Shown here: piece after piece, positions 1 through 64,000 of the stretch
How positions within the stretch are numbered: the first letter of the stretch is position 1
How the letters are laid out: each line of letters starts with the position of its first letter
Source of the DNA: Bolinopsis microptera
Taxonomy: Eukaryota > Ctenophora > Tentaculata > Lobata > Bolinopsidae
NCBI RefSeq assembly: GCF_026151205.1
Contig: NC_087073.1
Location: forward strand, 15,023,837-15,087,836
Reading direction: 5' to 3'
Length of the DNA stretch: 64,000 bases
Notes under the pieces: generated by a model
What the model was told of the DNA's origin: nothing
Databases searched by the model: none
Seen by the model: only the letters and a program-made list of their open reading frames with translations
Position numbers and translations under genes: made by a program

Positions 1-76
1 ATATCAAATTCTATGTTTGCCGGTTCAGTGTCAAATTTAAATAGCTGCAAGTTTTCTTTAACTCATTGTTTTTCAG

Positions 77-6340
<6,264 letters not shown>

Positions 6341-7579
6341 CACTTTCATTTTAGTAGTCCTGTCTTGAGAGGTCTTCCTACTTGCACTTGAGATGAATTG
6401 TAGCGTTAGGAAATTGTCAATATGTACCCTTCTTGTTGAATGTTTTGCCAGTGAGCACACTTTATTGGTGACGTAAGTCTACCGTACTAGATGATTTTTA
6501 GCCGGGAACGGGGATTTTGCTAAATTGGTTGTTTTCTTTGACAATTTGTTGTTTTTCTTAGCTTGAAGCGGTAATTATCCAGTAGCGGGAATATAACCGC
6601 CGCTGAGCGAGAAACAAGACTCAGACATCAACTCTTAGCAAGTAACCCGAGTCTGAGTTGCAACATTATGGTAGATTTAAAACAGTAATCGGACGATTAT
6701 TGGCCGGGCACCGAATGATCCTATTCGGCCATACTAGTTGTGGAAGACACGATAAAAATAATAAATAGACATTTATACATCGCTTTATAGCCGAAAAGAA
6801 CTCAAAACCCAAAGATTCAGTTCAAGCCATCTGAAGCGATTCATGAACATGTACATAAGCACTAAGAATTTTATGAACCATGAATTTATACGAGAAAGTT
6901 ATTATACGATGACCCTTTAATGTGCAATATCATTGAATACATTTCCAAAAAGGTCTTAAGTTTCATTTTAAACATTAGAATATCATTAAAAGTTCTCTTC
7001 TTTTTTGTCTTGAAAGAAATACAAATTAAATAATAAATCGTCCAAATTGGATCAAGGTGATAATATAAGACGTGAAACACGTTTATATATCTAATAAATA
7101 GATTAAGATAGTTTGAAAGCACTTGTTAAACACGAGAAACAAGGTGTTGTATATCCATCTGCATCATATATGATATGGTTTGAACTTCGCCGTCGACACA
7201 CAATAAAAAGACGACGAAAGATAAAATAACTTACATTCAGAGTAAGAAAAAAGCACACTTACTCTGTTCGACACAAAATATTTTGGGACCTTGTGAATTT
7301 GTTGATGTGGTTTTGATATTTCTTTGATATGTATTTGATAATTATATCTTTGCTTTGTTGTTTGCGTTTTTCATTTACTCATAATTAATCTAGTATGGCT
7401 TAATTATCGAGTCTTACTCCAGATTGATACAAATATCACAATTAATTGTGCTACCGTGCTTCAACGATGACCTTATAATTAAAACTATGAATCGATTACT
7501 TATGTTTTTATGGAAGTGGTGTATGTATTACTAGCGATATAAAGATCTACCATTTATTTAGGAGGGAAAAGTGGGCACG
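6341..7579. other. Intergenic spacer between DPP8/9 and PRPF6
   Basis: AT-rich DNA of 1.2 kb. An AATAAA near 6758-6763 could serve DPP polyadenylation. The PRPF6 promoter should lie in the right half, but no clear TATA box or CpG island is seen. Open frames on the minus strand here are A/T-rich and look random. Confidence 0.5.
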
Positions 7580-10500
7580 ATGAACGTCCAGAATTTAGTG
7601 AATAAGAAAAAGAAGGCCTTTATCGGGATGACGGCGCCCCCTGGCTATGTGCCAGGATTAGGTCGAGGTGCCACAGGTTTCACTACGCGGTCTGATATCG
7701 GTCCAGCACGTGATGCTAGTGATATTTCTGATGAGAGACACAAGAACTTCAACAAGGGAAAGTCTGGAGAAAGGCAGGAAGAAGAAGAAGAGGATCTTAA
7801 TGAGTCTAATTTTGATGAGTTTACAGGTTTGTAGCTCATACCATTTGTTAGCCGATTTAATTTTTCGGGTGTTTTCTCTTGACGTATACAAACCTTAACA
7901 AAACCAGTTGCAGTTCTGTAAGATTTAAAAGCTCTTACCAAAGTGGAACTTGATAATCTTTGTTCTATCAGTTAATCATAAAGTCAGCTTCAAATTTACA
8001 ACACTCTTTACAGGCTTGCTTCTTTAGTCAGAGGTAATAAAACTATTATCTCCTCAACCAACAATAACAGTTTATTACCTATTAATAAAGGATATTACAG
8101 GATACGGGGGTAGTTTATTTGGAGGTGGAGCGTACGATAAGGAGGACGAGGAGGCGGATATAGTCTACGAGAGTATAGACAAGCGCATGGACGAGCGGCG
8201 CAAGATCAAGCGTGAGGAGCGTCTCTTAGAGGAGATCAAGAGATACCGGATGGAAAAGCCCAAGATTCAGCAGCAGTTTGAGGATATCAAGAGAGAGTTG
8301 GGTACGATGAGCTCAGATGACTGGTCTGCTATTCCTGACGTCAGCAATATGACACGTACTAAGAAAAACAAGGTAGGATTTAGTGAGTTCCTAAATTGTC
8401 AATGTTTTCAAGCAGTACTTATATTTCCCAAAGCATCTGTCTAAGACACCATACTTGTTTAATTATTTCAGTTCGGATACCATGACTCTAATTTTATCTC
8501 AGAACACAAGAGCAGAAAGGTTTACCCCTGTACCAGATAGTATGATAGAGAGAATGGCATCACAGCAAGGCCACAACACATACGCTTCTAGTGGCCTCCA
8601 ATCAGCTTTACCTGGCGCACAAAGTACGCTCGGTATGAAGACTCCCGCTCCAGGCGAACTTGATTTACTACAAATCGGAGTTGCCAAGAACTCTATGTTG
8701 GGAGTGAAACTTGATCAGGTTTGGTTTGGCCCATTTTAACATGTTCCGTAACATCATACTCGCAGTATCATTGTCATTATTGTTACTTGTTAGAGAAAAA
8801 TAGCAACCATCACTTATGAATTTATGAGTTATCATTATTAAATACCTCCAAACACAGGCTTCAGATAGTGTAACGGGGCAGACAGTTGTAGATCCTAGAG
8901 GTTATCTTACAGATCTGAACTCCATCACACCTAGAAATTTGGGGGATGTTGGTGACATCAAGAAAGCAAGGTTAGTACTTAGTATATTGTATTTAGCAAG
9001 TATGACATTTTACATTTAACTCATCAATTTATATCATGACTTTTTGCTCTGATAATACAACCATTTTAAAACTCGCTTCATTAAAATGTGTTTAATTTCA
9101 GATTGTTGTTACAGTCCGTGACAAACACAAACCCTAAACATGCTCCTGGCTGGATTGCAGCTGCCAGATTGGAGGAAGTAACAGGAAAACTTCAGCAAGC
9201 CAGAAATATCATCGTCAAAGCATGCGAAGTTTGTCCAAATAACGAAGATGTATGGATTGAGGCAGCACGACTTCAACCGTCAGAAATGGCTAAATCAATC
9301 ATAGCCAAAGCGGTAAGTATTCTGTCATATAGTACAGACAGATCCGTCTGAAAAAATCGATCTGCCGACACACAAAGCTTACAAAGGATTTTTGACGTTT
9401 TTGAGTCCTAATAGATGTCCTTTATGGCTGACCAACTTTTCCAAACTTTTCCACGTGTCTTAAGGCCACTTTTTGCCACTTTACCACTTTTTACCACCTT
9501 TCTTGTTTGTCGAATATCTTTAGTTGTGAACATCGTAAAAGGTTGCGGATCAATCGAGTGTGTTTATATTACTATAAAGAAAAACTTTTGTTCTAGCAAT
9601 TTTTACGTCAGATTATCAGTTAATTGGATAATTATCAATTAGCTAATTAGCAAAATTCTAAAAAAAATTTATTGGCTCAAAATGATCGGAATAGCTTAAA
9701 ACACGGAGAAAAGTAGTTTTTAGAAAAACTTTGAAAATTTTTCACTTACATTTTTTTTCGAGACTTGGAAAAATTTCGAAAATTTAAAATATTTTTTTCC
9801 GCCAAAAGAGATCAAATCGCATGAAACGCGGAGAAAAATGCTTTTCAAAAAAACTTAGTGAATTTTTCGTTTCAAGAATACTTAAATCACCAATATTTGT
9901 AGTTGGAGTTCAGTAAATCGCGGCAGATTTTAGTAATCAGGAATTACTAAGTGGAAAGGTCTGAAACTGAAAAACGTTAACCATACGATATATAAGAGTT
10001 TCATAACTAATTACAATACAGCCTTATCAATTTTCACAGAAACTGCACCAATGGCTCAGTCAAGATCGAAAGACGAAACGATAGCCTGCTGTACTATCAT
10101 TTTATTGATTTCAATGATGAATCAGTGGGGTTAAGATAATCACATTTGTAATAAATAAAACCTCTCTGTACCGTCAATTGTGCTAATCTAAACCGGCCTA
10201 CCTGGATTACCAGACCTCTTCTTTTCTTCAACAATCAAACCAAGTTGTTCATATAGCATTTGGTGGGCGATGTAAGTACTTATCGAGCTGTATTCAATCA
10301 CAATACGACACAATACGTGTATATTATATGGCTCTTGATGAGGTTTATGAAACGCTTAAACGGTCAATACCGTGAGAAACCCGGTATAGAGACGTTTTAA
10401 CAGTTTATCACGAAAACTTATACTTGGCCTCATGGCTCATTTAACAGTTCGAGAAGGCAAGAACAGACCAGGGAAAACAAAGGAACAGCCGGGGGTCCAG

Positions 10501-11886
10501 AAAGCAAGTGTAAATTCACCTACAACATCAACTGTGACTTGTTTTGTATTGTACTGCATACCGCTTCATTTGCTATGCTGTTATAAAATCACCCCCATAT
10601 GTCAGGGGTCGGCTAAAATTAAAATCAAGCAAGGGTAACATACGGCAAGGGTAAAATACGGCAAGGATAAGATTTAGATCCGAGCGTCGAGAGAAGGGGT
10701 AGTAAAGAACCGGTAATAATTCATTCAGTAAAATGTTCCACGAGAGTCAGGATATTTTGAAATTGCTAATAGTGACAGATCCTGATCAGGAGGATTGTTA
10801 ATGTTATTGAGGATGTTGATTTGAAAATCTGGACGTTGTGAAGTAAAAATACAGATTCTTCCCGCAGGATATTCGGGGGCCCATGATGATCAGCTCGGGA
10901 TTAATGTGGGACAGATCGAAGAGCATTGAAAGAGCGAGTTGACATTTTTTACGCTTTCTGGTCTTTTCTTGCCTTCTCTTGAGCTGTCAAAGAGTCATGA
11001 GGCCAAGTAGACGTTTTCGTAATAAACTGTAAAAACCTCTCCATACCGGGCCTCTCACGGAGAAACGAGAAGTGTACGGTATAGAACGTTTCATATACCT
11101 CATTAAGGGCCATAATAAAATATACACGTATTGCATTGTGTCGTATTGTGATTGAATACAGCTCGATATAATGTACTTACATCGCCCACCAAATGCGATA
11201 TGAACAACTTGGCTTGATTGTTGAGGAAAAGAAGAGGTCTGGTAATCCAGGTAGGCCGGTTTAGATTAGCACAATTGACGTACAGAGAGGTTTTATTTAT
11301 TACAAATGTGATTATCTTAACCCACTGATTCATCATTGAAATCAATAAAATGATAGTACAGCAGGCTATCGTTTCGTCTTTCGATCTTGACTGTGCCATT
11401 GGTGCAGTTTCTGTGAAAATTGATAAGGCTGTATTGTAATTACTTTATGAAACTCTTATATCGTATGGTTTAACGTTTTCAGTTTCAGACCTTTCCACTT
11501 AGTAATTCCTGATTATTAAAATCTGCCGCGATTTACTGACTCCAACTACATTAATATGGTGATTTAAGTATTCTTGATAGGAAAAATTCACTAAGTTTTT
11601 TTTGGAAAAGCATTTTTCTCCGCGTTTCATGCGATTTGATCACTTTTTGGCGGAAAAAAAATTTTTAAAATTTTTTCAAACCAACTCAAAAAAATTTTAA
11701 TAAAATTTTCAAAACCCAAAAAAACACTTTTCCCCGGGTTTAAGCTTTTCCGCCAAGCCCAATTTTTTTTTAAATTTTTGCAAATTTTCAAAACTTTAAA
11801 ATTACCCCTTTAACAAAAACCGAAAAGCCCCCCAAAAAGGGCCCCAAATTAACACACCCCGGCCCCCCAAACCCCCTTTTCCCCTG

Positions 11887-11924
<38 letters not shown>

Positions 11925-14900
11925 TCCTTAGCCGCTTGTCTCATAAACCAAAAGCGGACTTTTGGGGACGGGGCGGCCCCATTGGACGGCAAACCCATAC
12001 GGCAAAGGCGGCAAGCCGGGGGGCCCAAGGCGCAAATCCCCAAAACAAAAAAAAAAATTTTTGTTATAAAAAGTTTTTGTCCGCGGTCCCAAAACAAAAC
12101 CCCTTAAAAAGGGGGGCCCCCCGCCCCCAAAAGCCCAAAACGCAAAAAAAAAATAACAAATGCGTTCCTCTCATCCTACTCTTCCTCCATCCTCCCCTGG
12201 CGGTCTTCCTGATCGTTCCTCAGTCCTCTTCCTCCTCCCTCCTCAGTCCTCCTCCTACTCCTCCTCCTCGTCCTCAGTCTCTCATATTTCCTACAACAGT
12301 CCTACTCCTCCCCAGTCCACCTCCTCCTCTGAGTCCTCCATCTGTCTGGGTCCTCGCTCTTCCTCGTTGCATCCTCCTCCTCTTCGCTCCTCGGTCCTCA
12401 GTCCTCCGCCTCCTGGGTCCTCCTCCTCGATCCTTCTTATCAGGTCCTCCTCCTCCCCAGTCCTCTTCGCCAGTCCCCCTCCTTCTCCTCCTCCTATTGC
12501 AGGCCTCCTCTTCTCCTCCTTCATTCTTCTCCTCAGTCCTCCTTCTCATTTCTCCTAAGTTCTCCTGCTGGCTCTCCTCCTGAGTCCTCCTCCTCCTCCC
12601 TCTCAGTCATCTCCTTCAGTCATTCCTCCTCAGCCCTCCTCCCAGCCATCCTCCTCAGCCATCCTCCTCAGTACTCCTCAGTCCTCCTCCTCTTAGTCAT
12701 CGTCAGTCCTCCTCCTCAGTCCTCCTCAGTCCTCCTCAGTCCTCCTCCTCCTCCTAGGTCCTCCTCCTCCTCGTCCTCCTGGGTCTTCCTGATCCTCCCC
12801 AGTCCTCTTCCTCCTCCCCTCCTCAGTCCTCCTCCTACTCTTCCTCCTCGTCCTCAGTCCTCCTCATCAGTCCTCAACAGTTCTCCTCCTCCCCAGTCCT
12901 CCTCCTGATCCTCCTCCTGGGGCATTTTCCTGGGTCCTCCTCCTGGGTCCTCCTCCTGGGTCCTCCTCCTGAGTCCTCCTCCTCCTGGGTACTCCTTCTC
13001 CTCCTCAGTCTTTCTTCTCCTCCTCAGTCCTCTTCCTCCTCTTCCTCCTCCTCCTCCCTCTCAGTCATCCTCCTCAGCCATCCTCCTCCTCAGTCATCCT
13101 CCTCAGTTCTCCTCCTCCTCCTCCTAGGTCATCCTTCTGGGTCCTCCTCCTCCTCCTCCTCCTGGGTCTTCCTGATTCTTCTCCTCCCGGAGGACGGACA
13201 TAGGCGGACATAGGCGGACATAGACGGACATAGGCGGACATTAATGGACACCTAAATTGCTAAATAAAATGTTCAATTTTTGCTGTTATAGGGGGATCAT
13301 GTTTTTTGTCCGTTCGGTACCCTATATTTTCAAAACGGACAAAAAATAGAGCGGACAAAAACGGACAAAAATGGACAAAAACGGACAAAAATGGAAATAA
13401 CATTTAGATGCTTCCTCCTCCTACTCTTCCTCCTCCTCCCCCTGGGTCTTCCTGATCTTCCTCAGTCCTCTTCCTCCTCCCCTCCTCAGTCCTCCTCCTA
13501 CTCCTCCTCCTCGTCCTCAGTTCTCCTCATCTTTCCTCAACAGTCCTCCTCCTCCCCAGTCCTCCTCCTCCTCCTGAGTCCTCCTCCTGGGTCCTCCTCC
13601 TGAGTCCTCCTCCTCCTCCCTCTCAGTCATCCTCCTCAGTCATCCTCCTCAGCCATCCTCCCCAGCCATCCTCCTCAGCCATCCTCCTCAGTACTCCTCA
13701 GTCCTCCTCCTTCTCAGTCATCGTCAGTCCTCCTCCTTCTCCTCCTCCTATTCAGGCCTCCTCCTCCTCCTCCTCAGTTCTCCTCAGTCCTCCTTCTCAT
13801 TTCTCCTAAGTCCTCCTCCTGAGTCCTCCTCCTGAGTCCTCCTCCTCCTCCCTCTCAGTCATCCTCCTCAGCCATCCTCCTCAGCCATCCTTCTCAGCCA
13901 TCCTCCTCAGTACTCTTCAGTACTCTTCAGTACTCTTCAGTCCTCAAAATGTTTGTCCGCTAATGTCCACCAATGTCCGCTAATGTCCACCAATGTCCAT
14001 CCAAGTCCGCCAATGTCCGTCCAAGTCCGCCAATGTCCGTCCGAGTCCGCCAATGTCCGTCCGAGTCCGCCAATTTCCGTCCGAGTCCGCCAATGTCCGT
14101 CCGTGTCCGCCAATGTCCCAAAAAACACGTCCGTTGTCTCATAGAATCAAAAAAGGACAGGACATAGGCGGACATAGACGGACATGACACCCCCCCTTCA
14201 CAACTAAAGATATTCGACAAACAAGAAAGGTGGTAAAAAGTGGTAAAGTGGCAAAAAGTGGCCTTAAGACACGTGGAAAAGTTTGGAAAAGTTGGTCAGC
14301 CATAAAGGACATCTATTAGGACTCAAAAACGTCAAAAATCCTTTGTAAGCTTTGTGTGTCGGCAGATCGATTTTTTCAGACGGATCTGTCTGTACTAATA
14401 ATAGAAACATGTTTATTGTTATTTGTTTACCTTATTACATTGTTAGAATAGGTTATTATTGTGCAAGAATTTGTTTTGTAAACATGTCTTATTAGAGGAA
14501 TTCTTATCGTGTGTAAAAATGTAAAGGAGTCAATTTACAGGTCAGGAATCTGCCACAAAGTGTGAAGATTTGGGACAAGGCAGTACAGTTGGAAGATGAC
14601 ACCATGGCAAAGAGGCGGGTGCTACGTAAAGCGCTAGAGAACATTCCTAATTCTGTTAAATTGTGGAAAGATGCTGTTGAACTTGAAGAACCAGGTCTAC
14701 CGTCTTTTAGTTCGCATTTTGCCTGGTTTTGAAAATGGTCGAAACATTCTGAACATCTGCTACAACAACAAATACATAACAATAATAGTATCCTGTTATT
14801 TTGATAATATTATTTTATTCAGGTGATGCCCGGATACTGCTAGGAAGAGCGGTGGAATGCTGTCCTACTTCTGTTGAACTGTGGTGTGCTCTTGCTAAAC

Positions 14901-17784
14901 TTGAAACCTATGAAAATGCCAGGAAGGTGCTGAACAAAGCTCGACACAAGATCCCAACAGACAGGAAGATTTGGATTAATGCTGCTCGTCTTGAAGAGGC
15001 TAACAATAACAAAGAAATGGTGCACAAGGTGAACTATATTAACACTTTCGGAAAGACTTACTTGCTTTTTGTTCATAAACAAAAGGAATTATTGTACGTA
15101 TGACAGTTGCCAAGGGCCAGTAAAACCAAAGCTTTCACCAGTATTTTGTTTAGAAGAACTACTGGGATAATTAATATTTAAGTGTATTATTAATTAAAAT
15201 AGTTTAAACTTGTTTTCAGATAATAGAAAGAGCTCTAACATCCTTGAAGGCTAATATGGTGGAGATAAACAGAGAGCTGTGGCTGAAAGAAGCTGAAGAG
15301 TGTGACCAGGCTGAATCACCTATCACATGTCAGGCTATAGTCAGAACTGTCATAGGTATGATTTGAGGATGTTATGATTCAGAATTTTATTCAGAAGAGG
15401 GAGTGATTCGTGGTATTTCGGCTTGTCGCATTGGAATTTGTTATAAATTGTAACGCGCTTGTCTTAATGCATATTTCTATAACATTTGCTGCACGCAAGA
15501 TCTTTTACGCGCATTGTAGATTTCATGTCACTACACTTCATGCAGCAAGATAGCAGAACTGGATTGTTTAGATTGGCGGAGTTTGTTTCGACAAACGGCT
15601 AATTTAGCCCTTAAAATAACGGAACCGATAGATATATTGCTCGAGTGCTAGTAAACAAGGTGCCAATTTTTCAACTTCGATCCATCAGATAACAAATCTC
15701 TCTGTTCAGCTATTGGTGTTGAAACTGAAGACAGAAAGCACACCTGGATGGAGGACGCTGACGCGTTTACAGCTAACAAGGCGTATGTAGCCGCACGTGC
15801 AGTGTTCGCTTACACGCTCACAGTATTCCCTACCAAGAAGAGTATTTGGCAACGAGCTGCGTTCTTTGAGAAGAATCACGGTACTATAGAACAGTACGAG
15901 AGTTTGTTGCAACGTGCTGTCACTTACTGCCCTAAGGTAATTAGAAAGTCTAATTTACTTTAATGGAGTTCATGGGAAAATGGCAGGCTCTGACCTATTG
16001 CTCTCGATGTAATGATATCATATTTGACATACTTATGCATTCACACAAGTTTACTTAGTAATTTTAATATAAAATGGTTCGCTGCTTGACGGTAACTGAC
16101 TGATACTATACACAATAAGTAACTAATAACGCGCAGGCGGAAGTATTGTGGCTGATGCGGGCTAAGAGCAAGTGGCTTGCTGGAAACGTTCCTGAAGCCA
16201 GGTCCATTCTGAACGATGCTTTCGGAGCTAACTCCAACAGTGAGGAGATATGGATAGCTGCTATCACTCTGGAGAGCAAGAATAACGAGCATGAGAGAGC
16301 TAGGAAACTACTCCAGAAAGCAAGAGAAACAGCAGGTTAGTTATTAGACTGTGGATACACTGCTGTCTAAAGAGCAGTTATCAACACTGAAGTAACATAA
16401 TGAGAGCGATATAAACCTGGTGGACATTAAGATATACCGGCTTCTTAAGATATCACTCATAGATATAACTCGTGCAGTAGATGATGAGATACTAACTGTA
16501 AACGTTAACAGGAACAGCCAGAGTGTGGATGAAGAGTGCGAGGTTGGAATGGTGTCTTGGTAACCTTACTGGAGCTCTGCAGACTATTCAGTATGGTCTT
16601 GGCAAGTTTCCAGAGTTCCCTAAATTTTATCTCATGAAAGGACAGATAGAACTTCAGCAGGGACACAAAGAGAAGGCACATAACACATACGATCTGGGTA
16701 TAAAACGTTGTCCTAGCTGTATACCACTGTGGGTGTCACTGGCAACGTTAGAGATTATTGACGATAACATTACCAAAGCTAGGTCTATTCTAGAAAAAGC
16801 TAGGGTTAGGAATCCACTGAATGATGAACTGTGGGTCCACGCCGTCAGACTGGAGGTAAAAGCAGGTAATGACAACCCGGCCCAGGCACTTCTTGCACGT
16901 GCCCTCCAGACGTGCCCAAAGTCTGGGATCTTGTGGTCTGAGTGTATCTTTATGGCACCGCGGCCTGCAAGGAAAACGAAGAGTGTTGATGGTCTCAAAA
17001 ACTGTGACAATGATGCTAATGTAAGTTATTTTGGTATACATTTAATGTTGAGCACTGCAGATCCTATTTGAATGTTAATAATACAGCGTCATGCTTGTTT
17101 GGAATTCATTTTCAATAGTTAGCTGTTAACATTCGAGCCAACAATAATTCTAATCCTGTATTTTCACCTCTCCAGATAGTTCTGGCTGTAGCTCGTCTGT
17201 TCTGGCTGGAACGGAAGATGAAGAAAGCAAAGGAGTGGTTCATCAAAGCAGTTAAATTGGACCCAGATCTAGGAGACACGTGGGCAACATACTACAAGTT
17301 CACAGCTGCGCACGGTACTGAAGACGAGCTCAAAATTCTGGTCAGTTTAAAATATTGAAACTAGGAACTAGAACATTCATTATGTTATACTCTTCAGGAT
17401 ATTTTGGTACCTATTAATGCGGAATTCATAAAGTTCACACCATGACACAAATATAAATTACCCAGGTAAACAAGTGTGTGCAAGCAGATCCTCACCACGG
17501 CGAATACTGGTGTAAAACCTGCAAGTGTATTGACAACTGGAGAATAGACGGGAACACTGAGCTAATGTTGAAGCTGTGTGCCAAGTCTCTCCCTGAACTA
17601 AGGTAAGATAGCTGGCAGCTTTGTAGTACACATTTTGAATGGAGATACAACGGCTTATTTTGAGGACAAACATTTGCTGTCATTGAGTCGTTTTCAAGTT
17701 TTCAACATTAGTATTTAGGCCCAATTTTGACTATGGCCCATTTTTCTTCAGGTTTCAAACTGACAAAATATTATTTTCAGGTGA
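7580..17784 (+). CDS. PRPF6: Pre-mRNA-processing factor 6 (U5 snRNP / tri-snRNP bridge protein)
   Basis: Nuclear spliceosome protein that links U5 and U4/U6 snRNPs. Exons: 7580-7826, 8101-8372, 8503-8718, 8858-8970, 9102-9312, 14541-14694, 14823-15028, 15220-15355, 15710-15936, 16137-16335, 16512-17020, 17176-17340, 17466-17602 and 17781-17784. The phases join to 931 residues, against about 941 in human. The ATG at 7580 is chosen because [10 protein letters not shown] and [19 protein letters not shown] follow, the hallmark PRP1 N-terminus; the in-frame GTG at 7571 is not needed. Next come an acidic/charged segment, [23 protein letters not shown], and from about residue 285 HAT/TPR-like helical repeats (W-x-x-A-A-R-L-E, [27 protein letters not shown]) to the end. 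The last codon is split over the final intron; reading straight through it would also stop at once. Fast-evolving positions are few, as expected for a core splicing factor. Confidence 0.96.
9735..11720. repeat. Nested long inverted repeat inside the 5-kb insertion
   Basis: Left arm about 9735-10440 and right arm about 10985-11720 are diverged reverse complements, e.g. GGCCTCATGGCTC against GAGTCATGAGGCC at the inner ends, and shared CACAATACGACACAATACG and CCGCGATTTACTGA words. The 0.54-kb centre (10441-10984) shows no credible frame. Probably a second foldback element, or the subterminal part of the larger one. Outer boundaries are approximate because the right arm runs into degraded sequence. 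Confidence 0.7.
11720..12155. other. Homopolymer-rich, probably unreliable consensus
   Basis: The stretch is packed with runs of A, C, G and T, including about 34 consecutive G at 11889-11922, and continues a repeat arm that is otherwise well conserved. The pattern is typical of poor consensus through a hairpin or simple repeat. The open frames here on both strands should not be trusted. Confidence 0.65.
12160..13190. repeat. CCT/TCC-rich low-complexity array, block 1
   Basis: Imperfect repeats of TCCTCCTC with GTCCTCAG and CCTGGGTCC variants over about 1 kb. The plus strand is nearly pure pyrimidine, which can form triplex DNA. Long apparent Ser/Pro-rich and Arg/Glu-rich frames here are by-products of the repeat. 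Confidence 0.9.
13188..13390. repeat. GGACATAGGC-type repeats
   Basis: Five copies of a GGACATA-G/A-GC unit at 13194-13240, then a second group of GGACAAAAA units at 13338-13390. Related words recur at 14155-14185, so the two may be parts of one broken-up repeat. Confidence 0.75.
13391..13945. repeat. CCT/TCC-rich low-complexity array, block 2
   Basis: Closely resembles the first pyrimidine block, with many identical sub-segments (for example CAGTCATCCTCCTCAGCCA), which suggests segmental duplication inside the insertion. Confidence 0.9.
13950..14185. repeat. Minisatellite, TGTCCGCCAA / TGTCCGTCCGAG units
   Basis: About ten units of roughly 20 bp alternating TGTCCGTCCGAG and TCCGCCAA, next to the right inverted terminus of the insertion. 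All overlapping frames on both strands are repeat artefacts. Confidence 0.85.
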
Positions 17785-18508
17785 AGACATCAAAGCATTA
17801 TGCAGCAGAAGTTGCATTGATGAACTAATTTGAGAAGACGCTAATCAGAACATGCTTGTACATTGTACAAGTCCTACTACAGTACTACTGGACATAAAAA
17901 ACTGAGTTAATTAGATTATCCTGAATATTCTCATTACATTATCCTGATTTGACTAATTCTTCCTACCTTTGACAGGTCAAATATTAGCTTATTTATGAGC
18001 AAATCGTTTTAATATAATATATGCAACTTATTCCAATGACGTAACGATTTTTGTCTACGGACGGAAGGCGGATGGTATATTTATTAACCTTTGGTATTTA
18101 AACAGACTAATGTTGTGTACAGTGTACACACTACACGGTATAATTTTATTTGCTTTTTTATCGTAACTACGTCGTTTTCTTGATCTAATCGAATGGACCA
18201 AACAATTGCTGAGGTGAGATAAATTGTGCTTTTGCTAAAAATCACAGCATTTATAAAGAAGCAACATAATCTGTTGACATCTAACATAATCCTCTCGCTA
18301 TCGGATAAGTGAACAAGTTCATCAGCTACACTGTGGACAGACAAAAGGGGTTGTTCACATATTACGTAAGCCGTTATCTGGCCATTTTATACCCTCTTTC
18401 CTCCACTTTAGACATGGCTGTTGTGTAGAAACTACAGTTTTCCCAACTCCCCTCCCCCTGGCTTACCTAATGTGTGAATCCCAATAATAACAATGTGTCT
18501 CATGCTAG
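17785..18508. other. PRPF6-NMNAT spacer with a short MITE
   Basis: AT-rich spacer of 0.7 kb. It holds the PRPF6 3' region, the presumed NMNAT promoter and one short inverted-repeat element (separate entry). No further gene is seen. Confidence 0.6.
18347..18482. mobile_element. 136-bp MITE, GGGGTTGTTCACATATTACG termini
   Basis: The left end GGGGTTGTTCACATATTACG is matched inverted at the right end by a diverged TACCTAATGTGTGAATCCC. It belongs to the same family as longer copies at 38955-39402 and 42487-42975. It ends 26 bp before the NMNAT start codon. Confidence 0.65.
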
Positions 18509-21401
18509 ATGTCCAGGAACGGTCCTGTACTGCTGGTCCTGATGGGTAGCTTCAACCCCCCACACATGGCCCACCTCCGGACGTTGGAGATGGCTAAGGA
18601 TTTCCTTGTTCAACAATCACAACGCGTCATTGGGGGTTAGTGGTCTCTGCAATCTCCTTTTAAATCTCTGGTCAATATCCGGTCACTCTATTTTGTTGTT
18701 GATCGTTTGTTCATTGCTATGCAGGCAACCTGCGTTATAAAAATTGTGGTCACATGGACAATGAGGATTTCCTATTTACATGGCGTGCAAATCTCTCTCC
18801 TCCCAGGTGTGATGTCTCCAGTGCACAACGACTACAAGAAGTACAAGAAGACTCTGATAGACTACCAGGACCGGAGAGCCATGGTGGAGTTAGCAACACA
18901 GAACACCTGGATAAAGTGCAGTGTGTGGGAGGGCAAACAGAACTCCTGGACTCCTACCCGACAGGTATGACGTCATATCAATCTGAATCATTGTCTGCGC
19001 TGTTAGACAACGGATTACATTAGGGATCTCGGGGATTTAAATAAGTAAATTTAAATAACTTACTTGGGAAATGTGAGCTCAATTTCACATGGTATATTTC
19101 ATTTCTTCCCTCTTCTTATGGAAGAATCCATCCTTTCAGACGTTGGAAGCGCTACAAGAGCAAGCTAGAGTTGAGCACAACGAGCCTAACCTAGTGGCTA
19201 AGCTAGTTTGTGGAGCTGACTTGCTGGAGAGCTTTAGTGTACCTGGTTAGATCTTTTTAGTAAACTTTCTTTAATTTTCCTACCTTCTCTGTGTCACCCA
19301 TTATTGGATGAAATATATTATTACTGAAAGATTTAATCTGTTTGGATCAAAGATCTACCAATATTGCAATTGTTTGGGGAAATTGGTAGATCACCGACCG
19401 GCTATAAGCCGGTTATAAGCCGGCTATAAACCGGCTTATAGCCGGCTACAATTTTTATAGCCGGCTATAAGCCGGCTTATAGCCGGTTAGTAGCCGCTTA
19501 CATTTGTTGTTGAGCGACGGCTATTAGCCGGTTATAAGCCGGCTATTAGCCGTTTAGGTATCGGCTATAAGAAATTCAGTGAAAACGGCTATTAGCCGTT
19601 TAGGTATCGAAAGTGGTTATAAGCCGGCTTATAGCCGGCTACAATTTTTATAGCCGGCTATAAGCCGGCTTATAGCCGGTTAGTAGCCGCTTACATTTGT
19701 TGTTGAGCGACGGCTATTAGCCGGTTATAAGCCGGCTATTAGCCGTTTAGGTATCGGCTATAAGAAATTCAGTGAAAACGGCTATTAGCCGTTTAGGTAT
19801 CGAAAGTGGTTATAAGCCGGCTATAAGCCGGTTATAAGATATTAACTCAACTTCATCGTACTGAACGATAGTCAGGAGCCGGCTATAAGAAATTCAGCGA
19901 AAACGGCTATTAGCCGGTTATAAGCCGGCTATTAGCCGTTTAGGTATCGAAAGTGGTTATAAGCCGGCTATAAGATATTAACTTAACTTCATCGTACTGA
20001 ACTGAGTTAATATCTTATAACCAGCTTATAGCCGGCTTATAGCCGGCTTATAACCACTTTCGATACCTAAACGGCTAATAGCCGGCTATAACCGGCTAAT
20101 AGCCGTTTTCACTGAATTTCTTATAGCCGGCTCCTGACTATCGTTCAGTACGATGTAGTTGAGTTAATATCTTATAACCGGCTTATAACCACTTTTAATA
20201 CTAAAACGGCTAATAGCAGGCTTATAACCGGCTAATAGCCGTCGCTCAACAAAAAATGTAAGCGGCTACTAACCGGCTATAAGCCGGCTTATAGCCGGCT
20301 ATAAAAATTGTAGCCGGCTATAAGCCGGCTTATAGCCGGTTAGTAGCCGGCTTATAGCCGGTCGGTGATCTACCAACTGGCCATTGTTTGATATTAAGAG
20401 ATAACATCTATCGTGAACCCAAACGTCTGATTTCTAGATTTGTGGAAGTGGGAGGATATTGATAAGATACTGGGTAACCACGGAGTTTTACTATGTCGGA
20501 GGCAGGGCAGCAATCCAGATCAGTTCATCTTCAAGTGAGTTTTAACTTTTTTAAATGCTTTCTTTTATAAAGTTTCGTGGGGCTGGACAGAATGCTTTAA
20601 AACATCACAGTACCATTAATACCATGGGCCTAGCTGTGCTTACTATCAGTGACTGAGTGACCTGTTAGAGGTGTTCAATGTTAGTCTTAGTGAATTAAGT
20701 CATTGCTCCCCCCTCACAAACCCCTCCCCCCTCACAACCCCCTCCCCCCCCCCCCCCCCCTCACACCCCCCTCCCCCCCCCCCCCCCCCCCCCTCACAAC
20801 CCCCTCCCCCCCCCCTCCTCCTCTACAACCCCTCCTCCCAGACACGATCTGTGCTACAAACACCGCAGCAACATCAAGATAATCTACGAGCCTGTTAACA
20901 ATGACGTCAGCTCCACCGTACTGAGGACTTTGGCTGCCCGGAACTGCAGTCTTAGATTCCTGACTACAGGTGCTGAAGCAGAGAAAAACGACTATCAGCA
21001 CTACTGATACTTGTTTCTCTCTTTCTCTGTTATGGCTCATTATTGTGATCTATTCGTGTGATTCATGTGACTTGTAATACTTTGTTCGTATAGTTTAAGT
21101 GTGGAAGTGGATATTTTAATAGTGATATCTTACTACTACACTTAAACTTCTGTTAATGGTCCATTCTATTAATATCACTCTTTACAAATACTGAATTTGG
21201 TTCAAGTTTACTTGATCTGATAACTCATACAGTCAGTGCTTAATTTTTGGTGTTTTTTTGAGCTCAGACATTGTAGCTAAATACTTAAAATGTCGCTCGA
21301 AATCTTGTACACAATATTATTGTGAACTACACATGCTTTATCTTGCAGACTCCGTGTGTGACTACATATCAGAACGAAAGTTATACTGTCCTGACCAATA
21401 A
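18509..21401 (+). CDS. NMNAT: Nicotinamide/nicotinate mononucleotide adenylyltransferase
   Basis: Makes NAD (or deamido-NAD) from the mononucleotide and ATP. Exons: 18509-18635, 18807-18964, 19140-19245, 20438-20534, 20842-20969 and 21349-21401; phases agree and give 222 residues. Residues 9-23 hold the nucleotidyltransferase motif GSFNPPHMAHL (G-x-F-x-P-x-H-x-x-H). VMSPVHNDYKK follows at about 43-53 and matches the conserved ISPV-x-D-x-Y-KK segment; then LVCGADLLESF, and DVSSTVLR, which corresponds to the C-terminal ISST-x-x-R ATP signature. The protein is shorter than human NMNAT1 (279) because the central isoform-specific segment is short. There is no targeting peptide at the start, so it is probably nuclear or cytosolic. 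Intron 3 carries a palindromic element, and intron 4 a long C tract that runs almost to the acceptor at 20842. Confidence 0.93.
19383..20376. mobile_element. 994-bp palindromic element rich in ATAGCCGGCTTATA, in NMNAT intron 3
   Basis: Terminal inverted repeats begin TTGGTAGATCACCGACCGGC at 19383 and end with its complement at 20376. The interior is dozens of GCCGGCTATAAGCCGG palindromes arranged as two direct copies of about 190 bp (19430-19610 and 19617-19808) followed by inverted copies (20000-20360), so the whole can fold into one cruciform. No coding frame; a non-autonomous foldback-type element. Confidence 0.8.
20708..20838. repeat. C-rich low-complexity tract before the NMNAT acceptor
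   Basis: Runs of C separated by TCACAA and CT words over 130 bp. It acts as, or replaces, the polypyrimidine tract of the exon at 20842. Exact run lengths are likely uncertain. Confidence 0.85.
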
Positions 21402-24019
21402 TGTGCTCATTGGTTTCGTAACTGTTTTCTCCCGGCACCGATGCAAATGATGAGCAGATACCCTTATATGGGCATACTATGATGTTAGGATGACTGCATC
21501 TTATAGCAGATTGTTGTTTTGAGGTTTACTACAATTATAGTGATTTAATTCCGGAGTATTTACCAAATAGTTACAGACAATTTATATGAGTTAGGACGAT
21601 GGTGTGTTTTGAGTGTGTTCTACTTTTATAAACGTTCGTTATCTAACACAGCGTGATTTTTAAGCATATTTCAAAATTCCAATTTATACCTTAATGTGGA
21701 TATCGATTGATCTTTTTGTTGATTTTTTGTTTTTCATTGAATATTTTATTGCGATTGCACTTTTTACCTGAATTTAAGATAAAAGTTTAAGGAGTAAAAT
21801 GTTATAGTTGTACAGTATCATACCCTGCAATTGTTTAACATTTAAACCAAATATATTAGTGCCTTATTTTTCTGAAAAATCAGTCATTACTGCTGAATTT
21901 ATCCGATAAACAAATAAACAGACAGAATCCTTAAGTATGCTTTTAGTTTTACGCCAGCAAGGACAGAAACGGTGATGTTCAGTTTTCCGTACCATTACAG
22001 CTTACAGTGTGTTGACTCTCCGTATTTATTTGAGCTCCACCCTAGCTACACGAACAGCTTAATCAAGTGTGCTCTCCTCTGAGTCTGACAAGTCTGCTCT
22101 ACTCGGTGAGGAACCTTTCTCCACCGCTCCCACTAAATCGCTCGCCTAAATTTATAACAATTCTTGTGAAAAGGCCCTGAGGGTATTATGAAACTGAAAG
22201 CAATTCAGATCGGTGTATTTTTGGACGTTACCTAGCTTGCTATACTAGTCTATTGCTCGCTCCTCTGATATCTCACGTATCGGTATAGGAACTAGGAAGC
22301 AATTGAAATCGAAAATAGCGCCGCGCACAGGGACTGGCGTGCACGTGCCAGGTAATTTTCGACGCTGACATGACTAGCTAAACCCCCCCCCCCCCCCCCC
22401 CTGACGTAGGCACAGGGGGCCGGGGCAGAAACCAGATTTTCGATCGCAAACGCTGCTATTTGTCGCCAAAAGCAATTAACCTCATGACACATAACACATA
22501 ACAGTTGCTTTCGTCAAGTGTCAACGGGTGATACTCGTAAAATATTTGTTCTGCATATATAATTATATATATATGTACAGTCGCGTCGACGAGTCCAACT
22601 CGGCGCGCGTCCTGGTAGGTTGTCAACCTACAAGTCCTGGTAGGTTATAAACCTACAAGTCTATATGCTATAGCTGATAATCGCTTCTTTTGCAGATCAC
22701 GTGTTCAGGAAGCTTGAAAAGAACGGGGCCGCGCCACGCGCACAGGTTGATACATGTTTCGTATCCAAATATCAAAAATAAAGTCCGATTTCCTTCATGG
22801 TATGCCCCTTTTTCCGCCTTCGGCGGCGCGCACTTCGCGCGCGAAAAGTGGCATGCAACGTATGTCATTACCTGAGGACCCCAGGCTTTAATGTTGGTAA
22901 ATAGAGATTAGGCGGAATGACAGGCTGAGCGCGGCCCAGTAACGTATGTCAACGCACAGGCTAGGGATTGTTGACCAATGACCATTGCTAATGGTCTGGC
23001 CCGGCGCGCGCTACTTCGTAGCACTTACTGCATACTGGGCCGCGCTCAGCCTGTCATATCATTCCGCCTAATCTCTATTTATGAACATGATAGCCTAGCT
23101 GAGGTCCCCAGGTAACGTAGCACTTGATGCATGTTTCGTATCCTTCGGCGGCGTGCGCTTCGCGCGCGAAAAGTGGCATGCAACGTATGTCAACGTAGCA
23201 CTTGCCGTCAAGAAGAAAGCGGCGCGCGCTACTTCGAAGAAATTTAGACGAGTAACATCCGTCAATAGGGATTGCACTTGCAGATTGGCGAGCCGAGCCA
23301 CGTAAAGCTCTTTTAGCTCTCGTCGTTGTTCTCCGGGCAGTTATAAAAAACTGTAAGTGTACTACTCACTACTCCATCTCACAACTGGGGTCAGCTCGTG
23401 GTTATCAATTATAAATTTATTAATTGATAAGTACAACTGTTTCGGATTGCAGGTTGCAAGCCTATATTTTTTTGTTTATAATTATACTATGTCGAGGCGG
23501 AAATTGTACAGGAGACATGGAGACGTACCAGTGACCACCTACTCCACAATTGACAATGGCATCTGATACAATACCAATAGGGCAATGCAATTATATGCGA
23601 GTGAACAGTGGTACTGGTATGATTCAGGATTCTAGGGTTGGAGTCTGAAGACAGTTGGTATTAGCGATTTGCAGAATACTTTTCAAAATTTGGGCTCGGT
23701 CATATCGGCCTTGAAGTTGAATCTCGTCATCCGGCACTGTAGTGCCACTTATTGATTTGAACAATAGCTGAATAGCATAGCATTAGCAAGACCGACCGCC
23801 GGACCGCACTAGTCTACAAGATACTGATAATTGCACAGCTTTACCCTAAACAATAAACATGGACCATTCATTGAGTACAATTAGACTCTGTATTCAACAA
23901 TACAATTATCACCGTCCAGTCCTGCCCCCTGCATACTCTATAATCAATTTGATGTGATAGACTAGCATCACATTTGGTTTGTTTGACTTCATAGTGAATG
24001 GACAGTAATACTACGAAAC
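21402..24019. other. Intergenic region between NMNAT and the receptor gene
   Basis: 2.6 kb with no convincing gene. 21402-22300 is AT-rich 3'-flanking sequence, with an AATAAA near 21911. There is a C run near 22383-22400. 22580-23300 is a GC-rich repeat island (separate entry). Short frames here lack motifs. Confidence 0.6.
22580..23310. repeat. GC-rich composite repeat island, copy 1
   Basis: It contains CGTCGACGAGTCCAACTCGG, two direct copies of CACTTCGCGCGCGAAAAGTG-type sequence (22831-22855 and 23157-23182), an inverted pair of GGCGGAATGACAGGCTGAGC (about 22912 and 23040-23072) and GGCGCGCGCTACTTCGAAG (23221). All recur at 60640-62450 and one fragment at 41198-41260, so this is a dispersed family. 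Confidence 0.75.
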
Positions 24020-25611
24020 ATGACAGAAGTTCCTGCTATTGACTCCGTTACTCAAGCTGATATCACTATCAGTCCTCCACACACAAAACTCGAGTTTTAC
24101 TTGCTTCAAGCATACTTAAGTCTGTGTACGGTTTTGGTGATAGCCTTGAACTCACTGCTCTTATTTCTCCTCATCACTAAGGTAACTGTATTGTGGAGCC
24201 TAGAATAGTCACTCTTTCGTTTAAATTCAAGTCTAATCAGAAGAAAACGTACTGATATTTGAGCAAAACATCCCCGGTACGTAAACCCAAGCTCTATAGA
24301 AAAACCTCCAACTTTCTAAACCAAAATCCCTTGTTTACTACAGGTGAAGATCTCCAGATGCCCCTCATGTATCCCCGTGATGTTGATGTCTGTTTTGGGT
24401 CTGATAGAAGGTTTGTGTTCCACCCTACCTATCACCGTATCTCTGTACGGGCTGCTGGATCTTGAAAACCACCCCACCCTCTGTCCGTCAATGGTTGTGT
24501 TGCAAGGTCACGTGATTGTTGTCTACATTGTGAACAGCTGTAACGTGGCTCTGGAGGTAGGTTTGGGACTATGTTATCTTATTAGGTAATCCACTTTCTC
24601 GTATCCAGAAAGTTAAAAACTTTCCTCCGAGCAGTGACACCCCACCCCTGAACAATAAATTTCCTGCACGTCAGACTTGTAGACTCACGTACTTGTTTCC
24701 GGATGTGGGTCCGCTTTAGCAAGCAGCCAGACGAAGTACGAACACTATCGGCTCAAAGTTTTGAAGTTTGCCACCCACCCAAAACTACAAGCAGACTATT
24801 TTTCCAGAAATTCTTCGCGAAATTACCAACATTTTTCTACAATCTTAAACTCCACTTTTCCTCCTCCAGGCAGCGTGGGCCATGTCACATCGGTTCACAT
24901 ATCAACCGGGACACGGACTGGTCTATCTTATCTTATCTGGTGTTATCTCCCTGATCCTTCCTATTCCCTTAACTGCTGTCCACCTCTCCGGTGGTTCACA
25001 AGGCACGAGGGGAGCAGGTCCTAGCTTCTACCTGAACAAGAGAGTTGGACAGTGCGTGAGAGACTGGGGTGTTGGAAGTCGTGCTGGGTTTCTGTTTTAC
25101 GTCTCATTCTCTTTAGTGCTGGATGTGATGGTTATTGTGTGTCTGTTCGGTTGTTCTGTGGTAGTTTACGTAAGTTTTAGCACCCAATTTATAGCAGAAG
25201 TAGAACACAATTGATGCAAAATCTCTTTTTGACAAATCTATATCGTCGGTTTTAATACTTAACCAAATTTATGACCAGGTCTACATTTGTAAGAGCAAGA
25301 AAGAGTTCCACAGGGAAACGTTCCAGGATAGCAAAGCAAGGAAAAGAGCGCAAGATGTGGGTATAGCAAAGTCTGCAATGTTCGAGACGGTGGGAAGTGC
25401 GTTACCATGGTTACCAAGTGTCCTGGGAACAGTAGCACTGGCAACTAACAGATCCGGCATGTCACTCCTTCTGGAGATTGGGACATGGTCTTCTCATTCC
25501 CTATACTGGATATCACCACTGCTCTGTCTCATTCTCAACACTGCTCTTAAGAGAGCTCTTGGTTGCCTCCGGATGGACATTGCCAAGATTCTCAGGCGAA
25601 TGAAGAGCTGA
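24020..25611 (+). CDS. Divergent class A-like seven-transmembrane receptor
   Basis: Four exons, all phase 0: 24020-24181, 24344-24556, 24870-25169 and 25279-25611; 335 residues. Seven hydrophobic segments can be placed at about residues 26-53, 62-89, 98-123, 139-165, 195-222, 255-280 and 290-318. A Cys at the start of segment 3 (TLCPSM) and one in the second outer loop (VGQCVRDW) sit where class A receptors form their disulphide. Segment 6 has LPWLP, comparable with CWxP, and segment 7 has SPLLCLILN, comparable with NPxxY. The DRY position reads EAA after NVAL, so the G-protein switch is atypical. The N-terminus is short with no signal peptide. No ligand can be suggested. The in-phase joins and membrane topology make the gene model credible; subfamily unknown. 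Confidence 0.65.
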
Positions 25612-27529
25612 TCTGTGTGCTAGACGTTGAAATACAGCCTTCTTGATGAAGATAACATGCGAGCCAGGAGGACACTCATCATTATTTATTACCATAAACT
25701 GACCAAACTCGACAACATTCTCAATGTTGGTAGGAACATAATTTTCGTAAAAACAATGAAAACTCATCGATATTTATTATGTGTAACGTCAAACAAATGA
25801 TTAAAACATGAAGAAAACAGACAAGCTGGTAACATCTGTAATACTATGACACTGGAAACGGGAGTATTAAAGTCTCTTAAAAATTATCTTATTGCAGTCC
25901 AGAATGAACATAAAAATCAGGAAACGAATTAAAATATTATGTATTTTAAGCAAAAAGTTTGACAATGAATTATTAATTGTTAAGATTAATAGTCTTGTAG
26001 CAAATGGAATTTTCAGTTCATATTATTGTTTCATTAATGTAACCGTAACCGTTATTGGAAGTTTCAGTTAAAATCCGTCGGTTAGAATTGGTAACCACAA
26101 ACAAAATACTGGTACATCAATATTACTTGCATGCATACAAATCGTTTAATATGTATGTTAATGAATTATGTCATGATACGAATACAAAACAAATTCTATT
26201 CAGTTCATCTCAGAACAACCGATTACAAGTTCGATTAAATTATATGCAAATAATTACCAAAACATAGTATCCAAATCATCAAAGAATTCAAAATAAGCCC
26301 CTTTAAAATCATAAAATATTACCAGGAATCGTCATTGTACGTGATTCTGTAGTGTTACCGATGAAATGATTATGGAGTTTCTGAATGATACCTGTGTGAA
26401 TGATGTGATATTACTCTAGCGTTCTTATCATATCAATGAATGAACGGCCCATGCCAATACAGATTAACTTAAGGGTGTATTTCTGATCACCTCTGATCAC
26501 TTTTCTAAATCCCAACCCTGCTCAATATTCCACAATGATAAAAAGTTTTAAAAATTTCATCAACAAAATATTATACTGATATTACAAAGAACGCAACTTG
26601 GAACTGGTAAATCATTCCAGCAATTTTAGAAAAAAATTGCTTACTGCATTATTTAACAACCAATAAAGATTAAAAAATGGGGAAATAATCGGATAATGAA
26701 GCAAATCAACACTTGTGGGCCCAGGAAACCAATATATATAATATATATTAATATGTATTTATTGAGGTACTCATAGTAAATACTGTCTGAAGCGGTTTGA
26801 AAAGTTACTGTGAAATATCTTAGAGCCTTTTTTTAATTTTATCGGTGATTTTAAAACTTCACAGCCCGATGATTGGTGTTGAAGTATAAAAATATCAGCT
26901 GACGTAAAAAAAACTCCACTGTACTACAAAAATGAAAAATGCGGATAGCCTCTAATCCTAAAACCGATTTCGAAAGATTTGCAAACAGGAATACTGCAAG
27001 TTATTTGAGTGTATTTAAAGAAATGAAACTGTAAAAATTATCCCCTACAAAAACTCAAAACTGTCACTCAGCGGTAGAACCAAGCAATTCCACCAACAAA
27101 TAGTTAGTAAAATATGCTGCGTGCTATACCACGAGGACAGCCCTCTAGGGCCATTTTCACACCTGAGATTATCTACTGGCCTGATATAATGATATAACTA
27201 CCCGAATATAACTAAGTTCCTGAGTACAATGATTATATTTAAATTAAATTATATACAACAAAAAACGAGTGAGAAATAATCAGTAAAAACATTAAGTTAG
27301 AGCCCGGATAACAATTACCAAACAGAGGCACCCGTATTTCATATGGTGACATTTTAATTATCTAAAATGAATCATCACAAAATTTTCCAATCGTAGAAAA
27401 GTAGAAAACAATGGATTCATTCTTGTTGTACTGACGAAGCGAGATGAGGGTGCCCCCAAGAGCTATTTCACAAACCGAAGCTAGATAGCAACATGATACA
27501 AAAGATCAGCGAACATCAAGGTAAATATG
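25612..27529. other. Convergent intergenic region between the receptor and Slingshot
   Basis: 1.9 kb, AT-rich, holding the 3' ends of two genes that face each other. On the minus strand an AATAAA equivalent (TTTATT at about 26757) could end the Slingshot transcript. No gene or repeat family recognised. Confidence 0.55.
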
Positions 27530-30500
27530 TCACGACTCGATTGCAGCGTCAATCATAGCGTCAATCATGACGTCATACGTGACCAGATCTGCGCCACTCT
27601 GGCAGCGTCTCTTGGGGAGCAGGGGTAGCCCGTTACTGTCAGTCAAACTCAGATAGTCCGGCATACTCATCCTGTTTTTCTTATCGTACGCCTTCCCCTC
27701 CCTCTCCGCTTGTCTGGCGATCTCCTCGCTGGCACTCTGCTTGCTGTATTGCTTGTCCGGACGAGGAGAGAGAAGACGTTCTATTATCTTCTTGATGCTT
27801 GCACAGATCTTCTGACCTCCTTGTCTCAACTTTGTGTGATCTTTTTTCTGTTTCCGGCCCTGCTTCGTGTCTGAGGGTAATCAGATTTAGGTGTTCTGTG
27901 TTTATGCTTTTTATAGTAGCCTAGATTTAAAACGTACGGTTCTCTCATTGTTAAAGCGTGACCATGATAAAGAGGTAAAGGTTCGTGCCAGAATTTAGAG
28001 ATTCATCAAGCAGTATCATAGTTGAACTGAGAATACTGTTTAAGATAAGAGTTGAAATTAGTAAATATCACGTGACACTACTAATCCTAATATCACGTGA
28101 CACTACGAGCCTAATGCTAATATGATGTAAAGCTTACGAGCGTGGCGATAAACCTTCTTCAGAATCAAACAACTGATATATGTTAAATTTGAGCCTATCG
28201 AAAGATAGATGCTTCAAAAGCAAAATAATCGATGCTTTGCTTAAAATAAATAAGCCCAAGAACTGACGACACCGAATCGTTTCTGTCGTCAATACATCCG
28301 ATATAATGATTCTGTCGTTAATACACCCAGATATAATGATTCTGTCTTCAATACATCCAGATATAATGATTCTGTCGTCAATACATCCAGATATAATGAT
28401 ATCTGTCGTCAATACATCCAGATATAATGATATCTGTCGTCAATACATCCAGATATAATGATTTTGTCGTCAATACATCCAGATATAATGATTCTGTCGT
28501 CAATACATACAGATATAATGATTCTGTCGTCAATACATCCAGATATAATGATTCTGAATCAAATACGAAGCAAAACTGCTTTCTCAGAACCTCAGAATAC
28601 TAGCTTTAAAATAATTGTTGCTAATGAAGAAGATGTTTAGAATGTTCCGAGAGATTTTTTGTTTTTAAATTTAGAAGTAATCATAATCTACTTTTTATCT
28701 ACGATGAGATGACATAATTGTCATATGACTATGCTTTATTGCTTTAATGGGTTACGAAAGATATCGCATCTTGTCTTTGGGAATTTAATCTATGGCAGTC
28801 TTGCTATAGTTACCCAGATTTTGTCTGTATTCGGCTGTATCATTGTCTCTGAAGTTTCATCCAAATTGAAAAACAGTTGGATAAATAATATGACTTTATA
28901 TACGTGGCTGAATGACCACTTAAGTATCAGTTATATTATTTAATCAATTTATTGGCATTATCCCACATTATGATTAATGAAACTATTTAAAGAAAAGCCG
29001 TGCAGTTCAGTATTTTCAAATGAGCCGTAAAATAAAGATCTACGGCCATTGAGAAACTAAGTCACACAATGAAATCAGATTAAAACTGTCCTCTCTTAAC
29101 TTAACTTAAAATAGGCTAGAAAGCTGGTGTCAAGGCATACCAGTATCTGGAATATGGTATGTGGAAAATTCTAATCGCTAACAATAATATTAATATAGAT
29201 CTGATAATCACAATCAGAAGTGTTAACTCGTTGAGTCCGAATGGGTAGAATCATTCACGGCACACAATTATTTGTTGAAATGTGCTGAAGACGTGGGAGT
29301 GAGTTGAATCACAGAACAAAATAAGACAGCAAATGCTACAGATTTTTACCACTATCGGAATACATCGTCAACCAATGATGAGTCCTCCTCCTCATCCGCT
29401 AAAATGAAAACAGTTCCAGATCTAAATTAACAGTTTCCGTTCTTCTCGAACAATTCTATTTGTGGAACCCAAATATTTAGTTAATCAAGAGAATCAGAGG
29501 AGTGTACTAAACTCGCAGCTTGTGAACTCACCTATGCTATTTGGCGTTGTGTATTCGGCCCAGGACTGGGTTTGCTTTACTTTCTTGTTACGTTTGGTAA
29601 CAGTGGTATTACTTCCAGCACTACGAACCCTGTCACGAGTTTGTTCGACCGTGAAGAAGTTTTCTGCCTCATTTCTCACCTGAGGTTAAAGAATTTGTGT
29701 TAATAACATGAAGCTGCACCGTCAAATGGGAACAACGACAAATGGTACAAACGACAGTTGTTGTGATGCTGCAACGTTGATGATTTTTCTAAAAAGGAAA
29801 AATCCGCGTAGATTTCGTTAGCAGGTGGCAATTTTGACAGGTTATGTTCATGCATTTGCAGAAAAACGGGACACTTCTAGATATTTCACAGAGCTGCAGC
29901 TCTCATGGTCACACACTATATTCACACGCACACACGGAGAAGGAATGATTCCTGTTGCAGTCTTCACACCCATATCACACATCATGCAACTTAGCTGGGC
30001 TATTACCGGACTCTGAAATTGAGCCTGTGATGAAATATATAATTGTATGTGAATTTAAAGTTTCATACCTTCCACCAATCACCATAAAGATAATCCTACG
30101 GCTACACGGGTTAAAAATGTGTTTGAATCAGGAGATACTGTAAGGTAAACAATAGTCTCACCTCAATCTGGATAACACAACTCCTTACATGGACACCCCC
30201 ATTAACAGCACTGCGTCTGAAGCTCTGGCTGGTCTTCATCCGGTGAACTACCCGTTCAGCGATCTGACTCTGTATCTCACAGTCACCCACCACCCCACCT
30301 GTAACTGCTTCTACCTCGTGCTCTAGATCAGCAGGACTGTACGGACCGTCAGCACTCAGCTGGTCGTACGGTTCAACAGTGGGTTCCCCTTCAGCACGTG
30401 GGGCATGAGCCGCGCACATATCATGTGTGACGTCATCAGCACGTGTGCTGTCAGCCGCGCAATCATGGTCATCTGGCTGAGTAGTTGGGGACAATGAGTT

Positions 30501-33500
30501 AGCGGTTGTTATGGTTTCTGGTGTTGTAGAATAGTCAGTTACTTCACCGGGAGTGATTATCATCCCCCTTCTCATCAACGAGTCGCTGAGTTGAACATCA
30601 AAACCAGTCGACAGCTGAGGAGATTGGGAGTCTGGACGAGATAGGATTAAAGGGTCGCTGTTGTTATCTTCTCCTTTCTTTAGCTGAAACAATATAGTGG
30701 AATTAGTTTAGATGGAACGCCAGCTGTAGTCAGTAATAGCTGATAATCTATTAAGTAATTTAACTGAACTTTAAAGTCCAAAAAGATGATCAACTGGTTT
30801 AATATGTTTGGGCAAAACAAGATCGAAGCATGGCCAATATTAATTAAACTCCGTAGGAGCTCCTCTATTATTATTGATACGATTAAACTTATTGGTCCTT
30901 TGAGGAATCGTCAATAATGGGAAATAATGGAGTAGAGATACACTTTAGTTTGTGAATTAAATTTGGACCAGAACTTTGGAACTAACACATTTAGCAGCAT
31001 ATTTAAGCAATAACCTCTCTAAAACCTCAACAGATTTCAGTCTCTACAAAATGTTTCGTGTATTAACAGTATTAATAGTAAGCGCTCTGGTGTTGTCAGT
31101 GCTCTCTTTGGAGCAACACGTGCCAGGAGGTGATCAGGGATGGTGCTGGGACCCTTGGGACAAAGTGTGGCACAAACAGGGTGAGAGTTTATTGTTTTGA
31201 AACTTGATGTGTAACGAAATATGTGCCGTTTGAAATGGCGCTGTTTCTTAAATCGGAATATTTAGATCATGTTTGGTTTTTTTCTATCAATAGAAAAAAA
31301 AATAGCTGTCGTGGTATAGATAATAAATATAACAGGTGAACAATGGTACGGAAAATGTAGGGTGTGCACATGTGATGGGGAGGGTGGTACTATGTGTAGT
31401 GATATTCCCTGTAGAACACCACAGATACCTGCTTCCTGCCCGGATACAGCCATACTGGTGAGTTGACCGCTGATCAGGACTTTAAGCAAAAATTAGGTAA
31501 ATACTAAACAATTTGATCACCATCCCAAATACTGGCATCTTTATAAGTTTATAATATCTGTTCTCAAATCTATTAAATGCTCTTTTTAGGTTAACGATGA
31601 CTGCAATTGTCCAAAGTATGTGTGTCCTTGAGAAGGAGGAACAAGACCGGATGACTTGAAGGGCAGTTTCTATAACCTCTCCATTTGCTTGGTTCAAATA
31701 TAGCCCTTCATTTCATTTTTATTCAACTAAAGAAGAGTTTTATTTGTAAATTCACAGTGAAACCCATACAAATCACCGTCTCTCCTCTTCTTTAATACAT
31801 TGTAGGCGGACGTCGTGAAGGTCGTGAAACCACGTGACACTGCCCACTGGTATCCTAGCAGGTAGCTGAGGAAGAGCCTCCTCCGGTTAGCCGGTATTAC
31901 GGTTAACAGGAAATATTGTCGAGCATGTGTTTTAATTCGTAGTCAATAATTCTCAAATTCATATTTCTGTACACCACGCCTACAGGCTGCATGTTGCGAT
32001 GTGAAAATAACATCAGATGTAAGAGCCCGGAAATTCATTAGAACTTAACTCATCTCCTGTAATAATATAATAATGAACCGTGTAGGAGCCCCTGCATGTT
32101 GTACACACACACACGGGCAGGTAGTCTCAGTAGAGTGTGGGAAATTTAGAACCACTTTAGAATACTCTGTCTGGCCAGAATTTGGAGTGAGCCCTTTTAC
32201 ATAAAGCCGCTGACAGTAATGCACTTTATCAATTAAAGTAGAAAGCCATTGGAATTTTCAATGAATATAAAGCTTTGTGTTTTGTGGTTATAAAAATTAT
32301 AAAAACCCTGCATACGAGTTCGGTATTCCCAACCCCGCGAGAAATCCAGACCCAGACCTAAACACTATACTCAGCCTCAAACAGGTTGTATCGAGATTCG
32401 ATAAGGACCTCGCACCCCCACCAAAAGCCATACCACCTGTTGAGGAGACTATCAAACAACTTAAGTGCTCCATGGAAGGCCTAAAACACGATCTGAGGAA
32501 GATACACATCCCCAGGAACTACCTTAAAGAAGATCTCGAGAGCCTAACAGAGGCGAAAACGCGGGAAAATGTACGGATTATCCTGACCGACAAAACCAAC
32601 AATATTGCTATCATGGAAAGAGAACTAGTGGAGCAAAAGCTAGCTGACCACCTGCGAGAACCTGCTTACAAACTATTAGAAGAAGATCCCACTAATAAGT
32701 ACGAAACAGCAGCAAACAACCTGTTTACCGACATATGCATAGATCTTGGAATAGATGTCACGAAACCCCCCATCAAACACGTTCTAAGCAACTACTCGTC
32801 GGCCCCAGAACTCTACCCAATGGCTAAGGATCACAAGCCCAGCTTTCCCAACACCAAAGTTCGAGTAGTACAACCTATCAACAACAGTGCTATAGAAAAA
32901 CTCGACATGGTAGTGAGCAAAGTACTGATACAAATTAATCAGCTCCTCCCAAACCGAGTCAAAAGTACAAAAGATTTTCTCACTAAGCTCCGCAACACTT
33001 ATCCTGACAACATACCGTAACCAGTAGTGTCAGTTTCCAAGCATCCCTTGATGTGGAGAACATGTACCCTACTCTACCCACTGACGAGAGAGCTTTACAA
33101 GTCATACTATCGTACATTGAAGATTACAAAGAAAATATTAACCTGTACGGATTTTCGCCCTCACATATTGTCTCCATGCTCGAATTTGTCCTACACCACA
33201 CTTACATCAAAGCAGGCGACAAATACTACCTACAAAAACAGGGTATCGGCACTGGGTCCCATAGTTCAGGCGCATACGCAGAAATCATCGTCGACTACAC
33301 CTACAATATAGCAGCAGAAAAGAGTACCCACAAGCCGGAGTGCCTTTCCACGTACGTTGACGACGCCTGGTTACTCTGGAAGTCAAGCGCCGAAGACTTC
33401 GAGGAATTCAAAGCCAATCTGAACTCTGTTTGGGCCTATGTAAACTTCACCAGCGAACTTCAAGAAGATAGAAAGCTCATTTTCCTTGATCTCACCATTG

Positions 33501-36500
33501 AGCTAAAAGAGAACAATGAAATATCCTTCACTCACTACCAAAAACCTACGGCTTCTGGAAGATATTTGCATTACGACTCACACTGTAGTCTAGTCACCAA
33601 AACAAACATCATCAGGTCGGAGACTAGGCGGATAGTTCTCAACTGCAAATACAAGGATGACAGCTGGGCATACCTCGAAAAACTGAAAACTCACCTGATC
33701 GTAAACTCCGGATATCCCAAAGAAGTCGTGACAAAACACATGTTACAAGCTCTAGAGAGACTAGAAGTACTAACAAGCTCGACCCCACGAGAACCCCGGC
33801 CAGAACCCGACCTTATCCTGAAGATACCGTACATTAACGAGAGCTTTACCAGGAGAGTCAACTCATCGATCAAGCAACTGGGAATAAACGCCAGAGTAGT
33901 GACACAGGCGGGGAAAGCTGTCAGGAGCATCATCAGCACACCATCTAAAGACGAGATATGCGAGTGCGAACTCTGCAAGGCAGATCTCAACTGTACCACC
34001 CGACACTACGTGTACAAAGCAAAATGTAAGAAATGCGGAGATCTGTACATAGGAGCTTCAAGACGACCTATTAGAGGTCGAATCTACGAACACGAGTCTA
34101 GCTTCCGACTCAACAACAGCAGGACCACACTAGGATACCACGCTGCTGAACACCGCAGAGCAGACGACCCACACTACACTCCCATATCGGGAAAAAGAGA
34201 CTTAGCAAAATTCTTCGAAAACTACGAATTTAGCATATCAGAACAATGTAAGGATACCTTAGATACCTTTATAAGAGAAGGCTTAGCAATAGAACACACT
34301 AAACCGAAAATCAATAACATGTGTGGAAACGGTTTTACAGACTAATTTCTAGTACACTTTTACTACGCTGATCTGAGGGTTGTAAACTTTCTCTGTTGTG
34401 ATTTTTTCTTATTGGTAACCCGATTTTTCTCGCATGGATGTGTACACCCCTTTTCTATAAATTTTGCTGAAATTTTCTTCCTAATGGTAACCCTGATCTT
34501 TGTCGCATGTATGTTTACTTTCCTAACCCAATTACCACACTCTCTGATTCAGAGATCAAACCTCCCCTTTTCAGTGTAACCTTGATAAAGTCCAATGCGT
34601 GACGAAAATTTGGTTTTACAGTTTACTTAGTTCCTTGTTTCACTTTGTTCGCAGTTTCATTTCGGGTGACGTGAAGTCTAAAATGAAAGCTAAATTCGTC
34701 TCAAACTCACGCTCAGCCTTAAGATCTATTTGATAAAAATTGTTCGCAGAATGTTAGCCAAAATCTTGCGTCATACCTAACATGCCCATCCAAATTTTAA
34801 AATGTAGTAAAATGGAGCGACTAAATGTGTATGGTATTAAACCAATATCAAATATCAACGTTATCGCTTCCTTCCACAAATACGCTAGTAATCTTGTTGA
34901 GGGTTAATATTATGTTCCTATCTGTAAGAAATAATTGAAATTTATGATTTAATACTTTAGAACTTAGCAACAGTAATATTTATCGTTGAGTCTGCCCACA
35001 ATTCAATGTTTTCGCTTCCTTCCACCACTGCACTAGTCATCTTCAGGACAGTATATTCTTATCTGTAATTACTCAGATGCAAAATAAATGAAATTTAGAC
35101 TTAAGAGCCCTCTAGAACTAAGCAACGTGGACAGATTCCTCTAAAACCTACCATTTCTAACGTACCCCTTACAATTCGTTCGCCAATATTAAATCATGAT
35201 CTTGTTCTTTAACATTTTAAGTCTGCTGATCGTGCAATCTTTTGAACCACAGGGCCTTTCCTAAAGATGACAGCTATAATGTTTGACACGATAAATAACG
35301 ATTATATCGAATATTATCCAGACTGGAGTGGTCTGACAACTGCCGTGTCTGCTTGTGGGTGGATAAAAGACTTAGGGTCATTCCAGTTCCCTACTATATT
35401 CAATTACCATAGTAGTGAGCTGGTAATGATGGCAGATGGACAATACACTCGCATCTTCAGTGTAACTCGACACTTGAACAGCGGGTTCCCTGTGCCGAAA
35501 GGCACTTGGTTTCTAGCTTGTATGACGTGGAGTATGTCATCAACAGATCAGCGATACTACGTAAATGGGAAAGTTATCGGATCGCAGCAAACAGCATCGG
35601 GCAGATCACTAAAGACCGGAGGGAAACTAAGACTGGGAAATTGGGGTGGAGGTAACAACAATTTTGGGGGACAAATGATGTACCTTAACTTTTACTCCAA
35701 AGAATTTTCCTCCAGTGAATTAGCTAGAATGGTGCAGAAAGGAATGTGTGCTCATATCGTGGAGGCTGACGAGCATGAGGCATCTAGAGTGATAAAATGG
35801 GAGGACCTGGTGCAGCTTGAAAGGAGTGGAGCAGCCACGAACATGTATGTAGGAGAATGTGTTGATCTTCTTAACGAGCAGTCCGAGCGGAGGCAGAATG
35901 AAACTGCTGAAGAATTGAAGGACTCCCGACAGCAACTCGAGAGCGTTCAGTCAGAAAAAGAAGAGATAGAGGAGGAACTCTCGACTAAAGTCAACGAGCA
36001 CGCTTGTAAAGGTCAACACTAGGCTTAATTCTACTGTCCGTGAGCTAGAGGAGATGTCGACCAGCCAGAACCGAACGTGGGACTGGAATATCTTCCTCGC
36101 GGGAGAATTCCTGAACCGCACCTTCACGACTGAAGACGCCCAACTTCTTCGCTCCAGCTGGGAAGATGCAGCAGGTACAAGGATAAATTCCTAGTAAAAA
36201 TGGCGTAAACAGCAGCTAATCAAATTTTTATCAATACGGTATAAGTCATCGAATTATGGTTATGACATCAGCATTTTGTTTAACTAATAAATCAGTATTT
36301 TAGCAACCTTTTTTCGCTCTTATGAGTGGGTCGATCATATAACTCTCTCTCTTCGTTCCCAACTATCAAATTATAAATCAGTATTTTATTCACATTAACA
36401 CACCAACTATTTCAGAGAAACTCGTCGGATTAACTATCACAGATAAACTGATCAAAGCATTGGACTACTTCGACTCTGATGAAGACAGGCCCTGGCTAAT

Positions 36501-39500
36501 GTTGTACTCCGAGAACTACTTCAACAAAGTTTTCACACGGAAAATGGCAAAGGGATTAGCAAACGTCTGGGATGGCATCAGTGGTTATTACTTTATTAGA
36601 AATCTTATTCAAATTCTTTCTACTTCACACTCACACAGCTGGAATAAAGCTTTAAAACATTTCTCAGTAGAAAGCATCTAGACATTTGACTAGGTATTCT
36701 AACACAAATCAGGTTACGATAGTTTTTATATTTTCTAGTTTGTACATTTCGTTATTTCAGGGAAGTTGGTGGGTGTACCGATGACAGAGGAGGTGATTGA
36801 ACTCCTAAATCACGTCACGGACAAAACAAATTGTGGTTTCTCCTGATGCCACATCTCTCCTCGGATACTAACAAGGAACTGCATCACATTTTTCCCCCGA
36901 AAATTTCACCAATTTTAAAGAAACCTACGCTTTTATTTTTTATTCTTTTGGCAAGCATGATTGTTGTCTAAACAAAATGGATACGGGTATATGCCTCACA
37001 GAATGGCTAGCCTCACAGAATGGCCAAATTTGTAAATGTTTTTGTAACTAATTTTTTATATAAGACTGGTAAGTTTTGTGGATACCATATGAAACAAAAG
37101 TCTTCTGGCAACACTTCCTGTGGTGAAATCATTAACTAGGACCACATTTTCTGGCATAAATATGACTGTTTATGTAAAAATTTTGAGCACTGAAAATTTG
37201 TTTTCAAATTTTTGAACTAAGTTTGCATTTTGGTGAGAACTTCTGGCACCAGTATGACAGAAGATGTTTAAAGAATAGTATTCATCTAACAAAACGAACA
37301 TTGTTCAATATACGAAGAAAAAAATGCTAAAATGGCTACACGCCTCACAAAATGGCCAAAATATGCCTCACAAAATGGCCAAAAACTCCTTTTATTGATG
37401 TAGACATGTTAGTTTTGATGGTCTAAAGTATTCACAAGCTATTTATCATACAATAACACCCCAGATGGAGTGTTTTTACAGCCGAATGAAGGTTATAAAT
37501 CATGAAATCAGGGAATATATGATATTCCCTGAATAATATGAACAACGCCTCACAATATGAACAACGCCTCACAAAATGGCCATTTTTGGTGTAGGAAATT
37601 ATGCCCTTTTTATTCAGTTCTAAGAAATTTCACCTATATGGGGGTGTTAACAAGGCATATTTATACCAGCAGCATGCCTGAAACAAGAGCCAAAGGTTTT
37701 AGAAAAATAAAATTTTCTCGTTTTCTTTTTTTTTTGGCCATTTTGTGAGGCATTTTTTTTGTGAAATAATTTTTCACAGCTCAGTTTTTTCGTGAGTTTT
37801 TGGTTATTACCCCATTCCTTAATAGGTTTTCTAACAACGTGTGGTGATAGAAATTTAAAAAGTATCTCCATCAAAAAATTATAGAAATTCAGATTTGGCC
37901 ATTCTTTGAGGCATGTTTTTTTGGAGGAAGATTTTCCGGCCAATTTTTCTCAAAGAAAAAATGGTTATGAGATTAAATCAACCCCCGGGAAGAAAAATAT
38001 GAGTGTCAACTTAGCTTCTTATGAGATAAAAACTGGAATAAAGTGTGTTTTGTGATTTTGAGAGACCTTCCTTTTGTTTGGCCATTCTGTGAGGCATATA
38101 CCCGTAATACTTTGATATAAATATTTAAAATTCCCATTGAATCTGATTAAGATGGTCAAGAGATCTGACCAAGCTCGCAAGGTTCTTCCTTGTAATTTAG
38201 CCAGGATCTATATATTACTCAGTGCTATCGAATTGATTTAATACATTTAATTAAACGACACAGCTATTTGTTTTCGCTTTGTTTGTGTCCATGAAATTGA
38301 AAATAAAATATTGCATCAAACTTCTGACTGCTGACGCAACCAAAATTCGCGCCAAACGAAGTTACTCTAAATATTTCTAGCATGTGTTGCCAAATTTCAG
38401 AATCATGCCAATTAAAATGTTAGAGAAGTAGAGATACATTTTGAAACTAGAAAAATGGCTACATTGGAGAAATCTCGACTGAATATTGTGCCTGAAATTC
38501 AATTTAACATACATACAGTATAAGCGATATCCTTCAAATAGCCGCAACTTTGCTCGATCAATAAATTTGGACTTGGAGGTAAAAAGCATCTAGTACATCT
38601 CGATTCTCGCTCTCCTTATTTCAGATCCACGATTCACCACATCACATTAAGATATAATGTAAGATAAAATAGCATTTAGTTTAACCTGGACAAGTAGGTC
38701 GGGTTGTATGACCCTGTGGTCGAGTTCAGGAAGAGGAGATACCGGATCACAGCACCCTCCTCCACTAACTTTGTTCCTTTCCATCCACTCTGACACTTTC
38801 TCGTTGCCATCTATCTCTCGTACCATCGCACTGTACTCCTCGCTATGTGCCTGAAATGTGGTGGTATTTAGACATAAACGTGTCTGTAAAATAAAATGCG
38901 TTGGAGGTTGGAAACACCTGGGCTTTAGGGTGGATAACATGTTATCGGTTTTATTTGGTACATATTAATCAGCCGAGAGGGGGAGGGGTTCCCAAATGAT
39001 TATGGTTGATTACGGTGGGGGAGGGGGGATTTGGTTGTTGATTACGTAATACAAATGTTCTTTTTTACCCTCTAGGATAATAACAATTTGACAATATTTT
39101 AATTCAAATTCCACTCAATTTCACTCTGATAGTGATACAATTTAGGAATGGATCGGGTATCCGGCTGCTAAAGTAATAAGTTGGGAAGGTGCTTGGCCGG
39201 ATATCACAACAATGATTTCGGCTCATAATGATCAGGGTAGCATGAAACGTAGAGAAGTGTTTTCCAGGGAAAAAATCGAAAGGGGGAGGGGGGTCAGGCC
39301 ATGATTACGTAAGTTTGCTCTCAGGAGGGGGGGGGTTGATTACGGAGGGGGGAGGGGGTCAAAATTGCTAAAATATTGATTACGTAATATGTGAACGACC
39401 CCTTATGACGTCACATGATGTGATGACGTCACGTGATGTTATGTATGGACTGACGTATATACTTGGGGACTATGAAGCATGATAACATTTGGTATTACAC

Positions 39501-42500
39501 GCAATTGTCTTAAAATACCTTGTTGGTGGATTGAACATTTCATTTTCTTATAATTAGTGATTTGTCAGATGAATTTGCTTTAGTTTTTAAATTTATCTTT
39601 ATTTTTAATTGATTTCATTGTTCGGGGTTTGTGCCTTTTAAAGGAATACATTTATATAATGTTGACACTTAACATCAATAATTGCTGATTAATTAAATTC
39701 TGTGTAACGTAGATTTCATTTTCCAGCTTAATTTCCAGCTTTAATTTTTCGACTTAAAGTTAAGGCCAGAGGGGGGGGGGGGGGGGGGTGGGTGGGGTAA
39801 ATGCTCAAAAAAATTTACAAAAATATTATTCATTTTTTGGTGACAAAAATTTTGCTGCCATTCACATATTTGTAAGTTGTAACTGCTTATTAACTATTTT
39901 TGATAAATGAGGTTAACCGATTCTTACTAAATTACCTAAACAACATTGAGGTTACTAAAATTGAGGTTAAGATGTTAAATTTTCACTTCAAGATTTTTGA
40001 AGTGAAAGTGCTGATTTACTTCATTTTATCTCGAGAAAGTGTTGAAAATGAGGATAACCATCACATTTGGTACTGTAAGAAGTATTTACATACGATTCTT
40101 ACTTTTGTTATGTACCACATTCACAATATCGCAGTGAGGTATCTATTTGTATTCCAATGCCTCAAATATGATCATGTGACAAAGGTGATTTGGACTGACC
40201 ATATTTAAGTAGAAGAGTTCACCCGTTAATGGCTAAAAATGAGGTATTACAATGTATTGATAAACCAATCCCAGTGTAATATGGTCTATAGCGAGGTTAA
40301 CATTTAACAATCATATTTTTACTACTACTACAAGATATCATGATAGTTAACCTCATTTTTTAGACACATTTTGGTTTATGATATTGATTTTCCCGACATA
40401 AAGTATCTCAATAAACATCTTCTCACCTTAAAGCAAAAATTGTATGGAGACGCTACTAAATACGGAAAATAATGCACAATTTGAGATTTTGGCAGTGAAA
40501 TAAAAACACTAAAACTCGTTTTACTTGAAATGGCTATTTCCGTAGTTTATCTCTATCTGGAAAAAACATATTTAGAGTTAAAGTTAAAGTTTTACATGTA
40601 ATTACAGGTAAACCTCAAATTTTGGCGCGCAATCTCTCAGCAACGCAAGGTCAGGTTTTTATGCGGTTTTTTCTACTTGTTCATCTCCAGCAGCTCGATC
40701 ACATATGTGAAAACTGGAAAAATTGTCATTTATCCCCCCCCCCCTCTGGCCTTAAAGCTGTGACCAACTGATTGTGTTTGACCATTTTGTTTTCTGACAA
40801 CTTAAAAGCTCAAAATCTATCATGCCCCACACAAACCGTTTTTAACGTCCTACGTACACTAAAAACCCGATTCACTGTACAGTGTACAGTTTGCGGGAAA
40901 ACAAAATAGTAAATTGGGGTTTTACTGTACGTGGTTTCGAGAAAAAAGAAATCGTCAGGAACCTGTTCAGAGTGTGACGTCATGGTCGATATTGTGAAAT
41001 CCTTATTAGAGGCCATTCTATTTCTACTGAGCTGCATGGGGTTGACTATTAAGTTTCTATAAAGGAGGTGGTTGGCAGAACCACCTGTATTTAATTGCTA
41101 TTGTTAGAATAGTATTCTACCTATTCACAAACTTTATAATGTCATTCTATTTAAATATCACTATGATTTTAGCTAATGATAATCTACAAGCACTTACCTG
41201 GGGACCCCAGGCTATAATGTTCATAAAAATATAATAAAGATTCCGCCGAATAAAGCACCTGCTTAAATTGCCTTTGAAATTCGATCATTAAATCGATTCA
41301 ATGATTTCTCTCATAACAGCAGAATAGGCATTAGTGCCATAATATATTTGATTTTGTTGCCATCACAAATATACATAATATACTAAATACTAATACAGTA
41401 ACAAGTAGTATTTCGTGAACTCTCGCTTAATTAAAGGTTCATGTAGCAAATTATTCGCAGCTAACAAACCTGATAATGAACACACCTGGCTCAGATTTGA
41501 AATCTTTGACAATAAAAAGCGCGAGCGTAATTTTTCTTTGCCAATTATACATGACTACTATACATGTGGTAAGCCAGTTTCTGTGCAATTCGAAATTGCA
41601 TCGATTAATATCAGGAATCGACCGGGATTGGCAATTTTGAGCTATCCCGGTCCCGGTCCCGGTCCAAGTCAAATGCTGATTTATGATCCCGGTCCCGGTC
41701 CCGGTTAATTCGGGATTCTTGGTCCCGGTCCCGGTCCCGGTCCCGGTCAATCACTCAAATTTGCCGGGATTTTGACCGGGATCTTTTACATAATTTCATT
41801 CACTGTGATTTTAAGTTTTTCCTTTCATTCATTGTGAATTTCATCTTTAAACATCCTCTGAGCCAAATAAAACAATGTTTAAAATTGCTAAACAAGTTTG
41901 AGTAACAAATTATGATCACTTCGAGATGGCCAGGCCTACTCTCATGCTGTCTATATGTGATGATTAATTCTGAAAAACTAGGGACAACTGGGGAATGATC
42001 CCAGAACCTCGAGATTTCGCGTCTCTTGCTCTACCAAGTGTAGTTGGTGTTGTACACACTGCGCTGATAATGATATCACGTTGAACGTGTAATGTAAATA
42101 TAGTGTGGATACATGCGAATATATATCCTAAATAACTAACAAATTATGATCATGAATTAACCAGTAATCGACCGGAATTCCCGGTACCGGGAATCCCGGT
42201 ACCGGGATTGGCAATTTTGAGCTATCCCGGTCCCGGTCCCGGTCCCGGTCAAGTCACATTTTTCATCCCGGTCACGGTCACGGTCACGGTCCCGGTCACG
42301 GTCCCGGTCACGGTCCCGGTCACGGTCCCGGTCAAATGCTAATTTATGATCCCGGTCCCGGTCCTGGTCCCGGTTGATTCAGGATTCTTGGTCCCAGTCC
42401 CGGTCCCGGTCCCGGTCCCGGTCAGGCCTGAAATCATGTCCCGGTCGATTCCTGATTAATATTTTATTTTTGTTATTTTTTATTTAGGGGTCGTTCACAT

Positions 42501-45500
42501 ATTACGTAATCAGCGGATGGGGGAGGGGGTTTAGTTCCCAAGTATAGTTCCAAAATGATTGTACGGTGGGGGGTTGGGGGGATTTGGTTGTTGATTACGA
42601 AATCTTTTTTACCCTCTAGAATAATAACAATTTGACAATATTTTAATTCAAATTCCACTCAATTTCACTCTGATAATTATGATAAAATTTAGGAATGGAT
42701 CGGGTATCCGGCTGCTAAAGTAAGTAGTTGGGAAGGTGCTTGGCCGGATATCATAACAATGCTTTCGGCTCATAATGATCAGGGTAGCATAAAACGTAGA
42801 GAAAAGTTTTTTCCAGGGAAAAAAGTCAAAAAGAGGGGAGGGGGGGTCAGGCCATGATTACGTAATTTTGCTGTCAGGAGGAGGGGCCGGGGTGGGTCTT
42901 GATTACGGTAAATTACGGAGGGGGGAGGGGGTAAATATTTCTGAAATATTTATCACGTAATATGTAAACGACCCCTATGATAGAGGAAGCGATTTATAAT
43001 AATACATTTTCGACAATTTGTACCGGTACCCACAAGACACCTGGCCACCAGAATATAGCATGATCTGTGGTGGTAAAATATATATTTGCAACAGTAACAT
43101 ATATACAGATATTGATAAATAAATGTAATCTACAGGACTGAAAATATAGAAGTGGCAGTGGCAGTAAAATCATCTCTCATTTGGAGACCCACACCACTAT
43201 GCGACGTTGCTCATTTATCTTGTTCGCCTCACTCTTTCTGCCATATTGCGCCACCAGGTAAATAGATTTTAGATAGGAGTAAATAATTTGACACAATTTG
43301 AGAGGGATCTAAATTTTAATGGAAAAAGGATTTTGATTTAGATAGTTTATAGTAGATGCAACAAAGGACTCTTAAATAATGATTAAAGTGAGTATAAGGG
43401 CATTTTACGAAGCAAACTTTACAGGTACGGGTCTCGTAACGATCAAATAATGGACTTAGACATGACGGTGAGATTAGTGAAAGCCTTCCTTTGTACTGGT
43501 GACAAAAACTGGCTTGACAGTCCGGTGGACTCAAAGGAAACATATACCCACTCACATGCTGGCTTCTTCAGAAGGGTAATTGATTTACCGTTACACTGTT
43601 ACAGTTATGAATATTTTTACAAAACTGATTATTTAATTAAATCGTGCACTGTTATTGAGTCTGTGTATTCGAGTCCCCTTAATTTTACTAGAATTTAACA
43701 TAACTCCTTAATTTAGCCTAACTTAATTCGTGCATTACGAACTAACAAGTATTACGTTCAGGTGTATAGGTTTATTGCTGCTGGGATGTGTGGCTATTCT
43801 AAAGAAACCTACTCTAGACTGGCAAACATAAACATCACGGAAACCAGAGAGTGGTTCCACTATAAATCACCAACAAAAAGAAGAGAAATGTCCTTGTGTT
43901 TGGGAGAAAAGCTGAAACATGACATGAAACTGTTGGTATGCTGTGGTGAATACTCAAGATATCTCACAGGTATATTTATGGACAATGTGGCTGAACTATC
44001 CTGCGCGCTGGGTGTTCGTGAAGAAACTACCTCCTGCCGCTTCATGAAGCTTCTGATCGAACCGGAGCAGCAAGATCTGATCTACAAAATTATCAGAGTG
44101 TCTGGAATATGTGCGGATAATTGCCCTCTAGACTAGACGAAGTTTAGAAAATCCAACGAGAAACTTAAACGGCACAAGAGGCAATTTGACACTGCATCAA
44201 CGATTGACCTTTTCCAAGATAAAATCTGTAAAATTTCATATGAAGACATTTTGCAGCCACTTATTCATGGACCCAAACAGAGGGAAAAGGTTGAAGAATT
44301 CTTCACGTGGCTTGTTATTGCACGAGGTCCCCTCTGCTGTCTACTATGACGAATACTATTTGGGGGGGGGGGGGGGGCAACCATATTAAAGCATATTATT
44401 AAAATGTAGGATTTTTCCCGATTTTGACCCGGGGATATACTTTAATATACTTTAATATACCTACAATATACTTTAATATATCCCTATCTCCTTGGAAGCC
44501 TACATCAAAAATTGTTGCCCAAAATAAGCTTGAAATGCAATTCTTAATCGATTCCAAAAAGTTCTTGAAAAAATATTGAAAAGTGATAGAGTTATTTCAA
44601 TTTTAATGAAGTCATTTTGGCTAGTATTCCGAACCGAGATATTATGTGCAATTTTCCCAATTTTGTTCATGGAGGTCTTTTTACTTAGTATCCACTATAT
44701 TCAACAAACACTGAGTTATATCTTTCACATAGAGTTAGTCTCATTAAAAAATATTGAAATTTTATCGAATTTGGGCAAAAGCGAATTTGGGCATATTTTT
44801 TTAAGCTCATAGCTCAGCCAATTTTTGACCAATCTGGATGGAAATTCATGTACTAGTCCTAAAACAGGCTTATCTTGCGAATCTGAGTGAAAAATATAGT
44901 TCATCATGTAAATCTTAATGAAGAATATAAATCTTCTAATTGTAGGTTACATATTAAAGTATATTAAAATGTAGGATTTTTTCCGATTTTGACCCGGGGA
45001 TATACTTTAATATACTTTAATATGGTTGCCCCCCCCCCCCCCCCCCCTATTTAGAATTAAAATACGTTATCATAAGGAAATTACCCCCATTTTCTCAGAC
45101 ATTAACAATAAATACAAAAAGGGAACTCACGGGTCCAGTTGACACTTTCTCATCATCCTGCTGTCCGTACTCTTTCAACCAGCGCTCCGTTATGAGCTTC
45201 TGCTCGGGTATTTGGGGACAGCGGGTCATCCTCCTGGCGTGAATACCGTATGTGTTGTTGTACCTGGGAGTGGTGAGTCACATGGTGAGTCACGTGGTGA
45301 GTCACGTGGTGAGTCACGTGGTGAGTCACGTGGCAGCTAGTTGTAGGGCACCAGAGCAGGCAAGGGACGTGACATAGATTTTTGGATGTGCAAAGTTTAA
45401 TTTAATTTCAAAAAGGGTAAATTCGCTCTAGTATTCATTATTTCAATTGTATAATACGGTGTTATGAATGTATCACAAATTTTGTTGCGGGTAATAATTT

Positions 45501-48500
45501 AGCTGTTTCTCTTCTCACACATTGAAATGTCATGCATGAGGTGAATATTATGTGGTTTATCAGCGTAACGTTCTCGAATACACTTTGAAGATGTGTTTAA
45601 GTACACTTTGAAGATGTGTTTAAGTACCTAGCCTCAAGAATCCCGTTATATTCTTCGAGCTGGTTCGCGAATCCGGGATTTGGATTGATACAAGAGCGTA
45701 TCTTTTTAACATACTCTTGGGCGACTGATATGTTCATTGAATACTCCTTCATAATGTATGCGATAACCTGAAATACGTTTTCGTCAGTGTTGATGTACCC
45801 AAGTAACAAAGGATGTCACTTAATATATTAAGGAAATTAAATATTATAGAGTAAATCTAAAACTGGGAAAACAGACAAGATAATGTGGTAGGCGTTAATA
45901 AAGATAAAATTAAATTAGTACAATGTTAAAGTTATAATACAATATGTTACCGGTCGCGGTGTAAAGTGGAATAATGTTATGTAGTCGGTGTTTCAAATTG
46001 AAACTTCTCCAAGTAACAATTAAAGTAACAGCGTATTTAATAATTAATTAACAATTAAGGGGGCCGGGGGGGGGGGTCTTCATCAAAATTCTCTCGAAAT
46101 TGATTTTATAGTTGTTTCTGATAGAGGGGAGTGATATCTATCAGCTGCTTTTGGTCCCATGGAAAAATATTGTTCCTAGCCAAAATTATCGCCAGTCAAA
46201 GGTCAGCGCTTATGTGTAATTGTATTGCGCGAGCGATTTTCAATCGCGCGCCCTGAAAATCGAGTCTAAAAATCTATCTTCTCCTACATTTTTTGAGCAA
46301 TCACCCTAAAACTTTCAGGATATGTTCTATGGATCATTTAGAAGATATCTGTCGAGCCGAATTTTGAGATAGGCCTTAGAAGATTTTTTATTCAATTTTG
46401 AAAATCTTGGACCTCATTTTTTTACGATTTTTCCAGGTCCAAGATTTTCAAAATTGAATAAAAAATCTTCTAAGGCCTATCTCAAAATTCGGCTCGACAG
46501 ATATCTTCTAAATGATCCCTAGAACATATCCTGAAAGGGGGGGAATGCAACGTCAATTAATATCAATTAATGTCAATTAATGTCAATTAATGTCAATTAA
46601 TGTCAATGTCAGTTTTGCAAAATTTTGGAATACTGACATTAATTGACACGATATTTTTCGACCAGAGATTATGTAGTTCTACCATATTTTTAGCACTTTA
46701 GAACGTTTATATCATCAATTTATTCACTACTATCACATATGGAAATGTGAAATGTGAAAAAATTCAGATCATTAAACAATAAAACTAAAATAATACGGTT
46801 TCCCGAAATTTAATTTTCTTAAGGGGGCCGGGGGGGGGTCTTCATCAAAATTCTCTCGAAATCGACTTTATAGTTGTTTCTGATAGAGGGGAGTGATATC
46901 TTTCAGCTGCTTTTGGTCCCATGGAAAAATATTGTTCCTAGCCGAAATTATCGCTGGTCAAAGGTCAGCGCTTATGTGTAATTGTATTGCGCGAGCGATT
47001 TTCAATTGCGCGTTCTGAAAATCGAGTCTAAAAATCTATCTTCTCCTACATTTTTTGAGCAATCACCCTCAAACTTTCAGGATATGTTCTTAGGATCAGT
47101 AAGAAGAGAACTCTAGAGCCAGAATTTTGAGATAGGCCTTTAAAGATTTTTAATTCGATTTTGAAATTCTTGGACCTTAATTTTTAGAGGTCCAAGAATT
47201 TCAAAATCGGATTAAAAATCTTTAAAGGCCTATCTCAAAATTCTGGCTCTAGAGTTCTCTTCTTACTGATCCAAAGAACATATCCTGAAAGTTTGAGGGT
47301 GATTGCTCAAAAAATGTAGGAGAAGATAGATTTTTAGACTCGATTTTCAGAACGCGCGATTGAAAATCGCTCGCGCAGTACAATTACATATAAGCGCTGA
47401 CCTTTGACCAGCGATAATTTCGGCTAGGAACAATATTTTTCCATGGGACCAAAAGCAGCTGATAGATATCACTCCCTTCTATCAGAAACAACTATAAAGT
47501 CGATTTCGAGAGAATTTTGATGAAGACCCCCCCCCGGCCCCCTTAAATGGGCGTGGCCATCCAAGGGCGTGGTTCTCAACATCATCAGAACTTAAAACCC
47601 ACATTAAACGAAATGCCTTCATGACATTTATATTTGAATAACGAATCTTAAACAGCTAACATTACTCCTTCATACTAAAAAAGCCGATTCTAGATATTTT
47701 ACCTGTATAAGAAACCAATAAAATATGGGCGTGGCCGGTGGGGATCGAAGATGGAAGAGTTCGAAGCTGAAATCTTTTTTGGTGGTCTTTGAACCTAAGG
47801 ATCAACAGATAAGAACATACTCATAATTATTCAAGGACATTTTGTTTTTTTGAACCGGTCTAACTTACATAGACGTGAATATCTTGAATATTTATCGAAT
47901 AATGATAATCTCAAATTTCATGACATATTTATGTCAATTAATGTCAATTAATGTCAATTAATGTCAATTAATGTCAATTAATGTCAATTAATGTCAATTA
48001 ATGTCAATTAATGTCAATTAATGTCAATCAATGTCAATGTCAGTTTGGGGTTTTTATGGAATACGGACATTAATTGACGTTGCATTCCCCCCCCTGAAAG
48101 TTTCAGGGTGATTGCTCAAAAAATGTAGGAGAAGATAGATTTTTAGACTCGATTTTCAGGGCGCGCGATTGAAAATCGCTCGCGCAATACAATTACACAT
48201 GAGCGCTGACCTTTGACTGGCGATAATTTTGGCTAGGAACAATATTTTTCCATGGGACCAAAAGCAGCTGATAGATATCACTCCCCTCTATCAGAAACAA
48301 CTATAAAATCAATTTCGAGAGAATTTTGATGAAGACCCCCCCCCCCCCCCGGCCCCCTTAAAGTAACAGGTTTATTTAATAATTAAAACTCACACAGGAG
48401 GCTGATCTGCTGACCCCCATCCGGCAGTGCACGAATACTTTCTTGTTCTGCCTCTTAGCGTCTTTGATGAAGTTGTAGGTGTCGTCCCAATACTGCTGTA

Positions 48501-51500
48501 AGTAACTAGCTTCCTCGTCCTTTATCCTGGGAGTTATAAGTTTGATGAAAAGGAAAATACTAAAGATATTATAATAAGTAAAAGACAATTTAACCTGCAA
48601 GAAGATGCCGGCAAGTGGATATGGTCAAGAGTCTGATTCTAGGAATCACACAAGAAATTATGAGTGGCACACACCTGATAGTTTTATAAACAAATTCATG
48701 ACTGAAGAAGTTAGCAATCTCCATGGTAACGTTCAGAACATGGGTGACTCCGTACTGCTTGAGCTGTGTCAAGTGACTGGCATTCCATTCGTTACCCAGG
48801 TACAGGTAGTCAAATATCTTGCTCGGACTCTCCGTCGATTGGCCGAACACTTTCACAATCTGAGGGCACCCGATACTGAATATCTTTTTAGTGAACGGTG
48901 TAAAGTGGATTAAGTTATCTTGACAGGATCTGTGTTCTATGTAACTGAATTAGGTTGTGTCCTAATAAGGTAACATTAGGTTGTGTCCTAATAAGGTATC
49001 ATTATTCGATATAACATAAGAAATTTATGAATAATATTATGTGGGACTAATATTGTTCTCTTTGATTCTTGAATAATATCAAAGGATCCTCTGAAACCAA
49101 TATTTTTACACATTGCAATATTTTTAATATTATGGAATTAAAAATCAACTTAAATATAACGCCAAAAAACTTAGGCCTGTAAAGATGAAATACCAATGTA
49201 TTATATATTATTACTATTTGGGATTCCATTATTGGATTTATCTTAAAGGTTTTCCATTGCATTGGGGCACAAAAGTTATGTTTTTAAAAATATTCATAGG
49301 TATCGTTTTTAGTTGTGTCATTTCATTTCCAATGTTACACTTTGTAGGAACTGATATTAACCGAGTTTCTGATTCAGGATGTTACTGAAGATAGTAATGA
49401 AACTGTTTTAACACCTCAGTACTGTGTTTTACTACAGCTCAACCTGCTCAGTCTGACTATTTGGGAATTTAAACTCTTGATATTATTACTATAATATACT
49501 ATTATATTATATAATGATTAAAATAAACCTGCTCATCTATAAAGCGTTTGTAGGGAGTGAGATTAACATTAAAGTCGGACTCCAGCTGTTTACGGATTTC
49601 CAGGCAGCTCGCATTATCAAGATCTATCGTCATTATTATCTCTCTCATTCGGAACAGGATCTTCTCCATAATCCTCTTTATCTTATCACTGAAACAGCCA
49701 GGTAATTTACAATATAGGAGTTTTTCTTAACGGTTCAGAGAAATTATTCCGCTGACTGCTGAAACATAATCCCCAAATTCCCCACAATGTATACCCTGGC
49801 CTTGTATAATATTACAATGAGAATTCTCGTGACTACTTAGTTAAAATAAAATAAATATGTTATAAATTCAGTCATATGTAAATTTTACTTCCGTGTGTAC
49901 AGTACAGTATACTGTGTAGTGTGTACAAATATACATACACATTACACTGTGTGCAGACAGTATCTTAGCTTACACGTGGGGATGTATACTGTACATTGTA
50001 CATTGTACATTACATACACTGTATAGTGTAGAGTCACGTAGGTCTTCCTATGATGCACATTAGCACCATGTTCACTAATCACTATCTCCACTTCCACTAC
50101 CACCATTAGCAAACCACGCATGTACACTACACACACCACGCACACCGGCATACAGTGTATAAGGCATGAACAATGAACATTGCGGGAAACACACACTTGG
50201 CAAGGCGAGTGTAAACAGTGGTTTCTGCTTGCAAATACCTTTTCAACGTGGTCGTGTAAACAGTGAACATTGAAATAGTGTAATTTATACCGTTCCAAGA
50301 TATGTATTCCCACTAAACTTATTTATATATTAAATGTCCCTGAGGGTTTGGTATGGGCTCCAAAGGCTACAAAAGGACCCTTCAATTTGGTCATGTGGTC
50401 AGTACCTCTAAAACGTGAGATTAGTGATTATTTCAACATACACCGTCCTCATGATATCCCTTATTTTACCCCTCATACATGTTACACAACAACAAGGGTA
50501 TAACTTTAACAAAATACAAAGGACCCTAATTTTAAAGATACCTCTAATTTAAATGTACGTTTAACCATTTAAACACGCGTGTTTAATAGACACACATATT
50601 TATGACACGTTAAATCTTACATAAGACACCTGCCTCCTCTCTCCCTCTTCTCACCGCCCATATTATTTGTTACCCACTTTTTTGTTTTGTTTTGTTTTGA
50701 AACCCCACGGTGGAGGTTGGCGTGTGCCGCAATTTATTAATCAATGGTTATTACATAAATGAAATTATAGAAGTCACACTAAAATATAATAATGTAAAAT
50801 AAAATATATTAAAATAAATGCCCTACTAAAAGTACTATATAACTAACGGTCTGCAAAACTGGTTGAAGTCGCAATTTGTGAACATGCTAATTACTATTTA
50901 ATAATAATAGATAAAAAGTTTTGCGCGGCAGATGTAAATTCGGCATTGCATAATGAGATAATGGCAGTGAAATTAAAATGATATGTTGTTGATAAAAGAT
51001 CATAGTCATTTGTCGCGAGTGATCTTTCTTTACGCGTTGTCGCTTACTAACTCGGTGCTGTAGTCTATTTGCGAGCGCCCTTCTCTTTGAGACTTTCTTA
51101 GCCCAGGTATACTATAAAGTAAGAAATTTGGCCAATTTTCATCGTCTCCTGAGCTTTGCAGCTTGAGGAGTTCGCGCTTAGCTGAATTTTTAAAGATTTC
51201 AATCGAAAAGGTAGAACTTGGAATAGTTATATCCTTACTTTGTTTTGTAATAGAGAGCATGGGTCCTTTGAAGAAAAGAATATTTCTAAATGTTGGGCCG
51301 TTGTAAGTTGTGAACCAAGAAAGGTTATGTTCGTATGTGGAATTATAGGTGGGAATATCGTGAGGGAAAAGTTCTTTGATGGATTTAGGGAGAAGGCTTG
51401 GCATGTTCCTTACTTTGTGTAGTAGAATAAGAGCGTTTTTTACAATGACGCTATGGACTGTTAGGATATTATGCAATCTAAACGCACTTTTTGTGTGCTC

Positions 51501-54500
51501 CGGGGGATTGCCGTCTTTATATCTATAATTTACATATCCTGACATAACAGCTCTAATTCCCTGCTTTTGCTTGGTGAACAGAGATTCAATGTGACATTTT
51601 GAGGCAAATCCCCACACTAAAGAGCAGAAATTTAGATGGGATTGGATAAGGCTTTGGAAAATGTTTAGGCGGGCTTTGATAGGTAGAAGGTGCTTTAGCT
51701 TATACATAACTCCGAGGTAGCGACCCATCTTTATTCTAACTGCCGTAATGTGTTTTTGCCAAGTGAGCTTTTCGTCTAGGATCACTCCTAAAAATCTTGC
51801 TTCAGTCTTACGTTCGATTACAGTGTTGTCAATGGACAAATTAAAGCCGCTGAAGTCGATTCTTTTTCTAGTGAAAATCATGTAACACGTCTTTTTTACA
51901 TTTAAAGATAGCCCATTAGCACCTACCCAATCTACAAGACGTGAAATTAGCTGATTAGCTTTTAATTGTATTTCTTCTAGGGTGGTTCCACTAATTAATA
52001 TGTTTGCGTCGTCGGCATAAAGGATGAACTTTGCAAAATCACTAATTCCAGGTAGGTCGTTTATATAAATTACAAATAAGAGAGGTCCTAGAATGCTCCC
52101 CTGAGGTACGCCGTAAACTATGGGCATGCTAGAAGAGCAAGTTCCGTTTAAAGTTACGTATTGAGATCGATTACAAAGGTAAGATCTAAACCATTCGTGC
52201 GCGACTCCCCTGATCCCATAATGGTCAAGCTTCTTAAGCAAGGTCTCATGATCAAGCACTCAGAGTAGGAAGTAGTAGGAATAAGTAAAGTAGATATGGG
52301 GAAAAGATATTCGATTGAGATGATGAAATAAAGGAAGCTGTTTCATACGGCTTCAATACTGACTCTTTAAATCATGTTTAGCGACTTGGTACTCAATACT
52401 GGCTCTTTAAAATCATGTTTAGTGACTTGGCTCTCAATACTTACTCTTTAAAATCATGTTTAGCGACTTGGCTCTCGATGAGTGAGTTGTCCTCCCAGTC
52501 GTCCTCAGTTTCCAGATAATCAGGTACTTTAGCGGTGTAACATCCTGCCCAGGTGTGGTGGTTCCTGCTGCCCGGGAAGAAGTTGTGTCTCCGGGCGTTC
52601 TCTATGTCAGGGTTCAGGTAGGAGTAGGCTACCCTGCGAACATTACACACGTGTCATCATGGTATTATAGAATATAGTAGTAAGAGTATTAATATAGTAG
52701 GACTATAATAAACAGATAGTTAATAGTCCTACAGCAGTACAGTACTACAGTATATTATAGTAGTAGGTATAGTTTAGTGGTTCAGAGCACTGAATTGGGT
52801 GCTCTGAGTGGGGGGACTTTTTGAATAGTGGTTCTTTCAATTGAAGTTCAATCGCAATTTGATAGTGTTGCCGATTAAAAAGGAAAGGAGACAATTTTAA
52901 GAAGCTTTATTTGTCCAAATACTTACCATAAAGCTTGCAAGTTGACAGGCTTGAAAATATACTGGCCATGATTCTGAGCGGATCTGATCTTGATGCCACC
53001 ATCACCATCCATCTCTATAGACATTCCTTTAGTAACTGGCAGTGCCATGGCGACTGTTATATCTCCTTGACATCCAGAAGGTGACTGAAAGTATGCAATA
53101 ATATCAATATTATTGAATAACATAGGACGCATCTAGATTCTAGATACAAGTACATTCAATGTACAATTTGTTTGCTTTCACTAAAAAAATAATGTTTGAT
53201 AGAATATAAATTATAAAATGCTAGTCACGGAACACACCTCTCGATGGTTGGGACAAGCAGTAACGTTCTCCGGCAGATTATTGCCGATGTTGATCCCTAA
53301 GATGGCGTGCTCACGTACGTCCTCCCCGTAACCCGGGTCAAGATGAGCACCTACCATGATCACCATGTACCTCTTCTTGCTCTCGGACGACTTCACTGCT
53401 CCAGGTACCACCTGAAGAGGTGGTGGTTAAAGGTGTGTACCAGTTGAATCTTGTCTGTGTACATTGTACAAGTTGAGCAAAATCTAACCAGTTAAATATT
53501 CATTTTATTCTGATATATCTTCTACTGATCATATATTGACTTTCAGGCCTACTGGTTCACATGCCAGTTACCATTATTAATTAACAGTTTCAAACCAGAT
53601 AGCTGATATATGAGCTACATAACTGTTTTTGTTTACAGATCTAAACTTTGTGTAAACAAACTAAATAATCCTAACATTCTTGGCATGACCGTTCTGAACA
53701 CTCCTGACAATTATGTCATTTCACCAGCCATGCTGAACTGACTCTAATCAGCGATAGCCGTTACGGAGTGCATTAAATGTACCGATCATCAGAGTATATT
53801 TAGCCCAAATAAGTATTGATAGCTAGCGATTAGTATGAAGTCTATAAATAATCTCTGCTTAGTTGGTGCGAAATGCAAATATCCTTGTATAGTATTTACC
53901 GCTATACACCGTCGTGAACTATTTTAATTGCGCTGATCGCATCTCGGAAGACAATTGAACAGAAATTATGTAGGTAGAGCGAAAACAGAATGTTATTGAA
54001 CATGACTAAAATGACTATAAATGGAAATAAAAGTTGTCTCAAAAAATGATTAAAGCTATAGAAGCTGTATGATGAAAACAGAAAAGTGGGATCAGACTAA
54101 GATCCAACAGAAGTGAAAAACATCAGAAAAAAGCAGAAAACTTACCAATTGAATGGAATGTTCAAGGTAAGCTGGTCTCTGAGCGGAGGGATGTGGCATG
54201 ACTTCATCCAGAATACGTTGAGTAATACACTTGATCAGACCTGCAGTTGAAAATAGTTTAGTTGCAGATTCATCGAGAAGCTTTTACAAACTTTCTGCGG
54301 CCCCTCAGCAACACACGTCTGGCTACTATACGAAGCACAGCTTTGATCACAGTGAATTGAATCTGATAGAGCTACAGTGCATAAGACTTTGAACTTCGCT
54401 TCTTACATGCGTGGCTCCTGCAGCAATTTAAAGAGATTCTCTACACATTTTAATTGTGATTATTTGTATAATATTTCCTTTAAAGCAGCTGCCTTTTTAA

Positions 54501-57500
54501 ACTAAGTTTGATAGATAAGGAATCATGCCTACTCAATGTGAAACTGTTACTTGGGATCAAATGTGATTTTACAAGAGAAATAAGGGGTTAAGACAGAATC
54601 TCATGCCAGAAGCATCTTTCATACAGAAATGGCACGATGTTATCAGTATGTCGGTACTGTCATTGATCTTGACATAAAAATCACTTACGAACAAAAAGCA
54701 CGCTCATTTACTTACTGACATATGGAGGTAAAACTAGAGAAATAGCAATGGTTAGTGAAAAATTAGACTTTTAAAAAGTTTATTATGAAGCAGTCGGAAT
54801 ATTTTGTATTTTTAAAATAAGTTCAACAAGTTTTAACTTACTCTTTTCCTGGTCCGATAAACTTTGAACTAGTCCAGGGATGTTCCTAGCAAAACTTTTG
54901 GCGGTGAGTATGCTCTCGACACTATGGCTGAAACAGTTTTTGATCAGGTTAGGATACATTTCAAACTCAGAATCAGTACCGATTAGAGTAATCACTAACC
55001 AAATTAAAATTAGGGTATCGCTATAGCTTTGGCCTATGTATTATGTTGCATCATATCGAACTGTTTCAAAAAAGCGCTCCTTTGTGCGCGCGCGTCCAGA
55101 ACTGTTGCAGTGGCTGCTGAAAAATTGAAGTTTGCACTGCGCTATTGTAAGAAAACCAGCAAGCATGTCCGAATTTCAATCCCCGCTTTCGATGATTTCA
55201 CAAACAATAACAATGAGCAATTCCTCCAATCCCTGAAACCAATAAAATGTGGGTAAACCGTAAAATAATGGTCGGAATATTCGCGATAAAAGTTAACGAA
55301 CATTAACAATGCCGAGTTAAAGTTTGATATTCGACGGTCGGAATATTGGATACTTATTGGGTACGCTGCAATGACAGTTTCTTTATTGCAAGACAATTAG
55401 CAACGACTACCAACACTTACTGCAGACATTTATTGTGGCATAAAGGAAATTTTGTTAAATATCAGCTGTGAAGTTTTGTTTGTGCTCTGAAGTAGACACG
55501 TGACACAGCATCATCTGCTGAACTTGAACTTTAAGTAAGAAAATCAAGATTCACTCGTGTTAACAGCACTAAACTGTTAAACTAACATTTATCAGTCGAT
55601 ATTAATCCGATTAAACATTTTACAGACTTCCCTCAGGCTCCTGTCTGCTCCGTGAACACCTTCTTTTAGAAGGGTTTATATTCTCTTCAACATATGCCAG
55701 ACTTTTTAGAGAGGTTTCGATGATAAGAATACTTCTAAATGTTGAACAAATCATAATCCAAAAGTGATGTGTGAGCACTTAGCAGCCTAACTTAATAAAT
55801 TGTTAACCTCATCTCCCAAAGATGTTGCCCTGCCCCCAATGTAGTGGTACGCTCGTTAAGCCATTGTGTGTATAGTGTATGTAACTAGAGCTGTCTTACC
55901 AAGTCCACCAGAGAAGTTTACAGTTACAATAAGAACAACCTCCCCGCCTGTCATTCAACTGTTATTGGATATAAGTCGGAAGAATAATCGCACTTCACTT
56001 CTCGTACCACAACACTGCCATCTAACGATCTATCCTACACCTTGAAAGCATGATAATATGTTCATCAGAGATATGTAAAATATAGTCAAAGTTTTAAGTT
56101 GCGCCCTATTCTCAAACATGAAGAATGCGAATACGTCTTCGATAGGAATCTGGTTACCTAACTCGAAATATTTTAAACAGTTTAATTTTTCTTCAAAGAG
56201 TTGTAAAGCCATACAACTTGAATTAATATGCGATAAATCGTATGCGATACTAGAGTGGTTAAGTGTTAACTTACTCTGTGAAGGCGATTAGAAAAAGGGC
56301 TCCAGAAATTGTTCCGAAATGCGTAGGAGGGTTTAATTTACTGCAAATACTCGGATTAATATTAAACATCTTGACTTAAATGAAGCTCACTGTACTTGTG
56401 AAGTGTGTCCCACAATAGTATAAGTTCACAGTGCCCTAAAAGCTAAACCGAGCCTCTGGTCACGTACAGGCTACATCTTGTAATCTGATCCCATAAAATG
56501 TGAGTAACATATGGTGCAAATCCCTTCATCAGCTCAAAACGGATATTGTACCTACAGATTTTTGGGGTACACACGACACCGTACGGCACCTCTCACACGA
56601 CAGCATACGGCACCTCTCACACGGCACGTGGGTCTCACACGGGCGACACGCCACCACGAAAACGATAAACGACACCTCATCAACACGTCTAAAATTAAAC
56701 CCCAGCTACAAGCGTGATTAATAAGGAAGTGAGCAGAACTCATTAATAATTTGGGAATATCATATGCAGGGACAAAAGGATTTCGCGGCATGTACGAAAT
56801 CGCGAAATTTCCCATTCTCCGCGACAAATTTTATGTATAGTTTAATGTATAGCCTGTTAAATTTCGCGGTACCGCGAAATTTGGCCAAAATAATCGCGAA
56901 ATCCTTTTGTCCCTGATCATATGGGCTCATTAAATATGAGAGTTTACTAGTTTTAACTTTATGCTTAAAACCTCACAAACATTAGATAAAAAGAGAGCGT
57001 GAAATTTGAGAACTTCCTACATTGAGGTCATATTATATGCCTATTTCAATAATTTGAGCCGTTATCGGATAAGACCCGAGACCCTGTGCGTATGTAAACA
57101 TTTCAACCAGTGAGGTTTAGAAAACATTTATAATTCACGAGTAACACTCTATATTATCCAGTATTACAATAAATATAATAATCAGTACCACTTTTGCCAT
57201 TTATATTTGTAGTTAATAGGTTAGAGGATAATACCTAGTCGTAATTTATCATTTGAGTTGTCAATGCCAATAATTGTCACTCACAAAGCTACTCCAGTGC
57301 AAGTATCGATAAATCATGAAGGTGTTACATTGTAATTTTGTAATTTCCCCAATAGAACGAAGTTACCTAGGACCTTCAGAGTTACTACATCCAGAACTTA
57401 CGTCCGAATGAAAATGACCTAACAAAATTTAGAAGACCAAAGACATAGAGTTTCAAGTATTAACCAGGCGACGGGTGGTAGCCGATCAAACCATAAGAGT

Positions 57501-58749
57501 GAGTCAGCCTAAGTTGTAACTAGTGCTGATTCTTTAATTACAATGGTTATATACACAAGTACACATGATTCCCCTGTACATTAAACCAGTGCGAAGTTTA
57601 CGTGCCGGCACAGTGCTCCAGTTTAATAGTTTCACGCTGTACCAGATTTAGGGAGTTATAGAACTTCTATAGTAGTAGCCAGTAGCCAGTAGGGGGTGGT
57701 GTAGTGATGTACGCGTTCGGAGTAGCACTCTGGCTGCAGCAGGTGTGCGAAAATAGATGGACATTAGGTTTGCTCGGTACAGATAAGATTTAGGCTGACA
57801 TGAGAACGAATAAATCACGTACGATACCCTAGTCTTGTGACAGCCCCTACCAACATTAAGGTAACATTTAGGTATACTTCTAGGTCTGACTTCTCTGAAT
57901 GGAAGTTTGGTGTTCAATACGAAGAGTCCAGATTTTATAGTTTAGTGTAGAGAGAATTGAGACAAGTGGTTGCTTATTTATATTTAGAGCAATCCAGTTT
58001 TCAGATTTCAGCCAAACTTTCGACCAGTGGTTTTGTACCGATGAACCCATATCCGGGTGTACATCAGTACTGAGTACATGTCTCCATTAGGGGGAATAAA
58101 ATAAGCGAACATAAGAGCAGTGCGTAATTGACTTCCCCAGGCTAATCTACCGTTACCCACGTTAACGCACTCAGATAGTGCCGGGAGAGGCCTGGTGATA
58201 ATTTCCTTAAAGTGACAGTTTCTGTCACTGTAGAGTGAACTTTGAGCAAATCGGCATTGGGCCTTATCGTTCGGACCTAGTACTATTTGTTGAAATGTAA
58301 GAGAAATATGGTGAACATTTCCACCAATTGGAAAACAAGTTAACATTTTAATACTGTCGCCATCAACCATATTACACCACCATGAGCTGAGCGAATTCGT
58401 AGAAATTTAACAATATAATGAATATTAACTTCTTCATAATCCATATTACTTGACTGCCTCTTGTTTTGACCTCAAAAGGAGTAAAGGAGTGTAACTCTGA
58501 AACTACTTCTAAAGACTCAGCTTTCAAATAAATATTAGAAACAAACCTGCGTGCTCGGCTGGAAGCAGACATGACATCCTCCATATCATTAGAGGTATCA
58601 CTTAACTCTGTGTCAAGAGTGTGACTCTCTACTCCATCCACAATTAAACTACTGACATCTTCTCCTTCTCCTCTGTCTTCAGTACCAATCACCTCGGATT
58701 GTACAATATCATCTGCTGTCTTCACTTGAGGTTCTACATTTTCAGTCAT
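27530..58749 (-). CDS. SSH: Slingshot-family protein phosphatase (cofilin phosphatase), complete
   Basis: Dephosphorylates ADF/cofilin and so activates actin severing. Exons in transcript order: 58749-58547, 54927-54842, 54240-54146, 53411-53238, 53084-52927, 52633-52445, 49688-49529, 48859-48675, 48526-48394, 45767-45628, 45263-45131, 38850-38686, 30683-30162, 29679-29532 and 27870-27530. All phases fit, giving 943 residues. An in-frame TGA 12 nt upstream supports the ATG. Residues ~129-300 match the SSH-N region (KKRYMVIMVGAH, EMDGDGGIKI, YIFKPVNLQALW). 302-355 is the DEK-C-like domain (LEIRKQLESDFN). 356-507 is the dual-specificity phosphatase: IFDYLYLGNEWNASHL, Asp420 in DEE (general acid), and HCRMGVSRSAS with Cys451 as nucleophile. 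The ~430-residue tail is polar and unrecognised. Exons 2-3 are the least certain by homology but are phase-perfect. Introns host several genes and transposons. Confidence 0.93.
28281..28556. repeat. 30-bp minisatellite in the last Slingshot intron
   Basis: About nine copies of a 30-31-bp unit, TGTCGTCAATACATCCAGAT followed by ATAATGATTC, with few changes. It reads open on both strands, producing repetitive spurious frames. Confidence 0.9.
31051..31631 (+). CDS. Small secreted VWC-like cysteine-rich protein nested in Slingshot
   Basis: Three exons, 31051-31180, 31336-31457 and 31590-31631, join in phase to 97 residues. The ATG at 31051 starts a clear signal peptide (MFRVLTVLIVSALVLSVLS); an upstream in-frame ATG at 30976 would place it inside the protein. 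The mature chain carries WCWDPW, then CRVCTCDGEG, MCSDIPC, SCPD, DCNCPKYVCP and stop. The C-x-x-C-x-C and late C-x-C spacing resembles a von Willebrand factor C domain of about 60 residues, so a single-domain extracellular protein of the kind seen in animal BMP-modulator and immune-response families is possible. It is transcribed against Slingshot in the intron 30684-38685. Function unknown. Confidence 0.7.
32277..34345 (+). mobile_element. Penelope-like retroelement (RT plus GIY-YIG), one frame break
   Basis: Two frames, 32277-33020 and 33053-34345, are parts of one polyprotein. The first has the N-terminal and early RT region (YPMAKDHKP, KVRVVQP). Motif A (SLDVENMYPTLP) lies at about 33044-33080 in the second frame; its reading continues upstream past the first frame's stop at 33018-33020, so a single indel near 33011-33020 separates them. 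The second frame has GIGTGS and the catalytic YVDD at about 33353, then a C-terminal Cys-rich motif (CECELC) and a GIY-YIG endonuclease (YVYKAK, LYIGAS, RGRIYEHE). This order defines endonuclease-bearing Penelope-like elements. No terminal repeats were identified with certainty. It lies in a Slingshot intron in the opposite orientation. Confidence 0.9.
34855..35130. repeat. Diverged direct duplication downstream of the Penelope-like element
   Basis: Two copies of about 125 bp start at 34855 and 35001, sharing CGCTTCCTTCCAC and AACT-AGCAAC words. A second pair of about 90-bp copies lies at 34408-34530 (ATTGGTAACCC ... GCATGGATGT). They may be the 3' region of the retroelement or an older duplication. 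Confidence 0.55.
35267..36846 (+). CDS. LamG/pentraxin-like lectin domain plus coiled coil and two C-terminal repeats, frame-broken
   Basis: The frame 35267-36022 encodes a concanavalin-A-like jelly-roll domain of about 165 residues (VSACGWIKD, GTWFLACMTW, RYYVNGKVIG, KLRLGNWGGG) and then a charged coiled coil. At about 36005-36012 the frame stops (TAG 36020-36022), but the coiled coil continues in another frame (KVNTRLNSTVRELEEM) to 36174, followed by exons 36416-36583 and 36761-36846 in matching phase. The C-terminal part repeats a ~50-residue unit: F-x-N-R-T-F-T, a Trp, KLVG, then T-x-x-x-I/V. A splice-like AG precedes 35253, so a 5' exon may be missing; MILFFNILSLLIV, signal-like, opens at 35196 in another frame. 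Either a recent pseudogene or a one-base assembly error. Confidence 0.6.
36982..38106. mobile_element. 1.1-kb inverted-terminal element, TACGGGTATATGCCTCACAG ends
   Basis: The left end TACGGGTATATGCCTCACAG (36982) is matched inverted at 38080-38106. The interior repeats CCTCACAAAATGGCC at 37350-37390 and 37555-37580, with inverted copies (GGCCATTTTGTGAGG) at 37736. Non-coding; frames inside are random. The termini include TA, which may be the target duplication. Confidence 0.75.
38955..39402. mobile_element. MITE related to the 42487-42975 copy
   Basis: It shares GGGGGATTTGGTTGTTGATT, GGAATGGATCGGGTATCCGG and CTTGGCCGGATATCA with the copy at 42487. The right end TTACGTAATATGTGAACGAC plus CCC is intact; the left terminus has decayed. 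It lies about 100 bp upstream of a Slingshot exon. Confidence 0.75.
39764..40751. mobile_element. 988-bp TTAA-flanked element with GGCCAGAGGGGG ends
   Basis: TTAA at 39760-39763 and 40752-40755 flank inverted termini GGCCAGAGGGGGGGGG and CCCCCCCTCTGGCC. A TTAA target duplication is the piggyBac signature. The interior is AT-rich with repeated GAGGTTAA-C/G words and no transposase; the 102-residue frame at 39900 has no motif. Confidence 0.75.
41641..41760. repeat. CCCGGT hexamer array, block 1
   Basis: Tandem TCCCGG units with interruptions. The next block 0.4 kb downstream has the same composition and the same flanking words (GGGATTGGCAATTTTGAGCT), so the two blocks are a duplicated repeat. 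Confidence 0.9.
42170..42450. repeat. CCCGGT/CACGGT hexamer array, block 2
   Basis: Longer copy of the hexamer array, with a CACGGT variant in the middle. Both strands are open but the encoded Gly-Thr or Pro-Gly strings are artefacts. Confidence 0.9.
42487..42975. mobile_element. 489-bp MITE, GGGGTCGTTCACATATTACG termini, TA duplication
   Basis: The left end GGGGTCGTTCACATATTACG at 42487 and the inverted right end ending CGACCCC at 42975 are flanked by TA on each side. It is the most complete of three family members here. Confidence 0.8.
43199..44136 (+). CDS. Secreted cysteine-rich protein nested in Slingshot; open frame resumes after TAG
   Basis: Exons 43199-43257, 43425-43575 and 43762-44136 join in phase to 194 residues. 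The start gives a signal peptide (MRRCSFILFASLFLPYCATR). Cysteines recur as LCTG, MCG, LCLG, VCCGEY, SCALG, SCRF and ICADNC, with an N-glycosylation site NIT. No family recognised. After the TAG at 44134-44136 the same frame stays open for 70 codons to TGA at 44347-44349, with a protein-like composition, a dibasic KRHKRQF site, further cysteines and FFTWLVIARG. So the stop may be a nonsense mutation, a sequencing error, a readthrough codon, or be removed by a very short intron. A transposon begins 12 bp after the TGA. Confidence 0.6.
44362..45047. mobile_element. 686-bp element with poly-G/poly-C termini
   Basis: Inverted ends are a G run plus CAACCATATTAAAG (44362) and CTTTAATATGGTTG plus a C run (45047). 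CTATTT on both sides (44356-44361, 45047-45052) is a candidate 5-6-bp target duplication. A direct repeat of about 60 bp (AAAATGTAGGATTTTTCCCG onward) sits inside each end. No transposase. Confidence 0.75.
45272..45331. repeat. Five 12-bp repeats combining AP-1 and E-box words
   Basis: Five head-to-tail copies of GGTGAGTCACGT (the first reads CAT). Each holds TGAGTCA, the AP-1/TRE consensus, and successive units form CACGTG E-boxes. It lies 9 bp upstream of the Slingshot exon at 45263 in transcript order, within its acceptor region. Confidence 0.85.
46538..48092. mobile_element. Element inserted in the outer palindrome, 8-bp duplication CCTGAAAG
   Basis: CCTGAAAG at 46530-46537 and 48093-48100 brackets it, and the uninterrupted version (CCTGAAAGTTT) is preserved in the sister palindrome. 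Inverted termini: GGGGGAATGCAACGTCAATT and complement. Subterminal arrays of TGTCAATTAA lie at both ends (46555-46620; about ten copies at 47932-48030). An 8-bp duplication is typical of hAT elements. Confidence 0.8.
46823..47542. mobile_element. Inner TTAA-flanked palindromic element (720 bp), second copy
   Basis: Arms 46823-47175 and about 47190-47542 are near-perfect reverse complements, flanked by TTAA at 46819-46822 and 47543-47546. High identity to the split outer copy points to recent activity of this non-autonomous family. Confidence 0.85.
50680..52262 (-). mobile_element. 5'-truncated non-LTR retrotransposon (LINE) reverse-transcriptase fragment
   Basis: A 409-residue frame (52259-51030, minus) begins inside the RT domain: GVPQGSILGPLLF, then FILYADDANIL (catalytic YADD), GLSLNVKKT, FLGVILDEKLTWQKHI and a typical C-terminal 'thumb' region to a stop. 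The 3' flank ends in a CAAAA-type tail (TTTTG repeats at about 50680-50699 on the plus strand), as in non-LTR elements. The upstream half of RT and any endonuclease are missing. It lies in a Slingshot intron, same strand as the host gene. Jockey/CR1-like by general look; clade not determined. Confidence 0.9.
52345..52470 (-). repeat. Tandem triplication of a Slingshot exon 3' end and its splice donor
   Basis: The last ~30 bp of the exon ending at 52445 (GAGAGCCAAGTCGCTAAACA ...) plus donor is followed in the intron by two further copies of a ~45-48-bp unit. The donor GTAAGTATT of the coding copy is GCCAGTATT and GTCAGTATT in the two intronic copies, so only the first is a good splice site. 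Confidence 0.8.
55000..58546. other. First Slingshot intron, remainder
   Basis: 3.6 kb between coding exons 1 and 2. Apart from the hAT-type MITE and a short CACACGRCA/ACGGCACCTCTCACACG repeat at 56565-56640, nothing is recognised. Minus-strand open frames at 57917-57648 and 58370-58008 (120 residues) lack motifs and splice support. Confidence 0.5.
56767..56915. mobile_element. 149-bp hAT-type MITE with perfect 8-bp target duplication
   Basis: Inverted termini of CAGGGACAAAAGGATTTCGC are flanked by ATCATATG on both sides (56759-56766, 56916-56923). CAGGG...CCCTG ends with 8-bp duplications are characteristic of hAT elements. Too short to code; its transposase must come from elsewhere. Confidence 0.88.
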
Positions 58750-60600
58750 TTCACGAGCACCTCAAGAACTTTCATTTCTTGAGCTCCCACACAAAGGTTA
58801 CATTTATTTGCTGTAAAGAAAGAGACTTTGGTTAGATTCAAGTCTCACGGTGAGATCGTCATTACATTTTTAAATGGATAACCATTACGGTAAATGAGAA
58901 GACGTCATTTCTTTGTACAATTATATAGCCAAGCATCGAATTTGATGATGCAAAATGAGACAATGTAAAGAAACATTGTTCAATGAGGTAGCCCATCGGT
59001 TGCAAAATTACGTAATCTCGGCAAATATTTCATCACGCTCAATTAATGCGGGATGGAGCAGTCCTGGTTACCAAGATTACAAACATTAAGTAAGAAAAGA
59101 TTATATAGAAAAATCTGAGTAGATCCTAGACATAAAACAACGAGAGAATTATAACATCACGTAATTTTCAAATTGATGCAGACTCAAGCAGGTATGTAAT
59201 TGATACAAGTATGTGAACTGCTTAGGTGATATAATGGAATGAGCATTCCAATATACCAACACAAACACTGAGATAAATTAAAGCTATAATGTGAAGGTTC
59301 AGCTATTTAAAAAACAGAGCGTTGTTTTCTATCCGTATTGTCTGGAATCTGGATGGAATGACATAATTACGATATCATGGCTCTAATTTTGTGGCTATGT
59401 ATATTCAGTACCAAATTTCACGATTCATGGTTTCTGAATGAGCTGCTATAAAAACACCCTGTTCACATTGAGTAATAATTTTAGTTCTTACACTGAGTAT
59501 TGTTTCAGAGGTCAAATTATATTGTGAGCTGTGACTCAAAGGACAATTTGATATTGTACACTAACCTAACACATAACAGCTACAGACAGTGGAATGTACA
59601 GCTTAGTTTGATTTGTGTTTGGTAGTGAAACTTTCAGATATGCGGTATGCCTTATCTTCTCTAAGTCTTCAGAATTGAATAATGACAATAAAATATGATC
59701 ATAAATGAAGCACAACTAATGAATGTCGAATGTCGTGCTATGTATTACGAGACATGGATTTTTTAAACTTAAAAAACCCTAATACTAAATATTAGTTTAA
59801 AGTCGAAAAGAGATCTTGTTAAATGTAGCAAGCTAAGCAATCAATTATATCTGGGAAAATTAGAGGGAAAAATACATCAGATTTTCCAGTGAGTTCAGTG
59901 GGAGCAGTCCAGAAAAGATTCCTTAACAAACTTGTAAATATTTTGACAACCAGACAGATTCCAGAGTTTTGAAAAAGATAAGAAATGGAAGGGAAGATGA
60001 TGCCCTCATTGGAATTCTTTTTTTAAGTGTCAAGATGACAGCAAAAGTATGGCACAACAAGCAGCTCATGCCAAATAATACATATTAGTATAAGGAATTA
60101 ATGGCACTTCAAAGAATATAGAGCTATTGAAATATAACGAAAGACGTGTCATTAAGCAGTAAGCAACAGTCTGATGAGGATTGTGGCTCGGCCTCAACAA
60201 TCCTCGTCAGACGAACCAGCAGATCTAAAGGTCCATGTTCTGAATTTGAAACACGATACAATTCCTGAGCATGCCACAGTAAGGACCATATGCTTTGAGA
60301 TGTTTTGTCGGGAGTGTGTCCATTCTCTAGGGGGCATTAGAAGCTTCAAATTCTCTAGTTAAATCACAGAGAGATCCCGATAAAAACAGGCGAGAAGGCA
60401 GCAAAATGTACATATTATGAAAGTTACACTGATGACTGATCACCCCCTTTTTGTTCACAGCCCATTTAAAGTTATCAAAACTGAATAGCACACACAAAGC
60501 ATTAAACTCCTAGCAAACAAAAACGCGCCAAAATATATGTGAAACTGCTTAACACCATGATCGCAAGCTCAACAACAATAAACAGTAGTGCATCATGAAT
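58750..60600. other. Region upstream of Slingshot, no gene recognised
   Basis: AT-rich; contains the presumed Slingshot promoter and 5' UTR. No TATA box or CpG-rich promoter is evident near 58750-58850, so non-coding first exons may lie farther upstream. Confidence 0.45.
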
Positions 60601-60629
60601 GAATTAACTGAGATGAGCGCTCGACTTTA

Positions 60630-62450
60630 GATTTATAATAATTGTGCAGCATTTGCGCGGCGTTTTTACACACGTTGTACACCTCTTTTCGCGCGCGAAG
60701 CTCGCAGCGGCCCCTGTACTGGCCGGCCGCAAGATATTTCTAAGATGGGATTCTAAGATAAAAGATATCTTATATAATATAAGTACAACGTGTAGCAAGC
60801 GGTGTACCTTAATTTTTTAATGCGTGTGCACCTTAATTCTTCAAATTGCACAAATTTCAGTACATTTTATAAAAACTTTTTACCATATAATAGACTTTTC
60901 ATACGTTGTATGACCCGCTGCGCGTACGAGTGCGTGGCTCCCCCTGTATCGTAGAAACTCTACTATACAGACAGCTAGTGGGGGTCACCACGTGATACAA
61001 TAATAAACGGGTTGCTCTATCCAGAGCCCTTGCGCTTGCAGCAGTGGCGCGAAAGCACATGGTTAGGTAAAATAGACGGGTAATTCATAATATAATAGTC
61101 GTGAAATATTTAACCAAGAAAATTGTGACAAAGTGAATTATGGCTTTTGTCAAAGTTTGACGGATTATAACGTGCTATATATTACTGGGCATATGGGCCG
61201 CGCTCAGCCTGTCATTCCGCGCTCAGCCTAGAGCTTACCTGGGGACCCCAGGCTATTATGTTCATTAACATAATAGAGATTAGGCGGAATGACAGGCTGA
61301 GCGCGGCCCAGTAAAGCTTAGCCTGTCATTCAGCCTGAGGTCCCCAGCTAACATATCACCAATCACGTGATCGATACAGTTTTTTGCCGATATCTCGCTA
61401 TCCCTACTATATAAGGGGAGCATTTTAACTTTACGTCATGTGGAGTGTTATGTGGTGATTCGGAATCGATCAGCGTTGAAATTAACGGGTGATATTCGTA
61501 AAATATTTGTTCCATATATACCGTCGACGAGTCCAACTCGGCGTGCGGGTAGTTTGTAAACCTACAACGTTGAAAATACATCGAATGAGGGATATTTATA
61601 TTTCAACTGTCCATGTCAAGGGCCCTTTTAGAAAAATCTCGAAGATCGACTGTAGACTAGTGATTTAGCACGCTCGCCAGTTACTTTGACGGATGTTACT
61701 CGTCTAAATTTCTTCGAAGTAGCGCGCGCCGCTTTCTTCTCGAAATGTTGGCAAGTGCTACGAAGTAGCGCGCGCCGGGCCAAATCATTAACAATGGTTT
61801 AACGGGTGATATAGATACTCGTAAAATATCTGTTCCATATATACCGTCGTTTCATATATTGTATATACCGTCGTTCCATATATACCGTCGACGAGTCCAA
61901 CCCGGCGCGCGTCCTGGTAGGTTTAGCTGCTAATCTGTACGTTTTGAATTTACATGAGCTTTGATGAGGGGAGAGACAAAATCCTAATCTTAAAGTTAAT
62001 ATCTCTCAACAATCCAGGGTATGGTTTAAATATCAGTCTTAACTTGACACACGCTGCAACCCCTTTTGATCGCGTGCACGAGAGGTATACAACGTGTAGC
62101 AAGTCTTAACTGGGTAGTTTGCAGGTGCATTGTTTTTGGTGAACAGATTTTGACAAAGATAATTTCAGTATTTTAACAGCGGAGTAACAAAGCTGACAAC
62201 TTTGAAAAGACAGCTTTCTCAAAAGCTGCAAACCACCATGCGGTGAACTATTGAAACTAGGGACACTGATAGTGATATAATATGTTTGAGCAGTTATAGA
62301 CCGGACAATTGGTATATTTTGTTGACCATTGTTAATGATCTGGCCCGGCGCGCGCTACTTCGTATCACTTGCCATTTCGAGAAGAAAGCGGCGCGCGCTA
62401 CTTCGAAGAAATTTAGACGAGTAACATCCGTCAATATATTTTTAAAGCAA
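60630..62450. repeat. GC-rich composite repeat island, copies 2 and 3
   Basis: 61195-61310 is an inverted repeat of GGGCCGCGCTCAGCCTGTCA around CCTGGGGACCCCAGG. 61680-61800 and 62325-62445 are inverted copies of GGCGCGCGCTACTTCGAAG with ACGAGTAACATCCGTCAA, forming a ~0.77-kb palindromic unit. CGTCGACGAGTCCAACTCGG recurs at about 61522 and, with CC for CT, 61888. The same blocks are at 22580-23310. Confidence 0.7.
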
Positions 62451-63717
62451 AAGCATACTCTGATAATTATACCCGTTGGCGTTAATGGTTAATTTCAAAC
62501 ATAATTTTTTTCGCTCGTATAAATACAAAATGTTTGTTTCTTTTCCTGCAATAAATTGTTTTTCTCTGGGTAAATAATTTTGTGTATGCTTAAATGATTA
62601 TTTAAGCATACACCAAATTGTTTAGTCAATATTTAGTTTTAGTTACAGTTTGCACGTAAATTAAAATTTGCATTATAAATTGTTTCAGTTTATTTCGTGG
62701 TTCGTATAGATTCTCACAGTACATTTTAGTTTGGGTTGTAGGTAAAGTTTATAACGCTAGAAGTTGGAAGTAGTATTAAGCTTTTGATGGACTTTTGATA
62801 TAATATTTTGTTAATTGAAAAAAATGAAATGCGTTATGGCAAAAGATTTCATGCGTAACTGAGATAATGCTATATTGTTAGTTTATTACCTTTTGCCCGC
62901 TCGAGGCTCCCCAAATATCGCATTCGTTACTTTGACCAACCACCAAATAATAACTATAAGCTGTAAGATAGCACTTTTCGGTCAGTGATCCCAATCAACA
63001 ATAAAAGTAGCCCTCATATATATAATAATCGGGCCATAGTTTCAGCCCAATATTGCAGTGTATAAGACATGTACCGTTAGGAAGGTTAAAGCAGTTTGTA
63101 GCTGTCATATCAGTATTTGAAGCGAACAGACTGTATTCTCTGAATATTATAGTGACCTGCTATTTACCGGGATTGCTATGCGCTAGCAGTATAGCACTCT
63201 TGATATGAAGGACAGAATTATCTTTTATGCCAAGGATTTAGTACAGTTTAAAGTGCGTCCAGCACTAGCAGACTGGGTGATCGCTTTTGTACTGGCCAAC
63301 TGTTCCACCACTTCAATTATTTAAGGTACCAAGTTGCTTGGTAAACAGTTAAGCATCTCTAAACCGTCGTGAACAGTGAGTACCATGTTAATGAGCATAC
63401 TAGTTTATAATTATACTGTTTTAATGAGGACATACCATTAGTTTATCATATTAAGATTTGTTCCTCGTCAAAATTCCAATGTCATGACCCAAAACTAGCC
63501 AATGTCTTACTCTTACTACATCATAATTTGTGTTAGTGGTTAGATTTAAGCAGGTCGCCCTGCCCTCTACCCTCTGCCAAAACCGGCCAGTTTGCCTCAA
63601 CTTTTGAGCAAAAATATCTCAACTCGTTGAAGTTTTCATGTTTTCCTTTGCAGAAGGCAAAAATATCGTAGGGAATAAGTATAGTAATTGGGTTTAAATA
63701 TATAAGGTGGGCAAACG
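62451..63717. other. AT-rich region, no gene recognised
   Basis: No coding motif, RNA gene or repeat family recognised apart from short palindromic words (TTTAAGCATAC near 62587-62611). Confidence 0.45.
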
Positions 63718-63785
63718 GGCTCTTACTATTTCGCTCGCCCAAAAATTTCGGCTCTTACTAATTCGCTCGCCCAAAAATTTCACGT
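63718..63785. repeat. Two direct copies of GGCTCTTACTATTTCGCTCG
   Basis: Copies at 63718-63750 and 63751-63782 continue with CCCAAAAATTTC and are nearly identical. They adjoin the telomere-like tract. Confidence 0.85.
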
Positions 63786-63834
63786 GACTTTGGTTTTTAT
63801 GGTTTTGCAGCCGTACAAAACGGTTTTTACATAA

Positions 63835-63935
63835 ACCCTAATCCCAACCCTAACCCTAACCATAACCCCGAAGCTATACATAACCCTTACTTATACTACA
63901 ACCCTAACCCTAACCAGTAACCCGAGCCCTAAACA
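63835..63935. repeat. Degenerate interstitial telomere-like repeat (CCCTAA)n
   Basis: About ten CCCTAA-type hexamers with variants (CCATAA, CCCTTA, CCCGAA) in two clusters. The complement is TTAGGG, the animal telomere unit. Flanked by inverted CACGTGAC words (63781 and 63961). Degenerate, so internal rather than a true chromosome end. Confidence 0.75.
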
Positions 63936-64000
63936 ATCGAATTCATGTTTTACTAGCCTGTCACGTGACCAAAACGGTTTTTTGCCCATAACTATCCAGG

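Follow-up and report, generated by a model that had tools for sequence, protein, structure and literature searches.

A nest of three MITEs in the ctenophore Bolinopsis microptera and mirrored divergence between its palindrome lineages

Architecture of the nested locus

The window analysed here, a 64,000-nt stretch of Bolinopsis microptera DNA (contig NC_087073.1, positions 15,023,837 to 15,087,836), contains three inverted-repeat elements set one inside the other. The outermost is a palindromic miniature element (MITE) of what we call lineage A, which spans 46059-48357 but is interrupted: its left arm, its loop and the first part of its right arm occupy 46059-46537 (+), and the remainder of the right arm lies at 48101-48357 (+), with the outer 254-nt arms 99% complementary. 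TTAA target duplications border it at 46055-46058 and 48358-48361. The interruption is a middle element, D8, at 46538-48092 (+), which reads GGGGGGAATGCAACGTCAA...TTGACGTTGCATTCCCCCC, with ends of six G and six C (GGGGGG...CCCCCC), and would measure about 830 bp without its own insert. Copies of an 8-bp target duplication, CCTGAAAG, adjoin it at 46530-46537 (+), where the copy is the outer hairpin's own sequence, and at 48093-48100 (+), and 10-bp tandem repeats lie in the vicinity of its left end (46552-46607, +, (GTCAATTAAT)n) and of its right end (47927-48038, +). Inside D8 sits a second palindromic MITE, of lineage B (46823-47542, +), between TTAA sites at 46819-46822 and 47543-47546; its arms, 359 nt when counted with TTAA, are 98% complementary and separated by a 10-nt spacer. 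A preliminary description had already proposed a three-level nest here, and sequence reading together with a repeat search confirmed it with exact coordinates, including the TTAA boundaries of both hairpins and the 8-bp duplication around the middle element.

Missed by that description were imperfect direct repeats of ~25 bp (AGTAACAG..TTTAATAATTAA) that adjoin the outer TTAAs externally, at 46023-46049 and 48362-48386. We rejected these as a long target duplication, as they differ by indels although the insertion is young, and for the same reasons the outer hairpin's target DNA was probably already repeated before the insertion. Elsewhere, 3 of 25 other hairpins (12%) sit in tandem repeats; for control TTAA sites within the window the share is about 1.5-4%.

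Two multicopy families

Genomically, neither family is confined to this locus. In the 264.65-Mb assembly (13 large contigs), the exact 16-mer TTAAGGGGGCCGGGGG occurs 642 times (329+313), against 2 occurrences (1+1) for the reversed control, and its sites mostly form facing pairs with a spacing of ~735 bp or, in shorter classes, of around 580, 470, 400 and 200 bp. Hairpin ends carry the motif GGGGGCCGGGG, beginning GGGGGCC (end form TTAAGGGGGCC), and when ends were read without requiring TTAA, 57 of the 61 distinct ones were nonetheless preceded by it; the TTAA-flanked hairpins recognised in the preliminary description are thus members of a multicopy family. Among 30 unpaired exact ends read on contigs C1 and C2, nearly all start the usual arm, and the rest resemble miniatures, chance or satellite ends. 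Two loci on C1 (L090, C1:16264347-16264517; L098, C1:24305451-24305621) hold miniatures of ~45-60 bp that retain only TTAA, the GGGGGCC ends and a few bases. At another (L014, G000:C8:13963935-13967209), near-identical hairpins recur about every 976 bp in a tandem array, a local amplification of the hairpin plus its flank.

The D8 family comprises elements of about 750-920 bp with GGGGGGAATGCAACGTCAA ends (given as GGGGGGAATGC and also as GGGGGGAATGCAACG) and 10-bp tandem repeats near both ends. Its 8-bp duplication is exact in 15 of 16 copies, the sixteenth being shifted by one base beside a homopolymer, which, together with the excess of TTAAGGGGGCCGGGGG over its reversed control, argues that the structure did not arise by chance. 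Hairpins and D8 alike are short, non-coding and multicopy, with inverted ends and target duplications, as expected of MITEs. Each of the three elements in the nest comes from a multicopy family, and natural empty sites exist for these families.

Elements of the hAT group produce 8-bp target duplications with the consensus nTnnnnAn and have CAG/TAG-type ends. D8 also makes 8-bp duplications, but calling it hAT-like, as had been done, is unsupported: its ends are GGGGGG rather than of the CAG/TAG type, only 2 of 15 duplications fit nTnnnnAn, and on C1-C8 none of 94 hAT dimerisation domains tested among the matches listed was closer than 8 kb to an exact D8 end. The search for a partner compared the positions of piggyBac, Mutator, hAT and Merlin matches with element ends, and on these eight contigs no Mutator, Merlin or piggyBac domain match came as close as 8 kb to such a D8 end; the P-type domain profile matched nowhere, its controls likewise being without a match. 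No autonomous relative with D8 ends was found in a non-exhaustive search, the longer D8 copies that were checked being ordinary D8 with inserts, and we assign D8 to none of these groups. In layout, D8 is similar to the Tm1 Mutator/Foldback element of root-knot nematodes, in which subterminal tandem repeats of 13-15 bp are combined with duplications of 8-10 bp and with an inverted-repeat element nested inside (PMC3169594).

Several D8 copies have a context of their own. Exact D8 ends in direct orientation lie exactly 7192 bp apart on three chromosomes (G000:C1:4998317/5005509, C3:1055505/1062697 and C5:11597477/11604669), as if the repeats of some larger mobile element carried D8 along. One D8 copy (L117, C8:1343508-1343900) holds another element with a TTAAGGCCACAGGGGGGGGG end, possibly from a related TTAA family, and a long copy (L114, C1:4896900-4900600) contains, as its insert, a TCCTCC-rich repeat with a coding-like block that is shared with window positions 12200-13950.

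Among known DNA transposons, Kolobok and Sola3 target TTAA, as the hairpins do, and piggyBac has the same target duplication, but its ends begin CCC whereas those of the hairpins begin GGGGGCC. This GGGGGCC end is absent from the single intact piggyBac copy read (C11:19205900-19208900). No autonomous partner for the hairpin family was found in a non-exhaustive search with piggyBac, Mutator, hAT, P-type, Merlin and THAP profiles; the THAP matches were not linked to hairpin ends. Viral contigs and plasmids gave no match. Both families would presumably have been moved in trans by transposase encoded elsewhere.

Order of the insertions

The outer palindrome certainly predates the middle element, and the D8 target site is uninterrupted in all 28 other sampled hairpins. 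Nothing interrupts the TTAA site of the inner hairpin in the 42 other D8 loci that were sampled and cover it (two further loci are right-end fragments that do not), and because the inner hairpin is absent from all 42, it most likely came third, entering D8 afterwards and in situ. The empty sites that the preliminary description had looked to therefore exist at both levels, and its placing of the outer hairpin before D8 holds; for the inner hairpin it had allowed an entry either before or after that of D8, of which the later is most likely. Very probably, the locus records three successive insertions by two families of non-autonomous DNA transposons, with the palindromes evolving in bursts from near-perfect founders. 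A palindromic, TTAA-targeting MITE of lineage A would have inserted first, D8 with its G6/C6 ends would have entered the right arm of that element with an 8-bp duplication, and a second TTAA palindrome, of lineage B, would have inserted into D8.

Nesting logic would also permit the inner hairpin to have been inside D8 already when D8 entered the outer hairpin, the composite moving as one, given that the inner hairpin interrupts D8 sequence and not outer hairpin sequence. We consider this improbable, since none of the 42 other D8 loci covering the site carries the inner hairpin, and a D8 copy of similar length that was checked (C8:8025955-8027510) carries a different insert. Near-perfect palindromes of 700 bp are hard to assemble, and our evidence is the assembly itself, so that the nest or one of its hairpins might in principle be an assembly duplication; however, the outer and inner hairpins belong to separate lineages, each with closely similar copies on other chromosomes, and the target duplications of both inner insertions are exact, which makes such an artefact extremely unlikely. 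Three insertions in succession are thus the preferred reading. Such nesting is not unique, as a second, independent insertion of D8 into a hairpin (C11:262393-263202, duplication GCTGCTTT) demonstrates, and the nest itself is a tidy example of relative dating, but an ordinary one. The D8-bearing hairpin on C11 (L054, 1080-2420) has lost most of its far arm and is flanked by tandem-repeat DNA.

Two palindrome lineages and the symmetry of their arms

An alignment of the outer with the inner hairpin gives an overall identity of 90.9%; the outer arm reaches 93-95%, and identity falls to 80-89% nearer the centre, so that "almost identical", the wording of the preliminary description, was too strong. 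Its notion of the same palindrome outside and inside is also unsupported: in a tree of arms from 29 elements, chosen mainly for their close match to the outer and inner hairpins of the nest, the outer copy falls in lineage A and the inner copy in lineage B, well separated, with small further groups C (two elements) and D (one element). A topology in which arms cluster by side and not by lineage was rejected (delta lnL 58-64; SH and AU p < 0.001, with 5000 resamplings, which IQ-TREE flags as few for AU). Arms of other A copies differ from those of the outer copy by 0-0.3%, and arms of other B copies from those of the inner copy by 0.9-1.5%. Recent activity of the hairpins, claimed earlier from the resemblance of outer to inner copy, is borne out, but it follows from these other genomic copies and not from that resemblance. 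With near-identical copies elsewhere in each lineage, local or assembly duplication is unlikely.

On the stem (alignment columns 1-345), we compared the elements pairwise and scored a difference as mirrored if both arms had it and as unmirrored if it was confined to one arm, leaving the divergent element L073 out of the pair counts. Pairs within lineage A differ by a mean of 0.33 mirrored and 9.84 unmirrored positions, and pairs within lineage B by 0.29 and 14.57, against 21.05 mirrored and 13.18 unmirrored for A-B pairs. The corresponding values are 11.4 and 11.8 for A-C and 17.0 and 15.1 for B-C, where C is two elements, and 18.6 and 13.1 for A-D, where D is a single element; between-lineage pairs other than A-B range from 5 to 19 mirrored differences. 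The window's two hairpins alone show 20 mirrored versus 9 one-arm differences. Since the unmirrored count hardly changes between and within lineages, the divergence between lineages is almost entirely mirrored and that among copies almost entirely unmirrored. Long perfect palindromes are fragile, and the maintenance of symmetry in palindromic transposons has seldom been tested; here the two levels separate cleanly, lineage differences being mirrored in both arms and copy differences unmirrored, which makes it possible to ask whether a burst requires symmetry at its outset.

Structurally, the loop has the same position in lineages A, B, C and D, and differences between the consensus arms are almost confined to it (columns 353-362), for which reason we rejected fixed left/right arm differences along the whole stem. 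Ongoing homogenisation of arms in resident copies was rejected as well: in lineage A, the two arms of one element have diverged as much (0.0155) as arms of different elements have (0.0153). At column 260 the arms differ in both A and B, and thus either symmetrisation was incomplete or an old asymmetry recurred. The A/B differences fall mostly in the loop-side third of the stem (columns 238-345), so that the history of the stem may vary along its length.

With differences mirrored between lineages and almost never within them, the founder of each lineage was a near-perfect palindrome, which was then copied whole while its arms drifted independently. We propose that evolution proceeds in bursts, in which a near-perfect palindrome would found a lineage, the whole element with its loop would be copied, the arms of each copy would mutate independently after amplification, and the arms would be made identical again when the next lineage is founded. 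As the symmetrising step we favour the copying of one arm from the other via a hairpin intermediate, or arm-to-arm gene conversion, either of which, acting before each burst, would yield the mirrored pattern with one event per lineage. More tentatively, palindromic MITEs might be periodically reborn through such hairpin-intermediate rewriting, with only freshly perfected palindromes founding successful lineages, an extension that we hold to be possible rather than probable.

Other routes to mirrored divergence have to be weighed against this scheme. The lineages could have had separate births, in each of which one end of a longer, non-palindromic parent was duplicated in inverted orientation; such births would likewise yield palindromes that are perfect at their origin, and MITEs often originate through terminal rearrangement, but the loop position shared by all four lineages would be left unexplained, and no linear relative was recognised among the 30 unpaired exact ends read on C1-C2, so that we think separate births unlikely. 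Selection for perfect pairing in a functional DNA or RNA hairpin, with second changes compensating for first ones, would agree with lineage-level stem changes that are almost all paired. Yet the majority of the mirrored A/B base changes are transversions (counted by eye), which have no wobble-paired intermediate, and fixed one-arm differences are rare (columns 69, 141 and 330), both of which make stepwise compensatory change less likely; resident copies with several mismatched positions are, moreover, common, and this explanation seems to us improbable, even more so than separate births. Rewriting of one arm from the other before each burst therefore remains the step that we favour.

Palindromic TTAA repeats of C. 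elegans are catalogued in Repbase as PALTTAA, and these and the hairpins, likened here by description only, are both whole-element inverted repeats flanked by TTAA; for the hairpins, the present description gives the end motif GGGGGCCGGGG and a history of lineages. Long inverted repeats also occur in the foldback-like elements Galileo (PMC4168063), Tetris (PMC4079207) and Tm1 (PMC3169594), whereas the hairpins consist of arm and loop only, flanked by TTAA. Galileo has 7-bp duplications and a P-type transposase (PMC4168063), in contrast to the TTAA of the hairpins, and the two terminal repeats of Tm1 average 93% identity within an element (PMC3169594).

Elsewhere in the window, 32271-34345 and 51030-52259 (-) hold an ORF with a weak GIY-YIG match, below the Pfam cut-off and possibly Penelope-like, plus a reverse-transcriptase fragment.
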